From a virus, in the IMG/VR virus record IMGVR_UViG_3300021961_010701, positions 1 to 46,182 of that record: a DNA stretch of 46,182 nucleotides; one strand, given 5' to 3'. Shown one piece after another: positions 1-46,182 of the stretch (within the stretch, counting starts at the first letter, position 1; the number at the start of each line of letters is the position of its first letter). The position numbers and the translations under genes were made by a program. The notes under the pieces are model-generated. The model saw only the letters and a program-made list of their open reading frames with translations, was not told the DNA's origin and did no database searches.

Positions 1-4
1 AGTA

Positions 5-250
5 TTAAGAATACTTGAGCACGAAAGCCAAATAGTCTGATTCTGAATCAAAATAGAAAATATAAGAACCAGGTCCGTTTGCAGAACTGGTTTCAACCAA
101 TTGCCAACGCCATTCATTGGTCATTTCTTCCCGTGCCCAATCAACAATGGAATCAATAGCACCACGGGGCTTGTCAATTCTAATCGCGTGATTAAAACTT
201 TCGGCTGACCGTATTTGATAATCGTTAGGCTGTTTGATAACGGTTTGCAT
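5..250 (-). CDS. Small conserved phage protein, paralogue of its neighbour
   Basis: This 81-residue protein is of unknown function. Its C-terminal half (aromatic-rich strand, then F-x-F-D-S-E-x-D and a final LKYS) matches the layout of the next gene upstream, which also ends in F-x-F-A-D-E-R-D-A followed by LKYS. The two look like tandem paralogues. Short proteins ending in this acidic-aromatic pattern are common in T4-like phages (family knowledge, no named function). The start at 250 overlaps the end of the upstream gene by 26 bases, so the two are probably co-translated. It is the last gene of the minus-strand run at the left edge. Confidence 0.65.
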   Translation of the reverse strand: MQTVIKQPNDYQIRSAESFNHAIRIDKPRGAIDSIVDWAREEMTNEWRWQLVETSSANGPGSYIFYFDSESDYLAFVLKYS

Positions 251-458
251 GATTTATCACCAATTGACTGTATTTTAAGCGAAACAACAAAGCGTCACGT
301 TCATCGGCAAACGAAAACGTCATATCGTCAAACGTTGATTGCGAACGCCATCTGGCGGGATCTGCTCCAAATAACCCAACCACGGACATAACAATTGAAT
401 CCCATTCACTCATCTTAGTGCATGCGATTGTAACCAAGTGTGGTAGTTCACTTTTCAT
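225..458 (-). CDS. Small conserved phage protein, paralogue of its neighbour
   Basis: This 77-residue protein of unknown function shares the C-terminal F-x-F-x-x-E-x-D-A-x-x-F-x-LKYS arrangement with the gene immediately downstream, although in this copy about 13 residues follow LKYS. It overlaps the end of the HldD-like gene by 11 bases, placing it at the tail of the sugar operon. The role is not inferable; the duplication is what is visible. Confidence 0.65.
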   Translation of the reverse strand: MKSELPHLVTIACTKMSEWDSIVMSVVGLFGADPARWRSQSTFDDMTFSFADERDALLFRLKYSQLVINHANRYQTA

Positions 459-1227
459 ATTTCTTCAGCGTGTCATTGTATTTTGTCATGTCTGCGCAGG
501 TGTACTTTTGGTATGAATCTTTAAGTATAGTAGGCATGGGTATAGTAATTATAGGAACGTTATATTGTTGTGCTACCGACATAAAACTTTTCGGCTCCCC
601 AGTGCCCACATTCCATACTCCGCTTTCTTTTACATCAAAGAATTTAAGGTGTGCTTCTACAACTCGACTTACATGTACAAAATCTCGTAAGTATTGATCG
701 CTGTTTTCAAATACAGCCACATCACCGTGATCCCGCGCTTGCCGACGGAATTGATTGTGCGGACTGGCTTGGTTGCCTTTGTGATCCTCACCATCAGGAC
801 CATAAACGTTAAAATAGCGAAATCCTTGTGCCACTGAAATATTTGGTGGATACTTGGCTACAAAACGTTCAAACATATACTTGCTCCAAGCATATGGTGT
901 GCGTGGATCAACGGGACTGGTTTCTTTAAAATCACTAACTAATCCGTAAACGCTGGCCGAAGAAGACCATTGAAAGTTTACTCCATGGAATCTGCATTCA
1001 CGATACAACTCTACGCTGAAGTCATAGTTTTGCCGCATAATTTTGTCAACGTCACGCTCGGTGGTACTGCTAATAGCACCTGTGTGTATGACCCAATCGT
1101 ATCCCGACGCACCCGGCCGCGAGCCATCGCCCCATTCATAAGTGGTAACTTCATGATTATCTTGCTCCAGCGCAGCCAGCATGTGGCTACCAATAAATCC
1201 CTTATGCCCGGTTAGTAGAATTTTCAT
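448..1227 (-). CDS. hldD: ADP-heptose 6-epimerase-like NAD-dependent epimerase
   Basis: An extended short-chain dehydrogenase/reductase of 259 residues. The dinucleotide-binding loop GHKGFIGS is at residues 7-14 and the catalytic YxxxK at Y112-K116 (YAWSK). The segment GAISSTTERD and the later RYFNVYGP and GTGEPKSF strings resemble HldD/RfaD, which epimerises ADP-D-glycero-manno-heptose at C6 to the L form for LPS core assembly. It is shorter than bacterial HldD (about 310). Split HldE-like kinase and adenylyltransferase genes in the same operon support the assignment. The start overlaps the upstream HAD gene by 26 bases. A related nucleotide-sugar epimerase cannot be excluded. Confidence 0.75.
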   Translation of the reverse strand: MKILLTGHKGFIGSHMLAALEQDNHEVTTYEWGDGSRPGASGYDWVIHTGAISSTTERDVDKIMRQNYDFSVELYRECRFHGVNFQWSSSASVYGLVSDFKETSPVDPRTPYAWSKYMFERFVAKYPPNISVAQGFRYFNVYGPDGEDHKGNQASPHNQFRRQARDHGDVAVFENSDQYLRDFVHVSRVVEAHLKFFDVKESGVWNVGTGEPKSFMSVAQQYNVPIITIPMPTILKDSYQKYTCADMTKYNDTLKKYEK

Positions 1228-1519
1228 TAAAATATGCCTCCACGTTTATTGCTTTATCATCTACCCATATATCGTATGATGGTTTGCCTGTTTTGGCAGT
1301 GGTATATTTTACACCCCATTCTTTCAGTTGCTTCATTGTTAGTTCAGTCCAGTCTTTACCAGAGTTGCCTCCCCGTGCAGTCCAATAATGAATTTCGTGA
1401 CCTTGATCATATAAATTGTTAAAATGTGCAATCCTATCCACTAGGGGTTTTGCTTCGTGATAGTTGCTACCGTGTGTGTCAGAAAAGATTGTACCATCGA
1501 TATCAACAATATATTTCAT
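1202..1519 (-). CDS. Small HAD-superfamily phosphatase
   Basis: A 105-residue HAD protein. The nucleophile motif DIDGT (D6, D8) is at the N-terminus, a W-T-A-R-G motif II-like strand is near residue 48, and a DIWVDDKA motif IV-like acidic pair is near residue 83. It lacks a cap domain, like capsule-biosynthesis HAD phosphatases. The heptose pathway needs a 7-phosphatase (GmhB, also HAD), and this gene sits between the kinase and epimerase genes, so it may fill that step. That role is inference. The start overlaps the cupin gene upstream by 4 bases (ATGA). Confidence 0.7.
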   Translation of the reverse strand: MKYIVDIDGTIFSDTHGSNYHEAKPLVDRIAHFNNLYDQGHEIHYWTARGGNSGKDWTELTMKQLKEWGVKYTTAKTGKPSYDIWVDDKAINVEAYFNENSTNRA

Positions 1520-1875
1520 TTTTGGCTGTCGCCTTTGCCCACACGATAATTGTCTTCAACTGAATCGGGGGTGCTAACTTCAATAATAGTGCCCTCATCC
1601 AAGCAAATAACTTGATGGGGGAACAGTGGTTCATTGCGCCAGGTATCACCTGTGGTTAATATGCGGCTCCCAGTAGAAGCATCTTGTGTGTTGATCCAAC
1701 GTACTTCAAACCGTCCAGACAGCACATACCAGCTTTCATCTTTTTCTGCATGAAAGTGCATGCTAAAACGTGCATCTTTATTAAACTGCATGAGCTTCCC
1801 GCAGTATTTGTCGTTGGTGGCCCAAATCAATTCTGAGCCCCATCCTTTTTTTACAAAGCCCTCTAATCTTGACAT
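1516..1875 (-). CDS. Cupin (sugar isomerase-type)
   Basis: A single-domain cupin of 119 residues. The metal-binding strand HFHAEKDESWYVLSG (H-x-H then E) is around residues 40-54, followed by a G-D-W/P-H region (GDTW, PHQV). It resembles the C-terminal cupin of mannose-6-phosphate isomerase/ManC proteins. It lies inside the heptose operon with ATGA coupling downstream, and GAGGA precedes its start. Substrate unknown; it could be a sugar-phosphate epimerase/isomerase or a binding protein. Confidence 0.65.
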   Translation of the reverse strand: MSRLEGFVKKGWGSELIWATNDKYCGKLMQFNKDARFSMHFHAEKDESWYVLSGRFEVRWINTQDASTGSRILTTGDTWRNEPLFPHQVICLDEGTIIEVSTPDSVEDNYRVGKGDSQK

Positions 1876-2624
1876 TCAATTTCCTCGAGTGTTGGTGCGT
1901 AGACACCTATATGCTGTACCGTTATAGCAGCAGCACGATTGGCAAACTGTATACTAGCAGCCATATCTTGCATATTTAAAAAACCTACTGCCAACGCAGA
2001 CAAAAACGTATCTCCAGCGCCGCAAACATCTGCTACTTCAACGGCTGGCGCTGTCCAAGTTTTATTTTGGTAGCGGGCTCCTTCTTTGCCACTGGTGACG
2101 ATTAATTCGGTGCATTCTGATTTTAACAAACTGTATTCTAGTGAGTTGATTTTTACTACTGCACCTTCTAATTGGGCCAGATCGGTTTTCTTTGTGTCAA
2201 CAAACACTGAGCCCGAAAACTCTTTAATAATCCACTTGATCAAGTCGTAGCTGACCACACCTTTGTTATAGTCCGAAATTACCACAGCATCATACTCGTT
2301 GAGCTGCTCAATTGAATTTGGCTTTAGATCACGGGATTCTGTGTCATTGTCAATTCGAACAATGTGTTGTTTACTACGACTGTCAATTAATCTTGTTTTG
2401 GTGCTGGCGCGGGAATCTGTTAAAAATGTCACATGGCAACCCAATGCTTCCAAATTGGCTTTAACATTGCCAGCCATGCCCGGCCGTGTTTCTTCGTGGC
2501 TAAACTTAAACACCGGCACCGGTGCTTCGGGACTGATGCGATCTACAGTTCCGTATTGATAGCAATCAACACAATTGTCACCTATTAGCAATATGTTGAA
2601 TTTTTTCTGTTGTTGAATATCCAT
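1863..2624 (-). CDS. hldE1: Heptose-7-phosphate kinase (PfkB family, HldE kinase half)
   Basis: A PfkB/ribokinase-family kinase. [11 protein letters not shown] opens the fold, the R-x-G-M-A-G-N-V substrate loop follows, VVISDYNKG lies mid-protein, and the anion hole and catalytic base are in CGAGDTF near the C-terminus. This matches the kinase half of HldE/RfaE, which phosphorylates D-glycero-manno-heptose-7-phosphate at C1. I place the start at ATG 2624 (253 residues) because the longer frame opens with GTG deep inside the upstream gene; even so it overlaps that gene by 47 bases. In many bacteria kinase and adenylyltransferase are one polypeptide; here they are two genes with the adenylyltransferase first. 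Other PfkB sugar kinases are the alternative. Confidence 0.75.
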   Translation of the reverse strand: MDIQQQKKFNILLIGDNCVDCYQYGTVDRISPEAPVPVFKFSHEETRPGMAGNVKANLEALGCHVTFLTDSRASTKTRLIDSRSKQHIVRIDNDTESRDLKPNSIEQLNEYDAVVISDYNKGVVSYDLIKWIIKEFSGSVFVDTKKTDLAQLEGAVVKINSLEYSLLKSECTELIVTSGKEGARYQNKTWTAPAVEVADVCGAGDTFLSALAVGFLNMQDMAASIQFANRAAAITVQHIGVYAPTLEEIECQD

Positions 2625-2973
2625 CAATTCGTTCAAACCATTTGGTTGCTTTGCAGTACTCTTGCCCAATGTAGCCACGATCCTGCCAGTCACTGCCCTT
2701 GACCATAATGTCAGCTTGGTAGTCTTTTAGTATGTTAGATAACTCTTGATCGCTGTTGAAAATTTTAACTTCGTCAACTGCTCGCAAACTTTCCAGCAAT
2801 TCTTGGCGTTCTTGTTGCGTATTTACTGGCCTATTGGGACCTTTAAGTTTTTTTACTCGTTCATCTGAATCAATACAAACAAGAACATGATCACCTAGCG
2901 TTCGTGCGTAATTTAACATCCGCAAATGCGCTACATGCACAATGTCAAATGTTCCATTTAGTACAATTTTCAT
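2578..2973 (-). CDS. hldE2: Heptose-1-phosphate adenylyltransferase (HldE nucleotidyltransferase half)
   Basis: A 131-residue cytidylyltransferase-like protein. The nucleotide-binding motif [10 protein letters not shown] (HxxH) is at residues 7-16, and a C-terminal I-x-G-Y-S-T-T segment resembles the conserved S/T-T-S region of the family. It matches the second half of HldE, which attaches AMP to heptose-1-phosphate. It is ATGA-coupled to the fusion gene upstream and overlaps the kinase gene downstream. The GlyC/TagD branch uses similar folds, so the heptose assignment rests on context. Confidence 0.75.
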
Positions 2974-3731
2974 TCGCTGAGTTTACGTTCAATATCATCT
3001 TCTTCGCAACTGTTACCATACTGTATTTCTACTATCTTACATGGCTTATCGTATGGGTTGGTCAGTTGATGCCACTCGCCAACAGCAATGTCAAAAGATT
3101 TGTGTTTGGTTAGATGGGAGGGTGGCAATGTGTACCCGTCGGGCATAGTGCTGTTAACCAGGCACTCGCCTTCACTAACAATCCAATATTCTGCACGATG
3201 CTGATGTCGTTGCATGCTTAGACTTTTGCCGGGCTCTACTGTGAGTTCTTTAACTTTCATGCCTTCGAGTTCGTGTAACACACGATAATAGCCCCATTGT
3301 CGTTTGGTTTTGGGTGCCTTCCATTCTTCTAGTATCCAACTGCTGGAATTGGCTTTATCTTCGCCCCCAACCCCAAATTTGAATACAACATCTTTAACAG
3401 ACATTTCGGGAATGTTGGTCGCGGTGCGATCGCCTCCGTTGGCAAAAATAATTTCCGCGTAAGGATATCCGCGTTTTATCTGCTCAAGTAGTGAACAAGC
3501 ACTACCATCAGAATCATCAAACGCACGAACTTCGCCTTTAACAGACAACGATTCTAATACTGCCTTGCGTTCTTCAAACGGCATAAACGCACGGCCCTTT
3601 TTTCGCTCTAGCCACGCATCGGAGTTGAGACCAATAACTAATCGGTCTCCTAATTGCTTGGCTGCTTCTAAGTATTTGATGTGTCCTGAATGTACGGGAT
3701 CAAATCCCCCAGTTACTATGGCTATTTTCAT
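2970..3731 (-). CDS. Nucleotidyltransferase-cupin fusion protein
   Basis: A two-domain protein of 253 residues. Residues 1 to about 135 form a cytidylyltransferase-like domain with [10 protein letters not shown] (H14, H17). Residues about 155-250 form a cupin with an S-M-Q-x-H-x-H-R-x-E-Y-W motif, as in type II phosphomannose isomerase/ManC C-termini. The layout suggests one polypeptide that activates a sugar phosphate and binds or isomerises it. It is the second nucleotidyltransferase in the operon, so two activated sugars, or two steps, are likely. ATGA coupling links it to both neighbours. The exact substrate cannot be read from the sequence. Confidence 0.7.
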
Positions 3732-3979
3732 TTAACGTAATGTTTTTTTATGTAATCATCTGCACGATCATAAGGTATTGTATAATACAACACAAAGTCA
3801 GTAATATCAAAATAGTTACAAAAATCTTGTCCGTACCGCACAGAATTTTTAAGAGCAGCAAATGTGTACTGGTGTTTCCACTGTTCATACTCGTCATGCG
3901 TAATTGACTTTGGTGGTTGTATTGGTATGTTAGATTTAGAGTTTTGATCAAACACACTAAAGCCCGACATGGTTGACAT
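3728..3979 (-). CDS. Conserved phage protein of unknown function
   Basis: An 83-residue soluble protein with no recognised motif; it has an aromatic-rich C-terminal half (Y[14 protein letters not shown]). AAGGA stands five bases before ATG 3979, and its stop overlaps the start of the nucleotidyltransferase-cupin gene (ATGA). Its position as first gene of the sugar operon suggests co-expression, nothing more. Confidence 0.6.
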
Positions 3980-3987
3980 AGTAATCC

Positions 3988-4290
3988 TTATGCAAATACC
4001 AACTCATACCCCGAAGTATACCAATGATTGACACCGCCGGTGTTGTAAGCATTGTATCCTTCGTTGATAAGATAACTGACCACTTGTTCAGCACGCCGTC
4101 CACTGCCACAATAAACGTAAACAGGTTTTTCCTTGCTTATTTCAGCAAGACGCATTTGCAACTGCCCAATTGGAATATGTACAGCATGTTTAACTTTGCC
4201 TGTTCGCGACAACTCATAGTGCTCGCGAATGTCCAGTATAGTACCTTCACCGGTAGTTTTAACCAACAATGGATGTAAATTTCTAGACAC
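3988..4290 (-). CDS. Rhodanese-domain sulfurtransferase
   Basis: A single rhodanese domain of 100 residues. The active-site loop is V-Y-C-G-S-G-R-R with the catalytic cysteine, preceded by the D-I-R-E-H-Y-E-L strand and the H-A-V-H-I-P-I-G helix start typical of GlpE/PspE-like proteins. I chose the GTG start at 4290: AAGGA lies seven bases upstream, and this start overlaps the upstream stop by only 8 bases, whereas the ATG at 4335 would overlap by 53. It may handle sulfane sulfur during redox stress; a peroxiredoxin lies 1.3 kb upstream. Confidence 0.8.
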   Translation of the reverse strand: MSRNLHPLLVKTTGEGTILDIREHYELSRTGKVKHAVHIPIGQLQMRLAEISKEKPVYVYCGSGRRAEQVVSYLINEGYNAYNTGGVNHWYTSGYELVFA

Positions 4291-4762
4291 TGGACAATCC
4301 TTCTTTTTTAAGTACTTCACGCAATGCAAGTTCAATAAATTGATTGAATGTGATATCCATTTTATGTGCAGCCATCATGCACCTAAGGAGTTCCTCATCA
4401 GGCATATCTACTGGAATAGATACACGAGTATCATACTCTTCACCCGCAATAATAGCACGGGCTTTTTCCAGGAAATCGTCATCAGATTCTAAATCCACAA
4501 AATCAACATCATCATACGCTTTTGCGTCGCTTTTGATTTTTGGGTCGATTAATCTGTAGGCATGATTGTTTTTATAATCACAAACTTCTACAAGATATAC
4601 ACGTTGATTGTCTTTAGGTGCAAAAACAATGTTTAAGCTATAACCGTCTTGCCTTTCATTCCAGGAAGTTAGTGAATATAGATTAGGCACATTAGAGTAC
4701 CACTCACTACCTTCGGTGATTTTACAACCAACCAATTCCATCCATTGTTGAAGTGTAATCAT
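4283..4762 (-). CDS. Conserved phage protein with possible ribbon-helix-helix tail
   Basis: A 159-residue protein of a type common in T4-like phages, with no assigned function. The central strand region (V-Y-L-V-E-V-C-D-Y-K-N-N-H-A-Y-R) is followed by an acidic segment. The C-terminal 50 residues (V-S-I-P-V-D-M-P-D-E, then two helices) look like an Arc/MetJ-type dimerisation tail, which is an inference. The start at ATG 4762 is set by the 39-residue gene that ends one base upstream; the longer frame from 4795 would overlap it. Confidence 0.65.
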   Translation of the reverse strand: MITLQQWMELVGCKITEGSEWYSNVPNLYSLTSWNERQDGYSLNIVFAPKDNQRVYLVEVCDYKNNHAYRLIDPKIKSDAKAYDDVDFVDLESDDDFLEKARAIIAGEEYDTRVSIPVDMPDEELLRCMMAAHKMDITFNQFIELALREVLKKEGLSSV

Positions 4763-4763
4763 T

Positions 4764-4883
4764 TTATTGTCCCATAAAGTAACCGATAGCAACATAAACT
4801 GCTATCCCCACAAACACAGATCCAATGATGTTTAGCATGAGTTCTACATTAAAAATACGATTAAACCATTTACTTTGTTTCAT
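4764..4883 (-). CDS. 39-residue single-span membrane protein
   Basis: A small ORF. It begins MKQSKWFNRIF and then has one hydrophobic span (about residues 17-37, N-I-I-G-S-V-F-V-G-I-A-V-Y-V-A-I-G-Y-F). AAGGA lies six bases before ATG 4883, it starts one base below the end of the deaminase gene, and its stop is one base above the next start. The tight fit and the Shine-Dalgarno argue that it is real. Function unknown. Confidence 0.6.
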   Translation of the reverse strand: MKQSKWFNRIFNVELMLNIIGSVFVGIAVYVAIGYFMGQ

Positions 4884-5354
4884 TCACATTCCTTTTTGAA
4901 ATTGTTTAACATTTACACCACTTGCAGCCAAAAAATCTAATCCCCTACTATCCCTGTATTGATTTTTATAATAAACATTGCTAATACCCGATTGGTAAAT
5001 CAGTTTAGAACATTCCATACAAGGTGCATGAGTGCAAAATAGCGTGGCACCATCACTTGATTCAGTGCTCTTGGCTACCTTTGCTAATGCGTTTGATTCT
5101 GCGTGAAGCACTTCGGGTTTTGTAACCAGTTCCCTATTTTCGGGAATATCCAACATAGGACTGCCATACGAATTGTAAATTACATCTTCGTATTCACAGT
5201 TGTTGTCCCAACCCGAAGGCATGCCATTATAGCCAGTGGCCAAAATTTGATTTTCTTTTACAATCACCGCTCCCACCTGTAAGCGGCGGGCGTAAGATAA
5301 CTCAGCAGTTATCTCAGCGATTTTCATGTAATAGTCAACAAATTTTGATTTCAT
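4884..5354 (-). CDS. cd: Deoxycytidylate deaminase
   Basis: A zinc-dependent cytidine/dCMP deaminase of 156 residues. H84-A-E86 is the zinc/proton-shuttle motif and P-C112-M-E-C115 gives the two zinc cysteines. The V-G-A-V-I-V and G-Y-N-G-M-P-S-G strings are typical of T4 Cd and ComEB-like dCMP deaminases. It converts dCMP to dUMP, feeding thymidylate synthesis for phage DNA. It lies among small phage genes rather than beside other nucleotide enzymes. Confidence 0.9.
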   Translation of the reverse strand: MKSKFVDYYMKIAEITAELSYARRLQVGAVIVKENQILATGYNGMPSGWDNNCEYEDVIYNSYGSPMLDIPENRELVTKPEVLHAESNALAKVAKSTESSDGATLFCTHAPCMECSKLIYQSGISNVYYKNQYRDSRGLDFLAASGVNVKQFQKGM

Positions 5355-5359
5355 TGAGG

Positions 5360-5527
5360 TTAGTCAGATTTGCCGCGGCTGTTTTTAGATTTGGCGTCTT
5401 CTTTTAAAACGTCCACAAACATTTTAATAAAATATCCGCGCTCGTTTTTGTCACGGATAGTGGCGGCTAACCGTTGAATTGGCTTGCCTAATTTTACTGC
5501 TTTTGGGTCGTAACCTCTGCATGTCAT
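5360..5527 (-). CDS. 55-residue basic phage protein
   Basis: A small ORF with a Lys/Arg-rich sequence starting MTCRGYDPKAVKL and ending KNSRGKSD. It ends 5 bases before the deaminase gene and begins 17 bases after the peroxiredoxin gene, filling the gap exactly. Highly charged and without a hydrophobic span, it may bind nucleic acid, but there is no recognised fold. Confidence 0.55.
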   Translation of the reverse strand: MTCRGYDPKAVKLGKPIQRLAATIRDKNERGYFIKMFVDVLKEDAKSKNSRGKSD

Positions 5528-5544
5528 AATTTTAGTTCTTTCTT

Positions 5545-6078
5545 TTATAAATCAAATTTGTTTAGATATGTCATCACTGATTCAGGGCTGGAAACGCTAT
5601 AAGGGTCAGGATTGCTGGCGCTGCTTTCAGGCTCAGCGAACATCTGTTCAATTTTGTTGTCGTTGACCACCATAGCATAACGCTTAGAACGCTTGCCAAA
5701 GCCAATCCCACTTAGGTCAGTGGTCATGCCCATGCCATCAGTAAATGTGCAAGCACCGTCTGGAATAACTTTGACGTTTTTAACGTTTAGATTGCGGGCC
5801 CATTCGTTCATAACAAAGCCGTCATTCACCGAAATGCAATAGATGTCGTCGATGCCTTTTGCTCGAAAGTCTTCATACTGTTCTTCAAAGCCCGGCAGTT
5901 GATAAGTGCTACATGTGGGTGTGAACGCTCCGGGTAAGCTGAATACAACCACTCGCTTGCCACCAAACAGATCATGCGAATTTTTAAATACAAATTCGCC
6001 ACCAATAGGACAACCGCCGTCTTCAGGCGGTTCATCACCTTGCCTAAAAGCAAACGTTACTTCGGGTACCAATTTCAT
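5545..6078 (-). CDS. Peroxiredoxin (Prx5/AhpE-like)
   Basis: A thiol peroxidase of 177 residues. The peroxidatic motif PGAFTPTCS places the catalytic cysteine at C56 with T53. The following P-G-F-E-E-Q-Y and the I-x-C-I-S-V-N-D strand fit the Prx5 group. It should reduce peroxides using a host or phage thiol donor. It follows a palindrome at 6104-6118 that could be an operator. Phage peroxiredoxins would protect infected cells from oxidative stress; that role is inferred. Confidence 0.88.
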   Translation of the reverse strand: MKLVPEVTFAFRQGDEPPEDGGCPIGGEFVFKNSHDLFGGKRVVVFSLPGAFTPTCSTYQLPGFEEQYEDFRAKGIDDIYCISVNDGFVMNEWARNLNVKNVKVIPDGACTFTDGMGMTTDLSGIGFGKRSKRYAMVVNDNKIEQMFAEPESSASNPDPYSVSSPESVMTYLNKFDL

Positions 6079-6103
6079 TTTTTCTCCTTTAAATATTATT
6101 CAT

Positions 6104-6118
6104 GTGTTTACTAAACAC
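6104..6118. promoter_or_regulatory. 15-bp palindrome upstream of the peroxiredoxin gene
   Basis: GTGTTTA-C-TAAACAC is a perfect inverted repeat between the end of the 238-residue gene and the peroxiredoxin start. It has no T-run after it on the minus strand, so it suits an operator better than a terminator. No regulator is identified. Confidence 0.35.
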
Positions 6119-6835
6119 TCAATCCCATAACCCATTGTAGTAGGTTCCAAACAAGCGAAAACCGTTTTTAATACGTTCTTCATACGCACTACGGCCTTCC
6201 CAGTCGTAGACCTTGGTGTGGTTAGGTCCTTCGATCATTTGGCTCATACCACCTTCGAGTTGCTTCCATTGAAAATCGTTTTCACCTGACTCAAACTGTC
6301 TTTCCCACGAGTCGTCAACTTTACTTTCAAACGCAAAGATCATTTCATCAAGCACCCAGTCCCAACGCTCAAAGTGTGTGCTGTCAGTTTCGCCTGATTC
6401 TTTTTGCTTTTTAGTTTGCTTGGCAGGTTTCAAATGATCTGGCACATCTTTAGGCTCTACATAAGGAGCACCGTGTTTAGTAGCCTTTAGTTGCTTGAGC
6501 ATAGGCAACACAATCTCAGCGAGAGTATGATCCATGCTCCAAGTGTCCCATGGGTCAATGTGTACTTTGATTGTGCGCTTTTTCTTGCTGTCGATCCAGG
6601 TTAGTAGTTTATACAGCCAAGTGGTTGGACGATTGCGATTCCAACTGGTAATGTCACCTACTTCAGCTTCGGGCTCAACAGAGCCATACGCCAACCACTC
6701 GCCGAAGTTGTGTACCCAGTTGGGCGGCCGCGAAATGCCGTGCTCGTCTTTAACAGGTTTAGCCCAAAAGCACAATACTTCAGCCAACTGAAAAGGATCG
6801 AAGTAGCCTTTGTAAGGGCCTATTTTTATTTTCAT
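6119..6835 (-). CDS. Conserved T4-like phage protein of unknown function
   Basis: A 238-residue soluble protein rich in Trp and acidic residues. It opens M-K-I-K-I-G-P-Y-K-G and ends G-T-Y-Y-N-G-L-W-D. Proteins with this start and end recur in T4-like phages without assigned function (family impression only). The middle section (P-W-D-T-W-S-M-D-H-T-L-A-E-I) may form the core; residues about 140-155 are a Lys-rich linker. A likely promoter lies at 6874-6902. Confidence 0.7.
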   Translation of the reverse strand: MKIKIGPYKGYFDPFQLAEVLCFWAKPVKDEHGISRPPNWVHNFGEWLAYGSVEPEAEVGDITSWNRNRPTTWLYKLLTWIDSKKKRTIKVHIDPWDTWSMDHTLAEIVLPMLKQLKATKHGAPYVEPKDVPDHLKPAKQTKKQKESGETDSTHFERWDWVLDEMIFAFESKVDDSWERQFESGENDFQWKQLEGGMSQMIEGPNHTKVYDWEGRSAYEERIKNGFRLFGTYYNGLWD

Positions 6836-6873
6836 ATGATTTACATTGGGATCAAATACTTATTTGAACTAGT

Positions 6874-6902
6874 ATTATACATGATTTTTTATAAGTCTGC
6901 AA
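6874..6902 (-). promoter_or_regulatory. Probable sigma70-type promoter
   Basis: On the minus strand a perfect TATAAT (6874-6879) is preceded after 17 bases by TTGCAG (6897-6902). It overlaps the 3' end of the SWIM-protein gene and points at the 238-residue gene. The -35 box is weak. Confidence 0.4.
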
Positions 6903-7215
6903 CATGTTTACATGTGGCCCTAAATGTAAATCCGGGGCAGGTGCAGGTTTTGGCTTCGGGATCAACCCAATAACTATTACCTTTGCTTCCCTTAACTTCA
7001 ACCAGTGAAGTTTTGGGTTTTGCCTTAAACAGTTTAATATCTGCTTTTGCAAACGTACGACCACGGCGATCAATGGCCAAGGGATTTTTGAAGTAGATAG
7101 GCTCCCCGCTACCAAACTTTTGATAAGCCAGGGCACGAGAACCATCAAACAAATAAGTGTGGTTGGGCTGTGATCTATGCCCTTTCCAAGTTGTGGTTTC
7201 CCGCAATGCTTCCAT
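6889..7215 (-). CDS. SWIM zinc-finger protein
   Basis: A 108-residue protein ending in a SWIM-type zinc motif: C91-T-C93, then C102-K-H104 (CxC...CxH). SWIM motifs bind DNA or protein, for example in Swi2/Snf2 and MuDR-type proteins. The N-terminal 80 residues are basic with no known fold. AGGA sits six bases before ATG 7215. It may be a phage DNA-binding factor; the partner is unknown. Confidence 0.75.
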   Translation of the reverse strand: MEALRETTTWKGHRSQPNHTYLFDGSRALAYQKFGSGEPIYFKNPLAIDRRGRTFAKADIKLFKAKPKTSLVEVKGSKGNSYWVDPEAKTCTCPGFTFRATCKHVADL

Positions 7216-7235
7216 GCTAATCCTGCCTGTTTGTG

Positions 7236-7727
7236 TTAAGCATATTCCTCTTCGCGGACATCGTTTGCAGTAAGAACACTGAGCTTTCCATACTTAGGAG
7301 AGCCACCATACATATTGCCCCAATGCCAAACACCATCTTTCATAATGTAATAATACTCGGCTGTGGACTCTACACAATAATCCAAAAAGGATTCAAAGTC
7401 CGGGTGCTCAACTGCATTGTTAACTGCTTCGCCGCGATCACGACTGTAGAATGTGGTCATGTTGCCATACAGTTGGTCGAACTCAGTTGGGGTCATTGTT
7501 TTAGATTTATTTGGGTCATTGTTTTCCCAAACACTGAACGGATGCGCGACACCAATTTCGGGGCGGAGGCTTGACAAATCGCCTAGGGCAACCAGTTGAC
7601 GAGTTTTTTCTGCGTCATAGTTTTCAAGCAGGATCTTGCCGTTATGCGACAAATATCCATCCCAGTGGCAGTAGACAGATCGGACTACGCCATTCTCCCA
7701 AATACCAATACGACTACGAGTTCCCAT
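7236..7727 (-). CDS. Conserved phage protein of unknown function
   Basis: A 163-residue protein starting M-G-T-R-S-R-I-G-I-W and carrying Y-C-H-W-D-G-Y, G-D-L-S-S-L and W-H-W-G-N-M-Y-G strings. This composition is familiar from tailed-phage proteins of unknown function. No catalytic motif can be assigned. AAAGGG precedes the start. Confidence 0.65.
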   Translation of the reverse strand: MGTRSRIGIWENGVVRSVYCHWDGYLSHNGKILLENYDAEKTRQLVALGDLSSLRPEIGVAHPFSVWENNDPNKSKTMTPTEFDQLYGNMTTFYSRDRGEAVNNAVEHPDFESFLDYCVESTAEYYYIMKDGVWHWGNMYGGSPKYGKLSVLTANDVREEEYA

Positions 7728-7738
7728 TTTATATCCCT

Positions 7739-7849
7739 TTAATACAAATCAAACACTATCCCGCATATAATCCCAACAACAAATAGTAACCAGATAATGA
7801 TATCCTTTAAACCAAAATAATCTTTGAAGGGCGTCATTGGATTACTCAT
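7739..7849 (-). CDS. 36-residue single-span membrane protein
   Basis: A small ORF. A short soluble head (MSNPMTPFKDYFGL) is followed by one hydrophobic span (I-I-I-W-L-L-F-V-V-G-I-I-C-G-I-V-F). It exactly fills the gap between two phage genes and resembles the 39-residue membrane ORF at 4764-4883 in design. No clear ribosome-binding site is visible, so confidence is moderate. Confidence 0.45.
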   Translation of the reverse strand: MSNPMTPFKDYFGLKDIIIWLLFVVGIICGIVFDLY

Positions 7850-7859
7850 AATACACTAC

Positions 7860-8102
7860 TCACCACCCCTTTTTGGTACCGTGTTTTTCGTTCCAATTGT
7901 AGCCAGCGGTGTAAGCAACAATTTCTTTTACTGTCATGTCAGCCAGCTCTACTTTTTCAGTGTTATAAGTTTCACCCACAAAGTAGTGGGGGTTGAACTC
8001 ACGGTGATAATAACTGTCAGCGGTGCCGCGATCAAACGGGCCGCCGTGACGAGCGTCATACTCAACGCCATTAAATTCAACGATGTCAATTTCTTTCAAC
8101 AT
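7860..8102 (-). CDS. Small phage protein of unknown function
   Basis: An 80-residue acidic, aromatic-rich protein starting MLKEIDIVEFNGVEYDARHGG. No motif is recognised. It starts 1 base below the stop of the preceding gene, in an operon fed by the copied promoter at 8415-8443. Confidence 0.6.
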   Translation of the reverse strand: MLKEIDIVEFNGVEYDARHGGPFDRGTADSYYHREFNPHYFVGETYNTEKVELADMTVKEIVAYTAGYNWNEKHGTKKGW

Positions 8103-8103
8103 T

Positions 8104-8385
8104 TTACTCGACTTTCATAAAATAAGTTCGCAAAATCCATTTGGCACGATTGAGACACTGGCGCTGATCTTCCAGGATGTTAGCCAATGTGTCGCTGTCA
8201 TAAGGACCGTAACTGACCATTTCTTGGCAGTCCGACATCAGGCTCATTGCCATCATTGCGGGACCCGAAAAGCGGAATGTAATGCTTTGCTCTACCGCTT
8301 CGCGCATCTGCGCTTCGGTGCAGCCATACATGCCCACCTCACGCTTTTCTGTTGGGGATAGTGCTTCGTAAATTGCTGTTGCCAT
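8104..8385 (-). CDS. Small phage protein of unknown function
   Basis: A 93-residue, probably helical protein with many Met and Glu residues. The start is ATG 8385 (M-A-T-A-I-Y-E), preceded six bases upstream by AAGGAG; the longer frame from 8391 would need a TTG codon. It is the first gene behind one of the repeated sigma70-type promoters, suggesting early expression. Confidence 0.65.
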   Translation of the reverse strand: MATAIYEALSPTEKREVGMYGCTEAQMREAVEQSITFRFSGPAMMAMSLMSDCQEMVSYGPYDSDTLANILEDQRQCLNRAKWILRTYFMKVE

Positions 8386-8414
8386 TTTCAACTCCTTTTT
8401 ACTTACTATGCATT

Positions 8415-8443
8415 ATTATAGCAAAATGGGAATTATTGGTCAA
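8415..8443 (-). promoter_or_regulatory. Sigma70-type promoter, copied family member 1
   Basis: Minus strand TTGACC (8438-8443), 17-base spacer, TATAAT (8415-8420). The spacer AATAATTCCCATTTTGC is identical to the spacer of the promoter at 19150 and one base different from that at 19746. It lies immediately downstream of a terminator and upstream of the 93-residue gene. Confidence 0.8.
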
Positions 8444-8448
8444 CAAAA

Positions 8449-8471
8449 AAGAATGTGGCAAAAATGCCACA
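8449..8471 (-). terminator. Rho-independent terminator of the lysine-oxidation operon
   Basis: On the minus strand the perfect stem TGTGGCA/TGCCACA with an AT-only loop is followed by a T-rich run (ATTCTTTTTTG). It sits 24 bases past the stop of the 184-residue gene and just before the promoter of the next unit. Confidence 0.8.
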
Positions 8472-8494
8472 GATTTAAACTATTTTTGTTAAAT

Positions 8495-9049
8495 TTAAAT
8501 TTTAATATCGTTTCCACAATCAAAACTTAAAATGATTCTAGGAAAAACGGTCCCAATTCGATATAAGCCGTGTATTGCGTAAACATTTATTATTGTTGGT
8601 TTAGTAAGAATATTACTAGTTTCAAACACACATTCATCTTCCTGATATCCTAAGTACGTTTGTCCTGTGGGAAGCTGTAATTTTTTTGGTTCCGCAGAAG
8701 ATGAAAAGAATTTGGTCTCAATACTGGTTCCATTTAGTATCGGCCAGTTTAAACGATATTGTGAAAAACCTCGGTTACCATCTTGATGTAAACTATATTT
8801 GCCGTACTTTGCATCCATTACATCCAACGGTTCAATTGGATATGCAAAAACAATACACTTAGTTGGTAACTTTCCAGTAATAGACTTTATTGCTGACTTC
8901 AATTCAGGAACTGCAACCAACACTGGCCCAACATCTATTTCATTCCAAGTATTCGTATAGTTTTGTGCAAAAGACAAAACATGTGGTATTAATTTTGATT
9001 GAATGACATCAAAATTGTCTACGTCAAATTCTTTAAAATAGATAGTCAT
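8495..9049 (-). CDS. Possible 2OG-Fe(II) oxygenase-like phage protein
   Basis: A 184-residue protein. An H-x-D pair occurs in S-L-H-Q-D-G-N near residue 93, followed by a R-L-N-W-P-I-L-N strand. A distal histidine and arginine occur in A-I-H-G-L-Y-R and P-R-I-I-L-S-F near the C-terminus. This order (HxD, inner strand, H, R) resembles the 2-oxoglutarate/Fe oxygenase fold seen in phage proteins, but the match is by pattern only. It is the last gene of the cupin/dehydrogenase operon, six bases after the ALDH gene, and is followed by a terminator. Confidence 0.45.
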   Translation of the reverse strand: MTIYFKEFDVDNFDVIQSKLIPHVLSFAQNYTNTWNEIDVGPVLVAVPELKSAIKSITGKLPTKCIVFAYPIEPLDVMDAKYGKYSLHQDGNRGFSQYRLNWPILNGTSIETKFFSSSAEPKKLQLPTGQTYLGYQEDECVFETSNILTKPTIINVYAIHGLYRIGTVFPRIILSFDCGNDIKI

Positions 9050-9054
9050 GTTTA

Positions 9055-10428
9055 CTATTCAAATTTAATGCCCTGTGCTAGTGGCAGTTCACCACTATAA
9101 TTGATTACTGTGGTTACACGGCGCATGTATGCTTTCCATGCGTCACTGCCACTTTCTCTACCACCACCTGTAGCCTTCTCACCTCCGAAGGCCCCGCCGA
9201 TTTCCGCTCCCGATGTGCTAGTATTTACATTAACAATGCCAGTATAACTTTCAGCAAGGAATCGTTCTGCTTCATTTACATCTTGTGTGTAGATGGAGGA
9301 GCTCAAGCCTTGGCGAACGCAGTTGGCTAGTTCAATTGCTTCATCCAATGTCTTATAAGGAATCACATACAGTATTGGAGCAAACGTTTCTTCATGCATA
9401 ATTGGCAAGTGGGCGTCGGCGCGAATGATAACAGGTGTTACATATGGACCCCATGTGCTCAACATATCCAGTTGATCGCCGCCACATACAACTTTGCCGC
9501 CTTGCTCCTTAGCGGTAGCGATAGCAGTCATCATACGATCAGCGGCGGTTTGATTAACCAGGGGGCCCATTAGTGTTTCTTCTTTGCCCGGGAAATCAAT
9601 CTTGATTGTAGCATATGCTTTGGCCATACGCTCAACAACAGCATCAATAACGCTTTCGTGAACAATTAAGCGACGTAAACTTGTGCAACGTTGACCACTT
9701 GTGCCAACTGCTGCAAACACGCTGCCTTTAACTGCTAAATCAACGTCGGCGTGCTTGCTTACAATGCTGGCATTATTGCCACCTAGTTCTAGTAATACCT
9801 TGCCTAGACGTCCAGCCACTATGTTACCAACTTCTACACCCATTCCTTCACTGCCTGTGGCACTGATTAAATTAACTCTAGCATCACGTGCCAATGATTT
9901 AGCAACGTCTTGGCCGCCATATACCAGTTGATTTACATTTGCATAGTCAGACATGGATTCTCGGGACAACGCTTCAAGCCATGCTTCTTGCACTAGATCT
10001 GCACAAAATTCTCCATAAACACTGGGCTTCCAAATAACGCTATTGCCAGCCACAGCAGCAACACAAAAATTCCAAGCCCATACAGCAACAGGAAAGTTAA
10101 AGGCAGTGATTACACCAACTACACCCAGTGGTTGCCAAGTTTCTTGTAGCCTATGTCCCGGGCGCTCACTGGGCATTGTAAGTCCATACAGTTGGCGACT
10201 CAATCCCACAGCAAAGTCACACATGTCAATGGCTTCTTGTACTTCTCCACGGCTTTCGCGTATGGTCTTGCCCATGTCATTAGTGATTGCTTGGCTGATT
10301 TCTTCTTTGCGTTCGCGCAGCACTTCGCCAAATGTTCGAATAACTTCGCCACGCCGTGGTGCGGGCACACGTCGCCAGGCGTCAAACGCACTTCGCGCTT
10401 GTTCAATAATATTATTTGTAGCAGTCAT
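9055..10428 (-). CDS. Aldehyde dehydrogenase, ALDH7/aminoadipate-semialdehyde type
   Basis: An NAD(P)-dependent aldehyde dehydrogenase of 457 residues from ATG 10428. The catalytic base is E214 in L-L-E-L-G-G and the nucleophile C248 in G-Q-R-C-T-S. The P-L-G-V-V-G-V-I-T-A-F-N-F-P and W-K-P-S strings form the cofactor site. G-T-S-G-Q-R-C-T-S-L-R-R-L is the ALDH7 (antiquitin/AmaB) signature, the group that oxidises alpha-aminoadipate semialdehyde. The longer frame from 10521 overlaps the upstream gene and lacks homology-like sequence. A 17-base overlap with the lysine-dehydrogenase-like gene suggests coupling. It is slightly shorter than typical ALDH7 (about 500). Confidence 0.88.
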   Translation of the reverse strand: MTATNNIIEQARSAFDAWRRVPAPRRGEVIRTFGEVLRERKEEISQAITNDMGKTIRESRGEVQEAIDMCDFAVGLSRQLYGLTMPSERPGHRLQETWQPLGVVGVITAFNFPVAVWAWNFCVAAVAGNSVIWKPSVYGEFCADLVQEAWLEALSRESMSDYANVNQLVYGGQDVAKSLARDARVNLISATGSEGMGVEVGNIVAGRLGKVLLELGGNNASIVSKHADVDLAVKGSVFAAVGTSGQRCTSLRRLIVHESVIDAVVERMAKAYATIKIDFPGKEETLMGPLVNQTAADRMMTAIATAKEQGGKVVCGGDQLDMLSTWGPYVTPVIIRADAHLPIMHEETFAPILYVIPYKTLDEAIELANCVRQGLSSSIYTQDVNEAERFLAESYTGIVNVNTSTSGAEIGGAFGGEKATGGGRESGSDAWKAYMRRVTTVINYSGELPLAQGIKFE

Positions 10429-11431
10429 TATATTGGCTATTCCATACTGAATCATAATCCAATTGCTCTTGAGCAATCCATCCTGACAAGTGGTCAAGTT
10501 TACCCTGTGCCCAACTGTCAATTACACACATAACGCCACTGCCCGTGGTTTGTTGAATAGCAGTCATACGATCTGTACACTTGACAATCTTGCTGTACTG
10601 CCTTGTGGAGAATTTGTTACCAATCCAACCATCAACATCAATAAGGATAACCACTTGGTCATTAACAGTTTGGGGGATGTTTTCGTTAAACAACTTGATA
10701 TAAGTTTCAAAGTTGTTTTTAAGTCCAAGGTTTTCTTTGAGAAAACTCATGATCTTCCAGTGTCCCGGAAAGCGTAGAGTTTTGTACGTTACGTCGTTGG
10801 CACGGTTCTGATAGCTTTCTGCTAAACTACCCAGTCCACCACTTGTTGTTGCTGCTTCAAGTGCGTGATTTTGTACAGTCACATTAGATAGTAGTGTTAG
10901 TGGCTCCAGCGAAGTAAGTTTGCCCGAACGTAGTGCAGGACAAGGGTGAATGTATTCGTTGATTAGCCCTTCGGTGCTCCACGTGCGATAGTAGCCAATG
11001 TGATTGTTGGCATCAACAGGTAGTGCACCTACTTTGATTTCGATATTGTTTACACGATCAAACTGGCCAGCAAGGTGATTGGCAATAATACTAACCATAC
11101 CCGGGGCAAGACCGCATTGTGTGACAAAACGTGTGGGAGTGTTAAACGATTTTATAAAATCAGTAATCTCCACACTTTCAGTTAGGTCAAAATAATCAGT
11201 ACCAGTTTGATTGCAAATTTCTGCTATTTTTCTATTCAAGAAAAAAGGCGTACTTGCCAGCACACCATCATGGTTGGTAATAATATCTATTAGTGTTTTG
11301 CGGTCAGACAAGTCGTGTCCAGTGGACAAATCATATCCGTTGACAGCAGCAAAATCAGTGGTATTATTTTTTAGTGTTTCTAGTACATAGCTACCAATAT
11401 GTCCCAGACCTAGTATGGCCAGTTTTTTCAT
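10412..11431 (-). CDS. Lysine 6-dehydrogenase/saccharopine dehydrogenase-like oxidoreductase
   Basis: A 339-residue Rossmann oxidoreductase with GLGHIG at residues 8-13. The order of later motifs (Q-C-G-L-A-P-G-M, a V-G-A-L-P strand, W-S-T-E-G-L-I-N-E-Y, T-S-G-G-L-G-S-L, Y-K-T-L-R-F-P-G-H) matches L-lysine 6-dehydrogenase more closely than two-domain saccharopine dehydrogenases. That enzyme oxidises the epsilon-amino group of lysine to alpha-aminoadipate semialdehyde. The overlapping downstream gene encodes the enzyme that would oxidise that product, strongly supporting the pairing. Homospermidine- or carboxynorspermidine-forming relatives are the main alternatives. Confidence 0.72.
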   Translation of the reverse strand: MKKLAILGLGHIGSYVLETLKNNTTDFAAVNGYDLSTGHDLSDRKTLIDIITNHDGVLASTPFFLNRKIAEICNQTGTDYFDLTESVEITDFIKSFNTPTRFVTQCGLAPGMVSIIANHLAGQFDRVNNIEIKVGALPVDANNHIGYYRTWSTEGLINEYIHPCPALRSGKLTSLEPLTLLSNVTVQNHALEAATTSGGLGSLAESYQNRANDVTYKTLRFPGHWKIMSFLKENLGLKNNFETYIKLFNENIPQTVNDQVVILIDVDGWIGNKFSTRQYSKIVKCTDRMTAIQQTTGSGVMCVIDSWAQGKLDHLSGWIAQEQLDYDSVWNSQYNDCYK

Positions 11432-11439
11432 GCAATAAT

Positions 11440-11898
11440 TTATGCCTTTTTGCGGCGCATGTTAAAAAATTCCAAGTTTGGTACCCACTTGTTGTTGACC
11501 AAAAATCCCCATTCGCGTTGGTGTGGTCCTGGTATAAACAGCGTCCACGCTGTAACACCGGGTTCAAGCTCAATGCGGTGATAGCTGGTAGCACGGCAAA
11601 CTCGAAAGTGTCCCGGTCCCCGCCAAACACGCTCTTCACCTAATTTTACATCACCAAAAGAATTAAAAACTGGCACCCATTCCCAGTAGCCGCCCTTGAG
11701 AATCAGCGTAAAGTAGGGCCAAGGATGGTCATGCAGCTCATCGGGATCGGACTTGAGAAATTTGTGAACAAAGATATTAAAAGGAAAACGTTTGCGATCT
11801 TTGAGGAACAGATAGTAGCGTTCTAAATATGGCTCTTCTGCTGTACGATCAAGAATTAAACGATAACGACCCAGTCGTTGAAAGAGTTGTTTTATCAT
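11440..11898 (-). CDS. Conserved phage cupin-like protein
   Basis: A 152-residue protein with a cupin-type metal strand: H-D-H-P-W-P-Y at about residues 56-62, then an L-I-L-K-G-G-Y-W-E strand, and R-I-E-L then W-T-L-F-I-P-G-P near the C-terminus. Related proteins occur in T4-like phages without proven activity. It is first in the operon with the lysine-dehydrogenase-like and ALDH7-like genes and is separated from them by 8 bases. It might modify a small metabolite; unknown. Confidence 0.65.
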   Translation of the reverse strand: MIKQLFQRLGRYRLILDRTAEEPYLERYYLFLKDRKRFPFNIFVHKFLKSDPDELHDHPWPYFTLILKGGYWEWVPVFNSFGDVKLGEERVWRGPGHFRVCRATSYHRIELEPGVTAWTLFIPGPHQREWGFLVNNKWVPNLEFFNMRRKKA

Positions 11899-11930
11899 AT
11901 GTTTATGTATACTAACATGATTTAACTAAA

Positions 11931-11955
11931 GAAAAAAGGCTACCGTGGAGGCAGC
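11931..11955 (-). terminator. Rho-independent terminator of the HTH gene
   Basis: Minus-strand stem GGCTGCC/GGTAGCC (one mismatch) with a short loop, followed by CCTTTTTTCTTT. It lies 42 bases past the stop of the 88-residue gene. Confidence 0.75.
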
Positions 11956-11996
11956 CTCTTTTCATGTGTCCAGTGTGAATTGGACAGCGAGTGGGT

Positions 11997-12263
11997 TCAA
12001 ACCAGGCCTAAGCTCAGAGCTTTGTAGCCAGCAGCGACGAGCTTGCGAGAAGGCTTGCCGATTTTGTACTCGGTTACAGTAACGCCGTTGCCAGCTTTAC
12101 GTGTATCAGCATAAACAGCAAAACCGTTTTGGCGGATACGAGACACTTCAGCAGAAATGTTCTTGATACCAAAACGCTTGGCGGCTTGGCTAGCAGTAAC
12201 TACTTCGCCCGAATTCAGGGCAGAAAACAGTTTGTAAGTTTTTGTTTCAGGATTAAAACGCAT
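11997..12263 (-). CDS. Small helix-turn-helix phage protein
   Basis: An 88-residue basic protein. Residues about 14-45 (N-S-G-E-V-V-T-A-S-Q-A-A-K-R-F-G-I-K-N-I-S-A-E-V-S-R-I-R) form a helix-turn-helix-like unit, followed by a two-strand wing (F-A-V-Y-A-D-T, V-T-E-Y-K-I-G). Similar short winged-HTH proteins occur in T4-like marine phages. It is a monocistronic unit with its own sigma70-type promoter and terminator, and two palindromes in its leader could allow autoregulation. It may act on DNA as a regulator or structural protein. Confidence 0.72.
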   Translation of the reverse strand: MRFNPETKTYKLFSALNSGEVVTASQAAKRFGIKNISAEVSRIRQNGFAVYADTRKAGNGVTVTEYKIGKPSRKLVAAGYKALSLGLV

Positions 12264-12282
12264 AAAATGTTACCTTTCTTAA

Positions 12283-12310
12283 GTTAATTAACATTAGCTG
12301 TTTTAACAGC
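12283..12310. promoter_or_regulatory. Two palindromes in the leader of the HTH gene
   Basis: GTTAATTAAC (12283-12292) and GCTGTTTTAACAGC (12297-12310) are perfect inverted repeats between the promoter and start codon of the HTH gene. They are candidate autoregulatory operators. Confidence 0.4.
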
Positions 12311-12318
12311 ATGAACGT

Positions 12319-12347
12319 ATTGTATTAGAAATTTTGGTGATTTACAA
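12319..12347 (-). promoter_or_regulatory. Sigma70-type promoter of the HTH gene
   Basis: Minus strand TTGTAA (12342-12347), 17-base spacer, TACAAT (12319-12324). Placed 56 bases before ATG 12263. Confidence 0.6.
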
Positions 12348-12369
12348 TAGTTTTTGAATAGCATTTAAC

Positions 12370-12377
12370 CATAAATA
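12370..12377 (+). promoter_or_regulatory. T4-late-like promoter of the tail-fibre genes
   Basis: CATAAATA, one base from the T4 late consensus TATAAATA, 29 bases before ATG 12407. Confidence 0.6.
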
Positions 12378-12406
12378 ACAGAAATGGCAAAACAAGGACT
12401 ATAACA

Positions 12407-15178
12407 ATGGCTCAATTAATTATAGATACAGGTGCGGCTCCAAATGACGGCACTGGCGATCCGCTACGCACAGCGTTTACTGAAACTAATAACAATTTTA
12501 CTGCAATTTGGACAGCCGGGCCAGTTGATTCTAATGTACGCATAGTTAACAATACAATTCTAACACTAAACACTAACGGAAACTTAGTTCTTGCCCCCAA
12601 CGGTGTAGGCAAAGTTGTAGCCAATGTAGACATTGTTCCTAATAGCTCAAATATTCGAAATTTAGGCAGTTCTTCAAATCGTTGGAATACAGTTTATTCT
12701 CAATATTTAAATGTAGATAATACAGTTAGTATAGCAGGTGATGTTGTAATAGGCGGTAATTTAACAGTTACAGGCGACTCAATTGAATTGGGCAATATTA
12801 TCACTGATGCATTGACCATCCAACTTGGTAACACAGCCAGTACCGAATTGGCTGCTAACGGAGCAGGTGTAACGGTTGGTTCAAATGACGATATAGCAAC
12901 TATTTTATACAACGCCGCCGGCAATGTGTGGACCACCAATATTGGTATTAGCGCCGTTGGAAATATCACCGCTCCATATTTTATTGGCAACGGTTCACAA
13001 TTAACTGGGTTGCCCGATACTTATGCCAACGCCAACGTAGTGTCATACGCCGAAGTGGGTTGGGCTGGTAATATTATTCCTAGTGCCGACAACACTTACA
13101 GTCTGGGCAATGCCACTAACCAATGGAGTGAATTGCATGTAGCCAATGCCACCATTTATATCGGTGGTGTAGCGTTAGGTGTTACTGGTAATACACTAAC
13201 TGTTGATGGCGAGGCTGTGCTGAGTAACGATTCTGCCAGTTCTATCACCACTACAGGCAACATTACAGCTGGAAATTTATCTGCCAACGATATCAGCGTT
13301 AGTGGAGATATTGTCATGACCAATGGCAAAATCAATACTAGTAGAATCCGATCAAGGACAGACCAAGGTCAGGATCTTTGGCTTGAGGGTGAAACTGTAG
13401 TAACAATCCGAACAGACGAAGGCGGCAGCGATTACGATTGGACCTTCCGAAACGATAGCACATTAAGATTACCAAACGGTGCTATCATTAAAGATGTTGA
13501 CAATTCGATGACATTTGGTGCCGGAGCAGGCGAAACTTCTCAAGGTCATAGTGCCGTTGCTATTGGTGAAGGTGCTGGAAAGACTCAACAAGGCATTCAA
13601 GCAATCGCTGTGGGTCGCGGATCAGGCAACCATCAACAAGGTATTGGCGCAGTGGGCATAGGTTTCTGTGCTGGTGCTACTAGCCAAGGTGACTACGCAG
13701 TTGCGATTGGTTTCAAGGCTGCTCGCGGCAATATGGATGATGACGGCACACCTAACCAGCCTGCTAACAGCATTATGATTAATGCTTCAAGCACACCACT
13801 AAATGGTGATCAAGCAGGCTTGTACATTAATCCAGTAAGAGAAGATGTAGCAAACGTTGCTAAAGCAGTTTACTATAATGCTACTACAAAAGAATTAACC
13901 TACGCTGATCCAACGGGTAGTGGTGATAGTTTGATATCTGACAATTCAAACATTGCCGTTACAATTGAAAATGCTACAACTCCAGGAAACACACTAACCT
14001 GGACTTTTGATACAGATGGATTTGTGAACCTACCAAACGGTGGGGTTGTTGGAGATATATTTGACGAAGGTATGATTGGCATACAGGCCAATCCCAACGA
14101 TTCTAACTCTTATGCGTCATTGGTAAGCGGTGACAAACAGCAAGCAGTCGACGCCAGCAACAATGAAGTGATCATATGGACTGACGATGCTGCACAGGGT
14201 GGTAGTTTGACTAACCAGTGGAAATTCAACAGAGCCGGGGCGATGACATTCCCAGATAGCTCTGTACAGACTACAGCCTATACTGGAACTGTTCCTGCAG
14301 CCAACGTCACAGGATTGGCTACTGTGGCCACAAGTGGTAGTTACAACGATTTAAGTAGCCAGCCAACTATTCCAACATTAGGCAACTTCTCGCTGACCGA
14401 CAACACCATCCAAACTGGTAACGGTGTTGGTGGTATTACTTTAAGTATTTTTGGTCCTGATCAAGGTGTTCCAGATCCTGCGTTTATCAGCAGAGAGTGG
14501 ACCTTTGGCAATACAGGTGCTTTTACAAGTCCCGGAAATGTATCGGGCACAAACTTTATAGCCAGCGGTACTGTTACAGCCACAGGTAACTTGGCTGCGG
14601 GCAACATTAGCACTGCCATACTCACCACTAGCGGCGCATTGACTGTCAACAGTTCAGCTAGTATTGGAGCACAACTTACTGCCTACAGTATGGTGGTCAA
14701 CAACACCACTACACTAACAGGCAACACCAGCGCCGGTAATATCGCAGCCACTGGCAACATTGATGCCAATTACATGAATATCACGCATGATATTTCTGCC
14801 AACTATATCGATGCTGTGGCCAACATTGCTGCCGGCAACGTCATAGTGCTTGACACATTCTGGGGCGGAGCAGTCAGTGTAACTGGAAATGTAAACGGCG
14901 GCAACGTTAATGCCACTGGCAATGTCACAGCAACGTCATTTATTGGAAATGGTAGCCAACTTACAGGATTGGCCACAGTGGCCACAAGTGGTGCATACAG
15001 TGATTTGTCAGGTGCACCAACAACAGTAAGTTCATTTACCAACGATGCCAACTATGTTGCCAGCAACATTACGGGCATAACCGGTGCCGACCAAGTGACC
15101 AACATGGTATCATTGACACAGGCCGAGTATGATGCCATTACACCCAATGCATCAACTGTTTACTTTATTGTAGGTTGA
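12407..15178 (+). CDS. Long tail-fibre protein with YadA-like head segment
   Basis: A 923-residue structural protein. The N-terminus (I-D-T-G-A-A-P-N-D-G-T-G-D-P-L-R, N-N-N-F-T-A-I-W) is the attachment module seen in fibres and baseplate proteins of T4-like aquatic phages. The rest is low-complexity beta-strand repeat (S-G-N-I-T-A-G-N style). F-I-G-N-G-S-Q-L-T-G-L occurs twice and A-T-V-A-T-S-G-x-Y-x-D-L-S twice. Residues about 369-446 hold repeats of A-V-A-I-G-x-G-A-G and Q-Q-G, like the trimeric left-handed roll of YadA-type adhesin heads, followed by a G-L-Y-I-N-P-V-R strand. It is probably a trimeric fibre for host recognition. AAGGA precedes the start. Confidence 0.85.
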   Translation: MAQLIIDTGAAPNDGTGDPLRTAFTETNNNFTAIWTAGPVDSNVRIVNNTILTLNTNGNLVLAPNGVGKVVANVDIVPNSSNIRNLGSSSNRWNTVYSQYLNVDNTVSIAGDVVIGGNLTVTGDSIELGNIITDALTIQLGNTASTELAANGAGVTVGSNDDIATILYNAAGNVWTTNIGISAVGNITAPYFIGNGSQLTGLPDTYANANVVSYAEVGWAGNIIPSADNTYSLGNATNQWSELHVANATIYIGGVALGVTGNTLTVDGEAVLSNDSASSITTTGNITAGNLSANDISVSGDIVMTNGKINTSRIRSRTDQGQDLWLEGETVVTIRTDEGGSDYDWTFRNDSTLRLPNGAIIKDVDNSMTFGAGAGETSQGHSAVAIGEGAGKTQQGIQAIAVGRGSGNHQQGIGAVGIGFCAGATSQGDYAVAIGFKAARGNMDDDGTPNQPANSIMINASSTPLNGDQAGLYINPVREDVANVAKAVYYNATTKELTYADPTGSGDSLISDNSNIAVTIENATTPGNTLTWTFDTDGFVNLPNGGVVGDIFDEGMIGIQANPNDSNSYASLVSGDKQQAVDASNNEVIIWTDDAAQGGSLTNQWKFNRAGAMTFPDSSVQTTAYTGTVPAANVTGLATVATSGSYNDLSSQPTIPTLGNFSLTDNTIQTGNGVGGITLSIFGPDQGVPDPAFISREWTFGNTGAFTSPGNVSGTNFIASGTVTATGNLAAGNISTAILTTSGALTVNSSASIGAQLTAYSMVVNNTTTLTGNTSAGNIAATGNIDANYMNITHDISANYIDAVANIAAGNVIVLDTFWGGAVSVTGNVNGGNVNATGNVTATSFIGNGSQLTGLATVATSGAYSDLSGAPTTVSSFTNDANYVASNITGITGADQVTNMVSLTQAEYDAITPNASTVYFIVG

Positions 15179-15179
15179 T

Positions 15180-16004
15180 ATGAAATTTGGCTCAAATGAT
15201 ATTGCATCAGTTAAGTTAGGTTCATCAAATGTGAGTGCTGTCTATGTGGGCAGTACTCAAATATACCCTACTTCGTCACCCTATGTGGTTCCCACTGCTG
15301 TGACCAGCGGGTTGATGATGTATCTTGATCCCAGTGTGGGAGACTTAAATGATCAAAGCGGCAACGGCAGAAACGCCGCCCTATTTAACGCACCCACTAT
15401 CACCGCTGGCACAGGCGGAACTGGTGGAGCAGGCTTTGTTCAGTTAAACGGTACCAATCAGTATTTTGCCAGCGCCAACCTTTACAACTCAGCCAACAAG
15501 AGTCATACAGTGGAGATATGGGTACGCCCAGCGGCTGCTAACCAGAACTTTTTCAGTGATGCAAGTCAGCAAGACACCGACACTAACTATCACTACTCTG
15601 CAATGCAGATCTATGCGGGACCTGTCACAAACAATACAGTGATATCTAGCCTATGGTCTCCCACAGTCAATCGAGTGGTCAACGGTGCTAAGACAAACTG
15701 GCTCAACAATTGGTGGCAGATTGTAAAAACCTATAACGGCACAACACTGACTCCTTATGTGAACGGTGCGGCGGGCACAGGTGCAAGTGTAGTGTGGGAT
15801 CCACCATGGGAAGGTGCTAGTGGCGGTTTGGCCACCAGTTGGTTCCAATGTTATGGTGCCAACGAAATTACCACCTATAGCGGCACTACTGCTGGATGGT
15901 ATTCAGGTAGATACGGTATCGTGCGTGTGTACAACCGTGCGCTCAGTGCTGCCGAAGTGCTGTCCAACTACAATAACACCAAATCCGTTTACGGATTAAC
16001 CTAA
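15180..16004 (+). CDS. LamG-like fibre tip or receptor-binding protein
   Basis: A 274-residue protein. The N-terminal 35 residues repeat K-F/L-G-S-x-x-I/V-x-x-V-x-L-G-S units, an adaptor seen at the start of phage adhesins. Residues about 45-270 form a concanavalin A/LamG-like jelly roll (M-Y-L-D-P-S-V-G-D-L-N-D-Q-S-G-N-G, V-E-I-W-V-R-P, W-Y-S-G-R-Y-G-I-V-R-V-Y-N-R-A-L-S). LamG domains bind carbohydrate; here that suggests a glycan-binding fibre tip. It starts 1 base after the fibre stop and is followed by a strong terminator. Start and end are firm; the receptor is unknown. Confidence 0.8.
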   Translation: MKFGSNDIASVKLGSSNVSAVYVGSTQIYPTSSPYVVPTAVTSGLMMYLDPSVGDLNDQSGNGRNAALFNAPTITAGTGGTGGAGFVQLNGTNQYFASANLYNSANKSHTVEIWVRPAAANQNFFSDASQQDTDTNYHYSAMQIYAGPVTNNTVISSLWSPTVNRVVNGAKTNWLNNWWQIVKTYNGTTLTPYVNGAAGTGASVVWDPPWEGASGGLATSWFQCYGANEITTYSGTTAGWYSGRYGIVRVYNRALSAAEVLSNYNNTKSVYGLT

Positions 16005-16007
16005 AGA

Positions 16008-16029
16008 AAAACCACCCGAGGGTGGTTTT
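16008..16029. terminator. Bidirectional terminator after the fibre genes
   Basis: AAAACCACCC and GGGTGGTTTT form a perfect stem around GA. Flanking A-runs and T-runs serve both the plus-strand fibre transcript and the minus-strand small membrane-protein gene, which converge here. Confidence 0.85.
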
Positions 16030-16052
16030 CTATTGTATAGACTTCTAGTCTA

Positions 16053-16286
16053 TCACTTGCCGCGGTTAAACGACATATACAAAACCGCCACTGCAACCAG
16101 ACCAACTAGACCTTGGCTACCCAAAGAAGCAACGATCTTAGTAATATTGGCGATTACATCAACGCCCAAGAATGGGACGGAAGCGCCGAATAAAACTTGA
16201 AGTACAACTGCAACAGCAATCAATTTGATACCAAGATCGGTAACATGAGAGATTAAACTGTGAAACGTAGCTAATGCTTTGTCCAT
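16053..16286 (-). CDS. Small two-span membrane protein
   Basis: A 77-residue protein with two hydrophobic spans (about 17-42 and 48-72) and a charged C-terminus N-R-G-K. Size and topology fit a holin-like or pore-forming phage protein, but a clear holin lies at 36084, so another envelope role is possible. It is monocistronic, convergent with the fibre genes, and sits beside two lipoprotein genes. Confidence 0.65.
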   Translation of the reverse strand: MDKALATFHSLISHVTDLGIKLIAVAVVLQVLFGASVPFLGVDVIANITKIVASLGSQGLVGLVAVAVLYMSFNRGK

Positions 16287-16392
16287 ATAATAGACTCCTT
16301 TATAAAAGTATGAAGATCTTTAAGATCCACAGAAATATTTAAGTACTACGCTAAGATAGTGGGAATTTCTGCGGTCTTTTTGGGTGTTTTTG

Positions 16393-16414
16393 CCATTATA
16401 TTGGGTTATAATGG
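16393..16414. repeat. AT-rich inverted repeat after the FG-GAP lipoprotein gene
   Basis: CCATTATA and TATAATGG are separated by six bases, so each strand carries a TATAAT. It lies between the lipoprotein stop and the small membrane-protein gene. It could be a weak hairpin or contain a -10 element; no good -35 box is found on either strand. Confidence 0.35.
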
Positions 16415-16423
16415 TATATTAAT

Positions 16424-17755
16424 TTAAAAACTAAATTCGTGTGCTGAAACTCGAGTAACGCCATCCGCTCGCCAAGCATGTTCTCTAATCAGATAAAATA
16501 CACCACTGGGTCCACGAGCAAGAACTGCTTGCCCACCGCCATCACCTTCGTTGATTATTGACTTTAGTTCCGCCCTAGCAGTATTCGCGAATCGACCATC
16601 TGACGATTGCCGCAGTAGGGTGGCGTGTTTATAGTTTGTTCCCCAGTACGGGATGCTAGTAAATAAATCCACTCGTCCGTCGTAATTGAAATCTCTAAAC
16701 TCCGGAAAGTAACCAACCATGCTGCTTACATCAAATCCCACCCTAACTGAATCTGTTACATCCTCAAATACACCACCACCATTGTTTTTTAAAAACTGGA
16801 TTTCACTAACATTGGCATAAGTGTCAACATTGTTTGCTCTATTACTAAACACCACTACATCCAGTTTTCCGTCGTTATTAAAATCAACGGCCCTGGCGCG
16901 AATATCATGGCTTGAACGATAGTCTGTTGGATCAGCAAAGATTGTGTCCAATCGAGGGCTGGGCAGTATTGTGGTTAAGCTAAACCCAATGGTTTTTGAG
17001 ATGTCATTTATGGTCAGGCTGTACAGCTTTGTGTCGTTGATACCATCAGTTGCTCCATCCGTAACAATTGCCTGTACAGTCCCGTCACCTAAAAAGTCCC
17101 CCGCTGCGATACCCGAACTTCCTGCCATACCTTGGTATTCGATAAGCCCAGTAGCTGAACCTAGGTACTGAGGAGAACTAGAGGAATAGGCAGCCACCAG
17201 CACATCATCAAAGCCATCCTTGTTGGCGTCAACGCAGGTCACACCGTGCTGCCAAGTTTGCACGGGCAGTTGAACTTTCGTAAACGTCCCGCCTTGGTTT
17301 ATCAGGGCGTATGGATGCACTGGATGATTCATATCTGTGTACGCAGATAAAAAGACATCAACACGACCGTCGCCATTGAAGTCCCCAAAGCAAACGTCGC
17401 CGACACCTTCAACTTCGTTGCTAGTACCGGGCAACCACCTGCTGGTTAGTTCCTTGAAAACCCCAGCCTCCCAGCCCAGGATATGCACAGAGGTGTTGCT
17501 GTAGTTTGCTGGTGTGTTTGGCCCCGTTTCAAATGCGGCAAAAAATATTTCATCAATGCCATCTCCGTCAAAGTCTTTAGCATAAATGAAACTAACCGGA
17601 CTGCTCATGGTTGTGCCGTCTCGGTAGTAGTTGAAGTTAATCGATTGGATTCTAGTATTCGCCGCATTAACTGCAACATCGGGACTGCTAGAACCACCGC
17701 CACCACAACCAATTAAGGTTAAAACTGCAACTGCTATAATCCCAGTAACCTTCAT
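16424..17755 (-). CDS. FG-GAP/VCBS-repeat lipoprotein
   Basis: A 443-residue secreted lipoprotein. The signal peptide ends at the lipobox L-I-G-C (C17), followed by a Gly/Ser linker. At least five calcium-binding FG-GAP-like units follow (D-F-D-G-D-G-I-D, D-F-N-G-D-G-R-V-D, D-A-N-K-D-G-F-D-D, D-F-N-N-D-G-K-L-D, D-F-N-Y-D-G-R-V-D), spread over the chain as in a beta-propeller of the integrin-alpha type. The phage would place a calcium-binding propeller on the host outer membrane during infection. Receptor masking or superinfection exclusion is an inference. A neighbouring entericidin-like lipoprotein lies upstream. Confidence 0.8.
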   Translation of the reverse strand: MKVTGIIAVAVLTLIGCGGGGSSSPDVAVNAANTRIQSINFNYYRDGTTMSSPVSFIYAKDFDGDGIDEIFFAAFETGPNTPANYSNTSVHILGWEAGVFKELTSRWLPGTSNEVEGVGDVCFGDFNGDGRVDVFLSAYTDMNHPVHPYALINQGGTFTKVQLPVQTWQHGVTCVDANKDGFDDVLVAAYSSSSPQYLGSATGLIEYQGMAGSSGIAAGDFLGDGTVQAIVTDGATDGINDTKLYSLTINDISKTIGFSLTTILPSPRLDTIFADPTDYRSSHDIRARAVDFNNDGKLDVVVFSNRANNVDTYANVSEIQFLKNNGGGVFEDVTDSVRVGFDVSSMVGYFPEFRDFNYDGRVDLFTSIPYWGTNYKHATLLRQSSDGRFANTARAELKSIINEGDGGGQAVLARGPSGVFYLIREHAWRADGVTRVSAHEFSF

Positions 17756-17766
17756 TGGTTGCTCCG

Positions 17767-17785
17767 TTACGCCTTTGCGGCGTAA
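17767..17785 (-). promoter_or_regulatory. Intergenic hairpin between two lipoprotein genes
   Basis: TTACGCC and GGCGTAA form a perfect 7-bp stem with a 5-base loop in the 36-base gap between the entericidin-like and FG-GAP lipoprotein genes. No T-run follows on the minus strand, so it may stabilise or process the mRNA rather than end it. Confidence 0.4.
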
Positions 17786-17791
17786 ATTTAG

Positions 17792-17914
17792 TTAAATTTT
17801 CTTAATGTATTCGCCGACTTTGCCCAGGTCTTGAGCGGCACCCGAAACTGCGCCACCAATTGTGCCACAACCTGCCAAAGTTGCCAATACCAATATCAAC
17901 ATAAGTTTTTTCAT
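17792..17914 (-). CDS. Entericidin-like small lipoprotein
   Basis: A 40-residue ORF. The signal peptide MKKLMLILVLATLAGC ends in the lipobox L-A-G-C, and the mature part is C-G-T-I-G-G-A-V-S-G-A-A-Q-D-L-G then a Lys-rich tail. Length and the small, Gly/Ala-rich amphipathic mature peptide resemble the EcnA/EcnB entericidins, a bacteriolytic lipoprotein and its antidote. It sits beside another phage lipoprotein gene. Whether it weakens or protects the envelope is unknown. Confidence 0.6.
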   Translation of the reverse strand: MKKLMLILVLATLAGCGTIGGAVSGAAQDLGKVGEYIKKI

Positions 17915-17917
17915 TGC

Positions 17918-17977
17918 TCAACTCCAAAATGTTCCAATTACCCAAAAAACCAATAGCATTGTAAATACATCCATCAT
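17918..17977 (-). CDS. 19-residue hydrophobic microprotein (tentative)
   Basis: The start codon overlaps the stop of the 76-residue gene (ATGA) and the peptide MMDVFTMLLVFWVIGTFWS is one membrane span. It ends 3 bases before the entericidin-like start. Position and ATGA coupling support translation, but the length is too short to be confident. Confidence 0.3.
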   Translation of the reverse strand: MMDVFTMLLVFWVIGTFWS

Positions 17978-18204
17978 TTAATTCCGAAATGACTCTTAAT
18001 AATCTCAGCACAATCAGCAGCACTATTACTGCCAAATTGACTAAACTTTAAAATAGTTTGAGAATGTTGCGTACACAATCCAGCACATTCCCGCACAATC
18101 AACTCGGCGAACTTTTCAAGTGCTACTAATGCGCTAGGATGAAAAGGTTTGCCCGCATCAATACCATATGCCTGTTCAGCAAGTTCTTTAATTTGTTTGT
18201 TCAT
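17974..18204 (-). CDS. Small phage protein of unknown function
   Basis: A 76-residue helical protein with F-A-E-L-I-V-R-E-C-A near the middle. This pattern is frequent in small phage proteins of unknown function. Its start overlaps the upstream stop (ATGA). Confidence 0.6.
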   Translation of the reverse strand: MNKQIKELAEQAYGIDAGKPFHPSALVALEKFAELIVRECAGLCTQHSQTILKFSQFGSNSAADCAEIIKSHFGIK

Positions 18205-18431
18205 ACTGCCTCTAGTTGATCTTCATCATTAATACGAACAAACACCTTGTCATGTGCGAGTCCGGTTTTGCTGTCACCGCTGGGATATTGATAAGTGTAG
18301 CAAAACTCTCCACCATTGGTTACACCAACAAAATTTGCCCCAATAATAAGACGGTCTTTTTCTTTAATCAAGGGTTGCAAATGGACGGAAGAAAGATTTG
18401 CACACCTGGTAATAGCATTAGCTGTAATCAT
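18201..18431 (-). CDS. Small phage protein of unknown function
   Basis: A 76-residue protein with alternating strands and a charged C-terminus, and no recognised motif. It overlaps the gene upstream by 14 bases and the gene downstream by 4, as part of a compact minus-strand set transcribed from the 19150 promoter. Confidence 0.55.
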   Translation of the reverse strand: MITANAITRCANLSSVHLQPLIKEKDRLIIGANFVGVTNGGEFCYTYQYPSGDSKTGLAHDKVFVRINDEDQLEAV

Positions 18432-18648
18432 TTATTGATTTCCTTTTATCTGCGTTTTCATTCTCAATCTCATTCATCACAATCTTATTGTGCTCAATGA
18501 TAGCGTCAGTTCTTTTACCACAACGATTTACCACATCCGAATCACCATTAGGATAGAATATGCATGTTTCATAAATTCCATTGATCATAACCGTAGATAT
18601 ACCAACACCATTTGCTAATTCGGTATAACCAATTCTATAACTATCCAT
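18418..18648 (-). CDS. Small phage protein of unknown function
   Basis: A 76-residue protein from ATG 18648; the frame could also open at TTG 18654. The N-terminal half is strand-rich (S-T-V-M-I-N-G-I-Y-E-T-C-I-F-Y) and the C-terminal half charged and helical. No motif. Confidence 0.5.
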   Translation of the reverse strand: MDSYRIGYTELANGVGISTVMINGIYETCIFYPNGDSDVVNRCGKRTDAIIEHNKIVMNEIENENADKRKSINDYS

Positions 18649-18661
18649 ATTCAAGTTCTAA

Positions 18662-18946
18662 TTAATATTGATGATAGATAACCATATGATCTACTGTGGG
18701 GATATCACCCAGTGGGCGATAGACTTGTTGCTCACCATCCCACTGGTCTTGGTCAAATAGGACGTCGTGCTCGTTAACTGGAACAAAGCGAACTTCCTTA
18801 CCCGTCTTTTCGCTACGAACAAAAAACGTAGGGGGCATACCCATGTACTCAGAAGCCAGCTTCAGCACCTTACGAGTTTTATCGTACTCACAATTCCTAA
18901 GGCCAACTGTGGGAATACATTTACGATCAAAAGGTCCGTTTGCCAT
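18662..18946 (-). CDS. Small phage protein of unknown function
   Basis: A 94-residue protein starting MANGPFDRKC, with AAGGAG before ATG 18946. No recognised domain. It follows the 51-residue ORF in the operon driven by the copied promoter. Confidence 0.6.
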   Translation of the reverse strand: MANGPFDRKCIPTVGLRNCEYDKTRKVLKLASEYMGMPPTFFVRSEKTGKEVRFVPVNEHDVLFDQDQWDGEQQVYRPLGDIPTVDHMVIYHQY

Positions 18947-18961
18947 TTCAAACTCCTTCAG

Positions 18962-19117
18962 TTAGATATTGCAGGCTTTAAAAAAGCGATCAACATCAAA
19001 ATTACTATTAGTTTCTTGGCATGCAGATGCCACAGCACAAGCCGCCTGCAACCTAGCATGAGGATCCATGATAGCATTGATGTATTTGACTAATGCTACA
19101 AAGTGTTTACGGGGCAT
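18962..19117 (-). CDS. 51-residue small protein behind a copied promoter
   Basis: A small ORF starting MPRKHFVALVKYIN and rich in Ala and Cys in the middle. The leader with GGAG and the promoter upstream are nearly identical to those of the gene at 19441-19713, which strongly supports translation here. Function unknown; early expression is likely. Confidence 0.65.
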   Translation of the reverse strand: MPRKHFVALVKYINAIMDPHARLQAACAVASACQETNSNFDVDRFFKACNI

Positions 19118-19179
19118 TTTGAACTCCTGTTCTGTTACGCTATGTCAATATTATAGCAAAATGGGAATTATTAGTCAAC
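19115..19179 (-). repeat. Promoter-leader cassette, copy A
   Basis: These 65 bases cover start codon, Shine-Dalgarno, leader and promoter. They match 19711-19775 at all but two positions (19162/19758 and 19173/19769). Confidence 0.9.
19150..19178 (-). promoter_or_regulatory. Sigma70-type promoter, copied family member 2
   Basis: Minus strand TTGACT (19173-19178), 17-base spacer, TATAAT (19150-19155). It drives the 51-residue gene and the small genes downstream. Confidence 0.8.
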
Positions 19180-19190
19180 CTTTTGGTATT

Positions 19191-19439
19191 TTACAACGGC
19201 AAGCGAACAATGACTGCATCACGAAAATGTTGATGTAACTCAATAGGGCGATCTGTCCGTTTGACGGTACAGGTATAGCCCGCCTTTTCTACGAATTTCT
19301 TAATGTCCTCAATCATGCTAAAATCTGTGCGATCCTTTGCATAGCATTTGACGGTATGACATTTGGCATAGCGGTTGGTGAAAATCGTCTTGCGACCATG
19401 CAGTTGCATAACCTTACGAACAACAAGTGTATCACGCAT
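19191..19439 (-). CDS. Small basic phage protein of unknown function
   Basis: An 82-residue protein starting MRDTLVVRKVMQLHG, chosen because ATG 19439 follows the upstream stop by one base with GGAG just before it. It is rich in Lys, Arg and Cys (K-C-H-T-V-K-C). No domain recognised; a nucleic-acid role would be a guess. Confidence 0.6.
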   Translation of the reverse strand: MRDTLVVRKVMQLHGRKTIFTNRYAKCHTVKCYAKDRTDFSMIEDIKKFVEKAGYTCTVKRTDRPIELHQHFRDAVIVRLPL

Positions 19440-19440
19440 T

Positions 19441-19713
19441 TTAGGCGCTCCAGTATGTTTCAGAACTGGGCGAGCAGTAGTAGGGCGTGTCATAACGCTC
19501 CCGAAACTCCCGTCCGCCCATTAGGTTTTTACGAGTGACATAAGTCTCAAACACTTCAACAATAAACCCCAGTTTTCGCTTGCCTTCGGCAACCGCCTGA
19601 ATGTAATCTTTGGTGCTGGGGGCAAAATCTTCTTTTGCGTACAGACGGCGACCTTCTTTGGTACGCTTGTCAGCACGATACAGCTCTAAGGTATATTCGA
19701 CTAATTGGGACAT
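19441..19713 (-). CDS. Small phage protein of unknown function
   Basis: A 90-residue charged, helical protein, first behind the second copy of the promoter-leader cassette. No known motif. Confidence 0.6.
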   Translation of the reverse strand: MSQLVEYTLELYRADKRTKEGRRLYAKEDFAPSTKDYIQAVAEGKRKLGFIVEVFETYVTRKNLMGGREFRERYDTPYYCSPSSETYWSA

Positions 19714-19775
19714 TTTGAACTCCTGTTCTGTTACGCTATGTCAATATTATAGCAAAACGGGAATTATTGGTCAAC
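19711..19775 (-). repeat. Promoter-leader cassette, copy B
   Basis: Near-identical partner of 19115-19179 (63 of 65 bases). Confidence 0.9.
19746..19774 (-). promoter_or_regulatory. Sigma70-type promoter, copied family member 3
   Basis: Minus strand TTGACC (19769-19774), 17-base spacer, TATAAT (19746-19751). Confidence 0.8.
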
Positions 19776-19804
19776 TGTGTTGTTTTTACGCAACACTCAA
19801 AATA

Positions 19805-19972
19805 TCACTTTTTTAGGGGTTTTTCCAGGGCAGCAATTTTGCCCGAGTATGATCGGCCCGAGCGATGAATCAAGCCTGTTTTAGTGTAGGTGATAGTGCC
19901 ACCCGATGATGATGGAATTGTGACTTCGTGCAAAGGAGTTGTCTTTTTAGTGCTGCCAGTGGTAAGAAACAT
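19805..19972 (-). CDS. 55-residue basic small protein
   Basis: A small ORF starting MFLTTGSTKKTTPLHEV, Ser/Thr-rich then Lys-rich at the C-terminus (A-L-E-K-P-L-K-K). It stands alone 30 bases behind the strongest promoter of the window (TTGACA-17-TATAAT), which supports expression. Function unknown. Confidence 0.55.
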   Translation of the reverse strand: MFLTTGSTKKTTPLHEVTIPSSSGGTITYTKTGLIHRSGRSYSGKIAALEKPLKK

Positions 19973-20002
19973 GTGAATTCCAGATTTTGTTGAACAGCGT
20001 TA

Positions 20003-20031
20003 ATTATACGAAAAAACGATTTATTTGTCAA
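20003..20031 (-). promoter_or_regulatory. Consensus sigma70 promoter
   Basis: Minus strand TTGACA (20026-20031), 17-base spacer, TATAAT (20003-20008): both boxes perfect. It drives the 55-residue gene. Confidence 0.85.
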
Positions 20032-20038
20032 CTATACT

Positions 20039-20629
20039 TTATCGTTTTTCCACAATAGTATCAATTAGCCCATAATCAAGTGCTTCCTGTGCGGACATAA
20101 ATGTGTCCCGATCCATATCGCGTTCAAAATCTGCATAGGTTTTGCCCCGACTGTTATGCTTAACATACAGTTCGGTCAACTGCTTTTTCATGTGCATGAT
20201 TTCTTTGTAGCTGATTTCAATGTCACTGGCCATACCGCGGGCGCTGCCACTGGGTTGGTGAATCATATGCCGTGCGTGGGGCAACATAAGTCGTTTGCCC
20301 GGTGCTCCTGCTTGCGCCAGAAAACTGCCCATACTGCATGCTTGCCCAATCACAATGGTGCTAACATCGCATTTGATAAAATTCATAGTATCATAAATGC
20401 TCATGCCCGCTGTAATCACGCCTCCGGGACTGTTGACGTAAAATAGGATATCAGCGTCAGGATTTTCGCTTTCCAAAAACAGCATCTGTGCCACAATCAA
20501 GCTGGCGCTGTGATCACTTACTTCGGTGTCAAGCATAACAATACGGTCTTTTAGCAAACGGCTGTAGATGTCATAACTCCGCTCGCCCTTAGACGTTTGC
20601 TCAATAACCATTGGGATCAAATGTGGCAT
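20039..20629 (-). CDS. clpP: ClpP protease subunit 1
   Basis: A full-length ClpP of 196 residues. The nucleophile S99 is in G-Q-A-C-S-M-G-S, H124 in H-M-I-H-Q-P-S-G, and D171 in E-R-D, giving an intact catalytic triad. The handle helix and the Y-V-N-S-P-G-G oxyanion strand are present. It should form a tetradecameric peptidase that works with ClpX; the phage also encodes ClpX (43561-44766). It has its own promoter (20670-20698) and AGGA before ATG. It may pair with the divergent ClpP at 22330. Confidence 0.92.
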
Positions 20630-20669
20630 GTTTAGTTCCTTAAATTAGATAAACAGTAAAATATGCGTG

Positions 20670-20698
20670 ATTATAGCACGGTTCCGCAGGGTAGTCAA
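20670..20698 (-). promoter_or_regulatory. Sigma70-type promoter of clpP
   Basis: Minus strand TTGACT (20693-20698), 17-base GC-rich spacer, TATAAT (20670-20675). Confidence 0.75.
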
Positions 20699-20761
20699 TG
20701 CAGTGATTTGCTCATATGTGCTCAATTGTGATAAGTATTATACTTAACCAAAGAAACTTTC

Positions 20762-22333
20762 ATGCGTGATATTTTAAACTTACTTAATGACATCATTACC
20801 GAAGCTAATCTGAGTGCCAGTGAAATGCCTCCAAAAAAGATGTCTGCATTTAAAAATCCTAAGACTGGACAATTGCTCACTAGGCAAGAATTGTTTTTAT
20901 GGAAAGTTATTAATAGTAGTCCATTCAAGCTCAAAGATGGCGGCAACGAAGTAACTATCGATCCAAAAGAAGCACCTACTGTTAGAAATTGGTTAGCACA
21001 AGGCATGCCCTCGCCTATTACATTAAGAACTACTGACGGTAATGTTGTAAAAAATACATCACTACAAAAAACAGTAGAATTTGGTAGTAAAGAAGCTGAA
21101 CAAATTAAAATCAAAGGTTCTGACGTTTTTGGATCCGAAGATACCGATGTTACAGATTTCGGAAATGCAATTGAAAATATATTATCAGTAGGCGGTTTCC
21201 CAGCCATGGATATGTATGACGCAATTGCAAATAGTAAGCAAATTGCAGAATTAGGAAAAGTCGGGCAAGCGGTAGTAGCAATGGCCAAACAAATTACACA
21301 AGGCCAAGTACCCACAATCCCTACAGGATTGTCCGATCAAGAAGTTAAGGCCATTGAACTGTATGCATCGGAATATTTAGGTGTGCTAGGTTTAATTTCA
21401 GGCACGGTACCGTTTAAGCAAGGCAATCGCGCAGACTTTGATAATTTTATTGGCACTGATCTTGGCTCGATGATTATGTATTTCCCTAAAAGTGTCAGTA
21501 ATCCATTAGCTGATAGTTTTAGTGTTACCAATGATGCCACTGGACATAGTATTAAAATCTCCAGTAAGGCTGCCGGCAAAGGTGCGCCACCGAGCTTAAC
21601 ATCAATTAAATTACCAGATGATGTAAGAAAAAAATATCCCGAAGCTGCTGAGTTTCTTGATAGCGCACAGGATCCTAGTGTGAGCACATTTGCGCAGCCT
21701 TTCAAAATGGTTAATTCCATGTACGAGATTAATCCTGGGAATGTACCCAAAGAATATGTGCCACTATTGCCGTTCAGCGATGAGTTAATTAACGCATTAG
21801 AATCTACAGTTAAATCTAACAAGCCAATGCCAGCTAAAATCATGTCTGTATTCAACAAGCGTCTGAGCGACAAAGTTGAAAACTCTGACAATACTGACGG
21901 GGGTAAGGCATGGTATGCAGTTACTACAGACATTATTAATGCAGTAAACAAAGGATCGGCTGTACCTAATTTAAGAGCAGCATTAATCGAAAGTTTAGGC
22001 TATAATTTTGTTCAGCTTTACACAAATGTAAAAAATGGTAAGTTGGTTACTGAAGCATTTTGGCCGGCCAAACTAAACGGCGAAGTTAAACTTAAAACCA
22101 AAGGATCAGCAGCTGATCCCAAAAAGGGAAAACTTAGTGTGGAAATTAGCCCGGGCAAAGAAAGTGCCAATGTTGAAATAGGTAGTCGGGCAGCTAGTGA
22201 ACCTACTACTGCTGCTAAAGCATCCGCAGATGATTTAGATACTCAACTATCCAAGAGAAGTGACATCAAAGCATCAGGATTGCCTAAGCCACTGGGCACT
22301 GAAAAAACACTAGGTCGCAAGCGCCAGCGTTAA
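20762..22333 (+). CDS. Large phage protein of unknown function between the clpP genes
   Basis: A 523-residue protein, the only plus-strand gene between 16 and 25.9 kb. Residues about 1-120 are helical (D-I-L-N-L-L-N-D-I-I-T-E-A), residues about 230-280 hold S-I-K-I-S-S-K-A-A-G-K-G-A-P-P-S, and the last 100 residues are a disordered Ala/Ser/Lys-rich tail ending G-R-K-R-Q-R. The D-S-F...I-S-S-K region could resemble a PD-(D/E)xK nuclease core, but I cannot confirm it. Its TAA overlaps the stop of the converging clpP2 gene. It could be a structural or DNA-processing protein. Confidence 0.7.
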   Translation: MRDILNLLNDIITEANLSASEMPPKKMSAFKNPKTGQLLTRQELFLWKVINSSPFKLKDGGNEVTIDPKEAPTVRNWLAQGMPSPITLRTTDGNVVKNTSLQKTVEFGSKEAEQIKIKGSDVFGSEDTDVTDFGNAIENILSVGGFPAMDMYDAIANSKQIAELGKVGQAVVAMAKQITQGQVPTIPTGLSDQEVKAIELYASEYLGVLGLISGTVPFKQGNRADFDNFIGTDLGSMIMYFPKSVSNPLADSFSVTNDATGHSIKISSKAAGKGAPPSLTSIKLPDDVRKKYPEAAEFLDSAQDPSVSTFAQPFKMVNSMYEINPGNVPKEYVPLLPFSDELINALESTVKSNKPMPAKIMSVFNKRLSDKVENSDNTDGGKAWYAVTTDIINAVNKGSAVPNLRAALIESLGYNFVQLYTNVKNGKLVTEAFWPAKLNGEVKLKTKGSAADPKKGKLSVEISPGKESANVEIGSRAASEPTTAAKASADDLDTQLSKRSDIKASGLPKPLGTEKTLGRKRQR

Positions 22334-22905
22334 TGCGCTAGTATTGATATTTCGTCGCAGATGTTGAGGCGTTTAGCGTCTTCGGCCGACAGCCAAACAT
22401 CATGTGGGGGCAATAGGTTTGCACGTATGCCTTCCTCGTCGAGTCCCGTACACTCTTTATAGTATTCGATCATCCGAGCTTGAGTCAACTCATACTCTTT
22501 CATGGTGGCAAATAGTTCGTGTACTTTGCCTTCGTTGTACCAAGAAAACTGATGGCTTAGTATTGAAGTGTTGGGCGTTAGCACTCGTCGTCCCGGCGTG
22601 CCTGCTAGAAAAATCAGGAGTCCCGAACTGGCAATCATGCCCAGTCCCACGGTTTTGATTGGAATTGTACTGCTTCGCATAACGTCAATTAGGGCAAAAG
22701 CATCTTGCATGGCACCGCCTTCGGAGCAGACCATTAGAAGCAATTCTTTGCGTCGACGTTTGCTAACATAATTTTCATGTAAAATCCACTCAATTGCAGG
22801 TTTAACTGTTTCGGGATCAATTTCCCCCATTAGCACAAACATGCCGTTATCGGCCAGTGCTTGGGTGTGAGTTTGAACAAATTCTGATTCTTGTTGTGCG
22901 GCCAT
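22330..22905 (-). CDS. clpP2: ClpP-like protease subunit 2
   Basis: A 191-residue ClpP-fold protein. V-C-S-E-G-G is the oxyanion strand, S93 in G-M-I-A-S-S-G is the predicted nucleophile and H118 lies in I-L-S-H-Q-F. By alignment with ClpP1, the position of the catalytic Asp (E-R-D) is L-L-P-P-H-D-V-W-L-S-A with Leu there, so the triad may use another acid or be weak. Phage ClpP homologues with this ending are known. It may form mixed rings with ClpP1 or process capsid proteins. Stop overlaps the converging gene. Confidence 0.82.
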   Translation of the reverse strand: MAAQQESEFVQTHTQALADNGMFVLMGEIDPETVKPAIEWILHENYVSKRRRKELLLMVCSEGGAMQDAFALIDVMRSSTIPIKTVGLGMIASSGLLIFLAGTPGRRVLTPNTSILSHQFSWYNEGKVHELFATMKEYELTQARMIEYYKECTGLDEEGIRANLLPPHDVWLSAEDAKRLNICDEISILAH

Positions 22906-22933
22906 GATAATTTAATTTTAGTGAGTAATCAGT

Positions 22934-22962
22934 ATTATACTACTGAATGCAAAAATCTACAA
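22934..22962 (-). promoter_or_regulatory. Probable promoter of clpP2
   Basis: Minus strand TATAAT (22934-22939) with TTGTAG 17 bases upstream (22957-22962). Confidence 0.45.
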
Positions 22963-22993
22963 TTACTTATGGCCAAATTGGCCGTTCGTTAAA

Positions 22994-24061
22994 TTAACAA
23001 TCGCCTGCGCGAACTACTGTTATTTTAACCTGATCTAGTTCTGCAGGGGGCACTGAACTTAGATTAACGTAGTGATTAAATCGCTTGACTTTTTGCCCGT
23101 CGATAGCTAGTTGCTGACTGTTAGGTACAGTTACGTAATGCCAAGGAGCATATCCATTGAGTCTATCTAATTCATTATATATTAAACATTGTTTGTAACG
23201 TTCTTGCCCACTAATGTCTAAAACTGATAGCCTAATTGTTGGCCGGCTACCGACTATTTCACGTTGTATGAGATTGCGAGCATTTACATCGTCAAACCAT
23301 GCTACAGCATTTGGAGCAAATCCTTTTTTGATTACAGTGATTTCGGCTGCATAATTGGCACAACCCGGGAACCGCCCACAATCGGGACGCTGATTTATAC
23401 GCTTAATAGCTTCACTGATGCTGTCAAGATAGTGCTGATTCCAGCCGAGATAAAAAGCCACTTCCAGTTGCCCGTTGCGATGGTTGTCCATAAACACCTG
23501 TGTTTTTTCCAGGCGTATGTCGAACGCACGAGCAGGGAAATCAGCCAATACAGACTTGAGAAGTCGATCGCCTGACGAACGTTCATGTTTCAGCGTTTCC
23601 AACTGGGCACTAATGCGTCCGCCTTCAACGTGCCCGGCGGCTGCCGAACGGTTTAACAATCGATTGGCCAAGCGGCTGTGCTTGACCCAGATTTTCATCT
23701 TAACTTGGACACGCCCGTCATACTCTTGTTGTTCAACAATTTCAAAACGATCCACATAGCCCGAAGCGTAAGTAATGATCTCATCGCGAACCATATGACT
23801 GTTTCGGACTTCAGTTTCACTGCTGACTACAGTTCCAACCGCATGCTCAACTGCCAGCCTAAATCCCTGGTGGCGTGCTTGATCTAGTGTTGCACCTTCA
23901 CCAACAACTTCAACGTACAGTACCTTTTCAGACCGTTCATATATCCACTGCACTACACTAATGCCAACTGACCAGGGCACAGTGAAAAATACACTGGCAC
24001 TGGTAGCTGATGTGGTTAATGCCAGTGAAACAGTCGCTGCGGCAAGCAGACGCCTAACCAT
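22994..24061 (-). CDS. FlgT-like secreted protein
   Basis: A 355-residue exported protein. The signal peptide spans residues 1-22 (R-R-L-L-A-A-A-T-V-S-L-A). Residues about 48-130 (V-E-V-V-G-E-G-A-T-L-D-Q-A-R, A-V-G-T-V-V-S-S-E-T, I-T-Y-A-S-G-Y-V-D) match the N-terminal domain of FlgT, a periplasmic flagellar-basal-body ring protein. The remainder has no recognised domain; several Cys residues could form disulfides. It is one base downstream of an LPP20-type lipoprotein gene, the family of FlgP, which in vibrios works with FlgT at the outer membrane. Envelope location is firm, the flagellar link is inference. Confidence 0.65.
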   Translation of the reverse strand: MVRRLLAAATVSLALTTSATSASVFFTVPWSVGISVVQWIYERSEKVLYVEVVGEGATLDQARHQGFRLAVEHAVGTVVSSETEVRNSHMVRDEIITYASGYVDRFEIVEQQEYDGRVQVKMKIWVKHSRLANRLLNRSAAAGHVEGGRISAQLETLKHERSSGDRLLKSVLADFPARAFDIRLEKTQVFMDNHRNGQLEVAFYLGWNQHYLDSISEAIKRINQRPDCGRFPGCANYAAEITVIKKGFAPNAVAWFDDVNARNLIQREIVGSRPTIRLSVLDISGQERYKQCLIYNELDRLNGYAPWHYVTVPNSQQLAIDGQKVKRFNHYVNLSSVPPAELDQVKITVVRAGDC

Positions 24062-24062
24062 G

Positions 24063-24758
24063 TTATTGCCACATGGATGCGCGGATTACTGGGCGGGAAG
24101 CACTGGTACGAGCATCCCAACGATATGTAGCCTTTACGTTTTTGCCACCTTTCATAACTTCGCCCTCAACTAAGTACAGTCCACCGAGAATTCCCTGAGC
24201 GTTAATATTAATTGAATTATTAACGGTGGATGCAATTTTTAGAGCGTCATTGCGAATAGCAGTATTGTCGTTTTTGGTGTTAGACACGTTATCAGCTGAG
24301 CGTTTTAAATCGTCTTCAATTTCAGTAAACTCGTCTGACGAACGCACAATGTTGTTGATAAAATTGTTTTTCTTATTATCATTTGCTTGTTCAAGATTCC
24401 GGCTGATCATTTTAACTGATGTGCTGGTAGTAATGTTTTCACGATTGATAAAATCGTTCAAACTTTTCTTAGCTTCAAGTTCAGCAACACGAAATGCTTC
24501 GCGAACAGCCGATGAGCTACTTCCCCATACAGGCGCATAGCCAGTGGCTTCGATGCTTTCAAGATCGCCCGACAGTAGTTTATACTTGACCTTAACACCA
24601 GTGCGGGTAAAGTCATTAACAGCGACTTGCTCACTGATAGCAGTAGCAGCCGAAGTGCCGGGTTCAACTCCCTCGCCTTTTTTAAACGGATTGCTACTGC
24701 AACCACCTAGTGCCAAAACGGCAGCGAATGTAGCTGATACCAAAAATTGCTTTTTCAT
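24063..24758 (-). CDS. LPP20-family lipoprotein
   Basis: A 231-residue lipoprotein with signal and lipobox L-G-G-C (C20). Residues about 68-100 (E-A-T-G-Y-A-P-V, A-F-R-V-A-E-L-E-A-K-K-S-L) resemble LPP20/FlgP-type lipoproteins, followed by a long Asn-rich helical stretch and a conserved G-L-Y-L-V-E-G-E-V ending strand. It is transcribed from a promoter set within a palindrome and precedes the FlgT-like gene. Likely anchored in the outer membrane of the infected cell. Confidence 0.65.
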   Translation of the reverse strand: MKKQFLVSATFAAVLALGGCSSNPFKKGEGVEPGTSAATAISEQVAVNDFTRTGVKVKYKLLSGDLESIEATGYAPVWGSSSSAVREAFRVAELEAKKSLNDFINRENITTSTSVKMISRNLEQANDNKKNNFINNIVRSSDEFTEIEDDLKRSADNVSNTKNDNTAIRNDALKIASTVNNSININAQGILGGLYLVEGEVMKGGKNVKATYRWDARTSASRPVIRASMWQ

Positions 24759-24789
24759 TTCAAAACCTTAAAAAAATGTTGACAAAAGG

Positions 24790-24825
24790 AAATCCAGTTA
24801 ATGCTATTATGCACTAACTGGATTT
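24790..24825. promoter_or_regulatory. Palindrome embracing a -10 box
   Basis: AAATCCAGTTA (24790-24800) and TAACTGGATTT (24815-24825) are perfect inverted arms around the -10 element of the LPP20-lipoprotein promoter. Either an operator or a hairpin ending the upstream phasin transcript. Confidence 0.6.
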
Positions 24826-24834
24826 AGTAGTCAA
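24806..24834 (-). promoter_or_regulatory. Sigma70-type promoter of the LPP20/FlgT-like pair
   Basis: Minus strand TTGACT (24829-24834), 17-base spacer, CATAAT (24806-24811). Confidence 0.65.
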
Positions 24835-24849
24835 GTCTTTTTGGACTGA

Positions 24850-25131
24850 TTATTTGGCTTTGGCACCGTTTTGAGCAGTATAAGCCTTCATAATGCCTTC
24901 ACCGAATTTAACATAGTCAAATTTGGCTGCTTCTTTGGCAGCTTTAACTGTTTCGGCAGCAATTTCTTGGGTAGCTTCGAGTGTTGCCTTAACTGCTTTT
25001 TTGGTATAGTCAGTTTGGCTGTCAACAAAATGATTCATCGAATCAGCGATGTGATCATTTGTAACGAAAGTTTTAATCCAAGCCTTTTTGGATTGTTGAA
25101 CGGCATCTACGAAAGTGTCAGGTGTAAACAT
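24850..25131 (-). CDS. Phasin-like granule-associated protein
   Basis: A 93-residue amphipathic helical protein. The K-T-F-V-T-N-D-H-I-A-D, F-V-D-S-Q-T-D-Y-T-K-K-A and repeated T-V-K-A-A-K-E-A-A pattern resemble phasins, proteins that coat polyhydroxyalkanoate granules in storage bacteria. It lacks a signal peptide and any Cys. Monocistronic, with a structured leader and both a TATAAT and a late-like CATAAATA upstream. A host-derived metabolic gene is likely; other coiled-coil proteins of similar composition remain possible. Confidence 0.5.
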   Translation of the reverse strand: MFTPDTFVDAVQQSKKAWIKTFVTNDHIADSMNHFVDSQTDYTKKAVKATLEATQEIAAETVKAAKEAAKFDYVKFGEGIMKAYTAQNGAKAK

Positions 25132-25160
25132 AATTTTCTCCTATTAAGCGAGTTTACGGT

Positions 25161-25189
25161 ATAGGACCCGCCCTATTGCGGCATCCTAT
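25161..25189 (-). promoter_or_regulatory. Leader hairpin before the phasin-like gene
   Basis: ATAGGA/TCCTAT outer stem and CCGC/GCGG inner stem, in the 5' leader 30 bases before ATG 25131. Confidence 0.45.
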
Positions 25190-25195
25190 GGTTTT

Positions 25196-25216
25196 ATTAT
25201 AACACAGTTATTTATG
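25196..25216 (-). promoter_or_regulatory. Overlapping TATAAT and late-like box
   Basis: Minus strand CATAAATA (about 25209-25216) followed by TATAAT (25196-25201). There is no -35 box, so late transcription is more likely. Confidence 0.45.
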
Positions 25217-25264
25217 ATTTTATGCTGCAAGAGCACATTTTTTAATCAACTTGCTCTTTTTGTG

Positions 25265-25375
25265 TTATTCGGCTAGCATTACTTTTCGAGCATCTTGCCA
25301 GCGTCCTTCTCTGGTAAGGGCAGCGGCAACACGAGCACGATTTAAAGAATCGATTAGACCACATATGTATGTCAT
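25265..25375 (-). CDS. 36-residue microprotein, cassette gene 4
   Basis: The start overlaps the upstream stop (ATGA). The sequence begins MTYICGLIDSLNRARVA and is helical and basic. It is the last of four coupled small ORFs. Confidence 0.5.
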   Translation of the reverse strand: MTYICGLIDSLNRARVAAALTREGRWQDARKVMLAE

Positions 25376-25518
25376 TGCTGTGGTACCTTTCCTTGTTTTA
25401 AGTGTTCGTAAGCATATAACCAATCTTTTTTGTATTCATTTTGTGCTAAACGCCTTAGATCATCATTACGGGTATCAGCATATGCGTATGCAAACATTCT
25501 TTTGAAAATATCAATCAT
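25372..25518 (-). CDS. 48-residue microprotein, cassette gene 3
   Basis: Starts MIDIFKRMFAYAYADT; ATGA overlaps on both sides. It contains W-L-Y-A-Y-E-H-L-K-Q-G, a common short phage helix. No function known. Confidence 0.55.
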   Translation of the reverse strand: MIDIFKRMFAYAYADTRNDDLRRLAQNEYKKDWLYAYEHLKQGKVPQQ

Positions 25519-25628
25519 TCCCACATCCTCCAACCGTTTGCTTTCATCATATGTTCAACTTGGCGTTGGCGAGTTTCGGCAACGCTGTCCATCCACAAAA
25601 CAAACCATTTTTTAATTTTGGCGGCCAT
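25515..25628 (-). CDS. 37-residue microprotein, cassette gene 2
   Basis: Starts MAAKIKKWFVLWMDSVAE, with W-R-M-W-E at the end; basic N-terminus then amphipathic helix. Coupled by ATGA to the next gene and overlapping the previous one by 17 bases. Confidence 0.55.
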   Translation of the reverse strand: MAAKIKKWFVLWMDSVAETRQRQVEHMMKANGWRMWE

Positions 25629-25773
25629 ATATACCCCCAAAACTTGCTCTTTCATACTGTTTAACCAATCTTTCAACATCATACGTATTTGTTGGATTAT
25701 GTGATTTTACATAATCATCTAGCTGCTTTTGGTAGCTAGCTTGATTAAACAGACTTGTGATCCATTTAAACAT
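25612..25773 (-). CDS. 53-residue small protein, cassette gene 1
   Basis: The start is ATG 25773 (MFKWITSLFNQ), preceded by AAGGAG at seven bases; the upstream in-frame start at 25803 lacks one. Helical N-terminus, charged middle, no known domain. It heads a four-gene cassette behind a late-like box. Confidence 0.6.
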   Translation of the reverse strand: MFKWITSLFNQASYQKQLDDYVKSHNPTNTYDVERLVKQYERASFGGIYGRQN

Positions 25774-25821
25774 TTTTTTTCTCCTTGAATTAGTGAAAAC
25801 CACTAATGGTTTCTACTGAGT

Positions 25822-25829
25822 TATTTATC
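25822..25829 (-). promoter_or_regulatory. Late-like promoter of the microgene cassette
   Basis: Minus strand GATAAATA, one mismatch to TATAAATA, 49 bases before ATG 25773. Confidence 0.5.
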
Positions 25830-25883
25830 ATTTTGTGCTGTCCTGCAACATTTTTATCAATTTTCCTTAATAGAGCTTGACGT

Positions 25884-25891
25884 TATAAATA
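25884..25891 (+). promoter_or_regulatory. T4-type late promoter
   Basis: A perfect TATAAATA, 19 bases before ATG 25911, divergent from the box at 25822. Confidence 0.75.
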
Positions 25892-25910
25892 AAATACAAA
25901 GGAACACAAT

Positions 25911-26339
25911 ATGTCAATTTTTTCTCGTATCAAAGATTTTTTCAAAATACCAAATAATACAAAAATTATGGACGATGATCTTAGTGATATCGCACCTTAC
26001 AAAGTTGAACCGCCTGCGTCTGATCACGGGCAAACTAGCACAGCATATTGGCCGTTCCCCACTCAGCAGCCCACAGAAACAATAGGTATGTCCAAGCCTA
26101 AGGCAAAGTCAAAGCCAGCAAAAGCTCGCCCAGCCAAGCCTAAAGCAGCACCTCCTGTTCCGCCTGCTAAACAGAAAAAACCCAAGGCCGCAGCAATTAC
26201 AGCCAGCCCAAAATCTAAGCAAAAAGCAAAACTATTTGTGGATGGGCACGGGGATGTGCAAGAAGCGACAACTAAAAAACAGCCGGTTAAAAAGAAACGG
26301 CAGTTTGACAAAAAGCCCAAAGCACCAAAGACTAATTAG
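25911..26339 (+). CDS. Lys/Pro/Ala-rich histone H1-like protein
   Basis: A 142-residue protein. Residues 1-60 are mixed (S-I-F-S-R-I-K-D-F-F, an acidic patch D-D-D-L-S-D). Residues about 60-142 are P-A-K and K-K-x-K repeats as in H1-type histones and phage DNA-condensing or internal head proteins. It is driven by a perfect late box, which fits a virion-packaged DNA-binding protein. Its end overlaps the converging UvdE gene by 8 bases. Alternative: a flexible basic scaffold. Confidence 0.65.
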   Translation: MSIFSRIKDFFKIPNNTKIMDDDLSDIAPYKVEPPASDHGQTSTAYWPFPTQQPTETIGMSKPKAKSKPAKARPAKPKAAPPVPPAKQKKPKAAAITASPKSKQKAKLFVDGHGDVQEATTKKQPVKKKRQFDKKPKAPKTN

Positions 26340-27339
26340 TCCAGGATTTATGCAGGGCAAAGCTGGCTAGATTTTTGTGCTTTGACTCACACATGATATC
26401 GTGTGTATCAGTAAAGCTCAATGCCCACTCATTCATAGGCTTATTCCAGTATCGATCACTGTGAGCCCGTAGTTTTTGTTTTTTGTGTCCCGCTGCCAGC
26501 AGTGATTCCATTAATGGAAGCTGGTCGGTTGGGTGATTGACAAGTACATCTTCCCTAGAAGCGGAATAGTGCAGTACAGGACGTACACCACGCCAACTAT
26601 CAATAACACGTTTAACGCGATCGTCATTGGGCGAGATGTATTCCCCTTCGCGAATAAAATGATGATGAATGTCAAGCACAACAGGTATGCTGTCAGATAT
26701 AGAAAGGCAGTCGTCAAGCCCATAAGAATATTCCTCGTTTTCTATCGTGATGGTATTGCGGGCTTCGGGCGATAACTTCGAGTAAGCGTCCAAGAACCCT
26801 TTGGGACCGGCGCGGCCCGAGATGTGGACGTTGATTTTAAAGTCTTGGAAAGATCGGCCAAAGCCCATCCAACGGGCCATTGTTGCATGATATTCAAACT
26901 CCTCTATGCTATTTTGTACAACATCAGGGTTATCAGAAGCCAATACACAAAACTGGCCAGGATGAAAACTGAGACGTACTTTATTACGTCGGGCAATTTC
27001 TCCTGCGCGGTATAACCCTTTTTCTGCCAATGCTCGAATATCAGTTTCATTGTAAAACCAAGACCAATCGCGGTGAGTATACATAGGAAGTATATCACTA
27101 CCAATCCGAACCATTCTGAGTTGATCATCAAGCTCGCCTACTTTTTCTACCAATAACTGAACCGAACGAACATTGTGTTCTACAATATCACGCAAACGTT
27201 CAACAGCAACGTCACGGTGTTGGCGGTTAAGCCACGCCACTGTTGTCGTTCGGGTATTTAGTTCGGGCACCGCAACGACACCTTTTGGCGTTTCTTCGGA
27301 CCATTTGCAAGCAAAACCAATGCGTGTATGTGTAGTCAT
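26332..27339 (-). CDS. uvdE: UV damage endonuclease
   Basis: A 335-residue UvdE/UVDE TIM-barrel nuclease. The N-terminal R-I-G-F-A-C-K, the R-L-S-F-H-P-G-Q-F-C metal strand, E-N-E-E and D-I-H-H-H-F motifs and a late H-Y-S strand are the metal-binding residues of the family. It nicks DNA 5' of UV photoproducts and starts excision repair, a fitting trait for a phage in sunlit water. The start codon lies five bases after the -10 box, implying a leaderless mRNA. It overlaps the end of the plus-strand H1-like gene. Confidence 0.9.
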   Translation of the reverse strand: MTTHTRIGFACKWSEETPKGVVAVPELNTRTTTVAWLNRQHRDVAVERLRDIVEHNVRSVQLLVEKVGELDDQLRMVRIGSDILPMYTHRDWSWFYNETDIRALAEKGLYRAGEIARRNKVRLSFHPGQFCVLASDNPDVVQNSIEEFEYHATMARWMGFGRSFQDFKINVHISGRAGPKGFLDAYSKLSPEARNTITIENEEYSYGLDDCLSISDSIPVVLDIHHHFIREGEYISPNDDRVKRVIDSWRGVRPVLHYSASREDVLVNHPTDQLPLMESLLAAGHKKQKLRAHSDRYWNKPMNEWALSFTDTHDIMCESKHKNLASFALHKSWTN

Positions 27340-27344
27340 GCTGC

Positions 27345-27373
27345 ATTATACATGACTTTGTATTTTATGTCAA
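27345..27373 (-). promoter_or_regulatory. Consensus sigma70 promoter of uvdE
   Basis: Minus strand TTGACA (27368-27373), 17-base spacer, TATAAT (27345-27350). The -35 overlaps the stop of the upstream gene; the ATG starts where transcription would begin. Confidence 0.8.
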
Positions 27374-27927
27374 TTGTTCATTAATTCTATTACATTTTCC
27401 AGCGTGTCTTGCATTAAGTTCTCAAACTTGGCTAATTCGGGCATGATTTTGGCTGGGTGATCAACTAGTACCCATTGCACATCGGGATTGTTTCGAACCG
27501 CATCCACTACAAATTTGCGATAGTTATTGGTCTTGTGTTTGATCAGTCGATCGGTGCTGGCACGCTTTTTAGTCCAATCAAAACCCAATAGCAGCACAAT
27601 ATCCGATTGTGATGCGGCCAACTGCAAAGCAATTAGTTCATCTCGGTTGTCCACTTCAAACGTAAATTGGCCACCATACATCCGCACGGCCCGTGGTCGC
27701 TCTAGTTCAACATACGCTGACTCCGGAATGTACAAGTTGCACATTTCATTCATTTTCCGCTTGAGCAAGTCTCTAGCTTCGCCGGGTTCGTTGCATATAA
27801 CATTGTCAGTGGAGCAACTTCGCCAGGTGCGCCAACTCCCCCAAAAGCTGCCGATGTCCTTGAGCCTGTTTACATCGGTGTTGGGTGGTAGAACAAATGA
27901 ATTAGCCAAGACCCAATTGATTCTCAT
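27370..27927 (-). CDS. Conserved phage protein next to a structural gene
   Basis: A 185-residue protein starting MRINWVLANSF, coupled to the structural gene upstream (ATGA). The F-W-G-S-W-R-T-W-R and V-I-C-N stretches and a later Q-L-A-A-S-Q-S-D-I-V-L-L-L-G-F-D-W strand suggest a Rossmann-like fold. Similar proteins sit beside fibre genes in T4-like phages (impression). Function unknown, perhaps fibre assembly. Confidence 0.6.
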   Translation of the reverse strand: MRINWVLANSFVLPPNTDVNRLKDIGSFWGSWRTWRSCSTDNVICNEPGEARDLLKRKMNEMCNLYIPESAYVELERPRAVRMYGGQFTFEVDNRDELIALQLAASQSDIVLLLGFDWTKKRASTDRLIKHKTNNYRKFVVDAVRNNPDVQWVLVDHPAKIMPELAKFENLMQDTLENVIELMNN

Positions 27928-28985
27928 TCCGCCGCCTTGAGTACCTTCCAATTATAGCCGCCTAAGCAAACCCAAGCAAAGGCGCTGCCAGGCAGTGGAT
28001 CCACATTAAACACAATATCGCCCTTGGTACCCGAGTAGCCCGGAACGGTGGTGCCGTGACCGATTGCATATTGCGCCACACGCAATTTATTGATACTGGT
28101 AATGCCATCCGCACCCAATGTTATTTGCGGTGTTCGTCCAATGCCAATGTTTAATGCTTGATTGCGGTTGGTTCCGATATACGCTTCTTGGTGCTTGTAC
28201 TTGCCCATGGATACACTAACTTCTTCATCCCAAACGTTTAGTGCTGCGTCGGGTTGCTCAGTATTAACACCTAGACGTTTTTTAACCACTACAACTGTTT
28301 CATTCAAGTGTGTTTCGCCGTCTACTGTCAACTCCTGCAGTCGCCCTACTTTTTGTAAATTGCTTTGTGTAATAGATCTAGCCAGGCCAGCATTAGATAC
28401 TAATTGATATTCATCAACTTTAATATTGTCAATAGCAATACCGTCGGTTCGAATTTTTTCAGCCACTTGAGCCACTAATTGGTCGCGCCAGTCCTGGTCA
28501 AGTTTAGCCAGTGTTTTGGCGCTAATAGTATTGGCCAGTGGAAGCCAACACCTATCGTCCCCATTAATCGATCCAGTAACTGACAAATCCTTGACTGTAA
28601 CGGACTCTACAAAATTTCCATCTCGCGCAGTTAATGTATTTTCAACCACTGTAGCATCATCCATAATGGTTAATTGACACGCAGTGGCTTTATCGTCAAT
28701 ACCAGTGCTGGCAAAATTAGTTAATAAGTCCAGTCGTATTTTGGCCATGTTTTCATTTACACACTGATGAACCACTGTGTTAATGTCAATAGAACCAACA
28801 CGCTCAAGGGTGCGGCGCACTACTGCTTGGTTAATCATGTTTTCAATTTTTTCTAACCAAACAGGATCAGAGGACAACGATTCAACTGCGGTTAAAATGT
28901 TTGTTTCAATGGCTTGGTCCACTAGGTTTTTGATACTACTAGTATCAATACTAATAGCTGTAGCTGTAATTGTTGAATCAGACAT
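27924..28985 (-). CDS. Phage structural (fibre or whisker-like) protein
   Basis: A 353-residue structural protein from ATG 28985, chosen because GGAGG stands four bases upstream. The N-terminal 110 residues are helical, the middle has V-K-D-L-S-V-T-G-S-I and E-L-T-V-D-G-E-T-H-L strand repeats, and the C-terminal third carries L-G-V-N-T-E-Q-P-D-A-A-L-N-V and a G-D-I-V-F-N-V-D-P-L-P tail domain typical of fibre/baseplate proteins. Its partner receptor is unknown. It overlaps the amidinotransferase gene by 8 bases. Confidence 0.7.
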   Translation of the reverse strand: MSDSTITATAISIDTSSIKNLVDQAIETNILTAVESLSSDPVWLEKIENMINQAVVRRTLERVGSIDINTVVHQCVNENMAKIRLDLLTNFASTGIDDKATACQLTIMDDATVVENTLTARDGNFVESVTVKDLSVTGSINGDDRCWLPLANTISAKTLAKLDQDWRDQLVAQVAEKIRTDGIAIDNIKVDEYQLVSNAGLARSITQSNLQKVGRLQELTVDGETHLNETVVVVKKRLGVNTEQPDAALNVWDEEVSVSMGKYKHQEAYIGTNRNQALNIGIGRTPQITLGADGITSINKLRVAQYAIGHGTTVPGYSGTKGDIVFNVDPLPGSAFAWVCLGGYNWKVLKAAE

Positions 28986-29895
28986 GTTTCCTCCGTAAGT
29001 CAAGTGTTACACAATGAAAACCCCCGCCTAGTGTGCGGCTGTGACTTAGTGTATGCGGTATGGCGTCCACACCTTTTGACTTTAGTGTTGTAATTAGCTT
29101 AGTTTGATGACTATCAACAATAACTGTGCGTGGGTCTAGCACTAACATGTTCATGGCAATCCATTTGGACGCATAAGGATATTGATAAAATCCTTGTGGT
29201 ACCACATCCTCCACGTATATTTTCTCCCAGGAATCAAATGCATTGGGGCAATTGCTGTTGTTTACTCGCGAACCGTTTAGCAGCACCAATCCTTCTCGTA
29301 TGGGAACAACAGTAGAATCAATGTGTACACCTGAATAAAAATTACACAGTTCAATTTTGATTTGGGGGAATTGATTGCACAGCCATTCATATGCAGCACG
29401 ATTACCACTATAACTTTCCAAATACAGCCAAGTATCCCCAAGGCGGCAAACATTGGCAGCATCCAACACCATACCGCTATTCCGGGGCATAGTGAATATT
29501 CGTTTGGCTTGACTTGTAACTTGTTCTAATGCTTCAATTTCTTGATTGCGGCAAGGATACATCATATTACAATCTACCAGTGTATCTCCGGCCACAATCA
29601 GCCGATCACGGGGACAGTAGTTGTACATACCGCCCCGTGCTACAAAATCTAAAGGTCGCGGCCTGCGTACTACAGTACCATAGTCAACTAATATTTCTAC
29701 TAATTGATCAAGTTCTACATTAGCTTCTTCAACAATCCAATTGGGTACAGGACCCGAAGGCACCGGTGTTTCGGTCCATGACGTTTTGGCTGCTTCTTCG
29801 GCAAACACCGGATCTGTAGATGGCCAGTTGGCACCACTGGCGCTGCCCACTACAATTTCCTCTAGTGGGTCCCATTCATTGCGGCTATCAATCAT
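28978..29895 (-). CDS. Amidinotransferase (glycine/inosamine type)
   Basis: A 305-residue amidinotransferase-fold enzyme. The catalytic triad is D145 (V-L-D-A-A-N), H191 with D193 (V-H-I-D-S-T), and C295 (G-G-G-F-H-C-V-T-L-D). The N-terminus A-N-W-P-S-T-D-P is typical of arginine:glycine or inosamine-phosphate amidinotransferases, which move a guanidino group from arginine. Such genes occur in cyanophages with unclear roles. ATGA coupling to the 2OG-like gene upstream and overlap with the structural gene downstream suggest modification of a phage product or of a host metabolite. Confidence 0.8.
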   Translation of the reverse strand: MIDSRNEWDPLEEIVVGSASGANWPSTDPVFAEEAAKTSWTETPVPSGPVPNWIVEEANVELDQLVEILVDYGTVVRRPRPLDFVARGGMYNYCPRDRLIVAGDTLVDCNMMYPCRNQEIEALEQVTSQAKRIFTMPRNSGMVLDAANVCRLGDTWLYLESYSGNRAAYEWLCNQFPQIKIELCNFYSGVHIDSTVVPIREGLVLLNGSRVNNSNCPNAFDSWEKIYVEDVVPQGFYQYPYASKWIAMNMLVLDPRTVIVDSHQTKLITTLKSKGVDAIPHTLSHSRTLGGGFHCVTLDLRRKHV

Positions 29896-30404
29896 ATGTG
29901 TCCAGTAATTTGAAGCGTGTATCTAGGAGTTAAACCCAAGTTAGCTGCCATGTGCGGTGCATCATAAGCCCATTCTATTGTGGATCCTGCTGACCAATTT
30001 ACATACGGCTCTCCACAGTATTCAGCATAGTGTCCGGGCTCCCAATCATTTAAAAATATTACAGCACGGCGTATACTGGATTCTTGTCCTTGTAAGCCGT
30101 GTACCTGTATATATTTCAAGTAAAGATCGCCGTGCGTGGGCAACACCGTTCCAGTGTTCATACGATAATAACTGGTGCCGATATCCCGCCATCCTTGTGC
30201 CACAAAAATATCAACGAAGCGTTGGTTCCAAGAAGGCTGACTGCTCCGCATGTCGCACATGTCTCCAGTAAACTTATTGGGATAACCTTGTGCCGTCCAC
30301 TTGGCAGATAACGCCACATCATTGAACGGTTCATTGATATAGTTTAACGTTTTGTACTCGTCGTCCCAGAATTTGTACAACTGATATTTTTTTATGTTAT
30401 GCAT
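29892..30404 (-). CDS. 2OG-Fe(II) oxygenase-like protein
   Basis: A 170-residue protein with T-H-G-D near residue 91 (HxD), R-R-A-V-I-F-L-N-D-W, then W-S-A-G-S and P-H-M-A-A-N with a distal H, and P-R-Y-T-L-Q-I-T-G at the end. The HxD...H order fits a small Fe(II)/2-oxoglutarate oxygenase. It is coupled to the UDP-sugar dehydrogenase (TAATG) and amidinotransferase genes (ATGA), suggesting one biosynthetic unit. Substrate unknown. Confidence 0.55.
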   Translation of the reverse strand: MHNIKKYQLYKFWDDEYKTLNYINEPFNDVALSAKWTAQGYPNKFTGDMCDMRSSQPSWNQRFVDIFVAQGWRDIGTSYYRMNTGTVLPTHGDLYLKYIQVHGLQGQESSIRRAVIFLNDWEPGHYAEYCGEPYVNWSAGSTIEWAYDAPHMAANLGLTPRYTLQITGHI

Positions 30405-31648
30405 TATTTTTGACGAGTATTTCCGTAGTGTACAACTTTAATACCATCTAGTGTGGTAGGCAATGTGCGCCAAGGGTCAACAATAACACTTCCAGGGTGT
30501 ATTGTGCAATAAGGCTCGGTATTTTTTTGATCGCCGGTATATTCATATGTAATACGACGATTGTGTGCCCACAAATAAACTGCGGCGCCTTCGACTGAAG
30601 CAATAACATCTGTAGGATCATCGGCTAGTGGATCTACATACCTTACATCAATGCCGCGCTCTTTGATATAGTGTCCTACCAGCGTTGAGTAACTGCCAAT
30701 ACAGTAAGGCACATCGGGTTTGTAGGCTTTGCCGTGAATTACAATTGGCAGATCCAATTCCAGTTGGCTTTGCGTGATCAAAAACTCTGCTAGATTTTTT
30801 GCTTGTATTTCACGAGCACTCATAATAGTGTCAAACAAGTCATAGCCAATGTCATATTCTTCAGCCAGCCATCGTAAGGCAATGTTGTCACGGGGATGGC
30901 AAGCACCTGCATCTCCCATGCCCGCTGTCATGTACTTGGGACCCATGATGCGCATGGTACTACGCGCCAGTGCGTTAGTAACAACATCTACATTAATGTT
31001 GCCAATACGCATAGCAAAGTCTTGAATCATGTTGGCCAGTCCAACTTTGGCGCTGATAAATGTGTTATAAAAAATCTTAATCGCTTCGCACTCGTCCCAT
31101 GTGCCAATTTCATAGCGCGGATCATTTTGCATGATTTGCTTGTAAATATCTACAAGCTCACTAGCAACACCATTCCAATTGCCATCTTCGGTACCAATCA
31201 TAACCATTTCAGGATTGGCCATATCCCATTTAACTGAGCCCATAGCAATTAAGTAAGGGTTATATAAAAACTGGTGTTGTTTATCAAGTAAGTTGATAAA
31301 ATGCCTGCGAGTGGTGCCGGGTAATACTGTGCTGATTAGGACTACCTTTTTGGGAGATTTAGCGTATTGATTGATTTTGGCAATAGCATCTTTTACAGCA
31401 CCGTGCCCAAAATCTTTTGGAGTCATATGGCTGCTAGGCGTTGATCCATCGTAACCCGCTTCGTGGGGTGTGGGCACTGCTATAAAAATCCACTCACTTT
31501 CATTTACTATTTCTTCGATGCCGCAAACTTTTATCAGCTCACTTGTTCTTGGGTAAATATCATAACCCCGGACTGTGAACTTTTCTGCCATAACTTCAGC
31601 GCAGTCCAGCCCTAATTTTCCAATGCCAATAAAGCCGATATTTTTCAT
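30404..31648 (-). CDS. UDP-sugar dehydrogenase, full length
   Basis: A 414-residue UDP-glucose/GDP-mannose dehydrogenase. The NAD loop GIGKLG is at residues 8-13, F-I-A-V-P-T-P at about 55-61, and the catalytic C250 in D-A-G-A-C-H-P-R-D-N. The last 100 residues form the UDP-binding domain. The motif reads CHPRDN where classical enzymes have CFPKDT, so it may be a divergent subgroup. Product is a UDP-uronate. It begins 3 bases from the divergent glycosyltransferase-like gene. Confidence 0.82.
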   Translation of the reverse strand: MKNIGFIGIGKLGLDCAEVMAEKFTVRGYDIYPRTSELIKVCGIEEIVNESEWIFIAVPTPHEAGYDGSTPSSHMTPKDFGHGAVKDAIAKINQYAKSPKKVVLISTVLPGTTRRHFINLLDKQHQFLYNPYLIAMGSVKWDMANPEMVMIGTEDGNWNGVASELVDIYKQIMQNDPRYEIGTWDECEAIKIFYNTFISAKVGLANMIQDFAMRIGNINVDVVTNALARSTMRIMGPKYMTAGMGDAGACHPRDNIALRWLAEEYDIGYDLFDTIMSAREIQAKNLAEFLITQSQLELDLPIVIHGKAYKPDVPYCIGSYSTLVGHYIKERGIDVRYVDPLADDPTDVIASVEGAAVYLWAHNRRITYEYTGDQKNTEPYCTIHPGSVIVDPWRTLPTTLDGIKVVHYGNTRQK

Positions 31649-31651
31649 ATT

Positions 31652-32971
31652 ATGAGTGTTCCTTTAGATAGATTGTACCACTATATTCAAGATGTTGCTG
31701 AACAAATTCGCGGTGATCATGTAATAATTTATCGATTTTATCCCCATGGATCAAAAAATATTGAAGATTTAAAAATGTTAGGTGATGTTGGGCCTTATGG
31801 GAAAACTTTAGATCCGGAAATAATATGTTATGATCAAGAACCATTGAATTATGATTTTTATCAATGTGTTGATGCAAAATTTAACAATGAATACAAAAAA
31901 ATATTTAATGTAGAATTAAAAATTTTTAAATCGTTAAATCTTAGATATCTCGGTTATTCAAATATGTACGATAAATGTTTGCTTATTCACAGTGAAAAAA
32001 ATTCAGTTGAAGTTGAAAAATATAAAAACGATCAATTTATACCAGTTTATTATTGGTCGCATGCGTTAATTGCACGAGATTGGTTTCGCTACGCAAAACA
32101 CATTAGTATAAAACCTGAGAAAGAACAACAAGAATTTTTAATATACAATCGTGCGTGGGGCGGTACAAGAGAATACCGAATCAAATTTGTTGAATTGCTA
32201 CAGCAAAATAATTTGCACAATAATTGTAAAACTTCTTTCAATTCAACAGACCCAGAACACAATATACATTATACCAACCATGTGTTTAAGAATGTGTTAT
32301 TTAAACCAAAAATTATTCTAGACACATTTGCTACAACGTCAGCATCCAGCAATTCAAGTGCAGATTTTGACATTAGTGATTATGCTAACACAAAATTTGA
32401 AGTAGTACTTGAAACACTTTTTGACGATAGCAGAATACAACTTACAGAAAAAGCACTCAGACCTATTGCTTGCGGGCACCCGTTTATATTAGCGTCAACG
32501 ACTGGTAGTCTTGCTTACTTGCGTGATTACGGATTTAAAACATTTGATGGTATAATAGACGAATCATATGATCTTGAAAGTGATCCTGTTAAACGCTTGC
32601 AAATGATCGTTGTTGAAATGAAAAAGATTACACAATGGACGGCTGAAGAACAACAACATAACTGGAATAAAATTAATCAAATAACAGCACACAACAAACA
32701 ACATTTTTTTAGTGAGATGTTTGAGAATCAAATTATTGATGAGCTAAAATATAATTTAAAAACAGCATTAAACGAATTAGAAAATACTAACACCAGCAAG
32801 AATTTTTTAGAGGCACGAAAAAACTATTATAAACTAATTCAAACAATTGATCCAGTAGAAGATGAAAACCGCAGAAAATGGAGGAAAGAAAATAAAGAAC
32901 AACTAATGCAGACACTACTCAAAGCAAGGAAGTATTACCGCCGCTATTTAAAATCACAAAGAGACAGCTAA
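31652..32971 (+). CDS. Glycosyltransferase-like phage protein
   Basis: A 439-residue protein of a phage family I would call GT-B-like. The C-terminal half carries F-E-V-V-L-E-T-L-F-D, then T-E-K-A-L-R-P-I-A-C-G-H-P-F-I-L-A, a layout seen in nucleotide-sugar binding domains, and ends in a Lys-rich tail. AT-rich compared with its neighbours. No Shine-Dalgarno is seen for ATG 31652; M42 (31775) is the next option. It may glycosylate a phage or host surface component using the UDP-sugars made by adjacent genes. Confidence 0.6.
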   Translation: MSVPLDRLYHYIQDVAEQIRGDHVIIYRFYPHGSKNIEDLKMLGDVGPYGKTLDPEIICYDQEPLNYDFYQCVDAKFNNEYKKIFNVELKIFKSLNLRYLGYSNMYDKCLLIHSEKNSVEVEKYKNDQFIPVYYWSHALIARDWFRYAKHISIKPEKEQQEFLIYNRAWGGTREYRIKFVELLQQNNLHNNCKTSFNSTDPEHNIHYTNHVFKNVLFKPKIILDTFATTSASSNSSADFDISDYANTKFEVVLETLFDDSRIQLTEKALRPIACGHPFILASTTGSLAYLRDYGFKTFDGIIDESYDLESDPVKRLQMIVVEMKKITQWTAEEQQHNWNKINQITAHNKQHFFSEMFENQIIDELKYNLKTALNELENTNTSKNFLEARKNYYKLIQTIDPVEDENRRKWRKENKEQLMQTLLKARKYYRRYLKSQRDS

Positions 32972-32978
32972 ATAGCGG

Positions 32979-33272
32979 ATGCACCAGAAAAACCTATCGC
33001 AGATGGTAATAGAACTAAAAGAAATTTTTAGTGCAACCAAAAGATTGTCTCCTAAGATTGAATCTAAGTTAGGGACCCGCGATTGTCACGATTACTTAAA
33101 ATCACTGTTGATCAAACATAATCGATTCCAAGAAGGTTTTGACAAAGAAGTGTACATGAAAATCATGCATCTATACATGCTCCATACTGCGGAGTTTGGT
33201 GATTTTGGGGAACCATTGGTTTTAACAGAACCAAATTTGAATACCTACGTAAACAATACCAGTGACCAGTAA
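32979..33272 (+). CDS. Small phage protein of unknown function
   Basis: A 97-residue helical, charged protein (M-V-I-E-L-K-E-I-F-S-A-T-K-R-L), with M9 as an alternative start. No known domain. It lies 8 bases after the glycosyltransferase-like gene. Confidence 0.55.
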   Translation: MHQKNLSQMVIELKEIFSATKRLSPKIESKLGTRDCHDYLKSLLIKHNRFQEGFDKEVYMKIMHLYMLHTAEFGDFGEPLVLTEPNLNTYVNNTSDQ

Positions 33273-33311
33273 AATAGTACTTTTGTACAATACTATTGGC
33301 ATTTAATTGCA

Positions 33312-33339
33312 TTGACACCCGTATAAATATTGTTATAAT
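33312..33339 (+). promoter_or_regulatory. Composite sigma70 and late promoter of the adhesin gene
   Basis: TTGACA (33312-33317), 16-base spacer, TATAAT (33334-33339), with a perfect late box TATAAATA at 33322-33329 inside the spacer. It feeds the LapA-like gene 97 bases downstream. Confidence 0.75.
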
Positions 33340-33435
33340 GATACAGAGGATGTGAGGATTAGGTTCTTCCACTACCTATACAGTCAGCTACACTTATTGT
33401 GAACTGATAGTAATACGTAACAAGGAGAAACCATC

Positions 33436-35261
33436 ATGGCTACAATCGCCACAGTAAAAGAAATAAGCGGCAAAGTTCTTGCCCAAGCACAAGACGGAAG
33501 CATTCGTGAATTAAAAGTTGGTGATGCAATAGCTGACACCGACAAAATCATAACGGGACAGGGCAGCATTGTTCTTGCTGATGCAAGCGGTGAGACACTT
33601 GCATTAGAGCCCGGACAAACAGTAGCAATAGACAACTCTGTATTCAACACAGAACTGCTACCCACAGCAAAAGAAGCAGCAGTTGCCAACTCTGCTGATA
33701 TTAATTCAGTTATACAATCATTAGACGGTAGTGGTGATTTATTAGAAAACTTAGATGCAACTGCTGCTGGTTTGGGCGCAGGAGGCGGCGAAGGTAGTGG
33801 TAGTAGTTTTGTACAACTATTACGCATTGCAGAGGGAGTCAATCCACTGTCCTTTAACTATAACTTCACTCCTCCAGGAAGACCAGAAGTGCTAGTTGGT
33901 GACGCATTACCGACAGAACAAGAACCATCAACAGTAACAGAGCCGCCCGCAGAACCCCCAGCAGAACCAGTTGTCGCTATCACATACGAATACTATACAG
34001 AAGTTACAACAAGCACAGTACCAGGCGACACAACTTACGGATCTTGGACAGAAGTTGGACGCAACACAACTACAGATACATCAACTACTGCTGATGAAGA
34101 TAATAAGCAAAATGTAGTTACTACAACTACCACAACCACTGTTGACTTGTCACGTGACGTAACAACGTCAGAAATTACAACTACTACAACTACTACATAC
34201 AAAGTAGAAGTTACAACAACAACCAATCCAGACGGAACTGTTACAGTATCCAGGGCTGACCCAGTTGTTGATAATGTTGAGACTAGCACAGAAACAACAA
34301 CAACTACAACGCAACAAACCAATCAAGAAGTATCAACTGATACCAACGTTGATTATGATCCATGGCCAGCGGAACCAGTTGTTACTGTAACATACGAGTA
34401 CTACACAGAAACCACAACTGAAAGAACACCGCTGGAAACAGTATATGGTGAGTGGGCAGAAACTGGTCGTAATACAACTACAGAAACCACAACAACCGCT
34501 GATGAAGAAAATGAACGTGATATTATCACCACAACTACAACTACAACTGTTGATTACTCCAGAGATGTTACCACTGGTGAACTTGTAGTAACAACTACAA
34601 CAACATATCAAGTTACTGTAACTACAACAACCTATCCAGACGGAACATCAAGTGTTGTTAGAAGCGATCCTGTTGTTGATGGTGTTGATAGCAGTGAGCA
34701 ACCCAATACTAACACAACCGTAGAAACTGATCAGGAAGTGTTAACTGATACTGACATCGATTACACGCCCTGGCCTGTAGAGGAAACTGGTGAAAATTGG
34801 TTTATGTCTCAAGGCGGAAACAACAGCGATCAAGCATACACATTGGAAGAGGAAGAGCCAATATCGTTTAATGTACAGTTCCAAGATCGTTCCGGAGAGC
34901 AGTTGGGTAAAATTGCTGATGGTGAATCAGTAACACTAAACATCAAAGTAACCGGCGATCAAGAAGCACTTGCGCTGCTTGATATACTTATGTTAAGGCT
35001 GCAAAAGGCTTTAGTGCAACTTGGGAACTAAATGATGATGAACTTGAAATATTGTTAACCAATACTTCGGGCAAAGATCAGAACTTGCAGGGCAATCCTG
35101 TCGATGTTGAGTTTAAAGTTGGTGATGACGGGTTAGTTGGCACAAACACCAGTATTGGATTTGACATTGATACTGCTACGCTAGGTGGTGTTTGGGAAAC
35201 TAATGACCAAGTTAACTACTTGATCAATGATATAATTAAAAAGGGTGGTGCTCCGGACTAA
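33436..35261 (+). pseudogene. LapA-like adhesin with LapG site, frameshifted
   Basis: A secreted-adhesin-like protein. Residues 1-115 form a LapA/RTX-adhesin retention module (A-T-V-K-E-I-S-G-K-V, G-D-A-I-A-D-T-D-K-I) with the LapG diAla cleavage site T109-A-A-G. Two Thr-rich repeats of about 137 residues follow (aa 177-313 and 314-450), each with T-Y-E-Y-Y-T-E and D-P-V-V-D. Frame 1 ends at TAA 35029-35031 as 531 residues; the protein clearly continues in the -1 frame to 35261. The break fits a 2-base AT insertion near 34980-34990. AAGGAG precedes ATG. A sequencing error or A-AAG slippage are alternatives. The intact form would be about 608 residues. Confidence 0.75.
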
Positions 35262-35303
35262 AATATTGGTGTATCAATAGCCACTTAATTAAAAAATTTA
35301 TTC

Positions 35304-35311
35304 GGTAAATA
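35304..35311 (+). promoter_or_regulatory. Weak late-like box before the lipase
   Basis: GGTAAATA, two mismatches to the T4 late consensus, 26 bases before ATG 35337. Confidence 0.35.
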
Positions 35312-35336
35312 TTTTGATATTTTCCGGAGAATAAAA

Positions 35337-36077
35337 ATGACACCAAAAGAAATACTACCGTATGCTAAGATAGCCAGGGACACTTACCTTAATCCAGACA
35401 AAGCAACAGGGGCGTTTAAAGAATACGGTTATTCTATTCTTAACTTTTTTGACAAAAAGGGCGCCCAAGCATATTTGTTAACTAACGGAAAAGAACGAGT
35501 ACTGTCGTTTCGCGGTACTGAAGTTAAACAAAAAAGCGACATACTTGCTGATTTAACTTCGGGTAAAAACAAAGAAGAAAACGGTTCCCATGTACATGTT
35601 GGCTTTCGAAAAGAAGTTAATAAATTATGGGATGACATATTACTTAACTTAAACAAAGACGGAAATAATTTACCACTAGTAATAACAGGACACAGCCTTG
35701 GTGCTGCAATGGCAACCATTATGGCTTCTAGACTGTCGTTTCGCGGCTTAATTAATGTTAACGCATTAGTTACATTTGGCTCTCCAAGAGTTGGCACTAA
35801 AGCCTTTGTTTCGGCATTAAAAGTACCCCACACACGAGTTATCAATTGCTGTGATGCTGTTACCAGAGTCCCACTTTATATTATGAAATTCCGTCATCAT
35901 GGTACAATACTGTACTTAGATTACCACGGAAACGCCCGCCATTCTGCTGGATGGAGATTGTTATGGGATCAGATTCTTGCAAGAAAACGTGCACTAGAAA
36001 AAAGACAGTACTTTAGCAGCGTCTATGATCACTTTATGGACAACTATGTGCATAAATTAAAGCTAGCCAGCATGTAA
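35337..36077 (+). CDS. Class 3 lipase
   Basis: A 246-residue alpha/beta hydrolase of the lipase class 3 family. The nucleophile elbow G-H-S-L-G places S120, with A-L-V-T-F-G-S-P-R-V-G next to it; D173 and H232 (V-Y-D-H-F-M-D-N-Y) complete the triad. It has no signal peptide. GGAG stands before ATG 35337. Placed between an adhesin and a holin, it could hydrolyse membrane lipids during lysis or entry; that role is inference. Confidence 0.82.
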   Translation: MTPKEILPYAKIARDTYLNPDKATGAFKEYGYSILNFFDKKGAQAYLLTNGKERVLSFRGTEVKQKSDILADLTSGKNKEENGSHVHVGFRKEVNKLWDDILLNLNKDGNNLPLVITGHSLGAAMATIMASRLSFRGLINVNALVTFGSPRVGTKAFVSALKVPHTRVINCCDAVTRVPLYIMKFRHHGTILYLDYHGNARHSAGWRLLWDQILARKRALEKRQYFSSVYDHFMDNYVHKLKLASM

Positions 36078-36083
36078 AATATC

Positions 36084-36410
36084 ATGAGACAATTTTTTGT
36101 ATGGATGCAGAAGCATGATGGGTGGAAATCCGTTATGGCTTCTGTTTATGCAATCATTTGTTTATTTGACTTTGTTGTAGTGCCAACTTGGATTGGTATT
36201 ATGCGAAAAGATTTAGATAAAAGTATATTTCTTGCTGGCAATGTAAGTCAGCAAGTTCAAGTAGAATTAATAAAAGCAAACTTCAATCAGCACGATCCGT
36301 ATACCCTACGAGGTGGGGGAATGTTTCATCTTGCGTTTGGCGCATTACTAACAGGTAGCGCACTAAGCAGAAGAAGAGAAATTTCAGAAAACGAAGACGC
36401 TGCCAAATAA
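36084..36410 (+). CDS. Holin (T4-like three-span type)
   Basis: A 108-residue holin-type protein. The N-terminal W-M-Q-K-H-D-G-W, a first span (V-Y-A-I-I-C-L-F-D-F-V-V-V), and the R-G-G-G-M-F-H-L-A-F-G-A-L-L-T-G segment match holins of T4-like aquatic phages. It would open the inner membrane for the endolysin at 39161. A gap of 6 bases from the lipase gene supports shared transcription. Confidence 0.78.
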   Translation: MRQFFVWMQKHDGWKSVMASVYAIICLFDFVVVPTWIGIMRKDLDKSIFLAGNVSQQVQVELIKANFNQHDPYTLRGGGMFHLAFGALLTGSALSRRREISENEDAAK

Positions 36411-36411
36411 A

Positions 36412-36663
36412 ATGTCGTTATTACGGCTCGCTAATGGTATTATTGAAGCGCACAAAACCACAAATCCGCGGGTAATTTCGCTAGTTGACCAAATAAATAA
36501 CTATACGTTCGATGAGCACACTAGAACGGCAACTCCTAGCGAGTTTATAGCTGTACTACGCAACGAGTTGGACAGCATTGATGCGGCCGCTGAAGTTAAG
36601 CAAGCGTTGCTTGATTTGCTAGAACAATTAAAAAAATATATGCAAGCGGATAAAAATGATTAA
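36412..36663 (+). CDS. Small soluble protein in the lysis region
   Basis: An 83-residue helical protein with no span and no signal, sitting 1 base after the holin stop and overlapping the channel gene by 8 bases. It could be a holin regulator; unknown. Confidence 0.55.
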   Translation: MSLLRLANGIIEAHKTTNPRVISLVDQINNYTFDEHTRTATPSEFIAVLRNELDSIDAAAEVKQALLDLLEQLKKYMQADKND

Positions 36664-37177
36664 AAATTTAGTGCGATGGTTAGCAAAAATAACAACAGTA
36701 ACACCACAACAAGCATTTATGACTTGGTATCTAATGGTGTGCATTCAAACAGTTTTAATTTCTATTGCAGTATATTTTGATGCACATCGTTTAATTTGGC
36801 AACATGACCAAACTAAACTTAGTTTTGTTATTGTTTTAATGTGGGTATTAGGATCTGTATTAATTGGATTATGGCACAGAAAAACCACTGCGTCCGACAT
36901 ACAAAACAATTCTAAAATTGGATGGTATTTGGCAGAAACTTGCCTAGCATTGGGTATGGTTGGAACGGTGGCTGGCTTCTTATTAATGCTCGGGACTGCA
37001 TTTAGTCACATCGACGTTTCCAATACACAAAGTTTACAAACAGCACTGGCCAGCATGGCGTTGGGAATGAGTACAGCATTGTATACCACACTGGTTGGTT
37101 TAGTTGCAAGTATATTCTTAAAGAGTCAGCTGGTGAACTTGGAGCATTACGCTGATGGACTCGCCACAAAAGTTTAA
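36656..37177 (+). CDS. MotA/TolQ/ExbB-like proton channel protein
   Basis: A 173-residue multi-span protein with hydrophobic stretches at about residues 23-41, 56-74, 93-112 and 137-160. The last two (L-A-L-G-M-V-G-T-V-A-G-F and A-L-G-M-S-T-A-L-Y-T-T-L-V-G) are the MotA/TolQ/ExbB signature, with the Thr and Gly residues that line the channel. It overlaps by 23 bases the ExbD-like partner. It would pass protons to power the partner's periplasmic domain; target unknown. Confidence 0.78.
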   Translation: MIKNLVRWLAKITTVTPQQAFMTWYLMVCIQTVLISIAVYFDAHRLIWQHDQTKLSFVIVLMWVLGSVLIGLWHRKTTASDIQNNSKIGWYLAETCLALGMVGTVAGFLLMLGTAFSHIDVSNTQSLQTALASMALGMSTALYTTLVGLVASIFLKSQLVNLEHYADGLATKV

Positions 37178-37862
37178 AAGTACTGTAGCATTTACAGACT
37201 TGTTATTCAACATTCTTGTTGGATTCGTATTTTTATTCTTAATTGCGTTCTTAATGATCAACCCCGTTGCTAAAAAGGGTGACATTATTACTCCTGCTGA
37301 ATTTATTATTGCACTAACGTGGCCTGAAGATTCGGCTGACGATATCGACATTTGGGTTCGTGGTCCCGATATGAACGTTGTGGGATTCACAAGAAAAGAC
37401 TCACCACTAATACACTTAGATCGAGACGATCGTGGTGTTCTTGAAGACAAAATGGAGATTGACGGTAAGGAAGTGATTATAAAAGTCAATAGAGAAGTAG
37501 TAACCGTCCGCGGCAAGATGCCTGGTGAATATTATATTTCTGTACACTGGTATAGAAAACCAGTGTTTAAGGATCACGAAAAAGATTTTAAAATGTACGA
37601 CAGTTTGCCAGTTACTGTTGAGGTACAGAAGATTAATCCTTACTCAATAATTTACAAGCAAACAAAGAATTTTACTGACGAAGGTGAGGCACGCAATTAC
37701 TATAAATTTACAGTAAATGCCGACGGGAACGTTTCTAATGTTACTGAAACAGATGAGGACATTGTTCCAGTATTAACAAAGAAATACTCAGGACGGTTGG
37801 TGCGTCCTTATGCTGCTCCAGAGCCAACTAATTCATCTTTGCCTGCCCCAGAAGGAATATAA
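37155..37862 (+). CDS. ExbD-like protein with DUF2135-like periplasmic domain
   Basis: A 235-residue protein. The span at about 16-36 is preceded by D15 (A-F-T-D-L-L-F-N-I-L), the protonatable Asp position of ExbD/TolR/MotB. Residues about 48-155 resemble a YfaP/DUF2135-type beta domain (A-L-T-W-P-E-D-S-A-D-D-I-D-I-W-V-R-G-P-D). The rest is a flexible tail. It pairs with the channel gene and precedes a two-span protein. A pmf-driven envelope motor of unusual architecture is the inference. Confidence 0.68.
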   Translation: MDSPQKFKSTVAFTDLLFNILVGFVFLFLIAFLMINPVAKKGDIITPAEFIIALTWPEDSADDIDIWVRGPDMNVVGFTRKDSPLIHLDRDDRGVLEDKMEIDGKEVIIKVNREVVTVRGKMPGEYYISVHWYRKPVFKDHEKDFKMYDSLPVTVEVQKINPYSIIYKQTKNFTDEGEARNYYKFTVNADGNVSNVTETDEDIVPVLTKKYSGRLVRPYAAPEPTNSSLPAPEGI

Positions 37863-37866
37863 AAAT

Positions 37867-38307
37867 ATGTTAGCACTTGCAATTTTTAGTTTAATGCTGT
37901 TGACCATAATTGTGTTAGTTGTTATGATCAAAGAAAAATGGAACCCAATACTAATGTCCATCCTGGTTCCGTTCTTGTTATTCAATGTTGCGTTTAGTTG
38001 GCATACGGTAAATGACTTGTGGGGACAACCCAAAGATGGTTTGCCCGAAGACGACTCTTTTCGAGTTGTGTATGCTAAAAATGCCAAGCCCTGGATTTAT
38101 CTACTAACTATAGAACCCGATGTTGATTATCCAGTGTTCCGTCGTATTCCCTGGACCAAGCAGTCGCAAGAACAACTGGAAAAAGGTACCAAGGCGCAAA
38201 AAGAAGGCAAGCGCATGGTAGCTAAAAAGAGCAAAACACCAACCGACGCAGATACGCAAATCGAGTTGTATGAATGGGATGCACAAACGGCAATGCCAAA
38301 GGATTAG
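37867..38307 (+). CDS. Two-span membrane protein
   Basis: A 146-residue protein from ATG 37867, 4 bases after the ExbD-like stop. Two hydrophobic spans (about 1-20 and 25-46) precede a charged periplasmic or cytoplasmic tail rich in Lys. Its last codons lie in the first copy of the 26-bp repeat. It probably belongs to the channel unit. Confidence 0.6.
   Translation: MLALAIFSLMLLTIIVLVVMIKEKWNPILMSILVPFLLFNVAFSWHTVNDLWGQPKDGLPEDDSFRVVYAKNAKPWIYLLTIEPDVDYPVFRRIPWTKQSQEQLEKGTKAQKEGKRMVAKKSKTPTDADTQIELYEWDAQTAMPKD
38281..38306 (+). repeat. 26-bp direct repeat, left copy
   Basis: Identical to 39134-39159. It encodes the last residues of the two-span protein (A-Q-T-A-M-P-K-D). Confidence 0.9.
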
Positions 38308-38326
38308 GATTGAAGTCCTAATCCTT
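38299..38326. terminator. Hairpin between converging genes
   Basis: AAGGATTAGGA (38299-38309) and TCCTAATCCTT (38316-38326) form a perfect 11-bp stem with a 6-base loop. It is a likely transcription end between the channel genes and the desaturase, although the T-run is short. Confidence 0.6.
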
Positions 38327-38346
38327 ATCACTATATCAGAATAAAC

Positions 38347-39078
38347 TTAAATTGTCTTTTCCAGCAGCGCAGTTTTATTAAATGTTACTAAACCAAACAG
38401 TGAAAGAAATTTCAAAATCCAATAACCAAAATCAACTTCCCACCACCTTACAGCCATATTAGCCGAAGTTGGCCATTTGTGATGGTTTGCATGTAAGTCT
38501 TCACCTAAATAAGCAAATACTAAATAAGGTATGTTTTTTGATTTGTCAGATTTTGCATTAGGACTGTTAGTGTAACCTGGTATTTTACCATGGGTTACGT
38601 AGTTAAAGGATGTAATAAGGTAATGTGAATTAATACAGGCCAACCAAATTAAAAATCCGATCCAAGAAAATAAAGATACCATAATTACTAGAAATACAAC
38701 CGGCCCAATTGGTAATTTTTCCATTAATTTATCCAATTTAGTAACTGTTATTTTAACATCTTTGGTCCAAGATTCAATTTCTTCGTTGGTCAATCGACGA
38801 CGTTTCAGAAACAAAATATCTGTAAAACTCTTGTGGTGTGGTGAGTGCGGATCTTTATCTGTGTCCGTATATGCGTGATGCATTCTATGTACTGCTACCC
38901 ATACTTTGCCCCAGTCTGTGTAGTATCGTCGTTGACTCATCCAAGCTACTATTTTAATAATTTGTACCATTATTGGATGAAACTCAAGTTGTTTATGGGA
39001 TAAAGATCGGTGAAGGTACGTATTTTGTAACCAAGCCCATAGGACAAAAAAAATATAAGAAATTATAAACGTTAACAT
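38347..39078 (-). CDS. Fatty-acid (acyl) desaturase
   Basis: A 243-residue membrane-bound desaturase of the delta-9 type. The three His boxes are HRSLSH (23-28), HRMHH (64-68) and HANHH (196-200), plus S-F-N-Y-V-T-H-G. Hydrophobic stretches flank them. It is shorter than bacterial relatives (about 290-400). It introduces a cis double bond into acyl chains using oxygen and an electron donor, changing membrane fluidity. It is the only minus-strand gene in the plus-strand 31.7-40.7 kb block and is flanked by perfect 26-bp repeats, so it looks newly inserted. Confidence 0.85.
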   Translation of the reverse strand: MLTFIISYIFFVLWAWLQNTYLHRSLSHKQLEFHPIMVQIIKIVAWMSQRRYYTDWGKVWVAVHRMHHAYTDTDKDPHSPHHKSFTDILFLKRRRLTNEEIESWTKDVKITVTKLDKLMEKLPIGPVVFLVIMVSLFSWIGFLIWLACINSHYLITSFNYVTHGKIPGYTNSPNAKSDKSKNIPYLVFAYLGEDLHANHHKWPTSANMAVRWWEVDFGYWILKFLSLFGLVTFNKTALLEKTI

Positions 39079-39133
39079 AACACTATTTACTATAGAATTA
39101 GAACAAAATAAATATTATTAATGTGTTTATTTT

Positions 39134-39159
39134 GCACAAACGGCAATGCCAAAGGATTA
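39134..39159 (+). repeat. 26-bp direct repeat, right copy
   Basis: Identical to 38281-38306 and ending 1 base before the endolysin ATG. Confidence 0.9.
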
Positions 39160-39160
39160 A

Positions 39161-39625
39161 ATGAAATTATCAGAAAACTTTACATTAGATGAAATGACAA
39201 AAAGTGATGTTGCACTACGCAATCACTTGGACAATACACCCGGAGACACAGAAATTAAAAACATGGTGGCACTGGCCGAAAATGTTTTACAACCAGTTCG
39301 CGATCACTACGGCCGTGGTGTGCATGTTAACAGCGGCTACAGATCACCAGCGGTTAATAGTGCAGCTCGAGGTTCTGCCAGCAGCGAGCATGTTAAGGGA
39401 ATGGCTGCTGATATCGAAATTCCTGGCATTAGCAATGCTGACTTGGCTCATTGGATTGCTGATAATTTAGATTTTACACAATTGATATTAGAGTTTTATA
39501 CTCCAGGCGTACCAAGCTCAGGATGGGTACATGTGTCATATAATCCAGCAAATCTTAAAAAAGAAATGCTAACAGCGGTGTCAAAAGACAAGAAAACTGT
39601 CTACCTGCCCGGATTACAAGCATAG
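39161..39625 (+). CDS. Peptidase M15 endolysin
   Basis: A 154-residue M15-type peptidase (D,D-carboxypeptidase/L-alanyl-D-glutamate peptidase group). The zinc ligands are H77 and D84 in S-S-E-H-V-K-G-M-A-A-D, and H124 in G-W-V-H-V-S. It would cleave peptide stems of peptidoglycan at lysis. No signal peptide, so holin-dependent release is expected. The right repeat copy directly abuts its start; the ancestral gene order was two-span protein then endolysin. Confidence 0.88.
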   Translation: MKLSENFTLDEMTKSDVALRNHLDNTPGDTEIKNMVALAENVLQPVRDHYGRGVHVNSGYRSPAVNSAARGSASSEHVKGMAADIEIPGISNADLAHWIADNLDFTQLILEFYTPGVPSSGWVHVSYNPANLKKEMLTAVSKDKKTVYLPGLQA

Positions 39626-39633
39626 TATAAATA
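39626..39633 (+). promoter_or_regulatory. T4-type late promoter
   Basis: A perfect TATAAATA, 28 bases before ATG 39662. Confidence 0.75.
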
Positions 39634-39661
39634 TCTAACATGGTTAAACAAAGGATGACCT

Positions 39662-40009
39662 ATGAAAAAACTTGTATTAAGTATTCTGCTATTAGCGTCA
39701 TCTGCTGTGCATGCACAGCAATCACCAACACCCGATGCTATTAAATTAACTGTTCCTTGCGCTACGCAGGCAAAAGTTGTTGAAGTATTAAAAGAATATG
39801 ATGAGCGGCCAATGCTTCAAATGGTTAGCACACGGGATAAAGAAGAATTAGTTACAATTATGTTTGTTAATCCAAAAACACTAACATATACTATTGTCGA
39901 ACAAGTTAATGACAAAGTATATTGTGTTACAGGATCAGGCAAGAATGTTATGGTTTATATGGGCGGCGCAGAAGTTAACCCTTCAAAACCACCAAAAAAT
40001 AATTACTAA
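39662..40009 (+). CDS. Small secreted protein
   Basis: A 115-residue protein with a signal peptide (MKKLVLSILLLASSAVHA) and one Cys pair (C29, C91). No recognised domain. It is placed behind a perfect late promoter near the endolysin, suggesting a late periplasmic role. Confidence 0.65.
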   Translation: MKKLVLSILLLASSAVHAQQSPTPDAIKLTVPCATQAKVVEVLKEYDERPMLQMVSTRDKEELVTIMFVNPKTLTYTIVEQVNDKVYCVTGSGKNVMVYMGGAEVNPSKPPKNNY

Positions 40010-40018
40010 TAAAACTAT

Positions 40019-40663
40019 ATGCCAACACAATTAGAAGTCCAAAATACAACAAACTCTCCAGTAAAAGTTTATGTTACACTAGGTGTAACCCCAGGTTGCG
40101 TACAAAATGTGAAACAAGTACAAATGGCCAAAGGTATTTCGATGGTGGTTACTGATGAAAAACGTTTCTTACAGGGATATTTTATATTGGAAAAACAGCA
40201 ATCAACTCCTGTAGGGGCGCCAGGCTCGCAAGGATTCAATGGTAATTTTTCATTTAATACACCCCCAATGAATTGCCCAACTAATGAATTTCCACACGGA
40301 GTCAATTTAGCCGAAGTTATCATCAACAATGGATTTCAACCTATGGGGCAGGAAACAATAGATAATTCTTGTGTTGCTGGTGCGAATGCACTAATTGAAT
40401 TTGATTTAAGTGCCGATGACTGGACCAGTAACTTTGGCGCCATTAAAGTAAAAAATATTAAAAATAATAGCTGGAATAATAACACCGGAATTCCGGGTGT
40501 ATTTCCTTACAGTTGCGATAATTGCACTTCTAGTGACAGCCCTCCTGATTGTGTGGGGCGTCATAATGAATATGCAAATAAAGAGCCAATATGCAATGTT
40601 CAAAGACCAGCAAATAATAATCAAGGTGGCTTGATTACTATAAAATTTAATGGTGTTTGTTAA
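40019..40663 (+). CDS. Cys-rich exported-type protein without clear signal
   Basis: A 214-residue protein rich in Asn, Gly, Pro and Cys (seven to eight Cys). Typical stretches are C-D-N-C-T-S-S and C-N-V-Q-R. The overall pattern recalls Cys-stabilised secreted folds, but no family is secure and no signal peptide is visible. It starts 9 bases after the secreted protein and overlaps the converging truncated dehydrogenase by 17 bases. Confidence 0.55.
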   Translation: MPTQLEVQNTTNSPVKVYVTLGVTPGCVQNVKQVQMAKGISMVVTDEKRFLQGYFILEKQQSTPVGAPGSQGFNGNFSFNTPPMNCPTNEFPHGVNLAEVIINNGFQPMGQETIDNSCVAGANALIEFDLSADDWTSNFGAIKVKNIKNNSWNNNTGIPGVFPYSCDNCTSSDSPPDCVGRHNEYANKEPICNVQRPANNNQGGLITIKFNGVC

Positions 40664-41447
40664 AACTAAATCTTAGATTTTTGTTAGTGCTTACGGCTGT
40701 GTCAAGCATGGTTGTTTCAACATCTAAGTCTTGAGCCATAACTTGTAATGCTTCTGTATCCTTGGGAAAGCAAGCACCACCAAATCCATAGTCGCCGTCA
40801 GGTCCGGGTACTGCCCAGTGTGTGTTGCCCAATCTGGTGTCAGTGCGTGCCATTGAAGCCAGTGTTTCCCAATCCAGTCCCATAGCCTGTGCCAGTTGTG
40901 CAAACTCATTGTTGATTACAACTTTCATTGCTAGAAAATTATTGGCCATATACTTGAAAAAACTAGCTTCTGCTATAGAACAAAACTCAATGTTAGCAAT
41001 GCGATCAAAGTTGATTGCACTTGCCATCAATGCTCGTTTAACTTCGTTTCTTAATTCTGTTTTACAGCCAACAACAATTTTATGGGGATTAACATAGTCA
41101 TACTTGGCTCGTGCTTGCGTTAAAAATTCCGGAACATGTGCAATTTTCAATCCGGCTGCCGCTTCGGCTACTGCATACCATTGAGGCGGGGCAGTTGATT
41201 TTACAATTACAACGCCTGTATAGCCTTTCAACTGACCAATAACGTTATCCAGCATACTGGTATCACATCCCCCTGGGCCGCTAGGTGTTGGCACACATAC
41301 AAAAACAAATTCACACTCTCGTTTGATATCGTTTAGGGACCTGGATATCTCAGGATATTTAGGATCATAGACCAACACTTGATTGTCGGCGTAACTGGCC
41401 GCTACAGCCGAACCCACATAACCAAAGCCAACGATTCCTATGTTCAT
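40647..41447 (-). CDS. Truncated UDP-glucose 6-dehydrogenase
   Basis: A 266-residue dehydrogenase with G-F-G-Y-V-G at 7-12, C-V-P-T-P and the catalytic C226 in G-G-A-C-F-P-K-D. It has the NAD domain and central helical domain but ends about 120 residues early, lacking the C-terminal UDP-sugar domain that holds the substrate. Such short forms occur in some phages. It may work with another protein or on a smaller substrate. ATGA overlap with the gene upstream. Confidence 0.78.
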   Translation of the reverse strand: MNIGIVGFGYVGSAVAASYADNQVLVYDPKYPEISRSLNDIKRECEFVFVCVPTPSGPGGCDTSMLDNVIGQLKGYTGVVIVKSTAPPQWYAVAEAAAGLKIAHVPEFLTQARAKYDYVNPHKIVVGCKTELRNEVKRALMASAINFDRIANIEFCSIAEASFFKYMANNFLAMKVVINNEFAQLAQAMGLDWETLASMARTDTRLGNTHWAVPGPDGDYGFGGACFPKDTEALQVMAQDLDVETTMLDTAVSTNKNLRFSFNKHH

Positions 41448-41806
41448 GCTGCTTGTTTTTCTATAACGCCATCCCAGGACTCACCGGGATCGTTTTCCAT
41501 ATAGCGATCGATCCTATTACGCATGTCTTGATAAAACGAGTCTAATTCATTGTTCCAGCTGCCAACCAAATGATCAAGTGCTTGATTGCAGTAATCCCAA
41601 TTTCGTTTGCGATAGTTTTCCAACAAACCGTTGTGCAAATTCCTTCTGCTTTCAATTAATTGCAATTCCATAATAGGTATTGCTTCAATGACGCAGTAGG
41701 CCTTGACTTCGCGATTTTCGGGCAGTAGGCGAAAAGTATCTAATTCCAGCACCGTATATTTTTCTTGATAAGATTTCAAGTCTTTTGGGTCAATAATAAT
41801 ATTCAT
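41444..41806 (-). CDS. Small helical protein of unknown function
   Basis: A 120-residue, charged helical protein (L-I-E-S-R-R-N-L-H-N-G, N-Y-R-K-R-N-W-D-Y). No motif. ATGA-coupled to the truncated dehydrogenase, and divergent from the phosphoesterase gene. Confidence 0.55.
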   Translation of the reverse strand: MNIIIDPKDLKSYQEKYTVLELDTFRLLPENREVKAYCVIEAIPIMELQLIESRRNLHNGLLENYRKRNWDYCNQALDHLVGSWNNELDSFYQDMRNRIDRYMENDPGESWDGVIEKQAA

Positions 41807-41832
41807 ACTGCAAATCCTTTTAAATATGTATC

Positions 41833-42621
41833 ATGCATTTATCATTTGATTTAATTTCCGACCTTCACCTGGATTCTCACGAAACACTAGATTGGACTGG
41901 ACAAGCAACTAGCACGATTTGTGTAGTTGCCGGTGACATTTCTCGCGACCTTGAAGTGGTTAAGCAAACGCTGACGCACTTGGGTCAATGCTATAACGCA
42001 GTTTTTTATATTGACGGCAACAACGAACATCGTCATCATTTAGATACACTTGACCATAGTTATCTCATGTTGGAAAAGGCTATTGCCAACATTCCAAATG
42101 TGGTATTTCTACAAAACAACTGTGTGATCATCAGCGGTGTTGCTATTATTGGAACCAATGGTTGGTGGACTTGGGACTTAGATGACAATATTGACCCAGT
42201 ACAATGCAAGCTGTGGTGGACTGATGTTATGAAAACTCGTCGTGCTAGTGCCGAAAGAATTCACGCATTAGCGGAACAAGACGCACTTTATATGATTAAC
42301 AGCATAAGACGATTGCAAAAGCATCCTGATGTTAAACGCATTGTGGTTGTTACTCATACTGTACCTTTTAAAGATCTTATCAGCCACGATTTGCGTATTA
42401 CTGACACTTATGAATTTAACAAAATGGGCAACAGGTTAATGATGCTGGCGTTGGATGAAGATTCTGAAAACAAAATTGACACCTGGTGCTTTGGGCATTA
42501 TCACGACAGCGTGGATCAAAAATTCTCAGGCATACGCTATGTTAACAACTGTAGAGGGCGGGCTGATGATGCTGACTGGCAGCCCGCTTTTTACCCCAAA
42601 CGCATTACCATTAACTACTAG
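41833..42621 (+). CDS. Calcineurin-type metallophosphoesterase
   Basis: A 262-residue metallophosphatase. Its five signature motifs appear in order: S-D-L-H, A-G-D-I-S, G-N-N-E, V-T-H-T and G-H-Y-H. It acts on phosphodiesters or nucleotides; the substrate is unknown. It is the last plus-strand gene and its end overlaps the minus-strand clpS gene by 11 bases. Confidence 0.82.
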   Translation: MHLSFDLISDLHLDSHETLDWTGQATSTICVVAGDISRDLEVVKQTLTHLGQCYNAVFYIDGNNEHRHHLDTLDHSYLMLEKAIANIPNVVFLQNNCVIISGVAIIGTNGWWTWDLDDNIDPVQCKLWWTDVMKTRRASAERIHALAEQDALYMINSIRRLQKHPDVKRIVVVTHTVPFKDLISHDLRITDTYEFNKMGNRLMMLALDEDSENKIDTWCFGHYHDSVDQKFSGIRYVNNCRGRADDADWQPAFYPKRITINY

Positions 42622-42928
42622 TGACTGTATCGGGCTCTAGTCTAACTTGTAACGGAAAGTCGTTATTTCGAGCTTCAACTGTAACTTCGATGCCTTTTTG
42701 TTCAGCAATTTCATAGGGCAAAACAGCCACAACTGCTGAACCGCTGTTATGAATGTCGTTGGTAATGGCAACAGCAGTATCTGCATTGTAGTCAAAGTGT
42801 TTAATTAAACTTTCAACTACAAAATCTACAGATGTTTTATTGTCATTTAAGTAAATTATTTTAAACAACGGTGGCTCGCGTAATTCAATTTGTGTTTTTG
42901 TTATTACTTTAGTATCTTGAGACGCCAT
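42611..42928 (-). CDS. clpS: ClpS-like N-degron adaptor
   Basis: A 105-residue ClpS-fold protein. The Y-L-N28-D29-N motif (E. coli LNDD) and the H60 in D-I-H-N-S-G form the N-terminal-residue pocket, and A-V-V-A-V and E-I-A-E-Q-K-G match the later helix and strand. The N-terminal 15 residues are a flexible extension like that which touches the ClpA chaperone. It is the only adaptor near a phage ClpX; ClpS normally works with ClpA, so the partner here is open. It lies downstream of hsp20. Confidence 0.8.
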   Translation of the reverse strand: MASQDTKVITKTQIELREPPLFKIIYLNDNKTSVDFVVESLIKHFDYNADTAVAITNDIHNSGSAVVAVLPYEIAEQKGIEVTVEARNNDFPLQVRLEPDTVTSS

Positions 42929-42946
42929 GTTATGTCCTTATTTTAA

Positions 42947-42968
42947 AGTGGCAGCACCTGCTGCCACT
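42947..42968 (-). terminator. Hairpin between hsp20 and clpS
   Basis: AGTGGCAGCA/TGCTGCCACT is a perfect 10-bp stem with a 2-base loop, then TTTAAAAT on the minus strand. A partial terminator or processing signal after hsp20. Confidence 0.6.
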
Positions 42969-42980
42969 GTACTTATGACA

Positions 42981-43009
42981 ATTATACTACTTTGCGTAAG
43001 TGATAGCAA
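42981..43009 (-). promoter_or_regulatory. Probable promoter of clpS
   Basis: Minus strand TATAAT (42981-42986), 17 bases, TTGCTA (43004-43009); it overlaps the end of hsp20. Confidence 0.45.
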
Positions 43010-43445
43010 TAGACTTTGGCTTGGCTTCTTCAGGAATTTCACGCTTCAGGTGAACATTTAAAATGCCAAGCTCTAGGTGAGCGTTAACAATGTCCACGTG
43101 ATCGGCTAACTGAAATTCACGACGGAAGCTGCGTTCGCTAATGCCTTTGTGTAGATACTTTGTTTTAGTATCTTCCTGCTCCACAGTCTCACGAGTGTGC
43201 TTGCCTTCGATAACCAAGAATTTTTTCTCCTTGGTAACCGTCAAGTTATCGGAACCAAAACCAGCCACAGCCAAGCTGATCATGTACTCATCCTCATTGA
43301 TTTGTACAATATCATAGGGTGGGTAGTTAGTGGAAGATTGCTGAGCAGTCACACGCATAAGCTCATCAAACATGTTATCAAAACCGATACCAAATTTGGT
43401 GAGTGCGGGAATGTCGAAACTACGAAGTGCGAGAGTTTTTGTCAT
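42987..43445 (-). CDS. hsp20: Hsp20 small heat-shock chaperone
   Basis: A 152-residue alpha-crystallin-domain protein. The N-terminal F-D-N-M-F-D-E-L, then the beta-sandwich (M-I-S-L-A-V-A-G-F, L-V-I-E-G-K-H) and the L-G-I-L-N-V-H-L strand are typical; the I-A-I near the end is the I-x-I oligomer tail. It holds unfolding proteins; T4-like aquatic phages often carry it. AAAGGAG precedes ATG, and a structured leader lies upstream. It sits between clpX and clpS. Confidence 0.92.
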   Translation of the reverse strand: MTKTLALRSFDIPALTKFGIGFDNMFDELMRVTAQQSSTNYPPYDIVQINEDEYMISLAVAGFGSDNLTVTKEKKFLVIEGKHTRETVEQEDTKTKYLHKGISERSFRREFQLADHVDIVNAHLELGILNVHLKREIPEEAKPKSIAITYAK

Positions 43446-43479
43446 TTGTTTTCTCCTTTCATAAGCAAGATGACTATAA

Positions 43480-43505
43480 TTGTAGCCCGGCCATCGGCGC
43501 TACAA
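43480..43505 (-). promoter_or_regulatory. Leader hairpin of hsp20
   Basis: TTGTAGC/GCTACAA outer stem with an inner GCC/GGC in the 5' leader. It does not cover the Shine-Dalgarno, so it is not a simple thermometer. Confidence 0.4.
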
Positions 43506-43508
43506 TAC

Positions 43509-43519
43509 TATTTATTATA
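43509..43519 (-). promoter_or_regulatory. Late-like box and -10 before hsp20
   Basis: Minus strand TATAAT (43514-43519) overlaps AATAAATA (43509-43516). The -35 region is poor, so a late promoter is more likely. Confidence 0.45.
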
Positions 43520-43560
43520 CACAAATTATCATTAAATTAAAAGATAATTGGTAAAATTTG

Positions 43561-44766
43561 TTAAGAATTTTGTTGTTCTAATTTAACTGGATTGACTACT
43601 TGCGTTTTGTCAATGGCTATTTTTAGGATATTGCGTGAGCGATAATCTTTAAGGTTGTACATGTGCGGCATAAGAATGCGTTCCAGTTCAGTGTGTAGTC
43701 CCCGTGCACCAGTTTTTTTAATCATAGTGCGTTCAGCAATTAGATCTAAACTGTCAGTGTCAAAGTCCAATGCTACACCGTCTTGGTCAAATAGCCATCT
43801 ATACTGTCCCACTAGATTATTTTTTGTTTGTGTTAAAACAGAAATCAACTGTGGTTTAGTAAGCTCTTGTAATTCCACAACTGTGGGGAAACGTCCCACA
43901 AACTCGGGTATCATGCCATATCGCACTAAATCATCAGGAGAGATTGCTTCGGCTGTTTCATTTTTTTGTGCAGTAGTTTTTGAACTAAAACCAATAGTAG
44001 TTCCTTGTGTTCTTGTTTTAACAATTTGATCCAATCCCACAAAAGCACCACCAGCAATAAACAGCATGTTTGAAGTGTCAATTTCAAATGTTTCCCCATT
44101 GGCTCCTTTGCGGCCACCTTGATATGGAATTTTACATTTAGTGCCTTCAATTAATTTAAGCAAAGCCTGCTGTACACCTTCACCTGACACATCTCTTGAT
44201 ACCGTGGAACTTTCACCTTTGCGAGCAATTTTATCTACTTCATCTAGAAAAATAATGCCACGCTGTGCTCGTTCTATATCATTGCCACTTGCGTGATATA
44301 AACGTTGTATCACGCTGTCTACATCATCGCCTACATAACCAGCTTCAGTTAACGTGGTAGCATCAGCAATAACAAACGGTACATCTAAATACTTGGCTAC
44401 CGTGCGAGCCATCAGTGTTTTGCCAGTACCAGTAGGACCAGTAATTAGAATGTTTGCTTTTTGTATTTCGTTGTTGGGATCAGTGTTGCCAATACGTTTA
44501 TAATGATTGGCAATTGATACACTTAATATCATTTTTGCTACATCTTGACCTATAACATACTGATCAAGGAATTGATGAATTTCGCGAGGATCTAGCGAAA
44601 CGTTGGTTAATTTTTTTGCGTTCTTTTCTGCTTTGCTCAACAGTTCATGACAAAATTCCACGCACTCATTACAAATGCCCACGTGGTTGCCTACTATTAG
44701 TTTAACCACTTGATCTTTGTGTTTATCACAAAAATTACAATGCGTGGGCGTGGTTAATATGGCCAT
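43561..44766 (-). CDS. clpX: ClpX ATPase
   Basis: A full-length ClpX of 401 residues. Zinc-finger C10, C13, C32, C35; Walker A G-P-T-G-T-G-K-T (110-117); pore loop G-Y-V-G (143-146); Walker B L-D-E-V-D-K (E176); and the ClpP-docking I-G-F loop at 258-260. It should unfold substrates for a ClpP ring; two phage ClpP genes are present. It begins 1 base after a membrane-protein gene. Replacement of host ClpX by the phage copy is the inference. Confidence 0.93.
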
Positions 44767-44767
44767 G

Positions 44768-46182
44768 TTATTTTCCAGTTAGTCGTTGTTCAATTTGAAT
44801 TCTTTCAGCATCACTTAACAAGTCTGGATCATATTCACCTGAATCAATTTTAGCAATAAGATGATCAATGTATGCTTGATCGTGAGCATAACGATCATTT
44901 AGTGCTTTGTCAACTTCAATCCAAATTTTACCATTGTATTTGAATAACAAGCTGGGCAGGCGATCTACACGCAAGAAGCTGTCACCTTTTTTGGGATTAG
45001 GTGGGAACGCAATACCAAAACCCGAGTTGGTTTCGTTGCCCATGTCAGCGTCGGGGGACAGTTTGTAATAGTATTCGGGCGACATCCAAGGAACTTGGAG
45101 TATTTTTCCAAGATCAACTAACCGTCGTTGAAATTTTAATGTTTGATTTGGGTGGACTGCTTTCCAGCGCCGGGCTGCTGCTTTTTCGTTAACATCCATG
45201 CCGTCAAATTCACTATCATCGTCGTCAACCAATTCATCTTCGGCAGGGGCACTAACTTCTGGTACCGCTGGTTCAATTTCTTCAGGTTCGGCAAGCCTAA
45301 CGTTAACAATTTCTTCATCATGGGGTTTTTCCTCCTCCGGAACATCAAGTATTGTTGATGTTACTTTTTTTATTGTTGTAGGTACTTCGGCCGTTTCGGC
45401 TATTTGTTTAATCTGTTCATCAGTCAGTAGGCCATTGTCTGGTTCATACTTAGATGTTGGTGCAACAATTGGTTTTATATGATTGGGGAATCCAGCAAAA
45501 CCTTTTCTTAGGTATGGGTGCGTTTCGGGGCGGTGGGGCTGGGGTTCATCAAAAAACGGGCCGTCTGCAACATCGCAATTGCGATTGGGACAAAAAGGAC
45601 CAATGCCCGGGGCGAGCTCTAATGCAGTTCCACATTTATGGCAAGTACCGTGATCAAGGTTGGGTTCTTCTATTTCTTCATCATCAAAATTAGGCGGCTC
45701 ATCCACATAAATTTCAGATTTAGGCGCTGCTTCAGTTGCAGGAGCCAGTGAATTTAGTAATGCTTGTTTTTTTTGCCGAGTCCAAGATAAACTTTCAGTA
45801 GCGGCTAACAGCATCATAATAGCCAGTGGATCAAACACACATACTAATAATATTATTACCCAACGCACAGCCCTTTCTAAAACATTTGTATCAGGGTTGT
45901 CACCGTAGATAAGTGCAGCAATGTATTTGATGGGACCGACTTCGGCTTCGACTTTCCGCTGTTCAGCAGCAATAGGCGCTTTCTTCTTTTGAAATTCTAG
46001 TATGCGATTTTGTGCTTCTTCAATTTTCTTAGTTAATGCGTCGCGATCTTTTTGTTGACTGCGTCGTGTAGTCAGTGCACGTTCAGCACTTGAAATTGTA
46101 AACTCCGACCCATCTGCGCGACGGCCTGTTCTATCCTGGCCAGTAGTAAGAGCATTAACCACACCGTCTAGTTGCGCAATTA
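44768..46182 (-). CDS. Phage membrane protein with coiled coil, partial
   Basis: The open frame runs past the window edge, so the N-terminus is missing (visible part about 471 residues). A coiled coil at about 40-70 is followed by one or two spans (V-I-I-L-L-V-C-V-F-D-P-L-A-I-M-M-L), a zinc-ribbon-like C-x-x-C...C-x-x-x-x-C, a Pro/Glu-rich linker and a C-terminal domain with P-E-Y-Y-Y-K-L. Similar phage membrane proteins with D-P-L-A spans are known only as hypotheticals. It may anchor or direct the ClpX made from the next gene. Confidence 0.65.
   Translation of the reverse strand, partial: IAQLDGVVNALTTGQDRTGRRADGSEFTISSAERALTTRRSQQKDRDALTKKIEEAQNRILEFQKKKAPIAAEQRKVEAEVGPIKYIAALIYGDNPDTNVLERAVRWVIILLVCVFDPLAIMMLLAATESLSWTRQKKQALLNSLAPATEAAPKSEIYVDEPPNFDDEEIEEPNLDHGTCHKCGTALELAPGIGPFCPNRNCDVADGPFFDEPQPHRPETHPYLRKGFAGFPNHIKPIVAPTSKYEPDNGLLTDEQIKQIAETAEVPTTIKKVTSTILDVPEEEKPHDEEIVNVRLAEPEEIEPAVPEVSAPAEDELVDDDDSEFDGMDVNEKAAARRWKAVHPNQTLKFQRRLVDLGKILQVPWMSPEYYYKLSPDADMGNETNSGFGIAFPPNPKKGDSFLRVDRLPSLLFKYNGKIWIEVDKALNDRYAHDQAYIDHLIAKIDSGEYDPDLLSDAERIQIEQRLTGK

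Follow-up and report, generated by a model that had tools for sequence, protein, structure and literature searches.

The two 65-base stretches at 19115–19179 and 19711–19775 of the window (the whole 46-kb IMG/VR record that was analysed) belong to a genome-wide class of promoters that is repeated before many different small genes. We consider it likely that these promoters belong to freshwater T4-superfamily jumbo phages and are of host-σ70 type, very probably early, that they are used as exchangeable promoter–leader cassettes, and that their spacer is held by selection.

Direct alignment of the two stretches confirmed the observation, made in the sequence-only reading, that they share 63 of 65 bases. 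Both are on the minus strand, and the similarity extends from one base before the −35 box (G followed by TTGACY) to directly after the ATG of two different ORFs of 51 and 90 aa, unrelated to each other. The reading was also correct that the shared bases include start codon, leader and promoter and that the genes behind them differ. The boxes, TTGACC or TTGACT and TATAAT, are separated by 17 nt, with an extended −10 (TGC). The promoter of the first stretch, TTGACT-AATAATTCCCATTTTGC-TATAAT (19150–19178; 43.9 bits on the class matrix described below), is followed by a leader with AGGAG (19115–19149) and by the ATG of ORF 18962–19117, 32 nt after the −10 box; the product (51 aa, family 48) has 22 relatives in IMG/VR and no match in PHROGs or Pfam. 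That of the second, TTGACC-AATAATTCCCGTTTTGC-TATAAT (19746–19774; 46.1 bits), precedes an identical leader with AGGAG (19711–19745) and the ATG of ORF 19441–19713, whose 90-aa product has no match in cultured phages and belongs to family 0, the largest downstream family (26 non-redundant sites). The third site, TTGACC-AATAATTCCCATTTTGC-TATAAT (8415–8443, minus strand; 47.8 bits), is the class consensus itself. Its leader, again with AGGAG (8386–8414), ends at an ATG at 8385, 29 nt after the −10 box, from which a 93-aa ORF of family 6 is read (8104–8385, minus strand); the ORF list starts this frame at a TTG two codons earlier. Pfam and PHROGs searches of the small window proteins returned nothing. 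The three sites had been described as having the same 17-nt spacer, which is exact for only two of them (8415–8443 and 19150–19178), because the spacer at 19746–19774 differs from both at one base. Within three mismatches, the spacer occurs three times in the window, compared to 0.41 expected, and three occurrences were reached in none of 100 shuffles.

Further copies, for which the sequence-only reading had proposed a genome scan, are abundant. An exact scan with a 29-mer of 27 fixed bases found 49 IMG/VR stretches, and a looser pattern found at least 120, while a moderately degenerate 29-mer had no match in 84,980 bacterial and archaeal genomes. A position matrix for the class was applied to ten records, the window and nine other motif-bearing ones (1.17 Mb; one of these, G007, lacks its last 246 bases). 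At ≥18 bits, the matrix found 102 sites in the ten records and none in reversed sequence. The count changed little, from 118 to 96, as the cutoff was raised from 10 to 22 bits, which marks the class as discrete, and the reversed sequence gave no site at any threshold from 10 bits. In every one of the ten records, all class sites are on one strand. The class consensus is GG-TTGACC-AA-[T/A]-AAT-[T/G]-CCC-[A/G]-[A/T]-TT-TGC-TATAAT-A, also written GG-TTGACC-AAWAATKCCCAWTTTGC-TATAAT-A, with AATAATTCCCATTT as the spacer apart from TGn. Downstream of the −10 box, there is a CAT at about 6 nt, the predicted start, followed by a short leader that is A-rich and contains AGGAG. The ATG is mostly 25–32 nt past the −10 box, and 269 of the 275 leadered copies have a Shine–Dalgarno-like sequence. 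The class copies are predicted to be active as strong host-σ70-type promoters, very probably early ones. Ordinary promoters with other spacers are also present in these phages.

The constraint on the spacer was measured as the information in the first 14 spacer positions of all TTGAC-N18-TATAAT promoters, regardless of their spacer. The ten records gave 11.7 bits for promoters with TGn (n = 92) and 2.6 bits for those without it (n = 43); as the records had been selected by the presence of the motif, the value of 11.7 bits applies to phages with the class. An independent sample anchored on clpP had a class site in 10 of 80 loci, with 29 sites on the clpP strand, none on the opposite strand and none in reversed sequence, and the TGn spacers around clpP as a whole had just 3.5 bits. 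The early promoters of T4 are likewise of σ70 type, consisting of −35, TGn and −10 elements with extra consensus beyond the boxes, and are found mostly on one strand, also before novel ORFs (PMC2988021, PMC1524935). The class has the same TGn and TATAAT, 17-nt spacing, consensus beyond the boxes, predominant use of one strand and location before novel ORFs, but its −35 box is TTGACC instead of the GTTTAC of T4. By the same measure, the spacers of 37 minus-strand GTTTAC-type T4 promoters hold 2.9 bits (0.9 in the middle nine positions), against 11.7 bits for the class. T4 (NC_000866) has some early-type promoter pairs with identical or near-identical spacers (123064–123093 with 136307–136336, and 2429–2458 with 50944–50973). 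The T4-type late promoter TATAAATA was considered as a temporal counterpart and showed no excess over reversed sequence.

The identifiable large carriers of the class are T4-superfamily jumbo phages. One of them, G011 (300 kb), codes for a T4-type portal as well as a DNA polymerase, a baseplate wedge protein and an SbcC-like protein. The portal shares 52% identity with its counterpart in Sinorhizobium phage Phosso and 48–49% with those of Atu_ph07 and PA5oct; in 14 further motif-bearing records, the portal is 73–87% identical to that of G011. In the window fragment, no portal, polymerase or baseplate gene was identified; its kinship with these phages is suggested by a ClpP-like protease gene (20039–20629, minus strand; 67% identity to Agrobacterium phage Atu_ph07) and by shared early-gene families. 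The class is absent among the TTGAC-N15-TGNTATAAT promoters of the cultured relatives PA5oct and Atu_ph07, which lack the conserved spacer. A match in Aeromonas phage AS-zj scored −1.6 bits on the class matrix, and DNA searches of cultured phages gave only weak matches (E values around 1 or higher). The window also contains a UDP-glucose dehydrogenase-like gene (phrog_9148; 30404–31648, minus strand), degenerate ACTACAACTAC repeats at 34068–34640 within ORF 33436–35031, and an exact 27-base direct repeat, TGCACAAACGGCAATGCCAAAGGATTA, at 38280–38306 and 39133–39159, 853 bases apart. The first copy of this direct repeat is at the end of ORF 37810–38307, and the second is just upstream of ORF 39161–39625.

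The genes behind the promoters are highly diverse. A total of 346 non-redundant class sites have 339 readable downstream ORFs in at least 94 families, with 44 singletons, and two sites before the same or a homologous family never occur within one record. In the loci, 470 of 659 copies of these genes have the cassette, which is always present in some families and rarely in others. The clearest shuffling is seen between two anchor families, 2 and 1, which flank changing sets of middle genes (families 27-14-5, 24-46-19-25, 57-18-39 or 51-5), many of them, if not most, with a class promoter of their own. (In bacteria, the only sequences related to a portion of an anchor protein were short matches in two Xanthomonas contigs, neither with class promoters.) These data support a description of the class sites as promoter–leader cassettes before unrelated small, phage-variable genes. 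The sequence-only reading had called them mobile early-promoter cassettes; "mobile" is appropriate only in the sense of recombination, as there was no sign of a transposing element. The sharp ends of the copied unit in the window, at the −35 box and the ATG, may hint at recombination through the cassette, although they are suggestive only.

Before unrelated genes, the likeness between spacers was 0.642 within genomes and 0.648 between genomes. Recent copying is therefore not the general cause of the conservation, and selection is needed. The spacer would be kept for sequence-specific reading, most simply by the host RNA polymerase, possibly in a phage-modified form. Alternatively, in line with the extra factor that the sequence-only reading had offered as its other possibility, a dedicated phage DNA-binding factor, either a repressor or an activator, might read the spacer as a putative binding site, making the class an operator–promoter regulon. 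Consistent with such a factor, the constraint on the spacer far exceeds that seen in T4 early promoters and in the ordinary promoters of these phages, and it extends to a CCC for which we know of no role in σ70 recognition. The equal likeness within and between genomes is also what would be expected of a selected site, and the consensus in the −35 region, TTTTGG-TTGA-CCAAAA, is an imperfect palindrome. However, an operator over the −35 box is not borne out by this dyadic-looking consensus: the two halves do not covary, and at none of the ten pairs did their complementarity depart much from expectation. Free-standing copies of the spacer are few, a weak excess of 20 sites at ≥14 bits over 10 in reversed sequence, and no candidate protein was identified. 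In these respects, the class differs from a stoperator-like operator–promoter regulon, which would have free-standing sites or covarying dyad symmetry. We regard a dedicated factor as rather unlikely. A more elaborate version appears slightly less probable still: an extra factor, either virion-borne or made at once, would read the 17-nt spacer and mark the shuffling small-gene repertoire as one regulon, and the same promoter would in defined families put the start codon at +1, so that one cassette serves leaderless or Shine–Dalgarno translation.

Apart from the preferred reading, in which the host RNA polymerase reads a selected spacer, we considered that the spacer might be selectively neutral and constant merely through recent duplication of cassettes. 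Such copying does appear to occur locally. Among 58,192 unrelated pairs, none is more similar than the window pair, which is tied for first place, and three of the five most similar unrelated pairs, which include the window pair, are on one contig. Leaders are ≥90% identical in 10.1% of neighbour pairs within 1.5 kb, compared to 1.4% of unrelated pairs on different contigs (the pairs are not independent), and the spacers of such neighbours are somewhat more alike (0.70 vs. 0.64), while their upstream flanks are not shared. At one other locus (L167), the same two families as in the window pair are adjacent, with leaders that match each other but are of another type, and at a second (L255), a family-48 gene shares a leader, of another type than that in the window, with a different neighbour. 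The orthologues in different phages, including the window and these two loci, thus have different leader types. This sharing suggests that adjacent cassettes were duplicated or converted, separately in each phage, and recent copying is the best account of the window pair. As a general cause of the constant spacer, which the sequence-only reading had offered as one possibility, recent copying alone is very improbable, since spacers are as alike between genomes as within them and the flanks upstream of the −35 box are not shared (0.29 vs. 0.28), even though the copies span phages with portals differing by up to 27%. Chance resemblance of strong σ70 promoters in AT-rich phage DNA would fit the near-consensus boxes and the presence of ordinary promoters with different spacers in these phages, but it can practically be dismissed given the excess of spacers in the window, the empty reversed sequence and the absence of the 29-mer from bacterial and archaeal genomes.

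The arrangement resembles the promoter early stem-loops (PeSLs), which were reportedly described by Arbiol et al. (2010) and Comeau et al. (2014). According to two papers that cite this work (PMC4503421, PMC3950731), PeSLs of T4-type phages are composites of a terminator-like hairpin and an early-type promoter between small variable genes. The likeness includes the T4 superfamily (from the G011 portal, polymerase and baseplate protein and the portals of the 14 other records), an early-type promoter in many copies before small variable genes (346 sites, at least 94 families) and the shuffling of genes near the motif among related phages, as seen with anchors 2 and 1. Stem–loops are strongly in excess at class sites overall, though most copies lack one. 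At 86 of the 346 sites, the 50 nt before the −35 box contain a hairpin with arms of ≥7 bp; dinucleotide shuffles gave 8.7 such sites and a coding control gave 8. Many of these hairpins resemble intrinsic terminators, and most stop within about 11 nt of the −35 box. However, a clear hairpin is present in only 25–38% of copies. In the window, a terminator-like hairpin, TGTGGCA-TTTT-TGCCACA followed by TTCTTTTTT (8454–8471, minus strand; −11.1 kcal/mol, z = −3.3, with a U-rich tail), ends 10 nt before the −35 box of the site at 8415–8443. A weak hairpin, GTGTTG-loop-CAACAC (19777–19796, minus strand; −6.6 kcal/mol, z = −2.0), without a U-tract, is directly upstream of the promoter at 19746–19774, and the site at 19150–19178 has no upstream hairpin. 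A recurring hairpin, AAAAGTAGTACT-loop-AGTACTACTTTT, precedes many class promoters from different phages (L060, L066, L119, L139 and others) and is possibly a separate repeated element. The class further differs from PeSLs in that the whole 17-nt spacer is conserved, the Shine–Dalgarno leader is copied along with the promoter, the hairpin is outside the copied unit, and some copies are leaderless. We regard it as a variant form of the T4-type early-promoter and PeSL arrangement. In one genome region of the haloarchaeal virus HGTV-1, most ORFs are preceded by a TATA-box and inverted-repeat motif that has been proposed to aid shuffling (PMC3950731). This is similar to the class in having one conserved promoter motif, with an inverted repeat, before many ORFs, but it is an archaeal TATA-type promoter in a single virus.

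In 53 of the 346 sites (≈15%), the ATG is 5–6 nt after TATAAT, at the predicted transcription start, and these copies are predicted to be leaderless. The distinction is nearly all-or-none per family. Families 3 (17/17), 7 (10/10), 21 (4/4), 27, 30 and 32 are leaderless in every member (L005, L008, L009, L066 and other loci), families 0, 1, 2 and 4 have no leaderless members, and both kinds occur in families 8, 16 and 28. Family 3 proteins have N-termini of differing length and sequence, whereas the position of the ATG, at the predicted +1, does not change. Among the ordinary promoters without TGn, the first ATG is at 6 nt in 11 of 43. An endonuclease-like gene in the window (phrog_8420; 26332–27339, minus strand) has an ordinary TTGACA-17-TATAAT promoter (27345–27373) and is predicted to be leaderless because its ATG is 5 nt after the −10 box. 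The same ATG placement occurs before similar reading starts in G001 (72219), G006 (53067) and G011 (158410). Leaderless (TA-led) bacterial genes similarly lack a Shine–Dalgarno sequence and have the ATG a few nt past the −10 box (PMC3160421). The subset is like the leaderless genes of bacteria and phage lambda in these respects, but here it forms part of one jumbo-phage promoter class, beside leadered genes with the same promoter.

In the proposed mechanism, each class copy would drive one small, phage-variable gene, often from a position downstream of a terminator hairpin that would end the preceding unit. With its own promoter and often such a terminator, each combination of promoter, leader and gene would be an independent module. 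Recombination between the shared promoter–leader stretches would allow small genes to be gained, lost or exchanged, and might occasionally copy or convert the cassette of a neighbour, as in the window pair. Sequence-specific reading of the spacer would make all copies fire together, and a ready-made promoter for each gene would let genes be swapped in and out. The leaderless subset provides a natural comparison of two modes of translation behind one promoter. The class can serve as a sequence tag for listing small early-type genes without homology. At least 94 families have been collected in this way, and none of those tested matched a known function; the tagged genes are likely host-takeover genes of an abundant group of uncultured jumbo phages. 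What reads the conserved promoter spacer, and whether phage gene shuffling uses the promoter–leader cassettes as its joints, can now be tested.
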